A DNA stretch of 64,000 nt from Sphingomonadales bacterium. GTDB lineage: Bacteria > Bacteroidota > Bacteroidia > Chitinophagales > Chitinophagaceae. Position 1 is the stretch's first letter, and every line of letters begins with the position of its first letter. Under the pieces are notes generated by a model. It was not told the origin of the DNA. It searched no databases and saw only the letters and a list, made by a program, of their open reading frames with translations. The stretch lies in contig VHBB01000001.1 of the NCBI GenBank assembly GCA_016872155.1, positions 217,007 to 281,006 of the forward strand, given 5' to 3'. Made by a program: the position numbers and the translations under genes. Of the stretch, positions 1 through 64,000 are shown piece after piece.

Positions 1-131
1 AGCCAAGATCCGGTACCTAAGAAAGCGATCGCAATAAGCAAAAGAAGCAGGGCCCTTATTCGCGAACGAGCCTTAGCAGAAATCTTACCACGGTCTTTCG
101 ATCTTTTTTTATTTCGTGTGGAGCGGGGCAT
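1..131 (-). CDS. N-terminal part of a small membrane-anchored protein, truncated by window edge
   Basis: Reverse strand from ATG at 131 reads MPRSTRNKKRSKDRGKISAKARSRIRALLLLLIAIAFLGTGSW..., a basic N-terminus followed by a hydrophobic segment; runs off the window. Confidence 0.45.
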   Translation of the reverse strand, partial: MPRSTRNKKRSKDRGKISAKARSRIRALLLLLIAIAFLGTGSW

Positions 132-160
132 AGATTCAAAAAGAAAGATCGCGATGGGTC

Positions 161-2536
161 TTAGTCCACAATGCGAAGGCGGGCATAATTGAGCATGATC
201 TTTTTTTCTCCATTCAGCTCAAACCGAACCGTTGCGACCGGGTTATGTGCCGCTCCCTCTACGCTGATCACATGGCCAAAACCGAATTTGGTATGTTCTA
301 TTCGCTGTCCCACCGCAATTTTCGAAGCATCACTGGGTACAAAATTGGGCGAGGGGGTATGCGCTACCACCTTAGGCGCCGCTTTGGCCGGCGCCACATA
401 CGAGGGCGCTTCTCTTTTTTCTGTCGCTTCGCCAGCCTTATTGCTAGAAGATGACCCGCGCGAAAAATAGCCCGCAGATTGATCGGCTGCGCCAGAGCGT
501 CCATACGAGTTGCCTCTCGAAAAAGGTCCACCGCCCGAAGCGCGTGAAAGGCCGGTTGGGGTTCCTCCTGCATACCGCTTATCGAGGTGCGCCTCTGGAA
601 TTTCATTAATAAAGCGACTGGGTTCGTTTTGTACCAGTTGTCCGAAACGATACCGCGTATTGGCATAGCTAACCCACAAGCGTTCTTTGGCGCGGGTAAT
701 GACCACATAAAAAAGTCTTCGCTCCTCTTCGAGCTCTTCGCGTGTATTAATGGCCATGGCATTCGGGAAAAGCATTTCTTCGAGTCCGGCCGCAAAGACA
801 CAAGAGAATTCAAGCCCCTTGGCCGCATGGATCGTCATTAACTTGACCGTATCGGCGTCGGTGTCCTTTTGATCGGCATCGGTAAGCAATGTGATCTGTT
901 GTAAATAAGCGGCGAGACTCTTATCGACCAGCTCGCCGTCTTCGTTGTCGGGACTCTCTGTCCACTCTTTAATAGAGTTGAGCAATTCCTGAATATTCTC
1001 GTAGCGCTGAATGCCCTCCGTACTCTTGTCGTTGAATAACTCCTTGACCAGGCCGGTTTGTTTTCCTACATAAAACGCCACATCGTAGGCATTCGATTTC
1101 TCGAGCATACTGGCAAAACTCTTGATCATCGTTACAAATTCTTCCAGCACGGTAAGGGTACCTGCCCGAAATCCATAGCTGCGCGCCTCTTGCAAGATGG
1201 TCCACGAAGAACAATCTTTTTCGTTGGCAGCCAGCAGTAGTTTGTCGAGCGAGGTCTTGCCAATGCCACGCGCAGGATAATTGATAACGCGCTTTAGCGC
1301 CTCTTCGTCGTGCGGGTTAACGATTAACCGCAAATAGGCCACCAGGTCCTTTACCTCTTTTCGTTGGTAAAAACTAATCCCCCCATAGATGGTATAGGGA
1401 ATTCCCATGCGACGAAGGGCCTCTTCGAACGCCCGGCTCTGTGCATTGGTGCGGTACAAGATGGCAAAATCGCGATGCGCATAATGGTGCCGCAGCTTAA
1501 GCTCCTGAATAGAATCGGCTACGAATTTTCCTTCGTCGTTATCGGTAAGCGTGCGCACCAATTGAATTTTTTCGCCGGGTGCATTTTCGGTAAACAATAC
1601 TTTTTCGATCTGGCTCTTATTGTTACTGATCACCTGGTTGGCTACGGCCAAGATCTGGCTAGTGCTTCGATAATTTTGTTCGAGCTTGACCACTTTTACC
1701 TGATCGTAATCACGCTGAAACTGCAAGATATTTTCGATCGTAGCCCCGCGAAAACTATAGATACTTTGCGCATCATCGCCCACCACGCAAACATTCTCGT
1801 GCATGGCCCCCAGCAGCTTGATGATCTCGTACTGCGCGGGGTTCGTATCTTGATACTCGTCGATCAGTATATACTTGAACTTTTGCTGGTAGCGAGAAAG
1901 GCACTCAGGGATCGTACTCAGCAGTTGATAGAATTTTAAAAGCAGATCATCAAAATCCATTGCCCCATTACGAAAACAACGCTGTACATAACTTGAATAG
2001 ATCTGGGCGATCGCCGGACGGCCCGAACGCATATCCTCTTGCTGCAAGGCATAATCATTTGCATAGTCGGCGGCACTAATCAATGCATTTTTAGCGGCCG
2101 AGATACGATTATAGACCACGTTGGGTTTATACTGCTTATCGTCGAGATCCAGATCATTGATAACCGCTTTGACCACGCTCTTACTGTCGTCGGTATCATA
2201 GATGGTAAAATGCTTGGGATAGCCAAGTTTCTCGGCCTCGAATCGCAAAATTCTTGCAAACACCGAGTGAAAGGTGCCTATATAAAGATTTCGTGCCTCG
2301 CCATCTCCTAAAATGCGCTCCACTCGTTCTTTCATTTCGCGGGCAGCCTTGTTGGTAAACGTCAACGCTAAAATGTTAAAGGCATCTACCCGGTGGGCCG
2401 CCATCAAATGAATAATGCGGGTAGTAAGCACCTTGGTTTTTCCACTACCGGCTCCGGCTACCACCAATAAGGGTCCATTATGATGAAGTACCGCCTCGCG
2501 CTGTCTTTCGTTTAACCCACTGAGATAATCCTGCAT
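161..2536 (-). CDS. pcrA: ATP-dependent DNA helicase UvrD/PcrA family
   Basis: LNERQREAV, GAGSGKT Walker A, LTFTNKAAREMKERV, DEYQDTN, VGDDAQSIYSFRGA, MTIHAAKGLEF motifs. Confidence 0.95.
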   Translation of the reverse strand: MQDYLSGLNERQREAVLHHNGPLLVVAGAGSGKTKVLTTRIIHLMAAHRVDAFNILALTFTNKAAREMKERVERILGDGEARNLYIGTFHSVFARILRFEAEKLGYPKHFTIYDTDDSKSVVKAVINDLDLDDKQYKPNVVYNRISAAKNALISAADYANDYALQQEDMRSGRPAIAQIYSSYVQRCFRNGAMDFDDLLLKFYQLLSTIPECLSRYQQKFKYILIDEYQDTNPAQYEIIKLLGAMHENVCVVGDDAQSIYSFRGATIENILQFQRDYDQVKVVKLEQNYRSTSQILAVANQVISNNKSQIEKVLFTENAPGEKIQLVRTLTDNDEGKFVADSIQELKLRHHYAHRDFAILYRTNAQSRAFEEALRRMGIPYTIYGGISFYQRKEVKDLVAYLRLIVNPHDEEALKRVINYPARGIGKTSLDKLLLAANEKDCSSWTILQEARSYGFRAGTLTVLEEFVTMIKSFASMLEKSNAYDVAFYVGKQTGLVKELFNDKSTEGIQRYENIQELLNSIKEWTESPDNEDGELVDKSLAAYLQQITLLTDADQKDTDADTVKLMTIHAAKGLEFSCVFAAGLEEMLFPNAMAINTREELEEERRLFYVVITRAKERLWVSYANTRYRFGQLVQNEPSRFINEIPEAHLDKRYAGGTPTGLSRASGGGPFSRGNSYGRSGAADQSAGYFSRGSSSSNKAGEATEKREAPSYVAPAKAAPKVVAHTPSPNFVPSDASKIAVGQRIEHTKFGFGHVISVEGAAHNPVATVRFELNGEKKIMLNYARLRIVD

Positions 2537-2563
2537 GCTTGCAAGTTACAGTGAAAAAGCAGC

Positions 2564-4114
2564 TTAGCGATGACGACTCTGCAGATACTTTTCGCGAATT
2601 ACTTTCTCGAGCGACCGGCCCGATAATTTGGCCTCCAGCCACGAGATCACGTCGAGGTAGGCAAAGGCTCTGGTCTGAAAACGATTTTTTTCGAGATGCT
2701 TGATCTGCTCCAGCAGTTCCGCAAAAGCCGGCACCAGCTGTCTGGGCGAAAGCGTTATGGAACGACGTAAAAAGCGGAGCATAGCCTCTTCGACCACGGT
2801 AAAATTTTGCAGCTTTGACATAAAGCGGTAAACCGACTTGGTCAATGATTCCATCAGCACGTCATTTCCCAACTCGTAGTGAGCGATCAAGTGTAACAAG
2901 CGTGCATAGCATTGTAAGTCGTAGCGCAAATGCGAGGAACTTTGGATGATGGGCTGCAACTGATCGATACAACGGCCAAAGTCGCCGCTGCCAAAGTAAA
3001 GCATGGCAAATTTATAATGAAGTACAAGCCCATGGTGGCTATCGATAAAAAGATCGTATCGGCTTAATTCTTTCTTTAGGTCCGGAATTCGTTTTACGCC
3101 CTCTTTGAACGTACCCAACATAAAGTGCTGGTTGATACGCGCCGTACTCAGGTAAATAAAGCATTGTATCCTAAAGTTATCGTTAGTGCGAATGCGGGCA
3201 AGGGAGGCTACCGATTCGAACAAGCGAAGGGTCTTGTCAAAGCCCCGATGATTGCGCAGATCGAAATGCGCATTAAGCAATTGATGGATCCCTTTGATAT
3301 AATGGCCGGTCTCTACACGTACCATGGCCGGTTGCTGGGTAAAAAGATCGACCCATCGCTGGCTGTAGCGATAGTACTGTAAAAAATCTTGTCGAATAAA
3401 AGCGTACCAGGTAATACTTTGATACAGGTAAAGTCGTTCATAGAATCCCTCCAGTTGCCAGGCATCGGTCGGAAGATTCTCCTGAAAAAATTGCTTGACC
3501 CCCAGCTCATCGGCTTCGTTACGAGCATGGCCGTGCTGTACGAACCAGCTAAAAAGTCGAAGCGATAAGTTAGAGAGACGCCCTACCCGGTCGATATGCA
3601 GATTGGCATTGTTGACCTCAGACGCCAGCGTTTCGGCGCGGTCTTGAACATGGGGGGTAATATGAAGACTTTCAATACGTTTTTCGAGTGATAGTAAGGG
3701 CGGAATAATATTGTACTTGTGCTGAGATCGAGCTGTTTCTTTGGCTTTATCGATGTAACGGAGACTTTGCAAAAACAGTCCCTTCTTGTATAGAATATGG
3801 GCAAAATCGAACAGCTCTGTCAGTTGCAGGTCTACACTGTCCGCACTTTTCAGCAACCGAAGACTCGATAAGATCTCTTTGTACAGGTGATTCTTTAAGT
3901 TCGCGAGTCGGGGTTTGGTAAGACCAGGCAGTTTTTTAAGCAGCGCCTTTTCGTCGTACTCGCCGCTGCGTTCGATCGCATCGAATAGCTTAACGATCTT
4001 AAGGTCGGTCTTTCCTGAATTTCGGGTAATGTAGAGCTTGAAATACCTTTTTTCGGCTTTCTCCAGCGACTTGATCAACAAGAACAGAATATCGGCAGCG
4101 CGGTTGGACATCAT
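2564..4114 (-). CDS. Hypothetical conserved helical-repeat protein
   Basis: Long ORF; likely start at internal MMSNRAADILFLLIKSLEKAEKRYFKLY; helical TPR-like composition, no recognised catalytic motif. Confidence 0.6.
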   Translation of the reverse strand: MMSNRAADILFLLIKSLEKAEKRYFKLYITRNSGKTDLKIVKLFDAIERSGEYDEKALLKKLPGLTKPRLANLKNHLYKEILSSLRLLKSADSVDLQLTELFDFAHILYKKGLFLQSLRYIDKAKETARSQHKYNIIPPLLSLEKRIESLHITPHVQDRAETLASEVNNANLHIDRVGRLSNLSLRLFSWFVQHGHARNEADELGVKQFFQENLPTDAWQLEGFYERLYLYQSITWYAFIRQDFLQYYRYSQRWVDLFTQQPAMVRVETGHYIKGIHQLLNAHFDLRNHRGFDKTLRLFESVASLARIRTNDNFRIQCFIYLSTARINQHFMLGTFKEGVKRIPDLKKELSRYDLFIDSHHGLVLHYKFAMLYFGSGDFGRCIDQLQPIIQSSSHLRYDLQCYARLLHLIAHYELGNDVLMESLTKSVYRFMSKLQNFTVVEEAMLRFLRRSITLSPRQLVPAFAELLEQIKHLEKNRFQTRAFAYLDVISWLEAKLSGRSLEKVIREKYLQSRHR

Positions 4115-4296
4115 AAATTTATTATGCTGAAACCCTTGTCTGACAAGCGTTTCAGCGTTTGGGCCTAGTGTTAGCCATGCGATCGATAACAATTTTCTAT
4201 TCGTAGAAACATCGTGCACGCCGCTACATTTGTACCCTACATCGACAATTTCTCTCGCGTTTTTCGCGCAAGATTTTCATATGGCAAGCAATCGTT

Positions 4297-4336
4297 AGAG
4301 CCCTTCCGTTTCTACGGAGGGGCCTTTTGTTTTACG
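4297..4336 (+). terminator. Stem-loop with T-rich tail upstream of the asparaginase-like gene (terminator or attenuator)
   Basis: gcccttccgt-ttct-acggaggggc (one G-T position) followed by cttttgtttt. Confidence 0.45.
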
Positions 4337-4390
4337 AAGGTAAAGATCGTTATTATTGCGTCTGTGCTACCTTCATGTAAATTTTCGAAA

Positions 4391-4879
4391 ATGGCCGTTC
4401 GCATTTTTATTACCGGTGGCACCTTCGATAAGGAGTACAACGAAATTACCGGACAACTTTTTTTTAAGGATACCCATATCAACGATCTGTTAACACTAGG
4501 TCGATGCAAGGTCGATGTAACGGTTCGCACCTTGCTGATGATCGATAGCTTAGAGATGAAAGACCAAGACCGGGCCCTGATCGCTGAGCATTGCAATAGT
4601 TGTGCCGAAGACCAGATCGTCATTACACATGGAACCGATACCATGGCGCAAACCGCTTCGCTCTTGGCCGCACAAGTACCAAACAAAACCATCGTACTAA
4701 CCGGTGCCATGATTCCCATCAAATTCGGCAGCTCAGACGGACTTTTCAATTTAGGAAGTGCCCTGGCCTTTGCACAAACCTTGCCGCCCGGCGTCTATGT
4801 AGCCATGAACGGGCGCTGGTTCGCGGCGAACCGGGTACGCAAGAACAAAGAGACCGGTATGTTCGAAGAGATCGACTAA
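4391..4879 (+). CDS. Single-domain asparaginase-like protein
   Basis: MAVRIFITGGTFDKEYNE, VITHGTDTM, VLTGAMIPIKFGSSDG typical of the N-terminal asparaginase domain; ORF ends after about 163 aa. Confidence 0.85.
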   Translation: MAVRIFITGGTFDKEYNEITGQLFFKDTHINDLLTLGRCKVDVTVRTLLMIDSLEMKDQDRALIAEHCNSCAEDQIVITHGTDTMAQTASLLAAQVPNKTIVLTGAMIPIKFGSSDGLFNLGSALAFAQTLPPGVYVAMNGRWFAANRVRKNKETGMFEEID

Positions 4880-4889
4880 ACAGCGCTGT

Positions 4890-5777
4890 CTACTGCTTCT
4901 CTAGCAACTTAAAGAATTGATCGAGCTGTGGCAATACCACAATACGGGTACGCCTGTTAGCCGAACGTCCTTCTTTTGTACTATTATCTGCAATGGGGCG
5001 ATATTCTCCACGACCCGCTGCCACCATGCGAGCCGGATCGAGTCCGTACTTGGTTTGCAGCAACCGGACCACGGTGGTAGCACGCATAGCGCTCAGGTCC
5101 CAGTTGTCGGCGATTACACCCGATCCTTTAAAAGCAACTCCATCGGTATGTCCTTCGACCATAAACTCCAGGTCGGGTTGATTTTTGAGTACCGTAGCCA
5201 CCTTGCCGAGCACCTCGCTGGCGCGATCCGTTACATCATAGCTGCCGGTCTTAAATAGCAATTTGTCAGAAATATCTACATAGACCACGCCCTTGTCGAC
5301 TTTAATATTAATATCTCCATCCTCCAGATTACCAATGGCACCCTTTAGGTTGATGACCAATGCCATGTTCAATGAATCCTTATACGACATCTGGCGCTGT
5401 ATGTTCTGAATGTAGGCATCCTTAATGCCCAGGTTATCCATTGACTTCTTGATGCTCTCGGCTTGTTGCGTAGAGATTACCGATAAGCTCTCGAGTTGCT
5501 TGAGGGCTTGGTTGTTATTGTCCTTTAAATACGCGATCTGCTCTTGTAGTTCTTTGATGCGAGCCGTCAATAACGCCTTCTCTCTTTCGAGCGTTTCTTT
5601 TTGTCTCAATAAAATTCCCTTCTCTTCTCCGCACGCATTATTCTCGGTCTCGAGAGTTTTGTAACGATCCTGCAGTTTGGCATAGTCTTGCTGAGAGGTC
5701 TTGAACTTTTTGCTGCTTACACAGGCGCTCAGCGAGAGCAGGGCAATGGCCGGTACTACTAAGAAACGAAAGGGCAT
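4890..5777 (-). CDS. OmpA-family lipoprotein with coiled coil
   Basis: Start MPFRFLVVPAIALLSLSAC lipobox-like signal; coiled coil; C-terminal OmpA motif FMVEGHTDG...LSAMRATTVVRLL...GRGEYRPIADNSTKEGRSANRRTRIVV. Confidence 0.88.
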   Translation of the reverse strand: MPFRFLVVPAIALLSLSACVSSKKFKTSQQDYAKLQDRYKTLETENNACGEEKGILLRQKETLEREKALLTARIKELQEQIAYLKDNNNQALKQLESLSVISTQQAESIKKSMDNLGIKDAYIQNIQRQMSYKDSLNMALVINLKGAIGNLEDGDINIKVDKGVVYVDISDKLLFKTGSYDVTDRASEVLGKVATVLKNQPDLEFMVEGHTDGVAFKGSGVIADNWDLSAMRATTVVRLLQTKYGLDPARMVAAGRGEYRPIADNSTKEGRSANRRTRIVVLPQLDQFFKLLEKQ

Positions 5778-5825
5778 AATGGGGTAGATTTTTGCAAAGA
5801 TAAAAAAATCGCAGTTCAGCCTACT

Positions 5826-5837
5826 GAACGATCGTTC
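5826..5837. promoter_or_regulatory. Perfect 12-bp palindrome GAACGATCGTTC, candidate operator in the pckA promoter
   Basis: Palindrome read directly; lies just upstream of the TACCTTTG element. Confidence 0.45.
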
Positions 5838-5854
5838 GTTTAATTTGGATACTA

Positions 5855-5862
5855 TACCTTTG
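5855..5862 (+). promoter_or_regulatory. Bacteroidota-type -7 element TACCTTTG upstream of pckA
   Basis: Matches TAnnTTTG; about 45 nt before the ATG at 5907. Confidence 0.5.
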
Positions 5863-5906
5863 CGCCTTTCACCGGTCGCGTCGGATCCAGTCACTAAAAC
5901 GTTGCT

Positions 5907-7760
5907 ATGTCTACCCAACAAAGTTTTCTTGTAACAGAAACTGCCAAGGCCCGTACCGAGCTCGATACCTGGGTCAAACAAATGGCCGCCCATTGCGATG
6001 CCAGTGCCGTGCACTGGTGCGATGGCAGCCAAGAGGAGTACGATAATCTTTGTGGCCTGCTCGAAAAAAAGGGCACCTTTATTCGACTCAACCCCGAAAA
6101 AAGACCCAACAGTTTTGCATGCTTTAGTGACCCCAGCGACGTAGCCCGGGTCGAAGACCGCACCTATATCTGCAGTCTTCGCAAAGAAGATGCCGGACCC
6201 ACCAACAACTGGATGCATCCGGTAGAAATGAAGAAAAAGCTCAACGACCTACTGCAAGGCAGTATGAAAGGTCGCACCCTATATGTGATCCCCTTTTGTA
6301 TGGGGCCGGTAGGTTCTCCGTACGCTCGGTATGGTGTGCAACTTACCGATTCGGAATACGCAGTGGTCAATATGCGGATCATGACCCGTATGGGATCGGC
6401 CATTTTGCCGTACCTGCAAAAGAAGAGTTATGTAAAATGCTTACACACCGTAGGCGCCCCGTTGCAAGGCAATAAAAAAGACAGCCTCTGGCCCTGTAAT
6501 CCCGACGTAAAATATATTTCGCATTTTCCAGAAGAGCGACTGATCATTTCGTACGGAAGTGGTTACGGCGGAAACGCCCTGATGGGAAAAAAATGTTTTG
6601 CCCTTCGCATTGCCTCGGTAATGGGAAGAGAAGAGGGATGGCTCGCCGAACACATGCTTATACTCGGCGTCACCTCTCCTGACCAACAAAAAAATTATCT
6701 CGCGGCCGCTTTCCCCAGCGCCTGTGGCAAGACCAATTTTGCCATGCTGATTCCTCCCAAAGAATTCGATGACTGGAAAGTAACTACCGTTGGGGACGAT
6801 ATTGCCTGGATCCACAAAGGCAAAAAAGGTGGATTGCATGCCATCAACCCCGAAGCCGGTTATTTCGGTGTTGCACCCGGTACCAACTACCACACGAACC
6901 CCAATGCGATGGAGACCATCAAGGCCAATACCATTTTTACCAATGTGGCCGTTACACCCGATAAGGATGTATGGTGGGAAGGCCTGACCAAAGAAGCGCC
7001 CGAAGGGCTCACCGATTGGACCGGCAAACCCTGGGATCCGTCAACAGGCAAACCCGCTGCGCATCCCAACTCGCGTTTTTGTGCCCCGGCGGTACAGAAT
7101 CCGGCCATCGATCCAGAATGGGACAATCCCGAGGGAGTTCCTGTTTCCGGATTTATCTTCGGTGGAAGAAGAAGCACCAGTGTTCCATTGGTCTACCAAA
7201 GTTTCAACTGGAATTTCGGCGTCTATCTGGCCACGACCATGGGTAGCGAAATGACCGCGGCCGCTTTTGGAGAAGTAGGAAAAGTAAGAAGGGACCCCTT
7301 TGCCATGCTACCCTTTATGGGCTATCATATTGGGGATTATGTCAACCATTGGTTACAGTTCGGTAGAGATCTACCGAATGCACCCCGCATCTTTAGCGTC
7401 AACTGGTTTAGAAAAGACGAGAACGGACAATTCCTTTGGCCCGGCTATGGTCAAAACATGCGCGTACTCAAATGGATCGTAGGCCGCATTCGCGGACAGG
7501 TTTCTGCCGTAGAAAGTCCGCTCGGATGGCGCCCCCGCTACGGCGATATGGATTGGAGAGGAATGGAAAGCTTTACCAAAGAAGATTTCGACAAGGTCAT
7601 GATTATTGATCGCGAGCAGGGCAAAAAAGAATTACTGGGTCACCAAGAATTATTCGAACAGGTCTACGATAAATTACCCAAAGAATTTTTCTTTATACGA
7701 GAGCTCTTGCTCTCGGCCCTTTGGCGCTCGCCCGAAAAATGGGAACAACAACCCGAATAA
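5907..7760 (+). CDS. pckA: Phosphoenolpyruvate carboxykinase (GTP)
   Basis: PEPCK-GTP signature [63 protein letters not shown]. Confidence 0.97.
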
Positions 7761-7799
7761 GACTGAACTATTTAGTTACTTTGCCCCTAATTTAATCGT

Positions 7800-8528
7800 A
7801 TGGGCAAAGACCAGGTGTTTCGCGACGAGATCGAAAAAGTAAGCGACTTTAAATTTGGCGCCAATGTGGCCAGTGTGTTCGACGATATGGTCAACCGCTC
7901 GGTTCCCTTCTACGGAGAGATTCAGCGCATGATGGCCGAACTGGCCGCCGACCATGCGCGCGAAGGAAGTTTTGTGTACGACCTGGGATGTTCTACCGGC
8001 ACCACCATGATCGGCATGGATACCCTCGTCGAAAAATCCATTCGTTTTATTGGCCTTGATGATTCGCAAGAAATGCTCGACAAGTGCAACGCCAAATTCG
8101 AAGAGATAAAATTTGCAAGACCCTTCGAATTGCGTTGTGTCGATCTAAGCGAGGGCGTCGAGATCCATAATGCGTCGGTAGTCGTACTTTGTCTTACGCT
8201 GCAATTCGTGCGCCCCATTTACCGCGAAAAACTAATTCAGGATATCTGTAAAGGGCTTAATCCGGGCGGCGTATTGATCTTGGTCGAGAAGATCCTGGCC
8301 GAAGAAAGCAACTTTAACCGTGACTTTATTAACTATTACTACAACTACAAAAGACGAAACCAGTACAGCGAACTCGAGATCTCACAAAAAAGAGAAGCCC
8401 TCGAAAATGTACTCGTGCCCTATAAATTAAGCGAGAACGTATCGCTGCTGCGCGACCAGGGATTTGCCTCTTGCGAGGTATTTTTTAAATGGTACAATTT
8501 TGTCGGCCTGGTGGCTGTCAAAAAATAA
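7800..8528 (+). CDS. cmoA: CmoA-like carboxy-SAM synthase / SAM-dependent methyltransferase
   Basis: VASVFDDMVNRSVPFY, YDLGCSTGTT, LCLTLQFV, GLNPGGVLILVEK, NQYSELEISQKREALENVL closely resemble the CmoA family. Confidence 0.9.
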   Translation: MGKDQVFRDEIEKVSDFKFGANVASVFDDMVNRSVPFYGEIQRMMAELAADHAREGSFVYDLGCSTGTTMIGMDTLVEKSIRFIGLDDSQEMLDKCNAKFEEIKFARPFELRCVDLSEGVEIHNASVVVLCLTLQFVRPIYREKLIQDICKGLNPGGVLILVEKILAEESNFNRDFINYYYNYKRRNQYSELEISQKREALENVLVPYKLSENVSLLRDQGFASCEVFFKWYNFVGLVAVKK

Positions 8529-8537
8529 TCTGTGGTT

Positions 8538-9275
8538 ATGATCGCTATCGGAAATTTTTTCTTCAAATACCGCAACTACCTCTTTGTTCTGTTCTATGCG
8601 GCGTTGTTTGTGCCTTCGCTGCCGCTTTTTAGTGCCGCCAGTTGCGGACCTTCTTATTATGGGTGGCCGATCGTGCTGGGTCTGTTCATTACCTGTGCCG
8701 GTCAGGGCATCAGAGGGCTCACTATCGGATTGGCCTATATCGTAAGGGGCGGCAAAGCGGGTAAACCCTATGCAGAGGGATTAGTTACCGAAGGTATCTT
8801 TCGGCACTGCCGCAATCCGCTCTATGTAGGGAATATTTTGATGCTGCTCGGTGTGGGCATTTTGGCGAACTCTGTTTTTTATGTCGCGGTCATGATGCCC
8901 TTGTTCTTGTTTATTTACCAGGCTATTGTGCTGGCCGAAGAAGATTTTCTCAGAAAAAAATTCGGAGCGGGTTTCGATAATTATTGTAGCGATGTAAATC
9001 GCTGGTGGCCCTCGTTACAAGGCTTGGGCAGCACGCTACGGAGTATGGAGTTTAACTGGAAGCGCTGGATCTTAAAAGAACATACCACGCAATTTATCTG
9101 GCTGTTGGGCATCTGTCTACTATTGTTCGCGCCGCTGCCTGTGCTACGCTATCCCGAGCTGCTGGCAGGCTGTGCATTGCCCCCGCATAGAATTTTCGCT
9201 ATCGCGTTGGCCTTGCTCAGTTTGCTGTACGCGCTAATACGGATACTCAAAAAAACAGGTCGCTTTACGGCCTAA
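8538..9275 (+). CDS. Isoprenylcysteine carboxyl methyltransferase-like (ICMT/PEMT) integral membrane protein
   Basis: Hydrophobic helices and GIFRHCRNPLYVGNILMLLGVGI motif, AEEDFLRKKFG. Confidence 0.75.
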   Translation: MIAIGNFFFKYRNYLFVLFYAALFVPSLPLFSAASCGPSYYGWPIVLGLFITCAGQGIRGLTIGLAYIVRGGKAGKPYAEGLVTEGIFRHCRNPLYVGNILMLLGVGILANSVFYVAVMMPLFLFIYQAIVLAEEDFLRKKFGAGFDNYCSDVNRWWPSLQGLGSTLRSMEFNWKRWILKEHTTQFIWLLGICLLLFAPLPVLRYPELLAGCALPPHRIFAIALALLSLLYALIRILKKTGRFTA

Positions 9276-9326
9276 GCGAACCCTTTCGGCCTATTTTGGT
9301 TATTTTTGCATACCAATTTGTGGAAT

Positions 9327-9923
9327 ATGATCAAGACCGGAAATCCTATTATCAGCATTTACACCGAGATGACGCCCAATCCCGAGACCATGAAGTTTGT
9401 GGCTAACAAGCTGCTATATCCCGGCAAAAGCGTTGATTTTCCTGATATTGATAGCGCTAAACCCTCTCCACTGGCTACCGAATTGTTTGGCTTTCCATTT
9501 ATCAAGGCCGTATTTATTGCCAGCAATTTTGTGACCCTTACCAAAACGGCCGAGACCGATTGGAACGATGTTATCCCTTCGGTCAGACAATTTTTAAAAG
9601 ACTACCTCGAAGAGGGAAAGGCGGTGGTGAACGAAGAAGAACTGGCCAGTATAAAATTATCGGGCAGCAACGAAGTAAGTGCGGACGATGACGATGTGGT
9701 CAAGCGCATCAAAGAATTACTCGACAACTATGTTCGCCCCGCCGTTGAGATGGACGGAGGCGCCATTCAATTTAAAAGTTACGAGTCCGGAACCGTCAGT
9801 CTATCTATGCAAGGCAGCTGTAGTGGTTGCCCTTCTTCGATGATCACGCTCAAGGCAGGCATAGAAGGTATGATGAAACGAATGATACCCGAGGTCAAAG
9901 AGGTCGTGGCCGAATCGGAATAA
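9327..9923 (+). CDS. NifU/Nfu family Fe-S scaffold protein
   Basis: N-terminal Nfu domain (TPNPETMKFVANK) and C-terminal VRPAVEMDGGAIQF...GSCSGCPSSMITLKAGIE with CxxC. Confidence 0.92.
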   Translation: MIKTGNPIISIYTEMTPNPETMKFVANKLLYPGKSVDFPDIDSAKPSPLATELFGFPFIKAVFIASNFVTLTKTAETDWNDVIPSVRQFLKDYLEEGKAVVNEEELASIKLSGSNEVSADDDDVVKRIKELLDNYVRPAVEMDGGAIQFKSYESGTVSLSMQGSCSGCPSSMITLKAGIEGMMKRMIPEVKEVVAESE

Positions 9924-9938
9924 TCAATCCCCTCTCCT

Positions 9939-10535
9939 TTGTACTCCGAACTGATTACTGCGCTAAGCTCCGCCACCTGGTGGGAATGGGCCGCCGTTAT
10001 CAGTGGCATTACGAGCGTCTGGTACAGTCGTCAAGAAAATGTATGGGTCTACCCGCTCGGACTCATCAATACCATTATCTACACCTGGATTAGTTTTGAG
10101 GCGCACCTGCCTGGTGAGGCCCTCGTTAATTTTTATTACACGGCCATGAGTATCTATGGGTGGTATTGCTGGCTGCAACGAAACGAAAAGAAACTTCAGG
10201 TTCGTTTTAGCTCGGCAACGTATTGGAAAGCGCAGTTAACTTTTTTTGTGGTTTGCTACGGGGTCTTGTATTTGTCGCTGGTCTATCTAAAACAGAATTT
10301 CTTCGAAGGGACCATTCCCTGGGCCGATGCACTGGCCTCTGCCGCCGCCTTTACCGGCATGTGGCTGATGACACAGAAAAAAGTAGAGAGCTGGTACTGG
10401 TGGTTACTCACTAACATAACGGCTATTCCACTGTACTATACCAAGGGGTTGGCATTGACCAGCCTGTACTATTTGGTGTTGACACTACTTGCCATCGACG
10501 GGCTGATCAAATGGAAAAAACTGGCCACCGCATGA
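9939..10535 (+). CDS. pnuC: Nicotinamide mononucleotide/riboside transporter PnuC
   Basis: ENVWVYPLGLINTIIYTWISF, multiple TM helices, YGWYCWLQR, WALLTN-like WYWWLLTNITAIPLYYTKGL. Confidence 0.9.
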   Translation: MYSELITALSSATWWEWAAVISGITSVWYSRQENVWVYPLGLINTIIYTWISFEAHLPGEALVNFYYTAMSIYGWYCWLQRNEKKLQVRFSSATYWKAQLTFFVVCYGVLYLSLVYLKQNFFEGTIPWADALASAAAFTGMWLMTQKKVESWYWWLLTNITAIPLYYTKGLALTSLYYLVLTLLAIDGLIKWKKLATA

Positions 10536-11101
10536 TCAAGAAGATCGTTATTATAGGACCCGAGAGCACCGGCAAGAGCACGCTTTGCCAAGAGCTGGCC
10601 GATCATTACCAAACTGAGTGGTGCCCCGAATATGCCAGAACATTCTTGCAACAACAAGGCAAACAACAAGGAAGTCCGTACACATTCGACGACTTGCTCA
10701 CCATCGCCAAAGGACAACTGGCCCTCGAAGACCACACCTTATCGCTTGTTCAAGAAAAAGAGCGTCGCCATGGCGACCCCACTAAAGTATGGCCCTACTT
10801 TATTGATACCGATATGTATGTAATGAAAGTATGGTCCGAGTTCGTATTCAACAAGTGCCACCGTTTTATCGTAGAGCAGATCTTGCAGCGTCGTTACGAC
10901 CATTACCTGCTCTGCAACACCGACCTGCCTTGGGTAAAAGATGAACTGCGTGAATATCCCGATCTGGCCACCCGCGAAAAATTATTGCTCTATTACAAAG
11001 ATTGCATGCTAAATCAATCGACCCCTTGGACACTGATCAGCGGGACGGCCAAGAGTCGGCTTACGCAGGCTATCAAAGCCATCGATCCCTTGCTGTCTTA
11101 A
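10532..11101 (+). CDS. AAA/NadR-like nicotinamide-riboside kinase family protein
   Basis: VIIGPESTGKSTLCQELA, EYAR; starts inside the pnuC stop (ATGA overlap). Confidence 0.82.
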   Translation: MIKKIVIIGPESTGKSTLCQELADHYQTEWCPEYARTFLQQQGKQQGSPYTFDDLLTIAKGQLALEDHTLSLVQEKERRHGDPTKVWPYFIDTDMYVMKVWSEFVFNKCHRFIVEQILQRRYDHYLLCNTDLPWVKDELREYPDLATREKLLLYYKDCMLNQSTPWTLISGTAKSRLTQAIKAIDPLLS

Positions 11102-11802
11102 CGATTTTCGATAAGCGCCCGAATGGCATCATCATAAAACAAATGATGCATTTGACCCACAATAAAAGACGCTCTACGTTGCATATACCCCGAAGCCGGT
11201 TGAACGCGATACTTCTTAGGGTTCGGAAGCGAAGCAGCGATCAGGGCCGCTTCGTACCGAGATAGTTTTCGGGCCGGCTTATTGAAATACCGCTGAGCGG
11301 CCGCCTCTATTCCATAGATACCCGGGCCCATCTCGATTACATTCAAGTACACCTCGAGGATCCTTTTTTTACCCCAGATCCATTCGATCATAAAGGTAAA
11401 ATACACCTCGAGCCCTTTTCGGACCCAGCTGCGCCCCTGCCACAAAAAAACATTTTTGGCCGTCTGCTGACTAATGGTGCTGCCCCCCCTGAGTCGATTG
11501 GGCTTTCGTTTATTATACGCAAAAGCTTTTTGAATTCGCTCCCAATCAAACCCGCTATGCGAAACAAACAATTGGTCTTCCGAAGCCAATACGGCCAGTC
11601 GTGCATAAGGGGCCACCTGGTCGGCCCTTACATAGTTGCGTCGAAGCCCATCTTTAGAGACCCACGCCGTTAGCTGCGTAAGGGTTATGGGTGGGTCGAC
11701 CCATTTTAGCAGTACGATATAGACAAGCTGAAAAATAAAAAGGTAAAGTAAGGCCCGCTTTATTCTAAACCACCACGACCTGTTTGCAGCAGCAACTGCC
11801 AT
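11098..11802 (-). CDS. mtgA: Monofunctional biosynthetic peptidoglycan transglycosylase
   Basis: ASEDQLFVSHSGFDWERIQKA, RLRGGSTISQQTAKNVFLWQGRSWVRKGLEVYFTFMIEWIWGKKRILEVYLN. Confidence 0.93.
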   Translation of the reverse strand: MAVAAANRSWWFRIKRALLYLFIFQLVYIVLLKWVDPPITLTQLTAWVSKDGLRRNYVRADQVAPYARLAVLASEDQLFVSHSGFDWERIQKAFAYNKRKPNRLRGGSTISQQTAKNVFLWQGRSWVRKGLEVYFTFMIEWIWGKKRILEVYLNVIEMGPGIYGIEAAAQRYFNKPARKLSRYEAALIAASLPNPKKYRVQPASGYMQRRASFIVGQMHHLFYDDAIRALIENR

Positions 11803-11817
11803 TGATAGTTAATTAAA

Positions 11818-13353
11818 TCAGTTAGTAGAACGAGATCGTAAAAAATTGTCCCAATCGGTAAGCATCTTTCCTTTCATGACCCGCGGAAACTTATGCTGGC
11901 TACCCAACTTTCCGCGCTGCTCCATAAACTGTAGAAAGACCGCCTCGGGAAGCACCTCCAAGAAGATCTCCTTTAAGGCACTATCCCTTTCTATACCATA
12001 ATCATCGTTCAAGTCGCGCAGGTGGCTATCGATGCGTTGACGAAGTTTCTCCGGATCGACCTTATCGTCGGTGGCAATGTACCAGCGATGCGCAAAGAAC
12101 TGCTCGTACGGAAACCCCGTAACCGTATATTCGGGAATACTGATATTGAATTCCTCGCTAACCAGTTCGATGGCCTTGTTCATATTGTCTACACTCAGGT
12201 GCTCGCCGGTCAGACTTAAAAAATGTTTGATACGGCCGGTAATAACCACTTCTGATTTTTCGATATCCACAAATCGTATCGTGTCGCCGATCAAATAGCG
12301 CCATGTTCCGGCATTGGTACTTATTACCAACGCATATTCTTTTTCAAGAACCACTTCGTGGATCATGAGCGCCCTATGGCCCCGCAACAGGTTTCCATCG
12401 GCATCAAAATTTTGCTCATCGAACGGAATAAACTCAAAAAAGATATTGTTGTTGAGAATCAGTTGCATGCCCTTGGCATGTTCGCGGTGCTTGAAACCAA
12501 TAAACCCTTCGCTCGACAGATAATTCTCGACATACACGATCGGCTTGCCGAGTAACTTTTCGAATCCTTTTCGGTAGGGCTCAAAGGCGACGCCGCCATG
12601 TACAAAAAAACTGAAGTTGGGCCATATCTCGTGAATGTGGTTGACCTTATAATACGCAATGATCATCTCGATGCACATTTGGCACCAAGCCGGTACGCCC
12701 ACTATAAAACCAATATCCCAATTGGGAGCTTGTTCTACGATCTCGTTCAACTTCTGGTTCCAATCGGTAATGGCCGCAATGCGTCCGCCGGGCTTATAAA
12801 AAGTCTGAAACCAGAAAGGTCTTTTTTTGGCCAGTATACCGCTTAGGTCGCCGGCATACCAGCCGGCCTTTCCTTTTTTAAGACCCGTGGCGCCGCCCAG
12901 CATCAAAAATCCCTTGGTCATAGCCCTTTTGCTCGCCTCTTCGTAGCGGATCAAACTCAATAGCTGTCGCAAGTAATTGATCATGTTGCTGCGTAACAGA
13001 TCGTTGGTAACCGGTATGTATTTGCTGGCCGCTTCGGAAGTGCCTGAACTAAGGGCATAATACTTGATCTTGCCGGGCCAGGTTACATCGGGGGTGCCAT
13101 CCAGGGTTTGTATCCACCACTCATTGTAGATCTTATTGTAATCGTGAACCGGAACCAATTCTTGAAAGCGCTTACCGGGGTGTTTGCTAAATAAGGCTTC
13201 GTCGAAATGATACTGTTGGCCAAAGGCAGTAAAGCGGGCTTTGCGAAGCAGCTTCTTTAAGACACGCAATTGCTGTCGGCGCGGATCGCTTACACCCAAG
13301 CGAAGGGCCGAAGCCAAACTGCGTGGTAAACTGCTATCTAAAAATGAAGCCAT
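11818..13353 (-). CDS. GH3-fold (auxin-responsive promoter family) acyl-adenylate/amidosynthetase-like protein
   Basis: YYALSSGTSEAASKYIPVT, FVHGGVAFEPYRKGFEKLLG, YLSSEGFIGF, YRLGDTIRF-like WRYLIGDTIRF, FLSLTGEHLS. Confidence 0.88.
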   Translation of the reverse strand: MASFLDSSLPRSLASALRLGVSDPRRQQLRVLKKLLRKARFTAFGQQYHFDEALFSKHPGKRFQELVPVHDYNKIYNEWWIQTLDGTPDVTWPGKIKYYALSSGTSEAASKYIPVTNDLLRSNMINYLRQLLSLIRYEEASKRAMTKGFLMLGGATGLKKGKAGWYAGDLSGILAKKRPFWFQTFYKPGGRIAAITDWNQKLNEIVEQAPNWDIGFIVGVPAWCQMCIEMIIAYYKVNHIHEIWPNFSFFVHGGVAFEPYRKGFEKLLGKPIVYVENYLSSEGFIGFKHREHAKGMQLILNNNIFFEFIPFDEQNFDADGNLLRGHRALMIHEVVLEKEYALVISTNAGTWRYLIGDTIRFVDIEKSEVVITGRIKHFLSLTGEHLSVDNMNKAIELVSEEFNISIPEYTVTGFPYEQFFAHRWYIATDDKVDPEKLRQRIDSHLRDLNDDYGIERDSALKEIFLEVLPEAVFLQFMEQRGKLGSQHKFPRVMKGKMLTDWDNFLRSRSTN

Positions 13354-13416
13354 GGTATGTAACCAGAATAAGATGCTAAGGTAAGCAATTGAGCCATCGA
13401 GGCAGTATCTTCGCGC

Positions 13417-14202
13417 ATGCTTCGCTCTACCCTTATAGCAGCCACTAAGGCTGGCGCCGAAGAGAACGTACGTTTCTTTCAGCGATCATTTGCCATTCAT
13501 AATAAAGAAGGGGTCAATAACCTGGTTACCGAGGCCGATCATGCAGCAGAGAAAGCCATTCTGGCCGTGATCAGAGATGCCTATCCCGATCACCAGATCT
13601 TGGCCGAAGAGAGTGGCAAGCTTACGCAAGATTCTGCCTATACGTGGATCATCGATCCCATTGACGGTACCGTCAACTTCGCACAAGGCATTCCGCTAAA
13701 CTGCGTATCGATCGCCATTGAGCATAATGGACAAATAGTGATGGGCGCCGTTTATAATCCGCATCTCAATGAATTCTTTTTTGCAGAAAAGGGCCAGGGC
13801 GCCACACTCAACGATACACCCATTCGCGTAAGTAGCAAGACGGAGACCCTTCGCTCTTGTTTGGTTACCGGTTTTCCGTATACCTATATCAACGAACCCA
13901 ACGGGCCACTCGAGGTCTTCGAGCGCTTTGTTCGAAAAGGCGTTCCGGTGAGACGTCTGGGCTCGGCAGCTATCGATCTTTGCTGGGTAGCTTGTGGTCG
14001 CTTCGATGGATTCTTCGAGCAAAAACTTGAGCCCTGGGATAGCGCCGCCGGTTATTTGATCGTAGAAGAGGCCGGAGGAAAGGTTACCGATTTTTCGGGA
14101 CTATCCTTTTCGGTCTACCAGCATAAGATACTGGCCACCAACGGAAAGATTCACGAAGAAATGCTGCAGGTAATCAATGGGCAAAAAGAACTTCAATTGT
14201 AG
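13417..14202 (+). CDS. Inositol monophosphatase family protein
   Basis: NLVTEADHAAEKAI, ILAEESG, WIIDPIDGTVNFAQGIP, LEPWDSAAGYLIVEEAGGKVTD. Confidence 0.93.
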   Translation: MLRSTLIAATKAGAEENVRFFQRSFAIHNKEGVNNLVTEADHAAEKAILAVIRDAYPDHQILAEESGKLTQDSAYTWIIDPIDGTVNFAQGIPLNCVSIAIEHNGQIVMGAVYNPHLNEFFFAEKGQGATLNDTPIRVSSKTETLRSCLVTGFPYTYINEPNGPLEVFERFVRKGVPVRRLGSAAIDLCWVACGRFDGFFEQKLEPWDSAAGYLIVEEAGGKVTDFSGLSFSVYQHKILATNGKIHEEMLQVINGQKELQL

Positions 14203-14205
14203 TAT

Positions 14206-15240
14206 ATGAGCAACGAACGTACCGAGATCGGTTCACTGGGCGAGTTTGGATTAATCGAACACTTGACCCGCAACATAGAATTACAACAGGCCTCTTCGAT
14301 CGTAGGAGTAGGAGATGATGCGGCCGTTATCGATCACTTCGGTAAACAAACTGTCGTTACCACAGACTTGCTCTTAGAAGGCGTGCATTTCGATCTCATG
14401 TATACGCCACTCAAGCACCTGGGATACAAAGCAGCGGTGGTCAATCTTAGTGATATCTATGCTATGAACGCACAGCCGACACAACTAGTGGTCAGCATTG
14501 GCATTAGCAATCGCTTTAGCGTAGGGGCCGTAAGTGAGATCTACGAGGGCATCTATGCCGCCTGCAGCAAATATGGCGTAGACCTGGTGGGCGGCGATAC
14601 CAGTTCTTCGCAAAAAGGATTGGTCTTATCGGTTACTGCCATTGGCGAAGTCGCACCCGATACCTTCGTAAAAAGAAGCACTGCGCAAAAGGGAGACCTG
14701 CTTTGTGTTAGCGGAGATCTTGGTGCCGCCTATGTGGGGTTGCTGTTCTTAGAGAGAGAAAAGAAAATATTCTTAGAGAGCCCACAGGTGCAGCCCGATC
14801 TCGAGCAAGAGCAATATGTAATCGGTCGCTTGCTAAAGCCCGAAGCCCGAAAAGACATCATTGAATTTTTGAGCAAGGCTGCTATTACTCCTACGGCCAT
14901 GATGGACATTAGTGATGGATTAAGCTCCGATGTCTTGCACCTCTGTAAACAAAGTCAATTGGGTTGTGTACTCTACGAAGAGAAAATTCCCGTTGCAGAG
15001 GCCACCCGGCTGGCGGCCTATAAATTCGAGATCGATCCTACGGCCTGTGCGCTGAGCGGGGGCGAAGATTATGAACTGCTCTTTACACTTTCGCAAGCCG
15101 ACTACGATAAACTCGTACTCAATGAACAGATCAGTGTTATCGGATATATGACCGAGGCCGAACAGGGAGCTACTATTATCACCAAAGGAGGCTCTACCTA
15201 TCCGCTTACCGCCCAAGGCTGGAATCACCTTAAGAAATAA
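14206..15240 (+). CDS. thiL: Thiamine-monophosphate kinase
   Basis: GVGDDAAVID, VTTDLLLEGVHFD, GGDTSSS, MMDISDGLSSDVLHL, ALSGGEDYELLFT. Confidence 0.95.
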   Translation: MSNERTEIGSLGEFGLIEHLTRNIELQQASSIVGVGDDAAVIDHFGKQTVVTTDLLLEGVHFDLMYTPLKHLGYKAAVVNLSDIYAMNAQPTQLVVSIGISNRFSVGAVSEIYEGIYAACSKYGVDLVGGDTSSSQKGLVLSVTAIGEVAPDTFVKRSTAQKGDLLCVSGDLGAAYVGLLFLEREKKIFLESPQVQPDLEQEQYVIGRLLKPEARKDIIEFLSKAAITPTAMMDISDGLSSDVLHLCKQSQLGCVLYEEKIPVAEATRLAAYKFEIDPTACALSGGEDYELLFTLSQADYDKLVLNEQISVIGYMTEAEQGATIITKGGSTYPLTAQGWNHLKK

Positions 15241-15241
15241 A

Positions 15242-16033
15242 CTAGCTCAGCAGTTCAAATGCATCTCCATCCTTTAAAAAAGGAAATTGTTCGCGGATGC
15301 GCTGTAAGGACTCCTTCTCTAGGGATATCGTGTGTATACAAGGCTCATCCTTTTTCGTAAATAAGATCTCTCCTAGCGGATCGATGACCATCGAATCGCC
15401 GCTATGATAAATTTGATGTCCATCTTCGCCCACACGATTGACCCCGATTACATAACATTGATTTTCGATGGCGCGCGCCTGCAACAACTGCATCCAAGCC
15501 GTTCGGCGTTTTTCTGGCCAGTTAGCCACATAGATCAGTAGATCATACTCGGGCTGTCCCTGAACTGACTGCTGACGCGACCAAACCGGAAACCGCAAAT
15601 CGTAACAGATCTGCAAGTTGATCTTGAATCCATTGGCCGATGCGATCAATCGTTTGGTTCCGCGCTGGTAGTGACGATCCTCTCCGGCGTAGGCGAATAA
15701 ATGTCGTTTATCGTAACGACCCAACTCGCCGGTTGGCAACACCCAAAGAAGCCGATTGTAATACCGGCCCTCTTCTTCTATTATAAGACTGCCGGTCAGG
15801 ATCAACTGCAGACGCCGGGCCATAGACTGCATCCACTGCACCGTAGGTCCATCCATGGTCTCGGCCAGTTGCCGGGTCTGCATACTAAATCCGGTACTGA
15901 ACAGCTCGGGTAGCACGACCACTTGGGTTTTTCCCTGTAGTGAAGCCAGCTGCGTTTCGAGGTGCTGCAGGTTAGAGGCCTTGTCTTCCCAGACAAGGGC
16001 CGTTTGTATAAGCGAGATCGTAAGCGAAGCCAT
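15242..16033 (-). CDS. Nitrilase/omega-amidase family amidohydrolase
   Basis: VVLPELFSTGFSM, YDKRHLFAYAGEDRHY, LQICYDLRFPVW, nitrilase E-K-C triad. Confidence 0.93.
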   Translation of the reverse strand: MASLTISLIQTALVWEDKASNLQHLETQLASLQGKTQVVVLPELFSTGFSMQTRQLAETMDGPTVQWMQSMARRLQLILTGSLIIEEEGRYYNRLLWVLPTGELGRYDKRHLFAYAGEDRHYQRGTKRLIASANGFKINLQICYDLRFPVWSRQQSVQGQPEYDLLIYVANWPEKRRTAWMQLLQARAIENQCYVIGVNRVGEDGHQIYHSGDSMVIDPLGEILFTKKDEPCIHTISLEKESLQRIREQFPFLKDGDAFELLS

Positions 16034-16040
16034 AAAAAAT

Positions 16041-16520
16041 TTATTTAGTAGCCGATCGGCACCTGGCCAGGGCCGTCCTGATCAACTCGGGCTCAAAGCC
16101 CCTGGCAATCAGGTAATCGGTGGTTTTTTTATAACGAATAATATACTGATGCGCTGACAAGAGCTCGTATTTTTCAGCGGCCAGCTTCGATAGCACCGCT
16201 ACGTAATCGTCTTCGTCGATCTGCCCCAGTGCCTTTTTGATACAAAAGTCGCTGACCTTTTTTTGCTTCAACTCGTAGCGTATCCGTTGGCGGCCCCAGT
16301 GCTTGGCACGCCACTTGCCACCGGCAAAGGCCATCGCAAATCGCTCTTCGTTCAGATAATCATCCTCAATAAGGCTAGAGAGAATGGCATCATGCTCCTT
16401 TTTTGCACAGTTGAGCTGTCGCAATTTATCGCGCACCTCTTGGTGAGAACGCTCCTGGTATGCGCAATAATGGCGCAGCTTTTGCAGGGCCTGCTCGGGA
16501 GTCAATGCCTTTTTATACAT
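16041..16520 (-). CDS. recX: RecX-like regulatory protein
   Basis: ALQKLRHYCAYQERSHQEVRDKL, DDYLNEERFAMAFAGGKWRAKHWGRQRIRYELKQKKVS. Confidence 0.88.
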   Translation of the reverse strand: MYKKALTPEQALQKLRHYCAYQERSHQEVRDKLRQLNCAKKEHDAILSSLIEDDYLNEERFAMAFAGGKWRAKHWGRQRIRYELKQKKVSDFCIKKALGQIDEDDYVAVLSKLAAEKYELLSAHQYIIRYKKTTDYLIARGFEPELIRTALARCRSATK

Positions 16521-16578
16521 CCCTTCAAAACTACCCAAAAAATCAGTAGTTTCGCTCGTAACCCACAATAGAGATTGT

Positions 16579-17694
16579 ATGAAATTCATAGCGAATTCTT
16601 CGGTACTGCTCAAACAACTTCAGCACATTTCGGGCGTTATCAATACCAACACCGTGCTTCCTATTTTGGAAGACTTTTTGTTCGAGATCGAAAAGAATAA
16701 ATTGACCGTAGTGGCCACCGATCTCGAAACGGTCATGCGCGTACAATTAGACATCGAGGCCAAAGACGCCGGCAAAGTGTGTATTCCGGCCCGCATCCTA
16801 ATGGATTCGCTTAAGAATATTGGTGATCAGCCCCTCACCTTTACCATCGACAAGAATTTTGCCATCGAAATTACCAGTGACAATGGTAAGTACAAGGTGA
16901 TGGGAGAGAATCCCGACAATTTTCCGAAAGAACCAACGGCAGACGACACTACTTCTTTTTCTATGACCGCCGCAGGCCTTCTTACGGCTATCAACAAAAC
17001 TATTTTTGCCACCAGCAACGACGATCTGCGTCCGGCCATGACAGGTGTTTTTTTCGAACTCGATAAAAAAGGAATGCAGTGTGTGGCTACCGATGCGCAC
17101 CGACTTGTGCGCTACAAGCGCACCGATGTCAAGTGCCCCAAGTCCGATTCGTTCATTGTGCCCCGCAAACCACTCAACCTGGTCAAGGCGGCCATTCCGG
17201 TAAGCGACGAAGAAGTAACGCTCAGCTATAACAGCAATCACTTGTTTATTCGCTATGGCACTACGCAAATGAGTTGTCGCCTTATCGATGCCCGCTTTCC
17301 AGATTATAAAGTGGTGATTCCCGCCGAGAACCCCTATCGCCTTACCGTCAATACGGCTGACTTTCAGAGCGCCCTTCGTCGCGTTAGCATCTTTAGTAAC
17401 AAGAGTACGAACCAGGTAGCCTTGAATATCTCTGGCAGTGAATTGCAAATGGCCGCACAAGATGTCGACTTTAGCTTCGAAGGCAACGAACGAATGAAAT
17501 GCCAGTATTCCGGCGAAGACCTGGTGATCGCCTTTAATGCAAAATTTCTAATCGAGATGCTGGGCGCAGCCGATAGCGAAGAGGTCAACCTCGAACTTTC
17601 TACGCCTACCAAGGCCGGTTTATTGAAACCCTGCGATGCAAGCGATAACGAAGAATTGCTGATGTTGGTAATGCCGCTGATGCTGAATCAATAA
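16579..17694 (+). CDS. dnaN: DNA polymerase III beta sliding clamp
   Basis: HISGVINTNTVLPILEDFLFE, ATDLETVMRV, LIDARFPDYKVVIP, LVMPLMLNQ terminal. Confidence 0.97.
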   Translation: MKFIANSSVLLKQLQHISGVINTNTVLPILEDFLFEIEKNKLTVVATDLETVMRVQLDIEAKDAGKVCIPARILMDSLKNIGDQPLTFTIDKNFAIEITSDNGKYKVMGENPDNFPKEPTADDTTSFSMTAAGLLTAINKTIFATSNDDLRPAMTGVFFELDKKGMQCVATDAHRLVRYKRTDVKCPKSDSFIVPRKPLNLVKAAIPVSDEEVTLSYNSNHLFIRYGTTQMSCRLIDARFPDYKVVIPAENPYRLTVNTADFQSALRRVSIFSNKSTNQVALNISGSELQMAAQDVDFSFEGNERMKCQYSGEDLVIAFNAKFLIEMLGAADSEEVNLELSTPTKAGLLKPCDASDNEELLMLVMPLMLNQ

Positions 17695-17703
17695 CTGTGT
17701 TCT

Positions 17704-18534
17704 ATGGATACCTGGTCTTCGGTGATCAACTATTTTCAGGATCTCGAGCAACGACCCCTCGAACGAATGGCCATCTTGGTCGGTGGGCTTTTGTTCTTCT
17801 GGGTACTCGAAGGGGCCATCCCGGTCTTTTCGCTTCGCTATCGCACCACCAAACTCAATCACGCCGCCGTCAATTTTGCCTTTACGGTCATTCACCTGAT
17901 TATTCACAGTCTACTCGCCATTATTATCGTAGGACTTTCTGATTGGTGTCAGACACATTCGTTTGGGATCGTACACTGGACTCAAGCGGGCATCGGCTGG
18001 TCTGTGCTAATCGGTGTGCTGGCACTCGACTTTAGCAGTTGGTGGGTGCATTGGGTCATGCACCGCTCGTCTTGGCTCTGGAAGTTTCATCTCATTCATC
18101 ACAGCGACACCAAAGTAGATGTGACGACCGGATTGCGGCATCATCCCGGAGACAGTTTGCTGCGAGGACTATTTTTTATTCTCTTTATTTTTATTTCGGG
18201 CGCTCCCATGTATGCGGTTATGATCTATCAAACCCTCGTCGTAGGCTTTACAGCCTTTACCCATGCCAATATATCGCTACCGCCTGTCGTCGATAAAATA
18301 GTCAGCTATCTATTCGTGTCGCCCAATATGCATAAAGTGCATCATCACCGGTCACAGCCCTATACCGATACCAACTATGGAGCCGTCTTATCGATCTGGG
18401 ACAGAACACTTGGTACGTTTTCGCAGTTGGCCATTCACGAGGTTCAATATGGCATCGATCGCTATTATCCTGCCGAGAAAGACGAAGAGCTGGGCAGCTT
18501 GTTAAAAAATCCATTTCTTTCTTCTAACGATTAA
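17704..18534 (+). CDS. Sterol desaturase/fatty acid hydroxylase family protein
   Basis: Histidine boxes HWVMH, HLIHHSD, HKVHHHR; TM segments. Confidence 0.92.
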   Translation: MDTWSSVINYFQDLEQRPLERMAILVGGLLFFWVLEGAIPVFSLRYRTTKLNHAAVNFAFTVIHLIIHSLLAIIIVGLSDWCQTHSFGIVHWTQAGIGWSVLIGVLALDFSSWWVHWVMHRSSWLWKFHLIHHSDTKVDVTTGLRHHPGDSLLRGLFFILFIFISGAPMYAVMIYQTLVVGFTAFTHANISLPPVVDKIVSYLFVSPNMHKVHHHRSQPYTDTNYGAVLSIWDRTLGTFSQLAIHEVQYGIDRYYPAEKDEELGSLLKNPFLSSND

Positions 18535-18546
18535 GTGCAGTTGCGT

Positions 18547-19269
18547 ATGAAGGCCATCGCCATGATCCCTGCCCGCTTCGAAGCCTCGCGATTTCCGGGC
18601 AAGTTAATGCAACTACTCGGCGACAAGACCGTCATTAGAAGAACGTATCAAGCAGCGCTGGACACCGGGCTTTTCGATCAAGTAGTGGTAGTTACCGATA
18701 GCGATCGCATAGAAGAAGAGATCACTAAATACGGAGGGCAGGTGCTCAGAAGCAAGCGGCCCCACGAAAGTGGAACCGACCGAATCGCCGAAGTGGCGCA
18801 AGACAGCCCCTTCGACGTTATCGTAAATGTGCAAGGAGATAGCCCTTTTATTAAAAAAGAACCCCTGCAACAATTACTGGCCCAGTTCAATGACCCCACC
18901 GTACAAGTCGGATCGCTCATGCGCCCCCTTACCCAAGCGGACGATATTCAAAACCCCAATGTGGTAAAAGTGGTGGTCGATCTCAACAACAATTCGATCT
19001 TCTTTAGTCGCAGCGTTATTCCTTTTCTGCGCGACCCGCAAGCAGCAGCGCCCTATTACGAGCATATCGGGGTCTATGCCTTTCGCAAAGAAATGTTGCT
19101 GAAATTTACCGCGTGGCCGCTGACCCCGTTGGAGAAAACAGAAAAACTGGAATGCCTTCGGCTATTAGAGCATGGTATTTCTATTCGTATGGTGCTGACC
19201 GCCGAAAAAGGAGTAGAGATCGACACCCCGCAAGACCTCGAAAAAGCGCGCGCGCTGTTGGGACTTTAA
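18547..19269 (+). CDS. kdsB: 3-deoxy-manno-octulosonate cytidylyltransferase
   Basis: AMIPARFEASRFPGKLM, VVTDSDRIEEEI, SGTDRIAEV, VNVQGDSPFI, IGVYAFRKEMLLKF. Confidence 0.95.
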   Translation: MKAIAMIPARFEASRFPGKLMQLLGDKTVIRRTYQAALDTGLFDQVVVVTDSDRIEEEITKYGGQVLRSKRPHESGTDRIAEVAQDSPFDVIVNVQGDSPFIKKEPLQQLLAQFNDPTVQVGSLMRPLTQADDIQNPNVVKVVVDLNNNSIFFSRSVIPFLRDPQAAAPYYEHIGVYAFRKEMLLKFTAWPLTPLEKTEKLECLRLLEHGISIRMVLTAEKGVEIDTPQDLEKARALLGL

Positions 19270-22200
19270 TTAATTAATTCTTACATCGCGCATTTCGCGC
19301 TGCATAAAACGAGGCATCCCCGGCATCCCTTGTGGCTGTGTGGCATTTTTACCCCCCATCCTATTTAGATTAAATAAGAAGCTGACCAAGAAATAACGGC
19401 GCAGCACCATGCTGCGGGTATCTTGCAAAAAGTTATCGCCTGCATTTCGGGTAATGCTTTCGTTCTGGTTAAGCAGGTCATTGACCGAAAATTTAAGCTC
19501 CCCGTTCTTTTTCTTGAACATTAATTTACTCAGGCTCGCATTCCACAGCGGAATGCTTTGGTTAAAGCCTTCTGCGCGACCCGTGTTGATCAGGTAATCG
19601 AAATTGGTCGATAGCAAGATCCCTTTCGGAAAGGTAAACGTTACATCGGCATTATAGGTCTGTGTCCAAAAATCTTCGTTCAGTTGTTTGTTGATGCTAT
19701 AGTTAAGATTCGTGTACGTAAGATTGGCGCGCAATCCAAAATCGATCTTTTCTTTGTTGATATTTATTCCTGCCCCTTGTGTAAGAGCGAGTGTCTTCGT
19801 TACATTCTCCTGTTTATTGACCATACTAATATCACGCAGATACAGGGTCGTATTGGTCAGGCTAATATTGGAGCCTTTGAGTTTGGGATTCTTGAACGGA
19901 AGGCCCAAGGTAAAGAACGAAAACGCGCGCAAGTATCCATCTACGTTAGCATAGGTGGTCGTTTGAACCGGGCCTCGTACCGAGATACTATTCACGATAC
20001 GATTTTGGGTAGTGGCAATATTAAAATTAGCCGCTACAAAACGAAAGGTCGCCAGGTTAAAGGTGTTATAGCCAATATTAAAACTATGGTTGAACTCTTG
20101 CTTCAGGTTCGGATTACCAATACGCACATTGAGCGTGTCGGTGACGTCAGGTACATTTTGTAACTGCGCCACGGTGGGCTGGTTGGTGCGTCCATTATAA
20201 GACACACGAAGGTTCTTACTGCGGGTGGGTGTAAAATTAAAATTGGCCGTGGGGAAGAGATTAGTAAAGGTTTGTCGACTAATCGAATCTTTATTGGTCA
20301 GTGCTTGGTAACTATGATTCTCGAGTTCGGCCTGTTGTACGCCGATCCCAAACTGATAATTATACTTTTTCTCTTGCAAACGGTAATTGACCCCTACCCG
20401 ATGCGCCGTAAAAATATTTTTAAACTCGTTGGTCTGCAGCAAATTGGGGTTGTCATATTTACCATTGCCGCTATTGTAATTAAAGGTCTCTTTTTCACTG
20501 CGATTAAAATTATTGGTATACGCGTAGTTGAACTCCAGCAATTTGTTCAATCCGAGCGGCTCGGTATACGACGTACTCACCACGTTGTTTCTGGTCTTGG
20601 TTTGTTGATTGTACTGTTGGTTTTGCGAAAAGTTAAGCCCGATACTTCCATTGGGTCTTAAAAAAAGATTATTGGCAATGGTCTTTCCATCCGCGTCACT
20701 GCCGCCGATCGTATTATTTAATCCGATCGTCAAGGTTCTACCCACCTTAAAAAATTTTCTTCTAAACAAGACATTATTGTTGATGGTAAACCCATCGCGC
20801 ACATTGGTGTTCTCAGATCTCGTCTGAATGGCCAAAAAAGAAGCTAACGGTGTTTTAGACAGCGTGCTGCTGCTATCAATGTTGTAATTATCGGAATGCT
20901 GCAGCGTTACAGAGGGCGTGTACAAGATAGAGGTGAGCGAATCGAATTGATGTTCGAATCGAATATTGACCCGGTGGTTTTGATTGAGGTTATCAGAGCG
21001 CGTACTCCGGTTTTGATTGGCCGAAGAGTCATTGGCAAAGAACGTTTGACGCAGTACCGTTTGTTCTTGTACGGGTCGATTATCCGAAAAAAAGTAACTG
21101 CCGGTTAATTTCGTCTTGCCTCCGCGCCATTCGTTAGAAAAATTGGTGCCGGTAGAAAGAGATCGAATAATACCGGTATTTCCGCCGCCGCCAAATCCGC
21201 CGCCACCGCGACCACCGGTCATGGTCATACTCACCATACCACCTCCGCCGCCGCCGCCAAATCCACCTCCGCCACTGCCGCCGGTCATCGTTATGGTTGT
21301 CATACCGCCGCCAAATCCGCCGCCACCGCGACCACCGGTCATGGTCATACTCACCATACCACCTCCGCCGCCGCCGCCAAATCCACCTCCGCCACTGCCG
21401 CCGGTCATCGTTATGGTTGTCATACCTCCGCCTCCACCGCCGCCGCCGCCAAATCCACTAAACCCTCCCATCGAACTGATAATATCATTAAAGGAGAATC
21501 CTTGCTTATTGATATTATTGGCATTAAAGAGCACAGAGATACGGTTGTTGCCATCGAACTTATTAAAGCTTAGGTTTTGCTCGTAACGATCCTTGCTGCC
21601 ATAGCCGGTAAGCGCTCTTCCAAAAAATCCTTTGTTGCGATCTTTCTTAAGTTTTATGTTGATGGTCTTACTCCGACTTCCGTCATCGATCTTGGTAAAC
21701 TTAGCTTGCTCGCTCATGTCATCAAAGACCTGCACGCTCTCGACCATATCGGCTGTTAAGTTCTTGGTGGCCAGTTTAGGGTCGTTACCGAAAAACTCCC
21801 TTCCGTCTACCAAGATCCGCTGTACCTGTTCGCCCTGTGCTTTGACCGTCCCTTCTTTGTCGACCTCCATACCCGGAATTTTCTTTAGCAAGTCTTCGAC
21901 CGTAGCATTGGGAACGGTCTTAAAACCACTGGCATTGAATTGCACCGTATCGTTCTTGACCACGATCGGCGATTCGCTGGTAATGGTGACCCCCTCGAGC
22001 ATTTTATAATCCTTGTTGAGCGTAAGAGTGCCCAGATCGACCAACTTGTTTTCGGCCGTGATAGAGAAGGGCAAACGTATTTCTTGCAATCCTTTACTGC
22101 ACACCAATAACTTGTAGTTACCGGGCAGCAAATTTTTTATCTCGAAAGTTCCCAGTTTTGTAGAAAGGGTAAAACTGGACAGCGAAGAATCGCGGGCGCT

Positions 22201-22344
22201 GATTACCGAAACCGTTGCGTCCGTTACAGGTAGTTTAGCCGTAGAATCAATTAGCTTCCCCTTGATGCTGCCATCGGCCCGCTGGGCAAAAACAGGGGGT
22301 AGACAAAAGGTGATCGCGAGCAGGGTCAGAAAGAATATTCTCAT
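19270..22344 (-). CDS. TonB-dependent receptor-like outer membrane beta-barrel protein with CarboxypepD-reg-like N-terminus
   Basis: Signal peptide, carboxypeptidase-regulatory-like domain, plug-like [48 protein letters not shown], long beta-barrel; Gly-rich insert. Confidence 0.88.
21187..21426. repeat. Perfect tandem duplication, 120-bp unit x 2, coding a 40-aa Gly/Met-rich repeat
   Basis: Bases from 21187 and from 21307 are identical over 120 bp; translation [40 protein letters not shown] repeated. Confidence 0.95.
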
Positions 22345-22478
22345 AGCCGTATAAATGGTGCGCAAAGATAGACGCAAAACGGCTCTTGTACTTGCTTAAT
22401 TATCGTTAAATGGGGCAATTTAGTTGATTGCCAGGGCTAAAAGGGCCTGTTTGGGTATAAGCGGCATCTCCCGGCTTA

Positions 22479-25400
22479 TCAACTAAAGAGGTATTCCACA
22501 TCCTCGCGCGAAAGGGTCTTTACAAATCCCTGGTCATCGGCTATAATATCTTTAGCCAGGTTGCGCTTACGTTCTTGAAGTTGTAGAATTTTATCTTCTA
22601 TCGTGTCTTTGCAGATCATGCGATAGGCAAAAATATTTTTGGTTTGACCAATGCGATGGGTTCTATCAATTGCCTGCTGTTCTACGGCGGGATTCCACCA
22701 GGGGTCCATAATGTACACATAGTCAGCCGCTGTTAAATTCAATCCCACGCCTCCGGCTTTTAGCGATATTAAAAACACACGCACCGAATCGTCTTGTTGA
22801 AACCGTTGAATCGCTTTTTCTCTGTCGGGCGCCGAGGTGCTTCCATCAAAATACACATAGGCCACTCCCAACTCATCGAGCTTTTCTCTGATCAACGACA
22901 GCATGCCCAAAAACTGAGAGAAGACCAGGGCCTTATGCGAACTGATCCCTTCGCTCAGCTCTCTCGATAACTCGTCGAGTTTAATGGAGTGATTCGGAAA
23001 CTTTTCGGCCTCGTTTAAAATAGCCGGCGAATCACAGATCTGGCGAAGCTTCATTAAACCCTGCAGAATAGTGAGTTGTGATTTTTGTATTCCTTGCGAC
23101 TCTATAGAACCAAGTATCTGATTTCTATAATTATTACGATAAGCATCGTATATATTTCTTTGATCTTCTTCCATCTCGCAGAAGAGTACCATCTCTTGCT
23201 TTTCGGGAAGGTCTTTGGCCACCTGCTCTTTGGTGCGTCTAAGAATAAAAGGATAGAGGAGTTTACGAAGATGCTCCTTTCGATCTTGTTCGCCCAGCTT
23301 GTCTATAGGAATGGCGAACTCTTGGCGAAAGAACTCCACCGAACCCAACATGCCCGGATTTAAAAAATTCATCTGCGCATAAATATCAAACGTGTTATTC
23401 TGCAACGGTGTTCCGCTCATGCAAAGTCGGTGACGGGCCTGCAACAAAGAGGCAGCCCTGGTTACTTTGCTCGATGGATTTTTAATGGCTTGCGATTCGT
23501 CTAAGATGGCGTAGTCGAATACAACGGTGCTAAGCAGCTTGATGTCGCTACGCAAGGTGCCGTAAGTGGTGATCGTAATATCGTGATCTTCGAGTTCTTC
23601 TTTTTTTCTTGTGCGCGATGCTCCGTGATGAATTCTAAAGCTAAGCGAGGGCGTAAACTTTTTAATCTCGTTCTCCCAATTATAAATAAGGGTGGTGGGG
23701 CAAACCACCAAGGCTTTTAATTTTCCTTCGCTTCGCTTATAATATTCCAAAAAAGAAAGGGCCTGTACGGTCTTACCGAGTCCCATATCATCGGCCAAAA
23801 TTCCACCCCAATTAATGCCCCTCAAATAATTGAGCCACTGATACCCGGCCACCTGGTAGGGGCGCAATACGCTAGTAAGCGGACCCTCAAGTTCTATTGA
23901 TTCGATCTTATCGAAGCGGCGTAGTTGCTCATACTTTTCTTCTAGCTGCAGTTCAAGATCTTCTTCTTGACGATTGGCATAGAGCTCATCGACCACGCCC
24001 AAATGATAGCGCGACAATTTTAAAGAATCGGTCTTGCCCTCTCCGACGCGAAACAAAAGCGCATACTTTTTTAACCACTCTTCGGGTAATACGCCCAGCG
24101 AACCGTCGCTGAGTTGCACATAGGGTTGTTTGTTGGCCAGCGCCTTTTTTACATCGGCCACCGTTACTTGCTGGTCGCCAAAGACAATGTTGACCTTGGC
24201 ATCGAACCAATCGGTATGACTGCTAATAAAGATGCGGGTCTGTGGCTTGGCCGTATTAAAGCGATAGTTTTTGAGCAACTCAAACCCAAAGACCGGAGTC
24301 TTGGCCTCTTTCATGGCATCGATAAACAGAAAGAACCAATTGTTGCGAAGTACATCGGGGCCCTTTAGGGCCAGGGTGCCGTCCTCTTTGTTATAGACAA
24401 AGCCCGAGTGCAAGCTTTGCAATTTCTGTAAAAAGATATTTTCTTTTTCGGTCTGTCGCTGAATAATAAGCACCCCATCTCCTTGCGGGACCAGCACCCG
24501 TTGTCCGTCTTTGAAACCGGCTTCGTATCCCTGGTATAAAAATCGGGGGGTAAAGATCAGGTAATCGCCTTTTTCGGTAAGCACCACCCTGGGTTCGGGG
24601 CTTGTATTGCCAATCGCGCTCGTCAGCGATTTATCGAACTGCACGTTGTACTCTCGAGACAAGGGCAAAATAAATGCTTGCAGCTCTTGTTTCCATTGTG
24701 CATTTTGAATAACCCGTTTGCCGGTACCTCTAAAGGGGTCGATCAGCGCAATGGTCTCTTTATTTTTCCAGCAAAAAGCCTGGTGATTATAGCAGAACAG
24801 TAGGGGCGTCGGGGCTTCGTTATCGGATAGATCCAATTCGGCGATCCCGGCTTTTACTTTACAAGACAACGTATAGTTGCTGTTCTTTTTGACCACGAAT
24901 AAAGGCTGGGCTTCGCCAGCCTGCAAGTGCAACGATGCTAAGTGAGCGGTCTTAAAGGTTTTGCCGGCGGCCAGAGAATAGACCAATGCCTGCGAACCAA
25001 ATTCTTGAAACAAGCGATGCAACTTAGGTTGAAGGTATTCGGTAATCAGCTCCTTGGTCTCTTCGGGCAGATCATCGGCCTCGTGATGCAAGATATTCTC
25101 CCAGATGCCCGAAAAAGGAGAGTTACGATTTACGTATTTGTTGATCTCATTATCCTGCAGCTTACGCAGTAGCTGCAATAGCGCCGTGTCGAACTCGCTT
25201 AGCGCATCGGTATTAACAAAGCGGGCAATGTCGAGTTTCTCGACATTGCCGGCAAATCCGTCATTGGTCTCGTTGGGTTCACCTGTTACTGCATCTACCG
25301 AAAATCGTGGAAACGATTTCTTATTAAAATTAAATACCACCCCCAGCCGTTGTTGCGGAGCGGTCACCGCGGCCGGTGCAGGTGTTTCGGGTATTGTAGT

Positions 25401-26243
25401 AACAACTTCGGGGAACGAGCGCAAGGCCGGACGAGCCACAGGGGCCGTTACCGCCACTCGCTTAATAGAGGGTTCGAGCACACGCAAAAAGGGTTTGCCT
25501 TCTTGGTAGGTAAATTCAAACTTTCCTTTTAGATCGTCCTTTAATGAATACCCGTAGGCCTCTAACAATTTATTTTTCTCTTTGTCCCAATTACGAATGC
25601 TGTCAAAATAATTGGCCCCATAGGTATTGAGCAGCTGTAAGAACACGATCACTTTGGGTAAGCAAAGAGGATGTTCGGTGTCTTCGTATTCACAACGGGT
25701 ATCGAAGTTGCGCTCCTCGTTTTTTTTGATCAACACCTCGTAGGTCTCTGCATCAAGGGTCACTTGCGCCTTGACCGTTTCGTTCTCTGCATATTCAATT
25801 ACCGCTTTTTGGGTTCGCAAAAAAGTTTCGGCAGCTACTAAGGTTTCGGCGGCACAGAGCAGTCGAAGATGCTTAAGATCGATCGACTTCATCTTGACTA
25901 CCGTATGTCGTTGGTCGTAGCGAATATGCCCCGTTTGCAAGTGCCCGCGATCGAGCAGTTCCTGCAGTTGAAACAAGGCCGCCGCCTCGTGGCGACAGAT
26001 ATCGCCCAAATTGTACGGACACCCGCACCGCAGTGAGGTTGCCTTGGGGTCTCTAAAATGATGGATGTATACTTTGTAGTAAGTGCTATAGCTATCGTCT
26101 TTTACGCGAAAAGTGGCGGTGCCGAACAATTCGTCATATTCGACGAGTTCGACATACCCGATGGCATGGATCTTCTTTCCTCGCTTAATGACCTCGTCGG
26201 TCCCATGCGTGTAAACGTGTTTGACTAAATGCGGTAAGGCCAA
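22479..26243 (-). CDS. SNF2-family DEAD/DEAH helicase with N-terminal SWIM zinc-finger
   Basis: CGCPYNLGDICRHEAAALFQL (SWIM-like CxC..CxH), ILADDMGLGKTVQAL, DESQAIKN, LCMSGTPLQNN, KAGGVGLNLTAADYVYIMDPWWNPAVEQQAIDRTHRIGQ. Confidence 0.95.
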   Translation of the reverse strand: MALPHLVKHVYTHGTDEVIKRGKKIHAIGYVELVEYDELFGTATFRVKDDSYSTYYKVYIHHFRDPKATSLRCGCPYNLGDICRHEAAALFQLQELLDRGHLQTGHIRYDQRHTVVKMKSIDLKHLRLLCAAETLVAAETFLRTQKAVIEYAENETVKAQVTLDAETYEVLIKKNEERNFDTRCEYEDTEHPLCLPKVIVFLQLLNTYGANYFDSIRNWDKEKNKLLEAYGYSLKDDLKGKFEFTYQEGKPFLRVLEPSIKRVAVTAPVARPALRSFPEVVTTIPETPAPAAVTAPQQRLGVVFNFNKKSFPRFSVDAVTGEPNETNDGFAGNVEKLDIARFVNTDALSEFDTALLQLLRKLQDNEINKYVNRNSPFSGIWENILHHEADDLPEETKELITEYLQPKLHRLFQEFGSQALVYSLAAGKTFKTAHLASLHLQAGEAQPLFVVKKNSNYTLSCKVKAGIAELDLSDNEAPTPLLFCYNHQAFCWKNKETIALIDPFRGTGKRVIQNAQWKQELQAFILPLSREYNVQFDKSLTSAIGNTSPEPRVVLTEKGDYLIFTPRFLYQGYEAGFKDGQRVLVPQGDGVLIIQRQTEKENIFLQKLQSLHSGFVYNKEDGTLALKGPDVLRNNWFFLFIDAMKEAKTPVFGFELLKNYRFNTAKPQTRIFISSHTDWFDAKVNIVFGDQQVTVADVKKALANKQPYVQLSDGSLGVLPEEWLKKYALLFRVGEGKTDSLKLSRYHLGVVDELYANRQEEDLELQLEEKYEQLRRFDKIESIELEGPLTSVLRPYQVAGYQWLNYLRGINWGGILADDMGLGKTVQALSFLEYYKRSEGKLKALVVCPTTLIYNWENEIKKFTPSLSFRIHHGASRTRKKEELEDHDITITTYGTLRSDIKLLSTVVFDYAILDESQAIKNPSSKVTRAASLLQARHRLCMSGTPLQNNTFDIYAQMNFLNPGMLGSVEFFRQEFAIPIDKLGEQDRKEHLRKLLYPFILRRTKEQVAKDLPEKQEMVLFCEMEEDQRNIYDAYRNNYRNQILGSIESQGIQKSQLTILQGLMKLRQICDSPAILNEAEKFPNHSIKLDELSRELSEGISSHKALVFSQFLGMLSLIREKLDELGVAYVYFDGSTSAPDREKAIQRFQQDDSVRVFLISLKAGGVGLNLTAADYVYIMDPWWNPAVEQQAIDRTHRIGQTKNIFAYRMICKDTIEDKILQLQERKRNLAKDIIADDQGFVKTLSREDVEYLFS

Positions 26244-26394
26244 CGCTCTGTTTTATTAAAAGAATACCCGGTTAAAAAAAGGATAACCTACAAATCTAAA
26301 GGAATGTGATTCGTATTTCCATCAATTTTAAAATAAAAAAATAGAGAGGCCCCGTTCGATAAACCAGTCAAAAAATGTCGTATCTTGAACGATT

Positions 26395-27123
26395 TTATTT
26401 TTTGATGATCAGCTTACCATCCTGGTAATACGGAAGCACATTGGCGGCGTCGGGCGTCAAACAAAATGTAATATCCTCTATTAATCCAAATCGCTGGACC
26501 AGCCGGTGATAATGCGTTAAGCGCGGTGCAAACTCTAACAGGTTCCCCTTGTGTTGTCGATACAACGATACGGCCATTAACGAGCTATCGCAGTGTATGG
26601 TAAATGCTTCTTGCAGCCGGTCAATAACAGCCCCTGCAAACAGGGTGTCCTCTACATTAAATCGGTCCTTCCAACCGGCACAGCCCAATACCACGTTCTT
26701 CTGTTGCTGCTGCAAGTAATCACAAATGGCGCTCAGGTTCGGAAAGCTACCCGATACGATCGTCGACGCATTTCGGTCTAGTGCCATCTGCAAAAGGCGA
26801 GTACCATTGGTCGTTGTCAGTACCAGGGTGCGATCGCCAATAAATTCGCGGGTATATTCGAGGGGTGAATTTCCATGCTTCAATCCTTCGGCAATCATAC
26901 CATCGCGTTCGCCGGCTGCGATACCATCAATGTTTTTACTGATCTCGATGGCCTTTGGAACGGAATCGACCGGAATAACGGCACGAGCCCCATTGGCAAG
27001 CGCCGAGGCAATAGTAGAGGTGGCCCTAAAGACATCGATGATCACCACAATGCTATCGGTAAGATCATAGAGATGAAGCAGGGCAGGAGAGAGCGACGTA
27101 TAAAGCGAGGGCTTGGTTTTCAT
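26395..27123 (-). CDS. comB: 2-phosphosulfolactate phosphatase-like (ComB family)
   Basis: VVIDVFRATSTIASALANGARAVIPV, LEYTREFIGDRTLVLTTTNGTRLL, GCAGWKDRFNVEDTLFAGAV. Confidence 0.88.
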   Translation of the reverse strand: MKTKPSLYTSLSPALLHLYDLTDSIVVIIDVFRATSTIASALANGARAVIPVDSVPKAIEISKNIDGIAAGERDGMIAEGLKHGNSPLEYTREFIGDRTLVLTTTNGTRLLQMALDRNASTIVSGSFPNLSAICDYLQQQQKNVVLGCAGWKDRFNVEDTLFAGAVIDRLQEAFTIHCDSSLMAVSLYRQHKGNLLEFAPRLTHYHRLVQRFGLIEDITFCLTPDAANVLPYYQDGKLIIKK

Positions 27124-27139
27124 GCAAAAAAATTCGCAG

Positions 27140-27616
27140 CTATTTGATAAGTATTTTTTTCCAACGATCCGTTTCGGCAAATCGTTTGATCGTCTCGTTG
27201 CGTCGGTGCAAGAGTGATTCCATATAACCGGTAAAATAAAAGGAGTTAAATAATCGACCCAGGCTGCCATAGGGCATTTCAAATTCGAGCAGGTCGATCA
27301 ACAGCATTCCGTTATCGATCGATTTAAAATAATGCTCGTGTCGTAGACTGGCCAGATCGCCTTGCAACTGGACCTCGATCATTACATCGGGTCGCTGCAG
27401 CTCTATATACTTGACGCGCTGCAACCGCTCCTTGAACAAATGGTGTGAACGCCAAGTAACGGTATCGCCCTTTTCGATCAACCCAAATCGCGTGCCGGCC
27501 ACCGCCTCTTGCTTATACGGGGCCATCGATTCTTTATACAATGTAATATGGCGACTCAAGTCAAACACCACCTCGGCAGCGGCCCCAATAAATGTAGTAA
27601 GGTGAATCTTAGGCAT
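27140..27616 (-). CDS. SRPBCC/START-like ligand-binding protein
   Basis: MPKIHLTTFIGAAAEVVFDLSRHITLYKESM...VTWRSHHLFKERLQRVKYIEL typical of cell-division-inhibitor-like SRPBCC proteins. Confidence 0.75.
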   Translation of the reverse strand: MPKIHLTTFIGAAAEVVFDLSRHITLYKESMAPYKQEAVAGTRFGLIEKGDTVTWRSHHLFKERLQRVKYIELQRPDVMIEVQLQGDLASLRHEHYFKSIDNGMLLIDLLEFEMPYGSLGRLFNSFYFTGYMESLLHRRNETIKRFAETDRWKKILIK

Positions 27617-27624
27617 AGCGATTA

Positions 27625-28716
27625 CTATACAAAAGGAATTTTTACAACCTGGGCCTTGAGCTGTTTGTCTCGCACCTGTATATAGATGGTGTTGTCAAGT
27701 TGTGCTTGAGCGGTTTGCACATATCCCATACCAATGGCCTTTCCCAAGCTGGGTGATTGGGTGCCGGAGGTCACTACGCCAATGCCCGTACCGGTCGCAT
27801 CTTTTATTTCGTAGCCATGACGGGGAATGCCTTTATCGATCATTTCAAAGCCCACCAGTTTTTTGGCAAGACCTTCTGCCTTTTGACGGGCAAACTGCAC
27901 CGACGAAGAAAACTCTTTGGTAAACTTCGTAATCCAACCCAAGCCGGCCTCGAGCGGAGAGGTCGTATCGTCAATATCATTTCCGTACAAACAAAACCCC
28001 ATTTCGAGTCGTAGCGTATCGCGAGCGCCCAGACCAATGGGCTTTAACCCTTGCGGGCCGCCCAGCGAAAAAATAGCGTCCCAGATCTTTTCGGCATGGT
28101 CCTCTTTGTCTTCGAAATAAATCTCTACACCCCCGGCACCGGTATAACCGGTAGCGCTAATCAGCACATTCTCGACCCCTGCAAAAGTTCCTTTTACAAA
28201 TGTGTAGTAGGCCAGATTAACAAGATCGAGATCGGTGAGCGGCTGCAGCATACGAGCGGCGAGCGGACCTTGCACGGCCAGCAGACAGGTTTTATCAGAG
28301 ATGTTATGCATCTCTACCCCCTTGTGATTATGTTGCTGTATCCAGTTCCAGTCCTTTTCTATGTTCGAGGCGTTCACCACCAGCATATAGGCCTTATTCG
28401 GTTCCAGGCAATAGACCAGCAGGTCGTCTACAATTCCTCCTTTGTCGTTGGGTAAACAACTGTACTGCACCTTTCCGGCAACAAGTTTAGCGGCATCGTT
28501 GCTGGTAACCCGTTGAATAAGGTCTAGCGCATCGGGACCCTTGAGTACAAACTCTCCCATGTGACTAACATCAAAGACCCCTGCATTTTTGCGAACGGTG
28601 GCATGTTCGTCATTGATGCCAGAATACGAGATAGGCATTTCGTAACCAGCAAAAGGAGCCATCTTGGCCCCCAGGGCTATATGCTTATTGTAAAACGGGG
28701 TTCGCTTAACAGACAT
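27625..28716 (-). CDS. gcvT: Aminomethyltransferase (glycine cleavage T protein)
   Basis: [50 protein letters not shown]; start [12 protein letters not shown]. Confidence 0.96.
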
Positions 28717-28760
28717 GTGCTTTTTTTCAGAGCACAAATGTACGCGAATCCGGGTTTCTT

Positions 28761-30773
28761 CTAGAGTGTGTCGGCAGACAAGGAGTCTTCGACCGGACGC
28801 AGTATTCCTCCAGGCATCATTTTGTAGAGAGTGCCGCTTTGGTAGGGAAAATCGGCATCCTCCCAAGAGAACTCCTTTACCCGACCCCGCTTGTTATAGC
28901 CGATATGCAATTCTCCTTGTGTCAGCTTTTCTTTGATCGACTCATCGAACGAAATGGTCTTTCCAACCGGTACTTGTACTACTATCTTTACCTGCTGGCC
29001 GCGATATTTATTGTTAGCCGCAATGGCATAGAAACTAGGCAGATCTACCAGGGTAACGGTATCAACTGTATTGGATCTCCTACTAGCATATCCTTGGGTA
29101 TTGACAGGATAGTGTATCGTTTCGGCACGAGCAATGGCCTGTTGGCTATTTCGCCCGGTAGCTATTCGCAGCATTTCTATATGGTAATGGCTGTCCCGAC
29201 TTTCGATTGTTTCTATAATTACCGCAGAAAGCTTGAGGGTATCCTTCGTCAGATCCCATCCCGTTTCTTCTCCCTGAATATGGATCCACGGAACCCTATT
29301 GCTATAATGGAGGGCCGGTTGCGAGACCGTAAGATGCAACGAAGAAGGATTCGCAACAGTGAGTGGCACAGGGGTAACTACTTGCTCCCGCGCAGAAAAT
29401 TCTTTGCCCAAACTGCTGAATAAAAGAAACATCATTACCCATCCCAGTGTCCAAAGAGAGAAAAAACTATAGCGTAGTACGGCACTTTTTTGTTTGTATC
29501 CCACGATTCTTCTAACGAGCCAAATAATAAATCCTAGCAGCGGAACCACTACAAACAAGAGTAGGGCTGCCCAAGCCATTAACTGCTGCGAATTGTTAGC
29601 CCACAAAAAACTTTGATAGGGCCAGGTAACCGCTCCAGCAAAACAAATAGCTAATAGTGCAACCAATAGCGAAAAAGCCAGAATGCCGAAGAAAAAAGCA
29701 AAGAATACTTTGATCAATAACCCGATCGCCTTAAAAAGACGGCTGCCAATAGTTCGGTCTTTGTCGCTGAATTTTTCTTGTACGCGTTGAGTGACCTCGC
29801 TAGCAAACTTCTCGGCCTTACCGGGTAGTTCGTTGGCTACGGTCTCTACCTCTTTCCCCCAGTTGCTTACTTTTTCTTTCAGCTGGTCTGCGCCTTGCTT
29901 TACTTGTTTTTGAATAGAGGCCAGGTCGATCTTCTCGCCACGCATCTCCATTTTCTGGTAGGGGGTAACCGCTTTCGGCAGAATGACCCAAAGGGTAATA
30001 TACACAATGATCGAAAACCCGACCAGCGATCCAAAACTCAGATTAAATAGCACGATTGTGAAATCATCATCCGTCCAATCCAAAATAGAAAAAAGAATTT
30101 GTAGCAGTAACGGCGACAAGAAAAGCAATCGGATATTTTTAACTGGTTTATCAAAATAAGCGGCCAACCCTCCGGCCACACCGCCTAGTACTTTATTTTC
30201 AGGATCTCTGTAAAAACGTTTCCCCTTGAATGTTTCTACAGTAGAGGCGGGCAAAAAGATCCACATCAATACATAGCCGAATAACGCCAATCCAAAACTC
30301 GAGAATGCCAAGATCACCAATAAGGCACGCACAATGGCCGGGTCAATGCCCAGGTATGCTGCCAAACCGCCGGCTACGCCTCCTATTACAGAATTTGTTT
30401 GGTCGCGGTATAGTTTTCTATGAGCCGCTCCCTCGGTATAACTTGCATTTTCTTTCTCGCTTGCCTTAGCGTTAGCCGAGGCGCCGCTCATTGTTGTATC
30501 CGAAGCCCCCTCTTGGGCCAACTCTTCGGGTCGACCCATAAGCGCGATCAGTTCTTGCACATCCAATTCTGTAATACAAGCCGTTCCCTTTTTAATTTTT
30601 TCGTGCATCAATTCGGCGATCCTGCCTTGCATATCGCTGATGATCTCTTCTCGACTCTCTTCGGTCGCAAAAAAATCGCGCAACCTTGCAATATAAGATT
30701 GCAGTTGTTCGAAGGCAGGCTCTTCTATAGATAGAATCCGGCCGCTTAAATTGATGGTGATGATCTTTTTCAT
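28761..30773 (-). CDS. PspC-domain membrane protein with two PspC modules
   Basis: Two PspC motifs: [27 protein letters not shown] and [29 protein letters not shown] segments; C-terminal beta-rich domain. Confidence 0.88.
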
Positions 30774-30820
30774 GGCTATACTGATAATAGTTATTGTTTA
30801 TGAATGGATCGGGTACTAGA

Positions 30821-31162
30821 TTAGAGATTAGTGGGTTTGGGCAGGGTGGCCTTATTGACCGCTTCGGATAGTTCTTTCCAAGTTTGTTCCAGTTCTTTAT
30901 AAAAGAGTTGGCCCTTTTCGGTCAGTGAAAAATATTTGCGGGGTGGGCCAGAGGGGCTTTCGACCCAGCGATACGATAACATCTCGGCGTTCTTTAGTCT
31001 GGTAAGCAACGGATAGAGCGTACCCTCCAAAATTTGCAAGCCGGCCGAGCGCATTTCGTCGACAATGTCTCCCGGATACGCTTCGCCTCTTTTGATGGCC
31101 GAAAGGATGCAAAACTCCAAGATTCCCTTGCGCATTTGGCTCTGTGTATTGTCTATATTCAT
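30821..31162 (-). CDS. PadR-family transcriptional regulator
   Basis: KGILEFCILSAIKRGEAYPGDIVDEMR...LEGTLYPLLTRLKNAEMLSYRW...PPRKYFSLTEKG. Confidence 0.94.
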   Translation of the reverse strand: MNIDNTQSQMRKGILEFCILSAIKRGEAYPGDIVDEMRSAGLQILEGTLYPLLTRLKNAEMLSYRWVESPSGPPRKYFSLTEKGQLFYKELEQTWKELSEAVNKATLPKPTNL

Positions 31163-31183
31163 AGTGTTTTTATCGATTGACAG

Positions 31184-31191
31184 ACCAAAGA
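31184..31191 (-). promoter_or_regulatory. -7 element TATCTTTG for the padR-pspC unit
   Basis: Complement strand of caaagata matches TAnnTTTG upstream of the padR start. Confidence 0.4.
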
Positions 31192-31316
31192 TAGAGAATA
31201 ATTACAGTACTATGCATAACAAAGTACCTTTTTTAATAAAATGTTTTTGCCTCACTAAAGAAAGCTTAATGACCTATTTACCGAAATGCCATATTTTTTA
31301 CCGATTTTTGCCCATT

Positions 31317-32384
31317 ATGAGCCGAAAAATAGCCTATTTAGCCAGTTTTTTTCTTGTTTTGGCCCTTTTTGGATGTGCCGATAAATACCAATCCTACCGG
31401 TCAAACTATCCCTTTAAGAGCCCCAATGGCCAGCCTGATTATACCAATCTGGACTACTGGGCCGCCCATCCCGACAAAAAAGACCCCTCCGACAGTATTC
31501 CCGGGCCGCTTAGAACAGAGACCAGAGACACCCTGGCCGATGTTTTCTTTTTGCACCCCACCACTTTTACCGACAAAAAAGAAGCAGCTCGCCCGAATGC
31601 CGCCATTGATGATGATTATATAAATGCCAAGACAGATTACTCGACCATTCTGTTTCAGGCCAGTGCCTTTAACCAACAAAGCCGGGTGTTTAGTCCACGC
31701 TATCGCCAGGCGCACATCGGTAATTTCTATGGAGCCGATTCGGCCCTGGCCGTACAGGCCTTACAGTTGGCATACGCCGACGTGCGCAACGCCTTTCGCC
31801 ATTATTTACAGCATTATAATAACGGACGTCCCATTATTATTGCCTCGCACAGCCAAGGCGCACTAATGGCGATTGAACTACTCAAAGAATTTTTCGATAA
31901 CAAACCGCTGCAACGACAACTTGTAGTGGCCTATGTGGTAGGATGGCCCCTCGAAACAAAAAGTTTCAACTCGCTGACCGCTTGTGTGCAACCTACACAA
32001 ACAAATTGCGTGTGTAGCTGGCGAACTTTTAAGATGGGATACGAAGCGCCCTGGGTCAAAAAAGAAAAAGAGCGCGCGGCCTCGATAATCGTAACCAATC
32101 CACTCAGCTGGACCACCGATTCAGGTTTCGTATCTCGCAAAGCCAACAAAGGGGCCGTTCTTACTCGGTTCAACAAGGTTTTTACAGGCGCTGCCGATGC
32201 ACAGATTCAACAGGGTGTGATATACTCGTACCGCCCACATTTTCCGGGCAGCTTTTTATATAGAACCGATAACTACCACATAGGAGACATTAATCTCTAC
32301 TACCTCAACATCAGAGAGAATGTGCGCACCCGTCTGTCTGCTTTTTTAAATAAAGGAACAAGCAACAATCAGTCGGTAAGATGA
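31317..32384 (+). CDS. DUF3089-like alpha/beta-hydrolase lipoprotein
   Basis: Lipoprotein signal MSRKIAYLASFFLVLALFGCADK; DVFFLHPTTF, IIASHSQGALMAIELL nucleophile elbow, CSWRTF, NPLSWT. Confidence 0.8.
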   Translation: MSRKIAYLASFFLVLALFGCADKYQSYRSNYPFKSPNGQPDYTNLDYWAAHPDKKDPSDSIPGPLRTETRDTLADVFFLHPTTFTDKKEAARPNAAIDDDYINAKTDYSTILFQASAFNQQSRVFSPRYRQAHIGNFYGADSALAVQALQLAYADVRNAFRHYLQHYNNGRPIIIASHSQGALMAIELLKEFFDNKPLQRQLVVAYVVGWPLETKSFNSLTACVQPTQTNCVCSWRTFKMGYEAPWVKKEKERAASIIVTNPLSWTTDSGFVSRKANKGAVLTRFNKVFTGAADAQIQQGVIYSYRPHFPGSFLYRTDNYHIGDINLYYLNIRENVRTRLSAFLNKGTSNNQSVR

Positions 32385-32440
32385 TCGTCATCATTTAAAA
32401 AGGTAGTGGCTGCTTTTATCTTTAAAAGAAACAGCCATCC

Positions 32441-33182
32441 ATGAGAACGATCGTTGTTTCATGTTTACCAGGTTCCGGTCAGTTATACCGATGCGCCTAT
32501 TGTGTTAGTATCGGTAGAGGAGCTTAGGCATGCGGCCGAAAAAAGAATGGAACAACTAAAAGACCTAACGCGAAAAGTGCTAAAGGCCGAACAAAAGATC
32601 TACAGCGAAACGCGGCTGGGCAATGTAACCGACGAGTTGGAATCCATTTGCGAAAAGATCAGACCCTTTGCCGTAGTAATGGGAACCAAGGGGGCTTCGG
32701 CGTTTGAACGGGTCGTTTTTGGCAGCAACACGCTAAGTGCCATCCGTCATTTGCATGTACCCGTTATTTGCGTGCCTCCGGGTAAGGCCTTTGGAAAGGG
32801 AATAAAAAAGATCGGGTTTGCCTGCGATTGCAAAGAAGTGGTAGCTACAACACCTACACGCATCATTCGAGACCTTGTTCGAAACTTCGAGGCCGAGTTG
32901 CATGTACTCAATGTTAATACCGACGGCAGTAACGAAGAAGAAAAACCCGAACAGACCGTATTGTTAGAGACACTCTTAAGCGATCTCCGCCCCATCTATC
33001 ATTTCTTGGAGCACACCGATATAGAAGATGCGATCAACGAATTTGCCGAAAAGAATAATCTCGATCTGATCGTCAGTATCCCCAAACAACACAAGCTGGT
33101 CGACAAACTCTTTAAGAAAAGTTCAACGCGGCAACTGGTCTATCAAAGCCATGTGCCCGTAATGTGCATACACGAAGAATAA
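32441..33182 (+). pseudogene. Universal stress protein (tandem UspA) with a frameshifting N-terminal deletion
   Basis: ATG AGA ACG ATC GTT GT encodes MRTIVV, then the frame shifts into LFHVYQVPVSYTDAPI...; downstream VMGTKGASAFERVVFGSNTLSAIRHLHVPVICVP (G2xG9xGS) is intact. The called ORF needs a TTG start at 32454. Confidence 0.65.
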
Positions 33183-33212
33183 GCCGCGTATAATTATGAA
33201 AAGCAGTATATG

Positions 33213-34655
33213 CTAAAACTCGGCAGCGCCGGGGGTACGCGGAAAAGCGATCACGTCGCGAATATTGCTCATTCCGGTCACAAATTGCACCATGCGCTCA
33301 AAACCCAGTCCGAAACCGGCATGGGGAACCGTTCCAAAGCGCCGCGTGTCGAGATACCACCAAAGCTCTTCTTCGGCAATTCCCATGGCGGCCATCTTTT
33401 GTTGCAGGTTCTCCAATCTTTCTTCGCGTTGCGAACCGCCCACAATTTCTCCAATGCCGGGGGCCAGAATATCCATGGCCGCTACCGTCTTACCATCGTC
33501 GTTCTGCCGCATATAAAACGCCTTGATCGAAGCGGGATAGTTATAAAGAATAACCGGCTTCTTAAAATGCTTTTCGACCAGATAGCGCTCGTGCTCACTT
33601 TGCAGGTCCATGCCCCATCCGGTAATCTCGTATTGGAACTTCTTTTTCTTGTTGTAATTGCTCTCGCGCAAAATATCGATAGCCTCTGTATAGGTTAATC
33701 GCTCGAATTTATTTTCGGTTACAAAGCGAAGCTTGTCGAGGAGTCCTAGTTCGCTGCGCTTGTCTTGCGGTAATTGTTTTTCTTCTTCGGCCAATCGTTG
33801 GTCCAAGAATTGAAGATCATCGGCGCAATGCTCCATGGCGTAGCGAATAATATAGCCAATGAATTCTTCGGCCAGGTTCATATTGTCTTCGAGATCGTAA
33901 AAGGCCATCTCGGGTTCTATCATCCAAAACTCAGCCAAATGACGAGCGGTATTACTGTTTTCGGCCCGAAACGTAGGGCCGAACGTGTAGATCTCGCCAA
34001 AGGCGGTCGCCCCTAATTCTCCCTCAAGCTGACCGCTTACCGTTAAGTGCGTAGAGCGACCAAAAAAATCTTCTTTGTAATCTATTTGTCCGTCTTCGGT
34101 GCGTGGGGCTTTTCCGTCGAGCGGAAGAGTGGTTACCCGAAACATTTCTCCAGCGCCCTCAGCGTCACTGGCCGTAATGATGGGCGTATGGAGATATAAG
34201 AATCCTTTGCTATGAAAGAACTGGTGCACAGCAAACGATAAGGCATGCCGAACACGAAATACCGCTGCGAATGTATTGGTGCGAAAACGCAGGTGCGCTT
34301 TTTCGCGTAAGAACTCAAGGCTGTGTTTTTTGGGTTGCAGCGGATATTTTTCTGCATCGGAATCACCTAAAATATCTACGGTCGTCGCCTGCAGATCTAT
34401 TTTTTGTCCTTTGCCCAGCGAGGCCACCACTTTTCCGGTTACCCGAAGAGAGGCCGATGTGGTAATGCGCGATAACAAACTGTCCGGAAACTGACCCAGG
34501 GTGAGCACCACTTGTAAGTGTTGGTTGGTACTACCATCGTTGAGGGCCACAAACTGATTATTGCGAAAGGTGCGCACCCATCCCATTACCGTCACTTCCT
34601 GACCGGCGGGCTCTTGCTGCAACAGTTCCTTTATCTTGATTCTTTTATTGAACAT
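33213..34655 (-). CDS. asnS: Asparaginyl-tRNA synthetase
   Basis: FLYLHTPIITASDAEGAGEMFRV, VSGQLEGELGATAFGEIYTFGPTFRAENSNTARHLAEFWMIEPEMAF, GFGLGFERMVQFVTGMSNIRDVIAFPRTPG. Confidence 0.97.
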   Translation of the reverse strand: MFNKRIKIKELLQQEPAGQEVTVMGWVRTFRNNQFVALNDGSTNQHLQVVLTLGQFPDSLLSRITTSASLRVTGKVVASLGKGQKIDLQATTVDILGDSDAEKYPLQPKKHSLEFLREKAHLRFRTNTFAAVFRVRHALSFAVHQFFHSKGFLYLHTPIITASDAEGAGEMFRVTTLPLDGKAPRTEDGQIDYKEDFFGRSTHLTVSGQLEGELGATAFGEIYTFGPTFRAENSNTARHLAEFWMIEPEMAFYDLEDNMNLAEEFIGYIIRYAMEHCADDLQFLDQRLAEEEKQLPQDKRSELGLLDKLRFVTENKFERLTYTEAIDILRESNYNKKKKFQYEITGWGMDLQSEHERYLVEKHFKKPVILYNYPASIKAFYMRQNDDGKTVAAMDILAPGIGEIVGGSQREERLENLQQKMAAMGIAEEELWWYLDTRRFGTVPHAGFGLGFERMVQFVTGMSNIRDVIAFPRTPGAAEF

Positions 34656-34892
34656 GAAAGGGTAATTACGAATGCAAAGGTAAGCGCTGAGCCCCGTGGA
34701 GCTGACAGCCGTCAGTTGAAAAAATTTTCGGAATTGACCTATTTATAGTAGTATTGCATCTGAAAGAGGCCCATTCGGCCCGGATTCTACTCGTTTTTCT
34801 TTCGTTTGCCGCCTCTTTGATCTGGTTAACACTCAAATTTTCAATTATCAAGTCGGGTTATTTTTAGTTGAACCCTTGATCAATTTTCATTC

Positions 34893-36524
34893 ATGTACGA
34901 TATTTTACAACTGAACGACATGCTCGTTCCCGAGTTGCTCGACATTGCCGAGCGCCTCATGATTCCCCAGGCCAAACGACTCAGTAAACAGGACCTTATT
35001 TATAAGATACTTGACAGCCACGCCATTGCAGGAGCCAAACAAGCCAAAGGAACCGAACCCGATCATAAACATAAACGCATCGTAAAAACCAGTACAGGTA
35101 TCGCCAGCGAAGAAGCCATTGTAGAAAGCGGCGACACCCAAACCCCACCTTCCAAACAATTATCCATGACTGCAAAAAACGAGGACAACAAGCCCAAGAA
35201 AAGAGGAAGACCCAAAAAAGAAGAGAAGCCCGACGCTGCTGCTGCAGCCGGAGCTACCCTTCAAGAAAATGCCAACGCCCCCAGCAAGACCGACCTGTTG
35301 GCACAGACCATCTTGCAAAATACGCCCGAGCCGGGTGCTTCGCCCGAACCACAAGGCGGTCCCGCTCGCTTTGTTCCTCAAAAAAAGGAACCGGTCTTTA
35401 CCGTAGAGTTCGATGGCATGATCCCGGCCGAAGGGGTATTAGAGATGATGCCCGACGGATATGGTTTTTTGCGCTCATCCGATTATAACTATTTGTCTTC
35501 GCCCGACGACGTATATGTATCACCCTCGCAGATCAAATTATTCGGACTCAAAAGCGGTGACACCGTCTATGGCACCGTTCGCCCTCCCAAAGAAGGAGAG
35601 AAATATTTTGCACTGCTCAAAGTAGACCTGCTCAACGGAAAGAGTCCCGACGAAGTACGCGACCGCGTTCCCTTCGATTATCTGACACCGCTGTTCCCGT
35701 TCGAAAAATTAAATCTGTTTACAACGCCTTCGGAATATTCTACGCGCATTATGGATTTGTTTACCCCCATTGGTAAAGGCCAGCGCGGATTGATCGTGGC
35801 GCAACCCAAAACAGGTAAGACCATGTTGTTAAAAGCGGTGGCCAATGCCATCGCTGCCAACCATCCTGAGTGTTATTTAATGATCGTTCTCGTCGATGAA
35901 AGACCCGAAGAGGTTACCGATATGGAACGAAGCGTAAAGGCAGAGGTGATCGCTTCTACCTTCGATGAGCCCGCCGAAAAACATGTTAAGGTTTCTACCA
36001 TGGCACTCAATAAGGCCAAGCGATTGGTAGAGTGCGGACACGATGTAGTAATCTTACTCGACTCCATAACCCGATTGGCGCGTGCGCACAATACCGTAGC
36101 ACCGGCCTCGGGTAAAGTATTATCGGGCGGGGTCGAGGCCAATGCCATGCAAAAGCCCAAGCAATTCTTTGGTGCCGCTCGTAAAATAGAGAATGGCGGA
36201 TCGCTCACCATTATTGCCACCGCGCTGGTCGATACCGGCAGTAAAATGGACGAGGTGATCTTCGAGGAATTCAAAGGAACCGGTAATATGGAATTGCAAC
36301 TCGATCGCAAACTCTCTAATAAACGGATCTATCCGGCCGTAGATCTAAATTCTTCTTCGACCCGTCGCGACGATCTGTTATTAGACCCCGCTGCACTGCA
36401 ACGGATGAATCTGCTGCGCGTGTATTTGGCCGATATGAATACCGAAGAGGCCATGCGCGAATTACAAAACCGAATGAAAGGCACCAAGAGCAACGAAGAG
36501 TTCTTAGCCTCCATGAATAAATAA
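34893..36524 (+). CDS. rho: Transcription termination factor Rho with long N-terminal low-complexity insertion
   Basis: [66 protein letters not shown]; insert [21 protein letters not shown]... Confidence 0.97.
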
Positions 36525-36526
36525 CC

Positions 36527-36553
36527 AAAGAGGACCTAGGTCCTCTTTTTTTT
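36527..36553 (+). terminator. Intrinsic terminator after rho
   Basis: aaagaggacctaggtcctcttt perfect palindrome followed by a T run. Confidence 0.85.
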
Positions 36554-37654
36554 ATGCCTGTTCAGCGCGTCGATATCGAAGAGTTTTTATCGTTAGCGGC
36601 TTCTCACCCGGTGTTGGATGTGCGAAGCCCCGGCGAGTTCAAGCATGCACATGTTCCGGGGGCCATATCGTTTCCGCTTTTTACTGATGAGGAACGAAAG
36701 ATCGTCGGCACGACCTACAAACAAAAAAGCAGAGAGGAGGCTATTAAGATCGGGCTGGACTTTTTTGGCCCTACCATGAAAGACAAAGTGGTCGCCGCCG
36801 AAACTATCGCGGCCTCTTTTTATAAAACCGACAATGCCCGTAATACAACCCTGCTCGTTCATTGCTGGCGGGGGGGCATGCGAAGTGCAGCCATTGCCTG
36901 GTTACTCGACCTCTATGGTTTTACCGTTTATACACTAGCCGGGGGCTACAAACGCTATCGTAATTGGGTATTAGAAGAGTTGAGCAAACCCCATTCATTA
37001 CGAGTGATTGGAGGATACACCGGATCAGGTAAGACAGAATTATTACAAGCACTGGCAACGGCGGGCCAACCGGTGATCAATCTTGAAAAACTCGCCTCAC
37101 ATAAGGGATCTGCTTTTGGAAGCATTGGTCAACCCGCGCAACCCGGGCAAGAACAATTCGAAAATAAATTGGCCCTGGCATTACGTTCACTTCGCACAAC
37201 ATTTTCTGTTGATACTATCGCACCCTCTTCGGTACACGATGTGGATGGCGACTTACCGCCCATTTGGATCGAAGACGAATCACAGCGCATTGGGTTGGTC
37301 AATCTTCCCACTGCATTTTGGACTACGCTGCGCCAGGCGCCTGTTTATTTTTTAGAGATCCCTTTTGAGGAACGACTCAGTCATATCGTGGCTGAATATG
37401 GGGCGCTAGATAAAACGGCATTGATCGATGCCACCACCCGAATTACCAAAAAGTTAGGTCACCTACAAGCTCAACAGGTAACCGACCTGATCACCGAGAA
37501 CAACATCAAGGCCGCCTTCGACATTTTATTGCGTTACTACGATAAACTCTACGCCAAGTCGCTGCAAAATCGCAAGTCGTTAGAAAAACAACTCACCATT
37601 ATTCCTTCTACGAAGACCGGAGCGGAGAATTTACGGCTGGTGTTGAAAGGCTAG
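36554..37654 (+). CDS. mnmH: tRNA 2-selenouridine synthase (SelU/MnmH)
   Basis: VLDVRSPGEFKHAHVPGAISFPLFTDEERKIVGTTYKQ, VHCWRGGMRSAAIAWLLDLYGF, LAGGYKRYRNW, GGYTGSGKTELLQAL. Confidence 0.95.
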   Translation: MPVQRVDIEEFLSLAASHPVLDVRSPGEFKHAHVPGAISFPLFTDEERKIVGTTYKQKSREEAIKIGLDFFGPTMKDKVVAAETIAASFYKTDNARNTTLLVHCWRGGMRSAAIAWLLDLYGFTVYTLAGGYKRYRNWVLEELSKPHSLRVIGGYTGSGKTELLQALATAGQPVINLEKLASHKGSAFGSIGQPAQPGQEQFENKLALALRSLRTTFSVDTIAPSSVHDVDGDLPPIWIEDESQRIGLVNLPTAFWTTLRQAPVYFLEIPFEERLSHIVAEYGALDKTALIDATTRITKKLGHLQAQQVTDLITENNIKAAFDILLRYYDKLYAKSLQNRKSLEKQLTIIPSTKTGAENLRLVLKG

Positions 37655-37726
37655 CTTTTAATTACTTTCTGATCGGCGAAAAGCCTGTCGTTTTTTTGTC
37701 GTAAAAAGGGGTTGCCCTTTTGAACT

Positions 37727-37753
37727 AATTGTAATAACTTTGTAATTACAATT
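37727..37753. promoter_or_regulatory. Candidate mazEF operator: 9-bp perfect inverted repeat AATTGTAAT-N9-ATTACAATT
   Basis: Inverted repeat read directly; overlaps TAACTTTG (37735-37742), which fits a -7 element; lies just upstream of the antitoxin ORF. Confidence 0.65.
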
Positions 37754-37760
37754 TAATCAC

Positions 37761-38006
37761 ATGGAAGTCTCCTTGATCTCTATCGGCAACTCAAAGGGCA
37801 TTCGCCTGCCGAAAACCATTCTCGAAAAATATCAATTTCAAAACACGTTAGAGCTGGTATTTGAAAAAGAGTACATCATTTTAAAACCCAGAAAAAACCC
37901 GCGTGCCGGCTGGGAAAAATCATTTCAAAAAATGCATGAAAAAGCGGATGATAAACTGCTTCTCCCTGCTATTTTTAAGGACGAAGAATTGGACGAATGG
38001 AAATAA
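37761..38006 (+). CDS. AbrB/MazE-like antitoxin
   Basis: SLISIGNSKGIRLPKTILEKYQFQNTLELVFEKEYIILKPRKNPRAGW, a SpoVT-AbrB fold signature. Confidence 0.9.
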   Translation: MEVSLISIGNSKGIRLPKTILEKYQFQNTLELVFEKEYIILKPRKNPRAGWEKSFQKMHEKADDKLLLPAIFKDEELDEWK

Positions 38007-38320
38007 AGCAGTACCAGGTCGCCTTAGTTAACCTTGAGCCCACCATTGGGCGAGAGATCAGAAAAACGCGACCCTGTGTTATCATTTCCCCCAACGAAAT
38101 GAACAACTTCTTGGAAACGCTCATCATTGCCCCAATGACCACTGCTACAAAAGATTATCCTACACGCGTTGGGGTTCGATTTAATAAAAGAAAAGGAAGT
38201 GTCGCTCTTGACCAGATCAGAACAATAGACAAGAAAAGAATTATTAAAACATACAACAGCCTGTCTCAAAAAGAAATATTGAACGTAAAATCCATTTTGC
38301 ACGAAATGCTGGTTTTATAA
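37997..38320 (+). CDS. MazF/PemK-family toxin
   Basis: QYQVALVNLEPTIGREIRKTRPCVIISPNEMN, TLIIAPMTT, GSVALDQIRTIDKKRI; overlaps the antitoxin by 10 nt. Confidence 0.93.
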   Translation: MEIKQYQVALVNLEPTIGREIRKTRPCVIISPNEMNNFLETLIIAPMTTATKDYPTRVGVRFNKRKGSVALDQIRTIDKKRIIKTYNSLSQKEILNVKSILHEMLVL

Positions 38321-38369
38321 TTTATGGTTAGACACTCGTTGAACCGCGCCGCGCTATAATCCCCACTCC

Positions 38370-39425
38370 ATGACCACACCCCTACTTACCGAATTTTCTA
38401 AAGGCGGCGGCTGCAGTTGCAAAATTGCGCCACGGGTGCTCGAAGAGATCTTGCATTCGACTATTCAACGCCCGGCCCCTGCGGCCTTGTTGGTAGGCCA
38501 CGAGACCAACGACGACGCGGCGGTCTATGATCTGGGCAATGGTACGGCGCTCATCTCGAGCACCGATTTTTTTTCGCCGCTGGTCAACGATGCATTTACG
38601 TTCGGAAAGATCGCTGCGGCCAATGCCATCAGCGATATCTATGCTATGGGGGGCAAACCATTGATCGCAATCGCGATCTTGGGTTGGCCCGTCGAAAAAT
38701 TGCCGACGGCCATGGCACAACAAGTGATCGAAGGAGGCAGAACTATTTGTGAGCAAGCGGGCATTCCGCTCGCAGGCGGACACAGCATCGACAATCCTGA
38801 GCCCATCTTTGGATTAGCGGTAAGTGGCATTGTTCCTATCGAGAATCTCAAAAAAAACAATACGGCACAAGTGGGCGATTGGCTGCTACTTACCAAACCG
38901 CTGGGAACCGGGGTGCTGGCAAGTGCAGAAAAAAAAGGATTGCTTGATGCAACACAGCAGTCTATGCTATTCGAAGCGCTGTGTTCGCTCAACCAGATCG
39001 GGACCGCACTGGGTGCCATCAAAGGCGTTAGCGCCATCACCGATATAACCGGGTTTGGCCTGATGGGTCATTTGGTAGAGATGGTAAAAGGAAGCAATGC
39101 AAGCGCCGCCATCTACTATGACCGGCTGCCTGTATTACCCAATGTAAAAGAGTTGATCGCCCAACGCGTGTTTCCCGACGCCACTACGCGCAACTGGAGC
39201 GCCTATCAAGATAAAATTCGATTTGAAAAAGGGGTCAATGTAATGGAAGCCTTTACACTGCTTCCCGATCCGCAAACGAATGGCGGATTATTGATTAGTG
39301 TGGCTCCCGATGCCCTCGAAACCGTGCAAGAACTATTTAAAGAACAGGGATACGGCGCACAGATCGAACCCATTGGAAAGATCATCGACCAAGAAGAAAA
39401 GACGCTGATCGTTTACCCGAATTAA
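38370..39425 (+). CDS. selD: Selenide, water dikinase (selenophosphate synthetase)
   Basis: KGGGCSCKIAP, DDAAVYDLGNGTALISSTDFFSPLVNDAFTFGKIAAANAISDIYAMGG, GHSIDNPEPIFGLAVSG, TDITGFGLMGH. Confidence 0.96.
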   Translation: MTTPLLTEFSKGGGCSCKIAPRVLEEILHSTIQRPAPAALLVGHETNDDAAVYDLGNGTALISSTDFFSPLVNDAFTFGKIAAANAISDIYAMGGKPLIAIAILGWPVEKLPTAMAQQVIEGGRTICEQAGIPLAGGHSIDNPEPIFGLAVSGIVPIENLKKNNTAQVGDWLLLTKPLGTGVLASAEKKGLLDATQQSMLFEALCSLNQIGTALGAIKGVSAITDITGFGLMGHLVEMVKGSNASAAIYYDRLPVLPNVKELIAQRVFPDATTRNWSAYQDKIRFEKGVNVMEAFTLLPDPQTNGGLLISVAPDALETVQELFKEQGYGAQIEPIGKIIDQEEKTLIVYPN

Positions 39426-39868
39426 AAAACCAGATTCTCTTTATTTTTTACCTGATCGATGGGTAGCTCTGCCACCAGCTGTACGGCGGCCAGACTACGA
39501 ATGGTTTGAATGGTTTGTTGCAACGAAGCATCGCTTACTTCATCTTCTTTCATTAACCATAAAAAATCGAGGTGCTTGAACTCGGGTAGCAAGAATTCAC
39601 CGTCGAATTTATTATTATAGATATAATGCTCCAGCGATCCGGTGGGTTCGCGGTACTCGTAGACCGAAAAAGAGTATTCGCGCTTTTTATAGATTCGTTT
39701 TATCTCTAACTCGTTGATGCGAAAATCAAGCCCGATCACCTTGTTGAGATGCCAGCAAAACTGATAGCCGCGAATGGGCGCTACAATGCCCAGTAGGCGT
39801 GTTCCCTCGAAGAAAGCTTCGGTGATCAGCGAATTATCGAGCACCAGTTTATTGACCCGCTCTGCCAT
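39422..39868 (-). CDS. IPExxxVDY-family protein
   Basis: Size, conserved layout and C-terminal AELPIDQVKNKENLVF resemble this Bacteroidota family. Confidence 0.6.
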   Translation of the reverse strand: MAERVNKLVLDNSLITEAFFEGTRLLGIVAPIRGYQFCWHLNKVIGLDFRINELEIKRIYKKREYSFSVYEYREPTGSLEHYIYNNKFDGEFLLPEFKHLDFLWLMKEDEVSDASLQQTIQTIRSLAAVQLVAELPIDQVKNKENLVF

Positions 39869-39901
39869 AGGTTAGTCAATACAAGGTACAACTTATCGAC
39901 A

Positions 39902-41554
39902 TTAGAACTGTATGTCGGCCACCAACTGCTCAGCACCTCGCTGGTAAATGACCTTTACCTGATCGCCTTTTTTAAACTTGCCGAGTGTTTGCATATAGCT
40001 TTCCATAGAGCCGATCTTATAGTCGCCGATCTGCAAGACAATATCGCCGGCACGAATACCGGCTTTTTGTGCCGGGCGACCTTCGCTAACGCCATCCGCT
40101 CTTACCCCGTTGCCGCTATAGGTATAGTCGGGCATAATCCCCATAGAGACACTAAAACGAGCACTGGTAGTCGTTTGCGCTTCGCGGGTCTTTAAAAAAG
40201 CCAGTCGGCCGCTTTTATCGGCTTGGGTAATCAATTGTTCTATATGGCGCAGTATAGAGACCATGCCCTTGTAATTGATACGATCGGCATCATCGCTAGG
40301 CTTATGATAATCGGTATGCAGACCGGTAAAATAGAAAAGCACCGGAATGTCCTTTCTATAAAAAGAAGTATGGTCGCTGGGGCCCGAGCCACTCGAGTCG
40401 ATCTTTACGCTAAAACTTCCTTTTGCGCTACTGTTAATAACAGAAGACCAATAGGGCGAGGTGCCATAGCCGCCAATGGTAACCGTCTTGGTGCTATCGT
40501 TAAGACGACCGACCATGTCCATATTGATCATATAGTTGATCGATTTTAGGTCGATGGTAGGATTCTCAACAAAATGTTTGGAGCCATACAACCCTAACTC
40601 TTCGCCCGAAAAAGCGATGAGTAAATAGTTGTTAGACCGAGCTGCCAACTTTTTTAATTCGTAGCCCAGAGCCAACAAGGTGGCTGTACCACTGGCATTA
40701 TCATCAGCGCCGTTGTGAATGGCGGCTTCTTTTTTCTCGTAACGCGAGTTTCCATCTTCGCCATAGCCTAAATGATCGAAGTGAGCGCCAAGCACCACTG
40801 TGGTGGGGGCACCATTATCTATATATCCGATCACGTTCGCTCCGGTTCTGATTTTATCGGCCAGCGAGGCGCGAGCCGAGATCTCGAGCGAAGCCACCTC
40901 TTGATTGGTAAATGCGGCCACCGCTGTGTGCTTAACATAAAAAACAGGAATGGCCACCGAAGGCAATTTATCTTTTGAATTAAAGCTTAGCTTATCATCG
41001 ATCAAGCTGCTATTATGCCAGAGCAGTGCTGCTGCTCCTTTTTCTTTTGCCTTTGAACTGAACTCGTATATGTAGCCGGGCAGATCAAAATGAGGATTGG
41101 TCTTGTTCTCTTCGAGCACGTCGCGCAGATCGATCAGCCAGGGAGCGCCCATCTCGCGAAGACCCGGTGTTAGTGGAGCGGTTATCGAAGCAGCGGCACT
41201 ATACGGGAACACAAAAAAATCTTTTTCGGGGGTCAGGACTTTATTTGCAATGATCATTTTGCAATCCGGTCCCATCTTTTTTCCCTCGTTCACAGAAAAA
41301 GACTGAAAATATCCATCGGTCCCTTTCGGCACCAGCCCCGCCTTGCTGTATTGGCCGGCAATGTATTCCATAGCCAATTTTTCGCCGGCCGTTCCGGTAC
41401 GACGTCCTTCAAGACGATCATCGGCCAAATAGGTTACAAAGCCTGTCATTGCATTTTGCAGTAACTCATTTTTTTTGGCTAGTCGGCTAGACGCCGAACA
41501 GCCGCTTAGCACAACCAATGAACAGAACAGGGCGCTTTTCATATAGCATTTCAT
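39902..41554 (-). CDS. M28 family metallopeptidase with C-terminal PDZ domain, lipoprotein
   Basis: Lipobox SLVVLSGCSASS; VVLGAHFDHLGYG, HNGADDNASGTATLLAL, AFSGEELGLYGSKHF; PDZ GRPAQKAGIRAGDIVLQIGDYKI. Confidence 0.92.
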   Translation of the reverse strand: MKCYMKSALFCSLVVLSGCSASSRLAKKNELLQNAMTGFVTYLADDRLEGRRTGTAGEKLAMEYIAGQYSKAGLVPKGTDGYFQSFSVNEGKKMGPDCKMIIANKVLTPEKDFFVFPYSAAASITAPLTPGLREMGAPWLIDLRDVLEENKTNPHFDLPGYIYEFSSKAKEKGAAALLWHNSSLIDDKLSFNSKDKLPSVAIPVFYVKHTAVAAFTNQEVASLEISARASLADKIRTGANVIGYIDNGAPTTVVLGAHFDHLGYGEDGNSRYEKKEAAIHNGADDNASGTATLLALGYELKKLAARSNNYLLIAFSGEELGLYGSKHFVENPTIDLKSINYMINMDMVGRLNDSTKTVTIGGYGTSPYWSSVINSSAKGSFSVKIDSSGSGPSDHTSFYRKDIPVLFYFTGLHTDYHKPSDDADRINYKGMVSILRHIEQLITQADKSGRLAFLKTREAQTTTSARFSVSMGIMPDYTYSGNGVRADGVSEGRPAQKAGIRAGDIVLQIGDYKIGSMESYMQTLGKFKKGDQVKVIYQRGAEQLVADIQF

Positions 41555-41647
41555 AGCGAAATCATTTATGGGCTGCAAAGTTACCAACTACAAAGATGCT
41601 TTGCGCAACAAGACCGAGATTTCGGGCGGGGTTTGCCATTGAGTATC

Positions 41648-41655
41648 TACTTTTG
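41648..41655 (+). promoter_or_regulatory. -7 element TACTTTTG upstream of feoB
   Basis: Matches TAnnTTTG, about 15 nt before the ATG at 41670. Confidence 0.4.
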
Positions 41656-41669
41656 CAACCAATAATAGT

Positions 41670-43781
41670 ATGTTGAACCCCCTTGGTGTCCATATTGCGC
41701 TGGTCGGCAACCCCAACAGTGGAAAAAGTTCGCTTTTTAACTGCCTCACCGGTTTGCAACAGAAAGTGGGCAACTTTCCGGGTGTTACCGTCGATAAAAA
41801 GACCGGGGCGGCCACGATCGGAGGCCTGCAGGCATCCATGATCGACCTGCCCGGGACCTATAGTTTATACCCCCGAAGGCTCGATGAATGGGTTACCTAC
41901 AAGGTGGTGATGAAAGAAGACGAAGAGATCGACCCCGATCTATTGGTGGTGGTGGTCGATGCCAGCAACCTGAAAAGAAATTTACTTTTCTGTACACAGC
42001 TTATCGACCTTAAGCAACCGGTCGTGGTAGCTCTTACCATGATGGACCTGGCCCGTCGCCGCGGCATCAAGATCGACATTGCGGCGCTGGAGCGCGAATT
42101 GGGAGTAGCCGTGGTAGCGGTCGATGCCAGAAAAGGCAAGGGCTTGCAAGAGTTAAAAAAAGCAATAGAACTTACACTGCAAGGCGCGTACAAAGTTCCG
42201 ACCAGAGATTTTATCGATAACTATGCACTGGCACCCATCCCCATTCAAAAAATCAAAGAGGTCCTCTCGGATTGTAGCGATTATAAAGCCATTCATCTGT
42301 TAACGCATCGGGATTCGTTTATAGTACCCGCGCCCGTTCAGCACCAGATCGATGCCATAGAAAAAGAAGGCAGGTTCAATGCCACTAAAACGCAGGCCGA
42401 AGAGATCTTGCAACGCTATGCTCGCATTCGGCAAGTTATGCAGCAAGCCGTTTTAGAACCCGACCCTTTGCAAAAAACGCTGCGCACCGAAAAACTCGAT
42501 GCGGTATTGCTTCATCGCCGCTGGGGATACTTGATCTTACTGACCGTTTTGTTCTTACTTTTTCAAAGCGTCTTTTTGCTCGCGCAGTATCCAATGGACT
42601 GGATCGAAATGGGGTTTGGAAAAGCCGGAGAATGGCTTACGCTGCGACTTCCCACTGGTAAAGTAACCGATCTGCTCGTCAACGGCGTGCTGGCCGGATT
42701 AGGAGGAATCTTAGTGTTTGTACCGCAGATCATGATCTTGTTCGGTATCATTACCCTGCTCGAAGATTCGGGATACATGGCCCGCATTAGTTTTTTGTCT
42801 GACAGGCTGATGCGCAGCGTGGGGCTTAACGGAAAAAGTGTGATGCCCATGATCAGTGGCTTTGCCTGTGCGGTGCCCGCTATTATGAGTGCTCGCAATA
42901 TCGAGAACAGAAAAGAGCGGCTGCTCACCATTCTGATTACTCCGCTTATGAGTTGCTCGGCCCGATTACCGGTTTATACGACCATTACCGGGCTCGTGAT
43001 TCCCAATACCTATTTATTTGGATTTATCAGCTTGCAAGGTCTCGTATTGCTGGCTATGTATATGTTAGGAATCGTAATGGCGATGTTGGTCTCTTATGTC
43101 GCTAACTTGTTTATTAAAATTCAAGAGAAAAGTTTTTTTATTTTAGAACTACCCTCTTACCGGTCTCCTCGCTGGTCTAATCTATTGCCCACCATGCTCA
43201 GCAAGGCCAAGATATTTGTGCTCGATGCCGGAAAGGTCATCATGATCATTTCTCTTGTGCTATGGGGGCTTAGCTCGTACGGCCCGGAGTCTGGTATGCT
43301 GGCAGCGCAGCAACAGTTCGAAGCGGCGCAGCAAAGCGGCTTTACTGCAGCGCAAGCCGAAAGACAATACCAGACCGCCAAACTAGAAAACTCCTACGCC
43401 GGATGGCTCGGAAAAAAAATAGAGCCTGTCATTACCCCGCTCGGGTTTGATTGGAAGATCGGAGTGGCTCTTATAACTTCTTTTGCGGCCCGCGAGGTAT
43501 TTGTAGGAACCATGGCCACTCTCTACAGTGTAGGTGATGAGGGCAGTCACCTGCTTAACGAAAAAATGAAGGCAGCCGTTCGTCCCGATGGAACGCCTGT
43601 ATTTACCTTAGCCACCGGACTTTCGTTAATGATCTTTTATGTATTTGCCATGCAGTGCATGAGCACGCTGGCAGTGGTAAAAAGAGAGACCAAGTCGTGG
43701 AAGTGGCCCGCCATTCAATTGTTCTATATGACCGGGATGGCCTATTTACTTAGTTGGGCCTGTTACTTATTTTTTCGTTGA
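41670..43781 (+). CDS. feoB: Ferrous iron transporter FeoB
   Basis: GNPNSGKSSLFNCLTG, VGNFPGVTVDKKTG, DLPGTYSL, TMMDLA; SGFACAVPAIMSARNIENRKERLLTILITPLMSCSARLPVY. Confidence 0.97.
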   Translation: MLNPLGVHIALVGNPNSGKSSLFNCLTGLQQKVGNFPGVTVDKKTGAATIGGLQASMIDLPGTYSLYPRRLDEWVTYKVVMKEDEEIDPDLLVVVVDASNLKRNLLFCTQLIDLKQPVVVALTMMDLARRRGIKIDIAALERELGVAVVAVDARKGKGLQELKKAIELTLQGAYKVPTRDFIDNYALAPIPIQKIKEVLSDCSDYKAIHLLTHRDSFIVPAPVQHQIDAIEKEGRFNATKTQAEEILQRYARIRQVMQQAVLEPDPLQKTLRTEKLDAVLLHRRWGYLILLTVLFLLFQSVFLLAQYPMDWIEMGFGKAGEWLTLRLPTGKVTDLLVNGVLAGLGGILVFVPQIMILFGIITLLEDSGYMARISFLSDRLMRSVGLNGKSVMPMISGFACAVPAIMSARNIENRKERLLTILITPLMSCSARLPVYTTITGLVIPNTYLFGFISLQGLVLLAMYMLGIVMAMLVSYVANLFIKIQEKSFFILELPSYRSPRWSNLLPTMLSKAKIFVLDAGKVIMIISLVLWGLSSYGPESGMLAAQQQFEAAQQSGFTAAQAERQYQTAKLENSYAGWLGKKIEPVITPLGFDWKIGVALITSFAAREVFVGTMATLYSVGDEGSHLLNEKMKAAVRPDGTPVFTLATGLSLMIFYVFAMQCMSTLAVVKRETKSWKWPAIQLFYMTGMAYLLSWACYLFFR

Positions 43782-44673
43782 CCGGTGCAACCCATTTGTC
43801 GTTAGGCTCAAAATAATTCCACAATAGGGTCGCTACAGAACGCGCTAGCGTCCAGGCTTCGTTATCGTGTGTCCAGCGCTGGTCTTGATTATTCTTGGTA
43901 AAAATGCAAAACACAAATGGTCGGTTAGGGGCATTAACGATCATCGCTTCGCTTCGAGAAGCATTCACGCATCCATTCTTGCTAAATACTTCGATATAAG
44001 GCGGAAAACTTCCCAGCGATTCATCTTCGTCCCAAAAGTTGCGACTCATAGCCCTTAACATCTTTTCGCTGGCATAAGCCGATATCACTTCTTTGCGGTA
44101 GATCTTTTCTAACAAACGGCCCATTTCGGCAGGCGTGGTTTGCCCCCAGCCATACTGTGTGCGATTAGCTTCGCGACCGGGCGTTCTGGAATTTACATAG
44201 GTATTTAAAAGTCCTTGTTGTAGAAGCAACTCATTGATGCGCTTTCCTCCTCCGGCCAGCGATTGCAGCCATAAGCTGGCCGTATTGTCGCTGGTGGTCA
44301 TCATCAACATAATTATTTTTTTGAGTGCAATTTTTTCGCCGTCCTTAAAAGAGCCGAGAATATCTTCTCCTGCATAGAGCAGTGAGTCGCGGTAAACATG
44401 ATTGCTGTCGTAAGAGAGTTGTCCATTATCTACCGCAGCAGTAATACCCAACAAGATGGGCACCTTTACAATGCTGGCCGTCGGAAAAACAGTATCGGCA
44501 TTGTACAGCGACACCCGACCACTGCGCAAGTCCTTTACATAAAGGCCCACCTCTCCTTTAAAGCCTTGCAGGCGCTCGGCAATCTTTGCTTCTAGCTTTT
44601 TATCGTGTAGCTGTGCAAGCAGCGTAGAAGACGCGATCAACCCAACAAACAATAATGCGATAAAGCGTGGCAT
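43750..44673 (-). CDS. Class A beta-lactamase-like serine hydrolase
   Basis: Signal peptide; SIVK (SxxK), TSDNTA (SDN), SKNG in place of KTG. Confidence 0.82.
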   Translation of the reverse strand: MPRFIALLFVGLIASSTLLAQLHDKKLEAKIAERLQGFKGEVGLYVKDLRSGRVSLYNADTVFPTASIVKVPILLGITAAVDNGQLSYDSNHVYRDSLLYAGEDILGSFKDGEKIALKKIIMLMMTTSDNTASLWLQSLAGGGKRINELLLQQGLLNTYVNSRTPGREANRTQYGWGQTTPAEMGRLLEKIYRKEVISAYASEKMLRAMSRNFWDEDESLGSFPPYIEVFSKNGCVNASRSEAMIVNAPNRPFVFCIFTKNNQDQRWTHDNEAWTLARSVATLLWNYFEPNDKWVAPVNEKISNRPN

Positions 44674-44677
44674 GTTC

Positions 44678-45985
44678 TTATTTTTTTGCCATCCGCATAT
44701 AATCGAATACCAGCGCGCAGAATGTTTTAACCCCCGGGGGCATGCCGCTGTTGTCTACATAAAAATCGGGGGTATGATGCGGAGGTGCTTTGTTTGGGTC
44801 GTTCCCCTTTGGCATACCTCCCAGTGAGAAAAAGAAAGAAGGGGCTCTGGTACCGTAGTACGAAAAATCTTCGGCACCGGTGACCCAATTAGTCTCTCCC
44901 ACATTGGCGGCGCCCAGCGTACGCTCTATCGTAGGCACCATTTGTTTGACTAGCTCGGGAGTATTATAGGTAACCAGCGTTTTAGTTTCGATCATTACCT
45001 CTGCCGTTGCACCGCTGGCCGCTGCGATCATGGTGGCGGTTTGTTTTATTTTTTCGTGTACGATCTTTTGCATCTCGCTGTCGAGGGTGCGGATCGTTCC
45101 TTTTAGGGTGCAAGATTCAGAAATAATATTTTGTCGCACCCCTCCATTGATCATCCCCACTGTAATAACGACAGGCGCCTTGGTTAGTTCCATCTGGCGA
45201 CTAACGATACTTTGCAAACCATCGATTATTTGAGCGGAGATCTGAATAGGATCAACCCCTCTCCAGGGTTGCGAGCCATGGCTTCCCTTTCCTTTTACTT
45301 TAATAGAGAACCAATCGGCCGCTGCCATAAAGGCGCCGGGTCTGTAAGATACCTTGCCGGCCTCGAGGTCTGAAGAGATATGTATCCCAAAGATCACATC
45401 GACCTTGGGGTTATCCATCACACCTTCTTTGACCATCAGCGGCGCCCCGCCCTCTTCGCCCTCGGGGGCGCCCTCCTCGGCGGGTTGAAAAATAAATTTA
45501 ACACCGCCTTGTAATTGGTCTTTCATAGATGCTAATACTTCGGCCGCCGCCATTAGCATGGCCACGTGCGTATCGTGTCCACACGCGTGCATCACCCCCA
45601 CCTCGTTACCATTATATACAGCTCGCTCTTTAGACGCAAACGAAAGGGGTACGCGCTCCGTAATAGGAAGGGCGTCCATGTCTGCACGCAGACCAACACA
45701 AGGGCCGGGCTTAGCGCCGCGCAACAGACCCACCACTCCTGTTTTGGCAACGCCTTCTGTTACTTCTATGCCGAGCGAACGAAGATGGTCGGCTACCAAG
45801 CGCGCTGTTTTTACCTCGCGGTTGCCCAACTCGGGGTAGCGATGTATCGTTTCTTTCCACTGGTTGGTCTTTTGCTGAATGGCATCGGCCTTAGAAAAAG
45901 CAAGGGCAATAGGGTCTGTTGATTTCTGTGCCTGGCCACTATAAATTACCAGCAGCAAGCAAACAAGGGAGCAAAAACTTTTCAC
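44678..45985 (-). CDS. M20 family amidohydrolase/aminoacylase, secreted
   Basis: Signal peptide; HRYPELGNREVKTA, GLRADMDALPI, HACGHDTHVAMLM, FIFQPAEEGAPEGEEGGAPLM, GVDPIQISAQII. Confidence 0.94.
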   Translation of the reverse strand: MKSFCSLVCLLLVIYSGQAQKSTDPIALAFSKADAIQQKTNQWKETIHRYPELGNREVKTARLVADHLRSLGIEVTEGVAKTGVVGLLRGAKPGPCVGLRADMDALPITERVPLSFASKERAVYNGNEVGVMHACGHDTHVAMLMAAAEVLASMKDQLQGGVKFIFQPAEEGAPEGEEGGAPLMVKEGVMDNPKVDVIFGIHISSDLEAGKVSYRPGAFMAAADWFSIKVKGKGSHGSQPWRGVDPIQISAQIIDGLQSIVSRQMELTKAPVVITVGMINGGVRQNIISESCTLKGTIRTLDSEMQKIVHEKIKQTATMIAAASGATAEVMIETKTLVTYNTPELVKQMVPTIERTLGAANVGETNWVTGAEDFSYYGTRAPSFFFSLGGMPKGNDPNKAPPHHTPDFYVDNSGMPPGVKTFCALVFDYMRMAKK

Positions 45986-46090
45986 GGGTAGACTATTTGG
46001 TGTGAAAATAAGACAATCGCCCCTTTATCGTAAACCGCTTATCGATTCGCTCTTCGTACCCCGCGAATTATTTTATAATTTTAAGGGACC

Positions 46091-47329
46091 ATGCTGCTTA
46101 GACACCTTCCTTTTTTGCGGGCTGTTTTTTGGCACAGCGTTACTGCCTTTGGCGGACCACAGGCCCATGTAGGAATGATGTTGAAAACCTTTGTTCAAAA
46201 AACTCCGTACGTAACCGAAGAAGAGCTAATGGAGTACAATGCTTTTTGTCAGCTGCTGCCCGGCGCCTCGTCTACCCAGACCCTGGCCCTTATCGGATAC
46301 AAAAGAGGTGGGGTGCTATTAGCCTCTCTTACCCTGTTAATCTGGATCTTACCGGCCAGCCTGCTAATGGGGGCATTGTCTTTTTTGCTGGTGGGTCTCG
46401 AAGATCATCCGCAGCAGACGGCCATCTTTCGCTTTATTCCCCCTATGGCGGCCGGGTTTTTGGGCTTCGCCATTCTAAGGATCTTTCCGCTTTCTATTAA
46501 GAATACCATCACCTGGGTCATTATGCTGGTCAGCTTCGCAGCCACCGGTCTTTTATTCGGCAGACCCTGGCTCGTGCCGCTGCTAATTGTGGCGGGTGGA
46601 ATTGCCACCAACTTTAGCATCAAGAGAATTCCGCAAGGCGCCGACAAACCCAAAGCGGTGCGCTGGTGGAATTTCTGGTTGTTTGGGATCATCTTTATCA
46701 TCGCCGGTCTTCTTAGCGAAGCGGCCAGAACCAATAATTGGGCCGAACGAAAACCGATCAACCTTTTTGAGAACACCTACCGAATGGGAAGCTTCGTTTT
46801 TGGAGGCGGACAAGTGTTATTGCCCATGATGTACGAACAGTGGAGCGTGCGACCCGCAGCCGTAAAAGACAATAACCCCAATGCCATCCAAATCGACCAA
46901 GATAAGTTGTACACCGGCATGGGAATCGTGCAAGCTGTACCCGGTCCGGTTTTTTCGTTTGCCTCTTTTACCGGAGGGTTGGCTTTAAAAGATATGGGAC
47001 CCTCCATGCAATTGTTGGGTTGCCTGATCGGCACCATCGCCATTTTTTTACCCAGCGCCCTATTGGTACTTTTCTTTTTTCCAGTATGGCACAATCTAAA
47101 AAAATACGCCGTTGTCTATCGATCGCTCGAGGGAATCAATGCAGCGGTGGTAGGAATTATGATAGCGTCTACTCTTTATATTTCGAGAGACATCTCTCTT
47201 ACCGATGGAAACATCATTAGCAGCATTAACCTGTTGGTGATACTGGCCACGATGTTGCTGTTGCGATTTACAAAACTGTTATCGGCGCTGATCGTGCTGT
47301 TCTGCTTAGCGCTGGGTTATTTCTTATAA
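46091..47329 (+). CDS. chrA: Chromate transporter ChrA
   Basis: [77 protein letters not shown]. Confidence 0.93.
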
Positions 47330-47889
47330 TAGCCCCCTCTTTCTATTTCTTCTATGACCGCTTCGGGCAACATATATCGAATGGATTTTCCATTGGCAAT
47401 ACAAGCGCGTATGTATGTAGAAGAAAGTTGTAGCAGCGGGGCATCGATGAAGGTTGCTTTTGCTCCCAGCAAATTTTCGCTCCCATAGCCCATTCGGGGA
47501 TACACCAGTATCTCATATTCGCCGATCAGGGTTTGATAGTTCTTCCAACGAGATAGGTTTTGAAAACTATCCGCCCCCATAATAATGCGGAACTCGTGTT
47601 GCGGATATTTTTCCTTTAGATAAATAAGGGTGTCGATGGTATACGAGGGTTTGGGTAGCGCAAACTCAATATCGGTGGGCTTAATGCGGGTGTCGTGCTC
47701 AGTGGCCAGCGTTGCCAGGTGTAACCGGTGATACTCATTGAGCAACGTATTCTCATTTTTCAACGGATTTTGAGGAGAGACGACCAGCCAGACCTTTTCG
47801 AGATCGGTCTCGTTGAGTATATAATTACCCACGATCAGGTGACCATTATGAATAGGGTTAAAGGATCCGAAATAAAGACCAATTTTCAT
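47317..47889 (-). CDS. nadD: Nicotinate-nucleotide adenylyltransferase
   Basis: [93 protein letters not shown]. Confidence 0.96.
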
Positions 47890-47905
47890 TGTAAAAGCTT
47901 GAAAA

Positions 47906-48142
47906 TCAATTTGTTATTTCAATTAAGATCGCATCCGCCTCGTTCAACCGGAGGCTAAGGTGGTATCCGGAAACTGACACCGAAAGAGGATCCCCCAGCG
48001 GGGCCACCTGTTCTACCAATATCGTCTCGCCGGGCACGCAGCCCATTTCCATCAGCTTTAAAAAGATCTCGTTGTTTTGAAACTCCTTGATTGTTCCCGC
48101 CTGGCCCGGCTTTAGCTCTGAGAGACGAATCACCATGATCAA
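47906..48142 (-). CDS. feoA: Ferrous iron transport protein FeoA
   Basis: RLSELKPGQAGTIKEF...LKLMEMGCVPGETILVEQVAPLGDPLSVSVSGYHLSLRLNEADAILIEI. Confidence 0.93.
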   Translation of the reverse strand: MIMVIRLSELKPGQAGTIKEFQNNEIFLKLMEMGCVPGETILVEQVAPLGDPLSVSVSGYHLSLRLNEADAILIEITN

Positions 48143-48198
48143 AATATTATTTTACAAAGCTACCCTTGTTGGGTGGTATTTCTTTACGATTTTTGATA

Positions 48199-48684
48199 AT
48201 GATGCGCTCAGGATCAAAAGTTTATTTCTTCTTCGAAAAAAGGGGATTCACCCTTTCTAGCAGAGCCTTGCTAAAGGGCTTTATTGAAAAGCTGTTTAAA
48301 AAAGAAAAAACCTTGCTGGGGTGCGTCAACTATGTCTTTTGCTCCGACAAAAGACTGCTCGAGATCAATAAAACATATCTAAAACACGATTATTACACCG
48401 ATATCATCAGTTTTGACCTCTCTTCCGGACCTCAAAAGGTGGCCGAGATCTATATTAGCATCGATCGGGTCAGAGAAAACGCAAAAAACTTGGGTGTTTC
48501 ATTCAAAAACGAGCTTCACCGGGTAATTTTTCATGGGGCGCTGCATATCTGTGGGTATAAAGACAAAACCGGTACCCAAAAAAAGGCCATGCGAATAAAA
48601 GAAGAGCAATGCCTCACAGCCTATGGGATTGTTCCACGTGGAACGAAGTATTCGCCCCGACCACAGGCTCGCCGTTTCGCGTGA
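48199..48684 (+). CDS. ybeY: Endoribonuclease/rRNA maturation factor YbeY
   Basis: LLEINKTYLKHDYYTDIISFDLS, AEIYISIDRVRENAKNLGVSFKNELHRVIFHGALHICGYKDKT. Confidence 0.92.
   Translation: MMRSGSKVYFFFEKRGFTLSSRALLKGFIEKLFKKEKTLLGCVNYVFCSDKRLLEINKTYLKHDYYTDIISFDLSSGPQKVAEIYISIDRVRENAKNLGVSFKNELHRVIFHGALHICGYKDKTGTQKKAMRIKEEQCLTAYGIVPRGTKYSPRPQARRFA
48631..48644. promoter_or_regulatory. parS-like palindrome GTTCCACGTGGAAC
   Basis: Perfect 14-bp palindrome with the CACGTG core; two symmetric changes from the canonical GTTTCACGTGAAAC. Confidence 0.7.
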
Positions 48685-48687
48685 AAC
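48674..48687. promoter_or_regulatory. Second parS-like site GTTTCGCGTGAAAC
   Basis: One mismatch to canonical GTTTCACGTGAAAC; 43 bp from the first site. Confidence 0.6.
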
Positions 48688-48753
48688 ACAAGCCCTGGAG
48701 CTGATCCACCCTCCGCTATTCAGATTGCCCCCTCTCTATAGGAACTATAGCTA

Positions 48754-48761
48754 TATCTTTG
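48754..48761 (+). promoter_or_regulatory. -7 element TATCTTTG immediately upstream of mnmG
   Basis: Matches TAnnTTTG; ATG at 48768 follows within 7 nt. Confidence 0.5.
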
Positions 48762-48767
48762 CAGCGC

Positions 48768-50630
48768 ATGTTTAAAGAATATGATGTAATCGTGGTGGGG
48801 GCTGGTCACGCCGGCTGTGAGGCGGCCGCGGCAGCAGCCAATATGGGCTCTTCTACCCTATTGATTACCATGAACATGCAAACCATTGCCCAAATGAGCT
48901 GTAATCCGGCTATGGGGGGTATCGCAAAAGGTCAGATTGTAAGAGAGATCGACGCCCTCGGGGGATATTCCGGCATTGTTACCGACCTATCCACGATTCA
49001 GTTTAGAATGCTTAACCGAAGCAAGGGTCCGGCCATGTGGAGCCCGCGGGCACAAAACGACCGGATGCTGTTTCACCTAAAGTGGAGAGAAATGCTCGAA
49101 AACACCAAGGGTCTTGATTTTTACCAAGACATGGTGGTGGGGCTTCTCATCAAGGGCGGTTATTGCTATGGTGTAAAAACAGGCCTGGGCCACGAAATAA
49201 AGGCCAAGTCGGTGGTACTGACCAATGGGACCTTTTTAAACGGTATTGTACATATTGGAGAAAAGAATTTCGGGGGCGGAAGAATGGCCGAAAAGGCTGC
49301 CACAGGTATTACAGAACAGCTTGTAAATCATGGATTTGAGAGTGATCGGCTGAAGACGGGCACTCCCCCGCGTATCGATGGAAGAAGCCTCGATTATTCT
49401 AAGATGGAGGAGCAACCCGGCGATCAGGAGATCAGCGGTTTTTCATATACGAATACTCCAAAACCAAAAGAACAAAGAAGCTGCTGGATCGCCTACACCA
49501 ATAATGAAGTGCACGACACGCTCAAGGGCGGCTTTGACCGAAGCCCCATGTTTGCCGGTAGAATTGATGGGGTTGGCCCCCGCTACTGCCCTAGTATAGA
49601 AGACAAGATCAACCGTTTTGCAGAAAGAGATCGGCATCAGCTCTTTATTGAGCCCGAAGGTTGGAACACAGTCGAGATCTATGTAAACGGATTTTCCACC
49701 TCGCTTCCGGAAGAAATTCAATACGACGCTCTTCGTAAAATTTGTGGTTTTGAAAATGTTAAGATGTTCAGGCCGGGCTATGCGATAGAATACGACTTTT
49801 TTCCGCCCACCCAGCTCACCTACTCGCTCGAAACAAAGCTAATCAAGCGTCTTTTCTTTGCCGGCCAGATCAATGGCACGACCGGGTACGAAGAAGCGGC
49901 CTGCCAGGGATTGATGGCGGGAATCAACGCGCACCGAGCAGCAATCAATCTCGAGCCCGTTGTTTTAAAAAGAAGCGAAGCGTATATCGGCGTTCTTATA
50001 GACGATCTTATCAGCAAGGGAACGCAGGAGCCCTATCGCATGTTTACTTCGCGGGCCGAGTTTAGAACGTTGCTTCGCCAAGACAATGCTGATTTACGGC
50101 TGACCGAATTGAGTGTTGGATGGGGTCTCGCAACAACAGAAAGAAGCGATCAGGTAAAAAAGAAAAAAGAAGAGGTAGAGGCCATAAAAAAAATATTGTT
50201 CGCCTTGTCGCTCGAGCCACAAGAGGTAAACCAATGGTTGCAGTCGCTACATGCAGCGCCGATTGCAGAAAAACAAAAAGCACAAAAGATCTTATTGCGA
50301 CCCGACGTGTCGCTAAACGATCTTGCGAATTCTGTACAAAAAGTTGGCGAAGCACTCAAGCGTTTTAGCGCAGAGAGTATTGAACAAGCGTCCATTCAAA
50401 TAAAGTACGAGGTGTATATAGAAAAAGAAAGAGAGCTCGTACAACGCATGGCACAACTCGAAGAGCTGGAGATTCCTGAAACGTTTGATTATGGAAAACT
50501 TTCCTCGCTTGGTAACGAAGCGAGAGAGAAGCTCATCAAGATAAAACCCAGAACGCTCGGGCAAGCCAGCCGTATATCCGGAATCAACCCCAGCGATGTG
50601 CAGATCTTGATGGTATACATGGGTCGTTAA
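48768..50630 (+). CDS. mnmG: tRNA uridine-5-carboxymethylaminomethyl modification enzyme MnmG/GidA
   Basis: YDVIVVGAGHAGCEAAAAAANMG, CNPAMGGIAKGQIVREIDALGG, RMLNRSKGPAMWSPRAQNDR, LKTGTPPRIDGRSLD, GQINGTTGYEEAACQGLMAGINA. The TTG start at 48759 in the track is unnecessary. Confidence 0.97.
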   Translation: MFKEYDVIVVGAGHAGCEAAAAAANMGSSTLLITMNMQTIAQMSCNPAMGGIAKGQIVREIDALGGYSGIVTDLSTIQFRMLNRSKGPAMWSPRAQNDRMLFHLKWREMLENTKGLDFYQDMVVGLLIKGGYCYGVKTGLGHEIKAKSVVLTNGTFLNGIVHIGEKNFGGGRMAEKAATGITEQLVNHGFESDRLKTGTPPRIDGRSLDYSKMEEQPGDQEISGFSYTNTPKPKEQRSCWIAYTNNEVHDTLKGGFDRSPMFAGRIDGVGPRYCPSIEDKINRFAERDRHQLFIEPEGWNTVEIYVNGFSTSLPEEIQYDALRKICGFENVKMFRPGYAIEYDFFPPTQLTYSLETKLIKRLFFAGQINGTTGYEEAACQGLMAGINAHRAAINLEPVVLKRSEAYIGVLIDDLISKGTQEPYRMFTSRAEFRTLLRQDNADLRLTELSVGWGLATTERSDQVKKKKEEVEAIKKILFALSLEPQEVNQWLQSLHAAPIAEKQKAQKILLRPDVSLNDLANSVQKVGEALKRFSAESIEQASIQIKYEVYIEKERELVQRMAQLEELEIPETFDYGKLSSLGNEAREKLIKIKPRTLGQASRISGINPSDVQILMVYMGR

Positions 50631-52060
50631 CCGTCCGTTTTTCGCAGCTGCTCCCTTTTTGTAAGTGTATTCCCTTCGGGTCCGCTTATCGTGCCGCGGC
50701 ATTTGCTGCTGCCGCACTGGCAAGCAAAGGGCTCCATACGCGGGTCCAAAAAAGTCGCATAGTCGAGGGTAAGTTCCTCGTGGGCAAAAACCGCTCGCGT
50801 GGTACAAACGTTTAATCCATCAAACACGGTGTTGGCGTCGCAACTGTGGTTTTGCGGTGCCCAGGTAGCGGGGTCTTCGTCCCAAAGCGCAAACACCTCT
50901 TCGCTAATCGGATAAGCGTAGCGTCTAAATTGAAGTTGTTGTTTCGCATTCCAACAACTATCGATATAGTGTTTGGTAACCAGGCGCTGCGCCCGTTCTT
51001 CGCCCACATAAATAATTTCGCCCACAGCCAAGTGGCGGCTGGCATAAATGCCATACCCGGCTATTGAATCTCCTTTTACATAAAAAGGTTTTTGTTTTCG
51101 TTGATGACGGGCAATGCCTTCGTTGATGATCTGTTCTAAAAATCCGCGCTTGCCGGCCCTATCAAAATTGAGTATATGATCGGCGGAGCCTTCGTATCCA
51201 TCCTCGTAAAAAACAGAGCAGGTTAGATTCATCTCTAAAAAATATACCTGTCCTTCATTGTTTACCCGAAAGTCCAATCGGCCATATCCCATGCATCCGG
51301 CTGTAATAAATATTTTCTCGCTCGCTGCACGCAATTCTGCTTCGAGGGCGGGGTCATTACAAGGAATATTAGAAGCGGGGTGTAACGATGATGTTTTTAA
51401 TGCATAGGTTTTAAACGCGTCTCCTGCCGGAAAAACATATTCGACGGGTTTATAGGTGGTGCAGGTGCCCGGTGTAACGCCGGCTGCAACGAGTACCGTA
51501 AACTCGCGGCCCTCTATGTACTCTTCTACCAACAGGCGATCAAAATCGGCAAGCAGGGTCTTGCATTTTTTTTCGAGGGCCCCTTTGTCGCGCACCAGAG
51601 AGTCTCTTTCTACCCCCAGGCTGTCTCCGGCGTAGGCGGGCTTAACAAAAAGCGGAAACCGAAGCGAAACGGCCGCTTCTTCGAGATCGGCCATATCGGT
51701 TATGGCTCTATAGGCAGGGGTGCGCACCTCTTCGCAATACGAGACATACTTCATGACCTCTTTGGGAACATCGTAGATGCGAGACGGTGGGCCGGTAAAC
51801 GGAAGATTGAGCGTTTCCAGTGCGTAGATCACATCGACACCCGGCACCTCCCAATCGGGGTATCCCTCACAGAGATTTACAAAAATATCGTACTGCTTTT
51901 TAGAGAGGGTGCGCAGTTGTTTGTGTGTGGTAAGCTTATTTAAAAAAACATGGTCTACCGTAGCCTCGGGTAATAGTGGCGAGAGGTTGCGAGGCGGATC
52001 ATAATTTTTGTAATCCACCCCGGTCGTAGAATAGTCGGGTTGCAAGACACAGACTCTCAC
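50627..52060 (-). CDS. ATP-grasp (D-Ala-D-Ala ligase-like) :: SET domain fusion protein
   Basis: N-terminal ATP-grasp: FPLFVKPAYAGDSLGVERDS, LLVEEYIEGREFTVLVAAG, VYFLEMNLTCSVF; C-terminal SET: GYGIYASRHLAVGEIIY, NHSCDANTVF, ELTLDYATF, post-SET CQCGSSKCRG. Confidence 0.88.
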   Translation of the reverse strand: MRVCVLQPDYSTTGVDYKNYDPPRNLSPLLPEATVDHVFLNKLTTHKQLRTLSKKQYDIFVNLCEGYPDWEVPGVDVIYALETLNLPFTGPPSRIYDVPKEVMKYVSYCEEVRTPAYRAITDMADLEEAAVSLRFPLFVKPAYAGDSLGVERDSLVRDKGALEKKCKTLLADFDRLLVEEYIEGREFTVLVAAGVTPGTCTTYKPVEYVFPAGDAFKTYALKTSSLHPASNIPCNDPALEAELRAASEKIFITAGCMGYGRLDFRVNNEGQVYFLEMNLTCSVFYEDGYEGSADHILNFDRAGKRGFLEQIINEGIARHQRKQKPFYVKGDSIAGYGIYASRHLAVGEIIYVGEERAQRLVTKHYIDSCWNAKQQLQFRRYAYPISEEVFALWDEDPATWAPQNHSCDANTVFDGLNVCTTRAVFAHEELTLDYATFLDPRMEPFACQCGSSKCRGTISGPEGNTLTKREQLRKTDG

Positions 52061-53196
52061 TAAACAGCTTTTGCTTTTTTGTTTTTGACGGCCTGTGGCG
52101 TTTCGGCTCTTGTAATGGCATCAAACAAGATGGCCTCAATAATTTTTGAATAGCCAATCTTTGATGCTTTGATAATGGCGCCGATCGACGTGTAATTCTC
52201 GTCTTCGCTGAGCCCACACTGGGCGTTGGCCTCAAGAACATAAAGTCGACCCGAATCTATGTCTTGTCGTATGTCGATTCGCGTGTACCCTCTGCCGCCA
52301 AGGGCCGCGTAGGCTTCGAGACTGAGTTGTTGCAGTTTTTTTCTTAGCGACGCCCTAACGGGTCCATACTCGTAGAAGTTTTCGTTTTGCGGCATGGGGC
52401 TTTCGTCCTCGTAGATTTCCCAAAGCCGATCGAACGATAAAAATCGTTCGTTGTCGGGCAGCGATGGGTGAAAGAGTCTTTCGACGGGCTCGTATACCCG
52501 GCAATGGTCGGGGTAATTAGAAGAGCCGGTAATAAAGGTGGTAAACTCGGGCCCTTTTATATATTTTTCTACAAATAGCCCGTCACCCAACAGATTCCAT
52601 CCGCGGTACCCCGACGCCAGCTCTTTTACGCGGTGCTGCAACTCTTCTTCGTTATTGATAACATTTTTTATGGAAACCCCCATGCTGCCCCCCGATACGG
52701 CGGGCTTAATAATAAGCGGGGTGCCGATCTGTTCGCAAACGCCTTTTAGCGAAGCGGGTCTTCCGCTAATGAGCTTCCAGGGTGCGGTAGAAACGCCGGC
52801 CTTGTCGAAGGCGCGCTTCATAGGTATTTTAGAGGTGGTAATGTTATAAAAATGCTGGTCCGAACCAGTATAGACCAACCCCTCTTCTTGTAGGGCGTCG
52901 ATTACCGAAACGCCGGGTACCCCATTTACCTCATCGCCATCACAAAGATTAAGCACCAGCGGGCGGCGCCCGTTGTTGGTTTGTGCAATCCGAGCCACCG
53001 TGTTGCGCATATTCTTTATGGTAACGGGTGTCCAGGTCCAGGAAAGTCCCAGTTCGTCAAATACGACCTTGTACTCGTTGATGCTATGCGTAAAGTCGTA
53101 ATAGTGCGAAAGGTTGGGGTCGTTGGTCTCTAGCTCGGGGGCCAATACCCAAACATGAAATGCAGAAAGTGGAGTGGTGGGGTTGGTGCGCTTCAT
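52060..53196 (-). CDS. ATP-grasp / D-Ala-D-Ala ligase-like protein
   Basis: GTPLIIKPAVSGGSMGVSIKNVI, GLFVEKYIKGPEFTTFITG, GGRGYTRIDIRQDIDSGRLYVLEANAQCGLSEDENYTSIG. Confidence 0.88.
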   Translation of the reverse strand: MKRTNPTTPLSAFHVWVLAPELETNDPNLSHYYDFTHSINEYKVVFDELGLSWTWTPVTIKNMRNTVARIAQTNNGRRPLVLNLCDGDEVNGVPGVSVIDALQEEGLVYTGSDQHFYNITTSKIPMKRAFDKAGVSTAPWKLISGRPASLKGVCEQIGTPLIIKPAVSGGSMGVSIKNVINNEEELQHRVKELASGYRGWNLLGDGLFVEKYIKGPEFTTFITGSSNYPDHCRVYEPVERLFHPSLPDNERFLSFDRLWEIYEDESPMPQNENFYEYGPVRASLRKKLQQLSLEAYAALGGRGYTRIDIRQDIDSGRLYVLEANAQCGLSEDENYTSIGAIIKASKIGYSKIIEAILFDAITRAETPQAVKNKKAKAV

Positions 53197-53200
53197 GCAA

Positions 53201-53707
53201 TCAGGCCACTTTTTTTCTGGCTTTTCGCGTAAGTCGTTGCAAAATGTAATCGGTAAAACGATAGTGTGCCACTTGTTCGCGATTTAAAAACGACGCGCCC
53301 TTTATTTCTCCTATACAAGAAGGTTTTCCGCAAAAACATTGAAAAGGTTGATTCATTTCCCACTCGGTAGAGGGGTAAAAAAAGCCCAGCTCTTCTTCTT
53401 CGGCAATAGAACGAAGGGCAACCACTTTCATAGTGGTTGTATCAAAAAAACAGTTGGGTTCGCAACTGTGGTTGATGTATTGCAAATAAGAAGGCTGCAA
53501 CATAATGTGCTTGTTTGTTCCTACTTGCACGGTTAGATAAGAGGGGGTTCGCGAGATACTTCCAGAACTAAACGATGCGATCTCTTCTCCTTTTTTAAAT
53601 GCGCGCTTGGTAAAAAAACAAAGCTGTTGGTTGCTTTCGTTTAACCGGGTTTCTGCAAAACCGTGATCGGCTACAAGCTTGTAGCTGGTTAGTGTTGGGG
53701 CTGTCAT
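53201..53707 (-). CDS. Stand-alone SET-domain protein
   Basis: FTKRAFKKGEEIASF, YLQYINHSCEPNCFFD, EEELGFFY, post-SET-like CFCGKPSCIGEI. Confidence 0.87.
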   Translation of the reverse strand: MTAPTLTSYKLVADHGFAETRLNESNQQLCFFTKRAFKKGEEIASFSSGSISRTPSYLTVQVGTNKHIMLQPSYLQYINHSCEPNCFFDTTTMKVVALRSIAEEEELGFFYPSTEWEMNQPFQCFCGKPSCIGEIKGASFLNREQVAHYRFTDYILQRLTRKARKKVA

Positions 53708-53791
53708 GGGTTAGTAATCTATAGGAAAGATAGACAGCGTTCCCCTTGTTTTACGCGTAGATGCGGTAATGTGAATAAGTCAACAATAACC

Positions 53792-54301
53792 TTATCGTGG
53801 TTTTTTATAGACCGGCACCGTGCTGCAAGGTTCTCCGTACATCAAGGTCTTAACGATCGGAAGTAGTCTTTTGGTGGTCTCTATATAGGCAAACTCGCCA
53901 ATGGGAGTGTCGCCACATCCTTTAATAATTACCCGCTGGTCTTGGTAGGTAGAAAGATCGGCGGCGTTGATGTTCTTTAGAAAAAGATGTTTGCGAAGCT
54001 CTTCTTCGGAACCCATAAAAAGATCGGTAGCCATTGGCTGTAAGTAGCTGGCCAATAACATATAGGCCCAAACGGGTATAATGGCGTCGGCAGAGCAGGT
54101 AATAGCCACGGCCTTGTCTTTATAAACAGACCAATCGGTTTGCTTGAGGGACTCCCGAAACTCTTTTTCCTTTACGATCATACCCATAAACAAGTGGTCC
54201 TTTATATCGAAAAGGGCAATAGGCTGACGGGGATACCACTGTTCTAGGTCGAGCGATATCAACCCGCTTTCCGCAACTTTGTTGACGATCTGATCAGCCA
54301 T
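53792..54301 (-). CDS. DUF2480-family protein
   Basis: NKVAESGLISLDLEQWYPRQPIALFDIKDHLFMGMIVKEKEFRESLKQTDWSVYKDKAVAITCSADAIIPVWAYMLL characteristic of this Bacteroidota family. Confidence 0.75.
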   Translation of the reverse strand: MADQIVNKVAESGLISLDLEQWYPRQPIALFDIKDHLFMGMIVKEKEFRESLKQTDWSVYKDKAVAITCSADAIIPVWAYMLLASYLQPMATDLFMGSEEELRKHLFLKNINAADLSTYQDQRVIIKGCGDTPIGEFAYIETTKRLLPIVKTLMYGEPCSTVPVYKKPR

Positions 54302-54318
54302 GGTATACTCTATGCTAG

Positions 54319-56439
54319 TTAATAGCGGGCCTGGCGCTTGTCTTTAATGGTAGCGGCAGCGCGCAAAACAGAGATCGGGTTATTGGGGCTATACTGATTA
54401 GAGAATGCTTGCAAGGCTTGTTGGTAGCGGCTTTGGCGAATGCTGTTGATGTCTCCTTGTATCACCGGGGTGGTGCCCTGGTTGTCTACTCGAATAACAA
54501 AAACACCGCTCAGCCCTTCGATAGGACCGGCCAGTGCTTTACCCTTGTTAGAGGGGTTAAAGGCGGCGCCCGTAACTCGGGGTTCATAGCCGAATGTTCC
54601 CGTGAGTGCCCCGGACATTCTGATGCTGTCGGCCGCTTCAATTGTTTTACCGCCCAGCGCTGTTGCGGCAGCATCGATCGTGGCGGGGGTTCCCATCTTT
54701 TTAATAATCAGGGCTGCCTTCTTTTTATTGCGAAGCACGGGGTCTACCGAAGCTCTTGCGGTATTTACTGCGGCGGTACCTTCTTTGATAACATCGTATA
54801 CTGCGGCCACAATATAGTTGTTGTCGATACGCTCGGGCTTTAACACATCGCCTTTGTCGGCCTCATAAATGGCGCGCACAAAAGACCGAGAAGCGCCCAC
54901 CCCCCTAACCTCAAAGGCAACGGGCGTAATATCAGAAGCGGTTCCTTTGGTAAGTCCTTGGGCTTTTAGTTTTTGTTCATAAACCTTTTCGAAAGCGGCC
55001 AGGTCTTTGCACTCTCCGGCAAAAGCGTTGGCTTTATTAAGGGCGGCATTGTCGGTTTCTTGGCTAACCACGATTTCTCTTGGTAAATAAGCGACCTTGT
55101 ACGCGGGGCCCGATCCTTTTTGAGAAAGCACCTCTATGTAGTGAAATCCAAAATCGGTCTTTACAATTCCCTTGCTGCCGGGCGAGCGTAAAAATATAAA
55201 GTCGTTAAAGGGGCCCACCATTTGTCCGGAGGGAACATTCTCGTATTTACCGCCGGTGGCCTTGCTGCCGCCGTCATCAGAAAATCTTGCCACCAGTGAA
55301 TCAAAGATCGCTCCGGCAGCGACCGCCTTTTGCAGGCTGTCACAAAGATTGTACGCGGTGGCGGAGTCTCTGTTCTGGGTGCTGATCAAAATGTGTCGAA
55401 GCGAAACCGTATCGGGCATGTTGACCTTTCCCACCATGCGGGCCAACACATAGGTGTTTGCGTCAAGATAGGGTCCGTATACTTCGCCTACGGGTGTCTT
55501 AAAGATAGAGTCCTTCATCTGTTGCTGGATCGCCTTAGCGCTAACATATCCATTGTAGTACTGTGCGCCTTCGCCCGCCAAGAATTGTTCTAGGTTCTCC
55601 GCTTGCTTAAACCGCTCTTTTAGATTTGCCACCTCGCCCAGGGTGGTGGCGCTGTCAGAAGCAGACGGGGCCGCACTAAACGACACATAATAACTGCTGC
55701 GGCTTTCTTGTTGCTTAAACTGGTTCTTGTATTTGTTTATATATTTTTCGATCTCGGCGTCTGTTACCGTTACGGCAGAGTCTGGTATATTGGTATAAAG
55801 CTCTCTTACCAGTGATATGCGGGCCAGTTGGCCGTTTTCGGCGTTTTGTTTTTCTACAATCCAGCGGGGGTAGTTGGTGCTGTTGGCAAACAAAGAGCTG
55901 TACTTTTCTGACATCCTCATATTGGCCAGCGCATTGATATAATTAGAAATGCTGGTTTTTTGCTCGGGTGTTCCTGATTTTAATAGCTGGTCTATGTTTT
56001 GTTTCGCGAGGGTTCCGTTATAGAGGCCGGTCTTAGTATCCTTGAACTGGTTTTGCAGATCTTGTGGTGCATTGACCCCATATAATATGTCCCCGAGCTC
56101 CTTTTTTCCTACCTCAATACCAAGCAAAGACAACTCTTGTAAAAGAAGCGTTTCGCTTACTTTTTGATTCCAGGCCTGCTCGATCGCCTGTTGTGTCATG
56201 GCCGCGTTTTGGGGATATCCCTGTTGCTTCATATTCTCTTCGGCTTGAATAACCATAGGGTTAAACTCATCAAAGCTGATCGACCATCCGTTTACACTAC
56301 CTACCGAGGTCTCCATTTGCCCGCCCATTCTACTTTTTCCGGCGAAATAATCGGTTAAAATAAAGCCCAGCAAGGCGAGCGCAACCAATACAACCGTTAC
56401 CTTGGCATACTTGTCTCTGATATCCTGAATAATAGACAT
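54319..56439 (-). CDS. SurA/PpiD-like peptidyl-prolyl cis-trans isomerase, membrane anchored
   Basis: N-terminal TM; SurA_N-like region; PpiC-type VSLRHILIST...DSLVARFSDDGGSKATGGKYENVPSGQMVGPFNDFIF...IVKTDFGFHYIEVL. Confidence 0.92.
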   Translation of the reverse strand: MSIIQDIRDKYAKVTVVLVALALLGFILTDYFAGKSRMGGQMETSVGSVNGWSISFDEFNPMVIQAEENMKQQGYPQNAAMTQQAIEQAWNQKVSETLLLQELSLLGIEVGKKELGDILYGVNAPQDLQNQFKDTKTGLYNGTLAKQNIDQLLKSGTPEQKTSISNYINALANMRMSEKYSSLFANSTNYPRWIVEKQNAENGQLARISLVRELYTNIPDSAVTVTDAEIEKYINKYKNQFKQQESRSSYYVSFSAAPSASDSATTLGEVANLKERFKQAENLEQFLAGEGAQYYNGYVSAKAIQQQMKDSIFKTPVGEVYGPYLDANTYVLARMVGKVNMPDTVSLRHILISTQNRDSATAYNLCDSLQKAVAAGAIFDSLVARFSDDGGSKATGGKYENVPSGQMVGPFNDFIFLRSPGSKGIVKTDFGFHYIEVLSQKGSGPAYKVAYLPREIVVSQETDNAALNKANAFAGECKDLAAFEKVYEQKLKAQGLTKGTASDITPVAFEVRGVGASRSFVRAIYEADKGDVLKPERIDNNYIVAAVYDVIKEGTAAVNTARASVDPVLRNKKKAALIIKKMGTPATIDAAATALGGKTIEAADSIRMSGALTGTFGYEPRVTGAAFNPSNKGKALAGPIEGLSGVFVIRVDNQGTTPVIQGDINSIRQSRYQQALQAFSNQYSPNNPISVLRAAATIKDKRQARY

Positions 56440-56998
56440 ATATATAATGAATTAAAGGATGGCAAAAATAGGGGAAAAACTGTGGAAAAACGAGCGCTTT
56501 AAAGAGTGGGGTGGCTTAGAAACCGGGGGTGGTTTTATGGCTGGGGGCCGCTCCTTTTTTTTCACAACAAGTGTTGGTGGGACTATTTTTTTGTGGATAA
56601 CCCGGCGTGAAACGGGGGTATGAAAAAGGATAAAAAGAAGGCATCTTAGTCGTCTGACTCCTTTTTTAGTTTCTTTGTTGATTTTGTGTATGAAATCCAC
56701 AATAACCAAACATCGGCTTGTTTAATAAAAAACTAACATTTAAGATTATTTTATCAACTCTTTTTTGTGAATATCCTTTTATTTTACTCATTTGTAGTGT
56801 TTTATAAAATCTTCTTTTTTCCCTTTTTTGTGAATATCTCTTATCTAAAAATTGTAGACCTAGGGTTATTAACATTTACACAGCCCTAATAATAATAGGT
56901 TTTTATATAAAAAATAGATACTAATACTATTGCAAGGTTAATAAGGTGGACTGCTTTTAGTTTTTGAAAATTACAAATCAAAAGTTGAATATTGCCCC
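56440..56998. other. oriC: Candidate chromosomal replication origin (AT-rich non-coding region with DnaA-box-like motifs)
   Basis: Perfect DnaA box TGTGGATAA (reverse of TTATCCACA) at 56592-56600; near-boxes TGTGGAAAA 56481-56489, TGTGTATGA 56685-56693, TGTGAATAT 56766-56774 and 56829-56837; AT-rich tract 56700-56998; widest gap between convincing genes in the window. Confidence 0.55.
56760..56838. repeat. Direct repeat CTTTTTTGTGAATATC, two exact copies at 63-bp spacing
   Basis: Copies start at 56760 and 56823; each contains TGTGAATAT. Confidence 0.9.
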
Positions 56999-57982
56999 AT
57001 GGAAATAAATTCAAAAGAGGGTTGGTTAGATATTTCAGTTGATCCTACACTCGACCTTTTTAGTGAGATCCAACAATTAAAAAAAGAGAAAAATGCCATT
57101 GTTTTAGCGCATTACTACCAAGACGCCGATATTCAAAATATAGCCGATTTTATTGGGGATAGCCTGGGGTTGGCAAGAAAAGCACAACAAACCAAAGCAG
57201 AAATGATCGTCTTTGCGGGCGTTCATTTTATGGCAGAGACAGCAAAAATCTTAAACCCGACAAGAAAAGTGGTAATACCCGATTTACTGGCGGGTTGTTC
57301 ATTAAGCGATAGTTGTCCTCCAACACTCTTTAAAAAGTTCAAAGAAAAATATCCCGACCATAAAGTGGTGAGTTATATAAACTGCAGCGCAGCTGTTAAA
57401 GCACTAAGTGATGTTATCTGTACGAGCTCGAATGCAGTTTCTGTGGTGAATAGTTTTTCAAAAGAGCAACCACTCATTTTCGCCCCAGATAAAAATCTGG
57501 GGCGTTATGTTAACAAAATTACCGGCAGGAATATGTTGTTGTGGGACGGGGTTTGTATGGTGCACGAACTATTTAGTCAAGAAAAAATAATAAAACTCAA
57601 ACTGCGGCACCCGGCCGCAAAACTAATTGCACACCCAGAGTGTGAAGAAGCGGTGCTACAGCTGGCCGACATGATCGGTTCTACAAGCGAATTATTAAAA
57701 TTCAGTCAACAAGACTCCTCTCAAGAATTTATTGTAGCCACCGAGGCGGGCATCTTACATCAGATGATCAAAAACGCACCGCAAAAGAAATTTATTCCCG
57801 CCCCTCCTAACAACAACTGCGCGTGCAACGAGTGCCCACACATGAAGAGAAACACGCTCGAAAAAATATACACCTGTATAAAATATGAGCTACCCTCAAT
57901 TGAAATGGACGAGGAGCTAAGAACGGCTGCCAAAAAACCAATTGATAAAATGCTAGCGATCAGTATGGCTGCCGGGCTCTGA
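56999..57982 (+). CDS. nadA: Quinolinate synthase
   Basis: [110 protein letters not shown]. Confidence 0.97.
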
Positions 57983-57984
57983 CC

Positions 57985-58187
57985 CCCAAAAAAGGCTGCG
58001 CCTGACCAAGACGATCTTCGATGCAGACAGATTGTTGCAGAAGTACCACTGTAAAAAGCGGTACACGGCGATGGTTGCAGGCAGGGCTGAGTTTCACGAG
58101 TCGGCCCTGTTTCTTTTTTTCTCCGAGCGTGTTGTAGCCCACCGATGCTAAAGAGCGACGCGCCTCTTCGTTTGATAACCCTCCCAT
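57985..58187 (-). pseudogene. Remnant resembling the N-terminus of a cation-transporting P-type ATPase
   Basis: Reverse-strand translation MGGLSNEEARRSLASVGYNTLGEKKKQGRLVKL resembles the Cation_ATPase_N motif; the rest of the ATPase is absent. Confidence 0.4.
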
Positions 58188-58258
58188 AGGAGAAAAGTAG
58201 GCAACCCTAAAAAAATAACTTACATTGTATCGTCATTACCCCGCCAATTCTGATAATT

Positions 58259-58768
58259 ATGAAAAAGACATTCGTTCTGTTTTTACTCACCCTCTTTTTG
58301 CAGCAAACCCACGCACAGGGCGGCGGCTTTGCGCCCACCAACCTGGGCGGCCCCGCCATGAAATACCAGGGATTGCGAGACACCGACCAGGTTCCCGATG
58401 TGGCGCTTAGAGAACAAGGGTTAAAGGAGTGGCGACTCAAACGCGACACCACGCTTGCCAAAGCAAAAAAGCTGCTCGAAGAAAAAAACTTCACCGCCGT
58501 CAACCAGTTATTGTTTCCCTATGATTACCTCGAACCCGACGACGCGCTTTTTTATGAGTATCTTGGAAAAAGCTATTTCTACGCAGGCCTTCACCAACCG
58601 GCTCTCGATTGTTTTGTGATCTCTAACGATCAAAAAAAACAAACCGAGCTGCTGTTTTTTATTGGGCAGTGCCACGAAAAAATGGGCAACGAAAAGGAGG
58701 CCACCAAGGTTTATAAAAAGGGCGCCAAAGAAGGAAACGCAGACTGTAAGGCCAAGCTAACGGAGTAG
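58259..58768 (+). CDS. Secreted TPR-like small protein
   Basis: Signal peptide MKKTFVLFLLTLFLQQTHAQ; helical repeat FYEYLGKSYFYAGLHQPALDCF...FFIGQCHEKMGNEKEATKVYKKGAKEGN. Confidence 0.65.
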   Translation: MKKTFVLFLLTLFLQQTHAQGGGFAPTNLGGPAMKYQGLRDTDQVPDVALREQGLKEWRLKRDTTLAKAKKLLEEKNFTAVNQLLFPYDYLEPDDALFYEYLGKSYFYAGLHQPALDCFVISNDQKKQTELLFFIGQCHEKMGNEKEATKVYKKGAKEGNADCKAKLTE

Positions 58769-58808
58769 CCCGTAGTACAAAAAACCCCCATCATTTAAGC
58801 ACAACTCC

Positions 58809-61800
58809 ATGAAAAAAGCCAGCATTTTTTTTACAATCCTATTTTGTGCCCTCGCCGCATTTTCCCAATCAAAAAAAATAGCCGCACCCCCTGCTACGGA
58901 GCGAATTAATAGCTCGCTATTAGGGGCGGTCAACTATCGTCTTATTGGTCCGTTTAGGGGAGGGCGAAGTGCGGCCGTAACCGCCAGTTATAAAAACCGG
59001 AACACTTTTTATTTTGGGGCTACGGGCGGTGGTGTCTGGAAGAGCACCGACGCAGGCGCAAGTTGGAAAAACATAAGTGATAAATATTTTGGAGGAACCA
59101 TTGGCGCCGTAGAGGCGGCACCTTCTAATGAGAACATCATCTATGTGGGCGAGGGAGAGAACACTATGCGCGGAAATGTATCCGAGGGGTTGGGTGGCAT
59201 GTGGAAAAGCACCGATGGTGGAAAGACATGGAAGAACACCGGGCTTAACGACGCAAGACACATTACCAATATCATCATTCACCCTACCGATCCGCAAACG
59301 GTGTGGGTCGGCGTTATGGGACACTTGTTTGGTCCCAATACAGAGCGGGGGGTCTATAAGACCACCGATGGAGGACAATCCTGGAAACGGGTTCTCTTTG
59401 TAAACGAACAAACAGGCTGCAGCGACCTGGTAATGGAGACCGGAAATCCCTCGGTGCTTTATGCCGGTACTTGGCGAGTCATCCGCACCCCACACAGCCT
59501 AGAAAGCGGTGGAGAGGGCAGCGGTCTTTGGAAGAGCACCGACGGGGGCGACACATGGTCTAACATTACCACCGCAAAGGGGTTGCCAAAGGGTGTTTGG
59601 GGTATTGTGGGCGTTGCGGTGGCCCCCTCTAATACAGACAAGGTGTATGCCATTTTAGAGAACGAAAAAGGCGGTCTTTATATGAGCACAGACGGCGGCC
59701 AAAGCTGGACGCTTCAGAGTAGTGACAACAATATTCGGCAGCGTGCCTGGTACTACACCAAGGTATTTGTCGATCCCAAGAACGAAAATGTCGTTTATTG
59801 CCCCAATGTAAATTTTATGAAAAGCCGCGATGGCGGAAAAACCTTTCAGTCCGTTCGCACACCACATGGCGATCACCACGACTTGTGGATCGACCCAGAA
59901 GATGGTAAAAGAATGATCGTAGCCGATGATGGGGGAGCGCAGGTAAGTTTTGACGAAGGAAACACCTGGAGCACCTATATGAACCAACCCACCGCTCAAC
60001 TTTATCGTGTAAGCACCGACAATGCTTTTCCTTATCGAGTCTTGGTAGCACAGCAAGACAACTCTACCCTTCGTATTCGCTCCTCTACATATGGGGCTTA
60101 TATTGGTGAGCAAGATTGGGAAGCCACCGCCGGCTCGGAGAGTGGATATGTGGTGGCAGACCCGGCTAATCCTAATATTGTATATGGCGGAAACTACGGC
60201 GGCTATCTTTCTCGTTACGACCATAGCACCGGAGAAAATCGTGCCATTACTGTTTGGCCCGATAATCCAATGGGGGCCGGTGCCGACGGACTCAAGTATC
60301 GTTTTCAGTGGAACTTTCCTATCTTTTTTTCGCCGCACAATCCCAAGAAACTATACTGCGCCGGTAATGCACTTTTTGTTACCGAAAACGAAGGCGCCAG
60401 CTGGACGCAACTTTCTCCGGATCTAACCACCAACGATAAAACAAAGCAAATTTCAAGCGGTGGCCCCATTACCAAAGACAATACATCGGTAGAGTACTAT
60501 TGTACCATTTTTACCGCTACCGAAAGCCCATTAGAAAAAGATCATATCTGGACCGGCAGCGACGATGGGCTTGTGTATTTGAGTCGGGATGGCGGAAAGA
60601 ACTGGACCAACGTAACGCCCGCCATCGCCCCCACGCTAATGATGTGGAATGCTATTGAAGTAGACCCCTTTAAAAAAGGAGCCGCTTATATTACCGGAAC
60701 ACGGTATAAACTGGACGATTACACCCCGTATATCTATAAGACCGAAGATTATGGAAAGACCTGGAGGTTGATTACCGCCGGCATAGACAAGATGCATTTT
60801 ACCCGTGTTACCCGTGCCGATCAAAAAAGACAAGGCTTGTTATACGCGGGTACCGAATTTGGCATGTACATCAGTTTCGATGATGGCGCCAACTGGCAAC
60901 GCTTTCAGCAAAATCTTCCGGTTACTCCCATTACAGACCTCACGATTAAAAACAACGATCTTGTTGTGGCCACTCAGGGTCGCTCGGTATGGATCATCGA
61001 TGACCTGTCGATGGTACAGCAACACGACAATAAGATCGCCACCAAAAAACTTCATGTCTATACGCCCAATACAGCGTTTCGGGTAGCGCCCGTACAAAAT
61101 CGCTGGGGAGGGGCGGCATCGTTGCCCGTTAACGTGGCGGCTAATCCACCTAAAGGAGCAGTGATTGATTTTTACAGCAGCAGCGTTACCGATTCGAGCA
61201 AGGCATCGGTTGCATTTTACGAGGCAGGCGGAAAAGAGATCTCGCGCAGCAGCACCGAATCAAAAACCAACCCCGTAAAACTAAGCCGGGGCCACAACCG
61301 CTTTACTTGGGATCTGCAATATCCGGGTGCAGAGAAGATCGACGATCTGATCTTGTGGAATGGAGTGCCTGGAACCATCACGGCGCCCCCCGGCAATTAT
61401 TATGCGGTAGTAACGGTCGATAACGATTCCGTTCGTGTACCTATTCGGCTGGTGGCTGACCCTAATTACCGTTGTTCGCAAGAAGACTATGACGCACAGT
61501 TTACTTTTTTGCAACAAGTACAGGGCACCTTTAACGAAACCATGAAGGCTATCAAGAAAATTCGTTTGGCGCGAACGCAGCTAAAAGAGTTTGTGCAACG
61601 ACAGGGAAAAGATTGTCCAAAAGAACTCAGCAAGCTCTCTGATAGTTTACTAAAAGCAATTACCAAGATCGAAGAGGAGTTGCACCAGACCAAGGCCAAA
61701 AGCGGGCAAGATGTGCTCAACTATCCCATTCGACTCGATGATAAACTCGGTGGCGTCTTCGATATGGCCAGTAGCGGCAATATGGCTCCTCCCAAACAGG

Positions 61801-61937
61801 CTCGAGACGTATATGCTGTTCTTGCCGAACAAACCGATGCAGCAACACGCCAACTAAAGCAATTGCTTGACGAGGGTATCAAAGCGTTTAACTCGTTGAT
61901 AAAAGAGAAGAACCTACCGGTGATTGTATTGCAGTAG
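58809..61937 (+). CDS. Secreted VPS10/sortilin-like beta-propeller (BNR-repeat) protein
   Basis: Signal peptide; YRLIGPFRGGRSAAVTA, repeated GGVWKSTDAGASWKN, WKSTDGGKTWKN, YKTTDGGQSWKRV, STDGGQSWTL, SRDGGKNWTN motifs. Confidence 0.93.
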   Translation: MKKASIFFTILFCALAAFSQSKKIAAPPATERINSSLLGAVNYRLIGPFRGGRSAAVTASYKNRNTFYFGATGGGVWKSTDAGASWKNISDKYFGGTIGAVEAAPSNENIIYVGEGENTMRGNVSEGLGGMWKSTDGGKTWKNTGLNDARHITNIIIHPTDPQTVWVGVMGHLFGPNTERGVYKTTDGGQSWKRVLFVNEQTGCSDLVMETGNPSVLYAGTWRVIRTPHSLESGGEGSGLWKSTDGGDTWSNITTAKGLPKGVWGIVGVAVAPSNTDKVYAILENEKGGLYMSTDGGQSWTLQSSDNNIRQRAWYYTKVFVDPKNENVVYCPNVNFMKSRDGGKTFQSVRTPHGDHHDLWIDPEDGKRMIVADDGGAQVSFDEGNTWSTYMNQPTAQLYRVSTDNAFPYRVLVAQQDNSTLRIRSSTYGAYIGEQDWEATAGSESGYVVADPANPNIVYGGNYGGYLSRYDHSTGENRAITVWPDNPMGAGADGLKYRFQWNFPIFFSPHNPKKLYCAGNALFVTENEGASWTQLSPDLTTNDKTKQISSGGPITKDNTSVEYYCTIFTATESPLEKDHIWTGSDDGLVYLSRDGGKNWTNVTPAIAPTLMMWNAIEVDPFKKGAAYITGTRYKLDDYTPYIYKTEDYGKTWRLITAGIDKMHFTRVTRADQKRQGLLYAGTEFGMYISFDDGANWQRFQQNLPVTPITDLTIKNNDLVVATQGRSVWIIDDLSMVQQHDNKIATKKLHVYTPNTAFRVAPVQNRWGGAASLPVNVAANPPKGAVIDFYSSSVTDSSKASVAFYEAGGKEISRSSTESKTNPVKLSRGHNRFTWDLQYPGAEKIDDLILWNGVPGTITAPPGNYYAVVTVDNDSVRVPIRLVADPNYRCSQEDYDAQFTFLQQVQGTFNETMKAIKKIRLARTQLKEFVQRQGKDCPKELSKLSDSLLKAITKIEEELHQTKAKSGQDVLNYPIRLDDKLGGVFDMASSGNMAPPKQARDVYAVLAEQTDAATRQLKQLLDEGIKAFNSLIKEKNLPVIVLQ

Positions 61938-61941
61938 CACG

Positions 61942-62907
61942 CTACTGCACCAGCAAATAGTACAAGGGAAAGCCAATCGTAATGTTGAGTGGAAAGGTAA
62001 CGCCCAACGCCATTGGTATGTAGAGCCCCGGATCGGAATCGGGCGCTGCCAGACGCATGGCGGCGGGTACTGCAATGTAAGACGCACTGGCGGCCAGAAT
62101 TGCGAAAATAAAACGCGTGCCGGTTACGTCGCTTATAAAATGACTGAGCAGCGCCACCGCACAACCATTGAAAAGGGGCATCAGAATAGCGAACAAGAAA
62201 ACAAAAAGGCCATGTTTTCTAAAGCTCGAAAAACGCTTGACGGTAATCATTCCCATTTCGAGCAAGAAGATGGCTAAAAATCCTTTAAAGATATCGGTGG
62301 TAAAAGGCTTGATCCCTTCAGCCTGTTTCGAATCGGCAACGATTCCAATTATAAGGCTACCCACGATCATCAGGACGCTTCCGTTCGATATGGCATGTTT
62401 TAAGATAGCGCCCAGATTTACCGAGCGGTCGCGCGCCTTATCGTATTTGTTGATCAATACAAATCCCATAATAATGGCCGGGAACTCCATCAAGGCCATT
62501 ACGGCGATCATGTGTCCGCTAAACGCTTACCCTTGTATCTCTAAGAAACTTACGGCCGATATGAATATAACAGCGCTCACCGAACCATACGATGCGGCAA
62601 TGGCTCCGGCGTTGCTGACGCCCACTTTATTTTTAAGAATATAAAAAGAATAGATAGGTATCAAGGTTGCGAGGATGGCCCCAAAGACGATTGAATAGAC
62701 GATCTCTGCGCTCTGCTCGCTATGTTCGAGTTCTTGGCCGCCCTTAAAACCGATTGAAAAAAGTAAATAAAGAGAGATGAATTTTATAGAGGTGGCGGGA
62801 ATTTCCAGATCGCTTTTTAGTAGCGCAGCTACAATTCCCAACACAAAGAACAATAAGGTAGGATTGGTCAAGTTAGAAACCAGAATCTGAAAACTGCTAT
62901 TATCCAT
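61942..62907 (-). pseudogene. SbtA-like sodium-dependent bicarbonate transporter interrupted by one in-frame TAA
   Basis: 62527-62907 (LTNPTLLFFVLGIVAALLKSDLEIP...SYGSVSAVIFISAVSFLEIQG*) and 61942-62511 (MIAVMALMEFPAIIMGF...) are in the same frame, separated by TAA GCG TTT AGC GGA CAC ATG. Confidence 0.72.
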
Positions 62908-62917
62908 GGCTCGACAA

Positions 62918-63997
62918 TTATCGGATTTTGCTAAAGGTCATTCTCATTCCTTTTTGCTCATCTCTTATGTTGGTCCCATCAAAAACAATCGCTCCGTTTA
63001 CCAGCGTGGTTTTAATGCTGCTTCTTACCCGGTTGCCCACTAGCGGAGTCCAACCGCATTTATAACGAAGGTTCTGCTCGGTAATTTGCCAGGGAGCATT
63101 TAGGTCGACCAGCACGAGGTCTGCAAAGTAACCCTCTTTAATATAACCCCGTTCTTTAATTTTATAGACATCAGCCACCCGGTGACTGGTCTTTGATACA
63201 ATTTGCTGAAGCGCTAGCTTTTTATCGTGAAAGAATTCCAACAACATGACCAGCGCGTGCTGAATCATCGGCCCGCCTGGCTTAACGTGGTCGTATAGCC
63301 CCTGTTTTTCTTCCCAACTATGTGGGGCGTGATCGGTGGCCACCATATCAATCTTGTCTTCTACGAGCGCCTGCAATAACCCTTTCGGATTGGATTCAGG
63401 TTTTACAGATGGATTCCACTTGATCTTATTGCCCAGCCGCTCGTAATCGTCGGTACTGAAAACTAGGTGGTGTACACAAACCTCGGAGGTGATTCTTTTT
63501 TCGCTGGCAGCGCGCGACGCGAACAAAAGCGCCTCTGCTTCGGTAGAGACATGCAAAACGTGTAAACGATTATTAAAGCGGCCAGCGAGGTCCACTAGTT
63601 TTTGGGTGGATGATAAACAAGCTCGTTCGTCTCTGATAATGCTATGGTAGTGCGGCGGAATGGCGTCCCCATACGATTCTTGGGCCTTCTTGTAATTGTC
63701 GGCCATAATGGCTTCGTCTTCTGAATGAAGTGCAACCAGGTGTCCGGTTCTGGAAAATAGTTTTTCGAGATAGGGGTGATTGTTGCAAAGCAAGGAGTGA
63801 TTTTCGTCAAAATACAAGCCATCGTCGGTGAGCCCGCAAACGTCTTCGGTTCCTACCTTAAGCGCCTCTTCGATATTATCGCGGGTAAGTCCCATAAAAA
63901 AAGAATAGTTCGAAACAGAGGTCTGCGCCGCCCGCTTGTATTTTTCTTCGAGCGCCTCTACGGTAATAGTATTTGGGAGGGTATTGGGCATGTCCAT
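62918..63997 (-). CDS. pyrC: Dihydroorotase, 5' end truncated by window edge
   Basis: VDMPNT-like start, SEDEAIM, YHSIIRDERACLSSTQKLVDLA, LHVLHVSTEAEALLF, SEVCVHHLVFS, KWNPSVK, DMVATDHAPHSWEEK; metal-ligand N-terminus lies outside the window. Confidence 0.93.
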   Translation of the reverse strand: MDMPNTLPNTITVEALEEKYKRAAQTSVSNYSFFMGLTRDNIEEALKVGTEDVCGLTDDGLYFDENHSLLCNNHPYLEKLFSRTGHLVALHSEDEAIMADNYKKAQESYGDAIPPHYHSIIRDERACLSSTQKLVDLAGRFNNRLHVLHVSTEAEALLFASRAASEKRITSEVCVHHLVFSTDDYERLGNKIKWNPSVKPESNPKGLLQALVEDKIDMVATDHAPHSWEEKQGLYDHVKPGGPMIQHALVMLLEFFHDKKLALQQIVSKTSHRVADVYKIKERGYIKEGYFADLVLVDLNAPWQITEQNLRYKCGWTPLVGNRVRSSIKTTLVNGAIVFDGTNIRDEQKGMRMTFSKIR

Positions 63998-64000
63998 AAA

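Follow-up and report, generated by a model that had tools for sequence, protein, structure and literature searches.

A compact three-gene cassette in the 64-kb window (the whole stretch of DNA that was analysed) probably encodes two ATP-grasp/SET modules that methylate amino acids and join them into a small metabolite, which many relatives would export. We give this reading a probability of roughly 0.58. The genes of the cassette, and the overlap between two of them, are as follows.

53201..53707, minus strand: stand-alone SET protein, BurB-like, 168 aa (Pfam PF00856, 2e-12)
52060..53196, minus strand: putative ATP-grasp amide ligase with a Ddl-like fold, 378 aa (Pfam PF07478, 2e-16)
50627..52060, minus strand: ATP-grasp::SET fusion, GTG start, 477 aa (Pfam PF07478, 9e-19, and PF00856, 8e-6)
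52060..52060, minus strand: TAGTG overlap between the ATP-grasp stop and the fusion start, a putative site of translational coupling

The original prediction of three closely packed reading frames on one strand was borne out, as were its ATP-grasp and SET domain calls, since the Pfam scores of all three proteins exceed the curated cut-offs for PF07478 and PF00856. Both junctions read as had been claimed: a gap of 4 nt separates the SET gene from the ATP-grasp gene (TGA-TTGC-ATG), and the stop of the latter overlaps the GTG start of the fusion by one base (TAGTG), an arrangement that suggests translational coupling of these two genes. At its other end, the fusion overlaps mnmG tail to tail (50627-50630). 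The E-x-N motifs (LEMN, LEAN), the NHSC motif and the post-SET-like cysteines (CQCGSSKC, CFCGKPSC) were all found. The stand-alone SET protein was modelled by AlphaFold (AF2) with a pLDDT of 91.6; the model of the fusion reached 82 overall, its Ddl-like ligase part being predicted with confidence and its SET part less well around residues 350-400.

The three genes are inherited as one unit. A scan of a genome collection with the fusion confirmed 363 relatives, and among the best 80 of these 363 nearly all are titled Bacteroidota, many of them Chitinophagaceae. Neighbourhoods were compared for those 80 loci and 14 others. The order SET > ATP-grasp > ATP-grasp::SET on one strand recurs among them with varying flanks, intergenic gaps being mostly between -32 and +80 bases, and about 50 loci form an operon with few-base gaps amid changing flanks. 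In many loci the cassette lies tail to tail with mnmG, as it does in the window. Reading frames, linkage and motifs are kept in about 95 relatives, and dN/dS against close relatives is approximately 0.04-0.07 wherever dS is not saturated. Conserved linkage outside this strain, on which the original prediction depended, was therefore found.

Presence of the three genes is near-perfectly correlated as well. In a survey of 197 genomes of the family, 59 have the fusion, 60 the second ATP-grasp and 59 the stand-alone SET; all three were present in 57 genomes, one or two in 4 (some of these cases stop at contig edges) and none in 136. This co-occurrence survives the loss of linkage. In one genome (G292) the SET gene lies 1.7 Mb from the ATP-grasp/fusion pair and all three genes are retained, in four others (G406, G380, G455 and G342) the SET gene and the pair are on different contigs, and in G212 the SET and ATP-grasp genes share one contig while the fusion is on another. 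Furthermore, one locus (L091) encodes a natural fusion of the stand-alone SET to the second ATP-grasp. Together with the co-occurrence that outlives linkage, this protein provides the best evidence for SET and ATP-grasp domains working in pairs. The proposal of a two-step ligation and methylation by two such pairs is thus supported by linkage, by co-occurrence, by the natural fusion and by the genomes in which the genes are unlinked and nevertheless retained.

Full-length homologues of the fusion were also found in three other families, and none was found in the plasmid and virus collections. A divergent group (38% identity, family f17) has the order SET > fusion > full ABC exporter > further short SET, and lacks the second ATP-grasp. 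One genome, G211, has the fusion alone of the cassette genes. The fusion is consequently the sole component common to all groups seen. In G211 it lies upstream of an operon encoding an N-formylglutamate amidohydrolase-like protein, a MATCAP-type peptidase and a glutathione-synthetase-like ATP-grasp (L045:4041-9792).

A further partner recurs in part of the family. A stand-alone ABC transmembrane half (PF13748) directly follows the fusion in 25 loci; in one example (L035:6384-7274) it is a PF13748 protein with no ATPase domain. Strong matches to this half were obtained in 25 of the 197 family genomes, every one of them cassette-bearing: of the 61 genomes that carry at least one cassette gene 25 have the half, and of the 136 that carry no cassette gene none does (Fisher p ~3e-15). 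In the same search, the ABC half was absent from the genome of the window and from most cassette genomes.

To examine the ligases, the residues of both ATP-grasps were mapped against E. coli DdlB. The equivalents of K97, K144, E187, R255, D257, E270 and N272 are kept in the window proteins. All of E15, H63, S150, Y216 and S281, the residues that recognise D-alanine in this family, are replaced in both, whereas none of the five is lost from the separate Ddl that the genome encodes (L143:3451-4458). As the catalytic residues are kept and the D-alanine residues lost, both proteins are predicted to be Ddl-fold amide ligases acting on substrates other than D-alanine. They share fold and catalytic residues with Ddl (PF07478) and differ from it in these replacements, in being fused to or paired with a SET domain, and in coexisting with a separate, true Ddl. 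The assignment to the D-Ala-D-Ala ligase type in the original prediction therefore stands for fold and catalysis, and is weakened as regards a Ddl-like substrate.

The SET domains had been assumed to methylate lysines, and this premise was weakened. Among solved structures the stand-alone SET is closest to BurB (phmmer 3.5e-11), a methionine S-methyltransferase of the malleicyprol/DMSP pathway that turns free methionine into S-methylmethionine (PDB 9l4t, 9l4v; PMC12542666). The SET profile scored 69.5 bits against BurB over almost the whole length, and about 40 (40.1) bits against the next match, the best histone enzyme, over the C-terminal part; in the fold search, BurB occupied Foldseek ranks 1-3. 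For the fused SET the difference is slight (55.5 bits for BurB versus 49.5 for the KMT2D (MLL4) SET), so that both cassette SETs score BurB above MLL-type enzymes. In the tree, stand-alone and fused SETs form two separate groups (100/98), and BurB with its plasmid relatives branches beside the fused group, with modest support.

All 13 BurB residues checked from the published description (PMC12542666) agree with the chain numbering, which made a residue comparison possible. The stand-alone SET resembles BurB in being a small SET protein with the (Y)xSTE segment, HSC and post-SET cysteines, and keeps the equivalents of the SAM contact H93 and of Tyr124. However, identity is only about 25-27%, and the protein lacks the SAM contacts R42, H72, R133 and H138 and the GxG segment of the gating loop, all present in BurB itself. 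The loss of GxG, R42, H72 and R133 may mean that this protein differs in its catalysis or in how it binds the cofactor. Across relatives, any GxG within the first 60 residues was seen in 9 of 74 stand-alone SETs. NHxC, Tyr111 and the zinc-type cysteines do not vary among the stand-alone SETs. The fused SET of the window has GxG together with NHSC and post-SET cysteines, and GYG or GFG is retained in 86 of 96 fused SETs. Loss of ATP- or SAM-binding residues had been named as evidence against the original prediction; what was found is intact catalytic residues in the ATP-grasps and an absent GxG in 65 of the 74 stand-alone SETs.

Unlike the cassette SETs, BurB showed no pairing with an ATP-grasp in the clusters seen, and the rhizobial plasmid ATP-grasps that were examined have no SET neighbour. 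Most plasmid BurB-like SETs are found in small-molecule settings. One, on a 21-kb conjugative plasmid of Tabrizicola (L134:1124-6128), adjoins genes for a GHMP kinase, an SbnA/cysteine-synthase-like PLP enzyme, a DMT transporter and an alanine racemase (NCBIfam), apparently an amino-acid-derived metabolite locus. Another lies inside a polyketide cluster that resembles the bur cluster, and another adjoins an ornithine/DAP-type decarboxylase. On Rhizobium plasmid p7, a BurB-like SET annotated as hypothetical is located between an asparagine-synthase-related and a SAM decarboxylase gene (L138:4868-6780). A Streptomyces BurB-like SET had no clear context.

To the observed gene order, conservation, co-occurrence, fold and pattern of kept and lost residues we add a chemistry, an order of steps, substrates and an export route that we infer. 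Each ATP-grasp domain would use ATP and Mg2+ to convert a carboxylate into an acyl phosphate, which would then react with an amine to form an amide bond. Each SET domain would draw on SAM for a methyl group and most likely place it on an amino acid or on the growing short peptide, as an S- or N-methylation of the BurB kind. We expect the product to be a methylated metabolite that resembles a di- or tripeptide, and many relatives may export it through the ABC transporter or transmembrane half linked to the cassette. No dedicated amino-acid precursor gene is linked to the cassette, and no conserved small coding ORF that could serve as a precursor peptide was detected around the approximately 95 loci. 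A RiPP graspetide cluster was considered and rejected, as those loci have no conserved precursor-peptide gene and the ATP-grasps are of the Ddl type. We propose more tentatively, and at somewhat less than even odds, that the cassette represents a new class of peptide-forming pathway, in which SET domains, otherwise familiar mainly as histone-lysine methyltransferases, are methylation modules built into ATP-grasp peptide ligases, with an undescribed methylated peptide as product, widespread in Chitinophagaceae and other Bacteroidota.

ATP-grasp enzymes such as RimK and the tubulin ligases ligate amino acids onto proteins. The main rival to the two-module metabolite pathway, which we regard as unlikely, is a protein-modifying system, as the original prediction also envisaged, in which the ATP-grasps ligate amino acids to a target protein and the SETs methylate lysines on that same target. 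Methylation of protein lysines is what SET domains are best known for, the fused SET matches MLL-type enzymes as well, and the G211 fusion has in its vicinity an operon that encodes a glutathione-synthetase/RimK-like ATP-grasp together with a MATCAP-type peptidase. But none of the groups has a linked gene for a target protein, and ABC transporter parts and further SETs are the only additional partners that recur; the stand-alone SET is nearer to BurB than to any histone enzyme, and the ATP-grasps are Ddl-like, neither RimK- nor TTL-like. The eukaryotic TTLL12, a single protein with a SET-like domain and an ATP-grasp-type ligase domain (PMC3520985), speaks for protein modification too, yet its domain order is opposite, its ligase is of the TTL and not the Ddl type, and its SET is SETD3/4/6-like. 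Moreover, TTLL12 lacks critical residues and is reported to show neither histone methyltransferase nor tubulin ligase activity in vitro (PMC3520985). In the open-access literature we found no described SET and ATP-grasp cassette or pathway with this layout, the search returning TTLL12 and unrelated papers, and a 2014 review of bacterial SET proteins does not mention ATP-grasp, ligase or operon.

A different division of labour, with the fused protein as the sole methyltransferase and the stand-alone SET as a non-catalytic partner or substrate-delivery subunit, is improbable as an account in its own right. The contrast in GxG retention between the two SETs favours it, as does the additional, GxG-bearing SET of the divergent group; invariant NHxC, Tyr111 and zinc-type cysteines argue otherwise, along with strong purifying selection and the retention of the gene even when unlinked. 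A non-catalytic stand-alone SET is also compatible with the two-module pathway, as a sub-case that is plausible given the loss of GxG. That the cassette makes a cell-wall variant, in which altered D-Ala-D-X ligases change the peptidoglycan stem and SET methylates the peptide, seems quite improbable: the ATP-grasp fold and family are closest to Ddl, but both proteins have replaced the five D-alanine residues that the separate Ddl of the genome retains, there are no murein genes linked to the cassette, and 136 of the 197 family genomes do without the cassette. We consider an anti-phage defence or toxin-immunity cassette very improbable. Its spread is patchy, with the fusion in 59 of 197 genomes, as such a function might have it, but the three proteins have no PADLOC match and, unlike mobile defence islands, the cassette occupies the same chromosomal spot by mnmG in many loci.

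A two-module metabolite pathway of this kind would be an uncharacterised one, likely present in about 30% of the sampled family genomes, small-genome lineages included, where 3 kb of cassette DNA is retained under strong selection. If so, BurB would be joined by a second case of bacterial SET domains with small-molecule substrates, and annotating these proteins automatically as "protein-lysine N-methyltransferase" would mislead. The compact three-gene set is suited to expression in E. coli.

Two further observations were made. The genome of the window encodes a third, unlinked SET protein (L144:7778-8284; PF00856, 61 bits) between mgtE-like and lipoprotein genes, which is far from the cassette SETs in the tree. 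Elsewhere in the same phylum, two tandem Ddl-like ATP-grasps are accompanied by a GNAT and a lysine 2,3-aminomutase-like (KamA) radical SAM enzyme (L148:4312-8257, also L150 and L151, and in part L146, where the GNAT was not seen). These loci resemble the cassette in having two adjoining non-Ddl ligases with amino-acid-modifying enzymes, and differ from it in that the aminomutase-type enzyme and the acetyltransferase replace the SETs; they possibly specify a beta-amino-acid dipeptide pathway.
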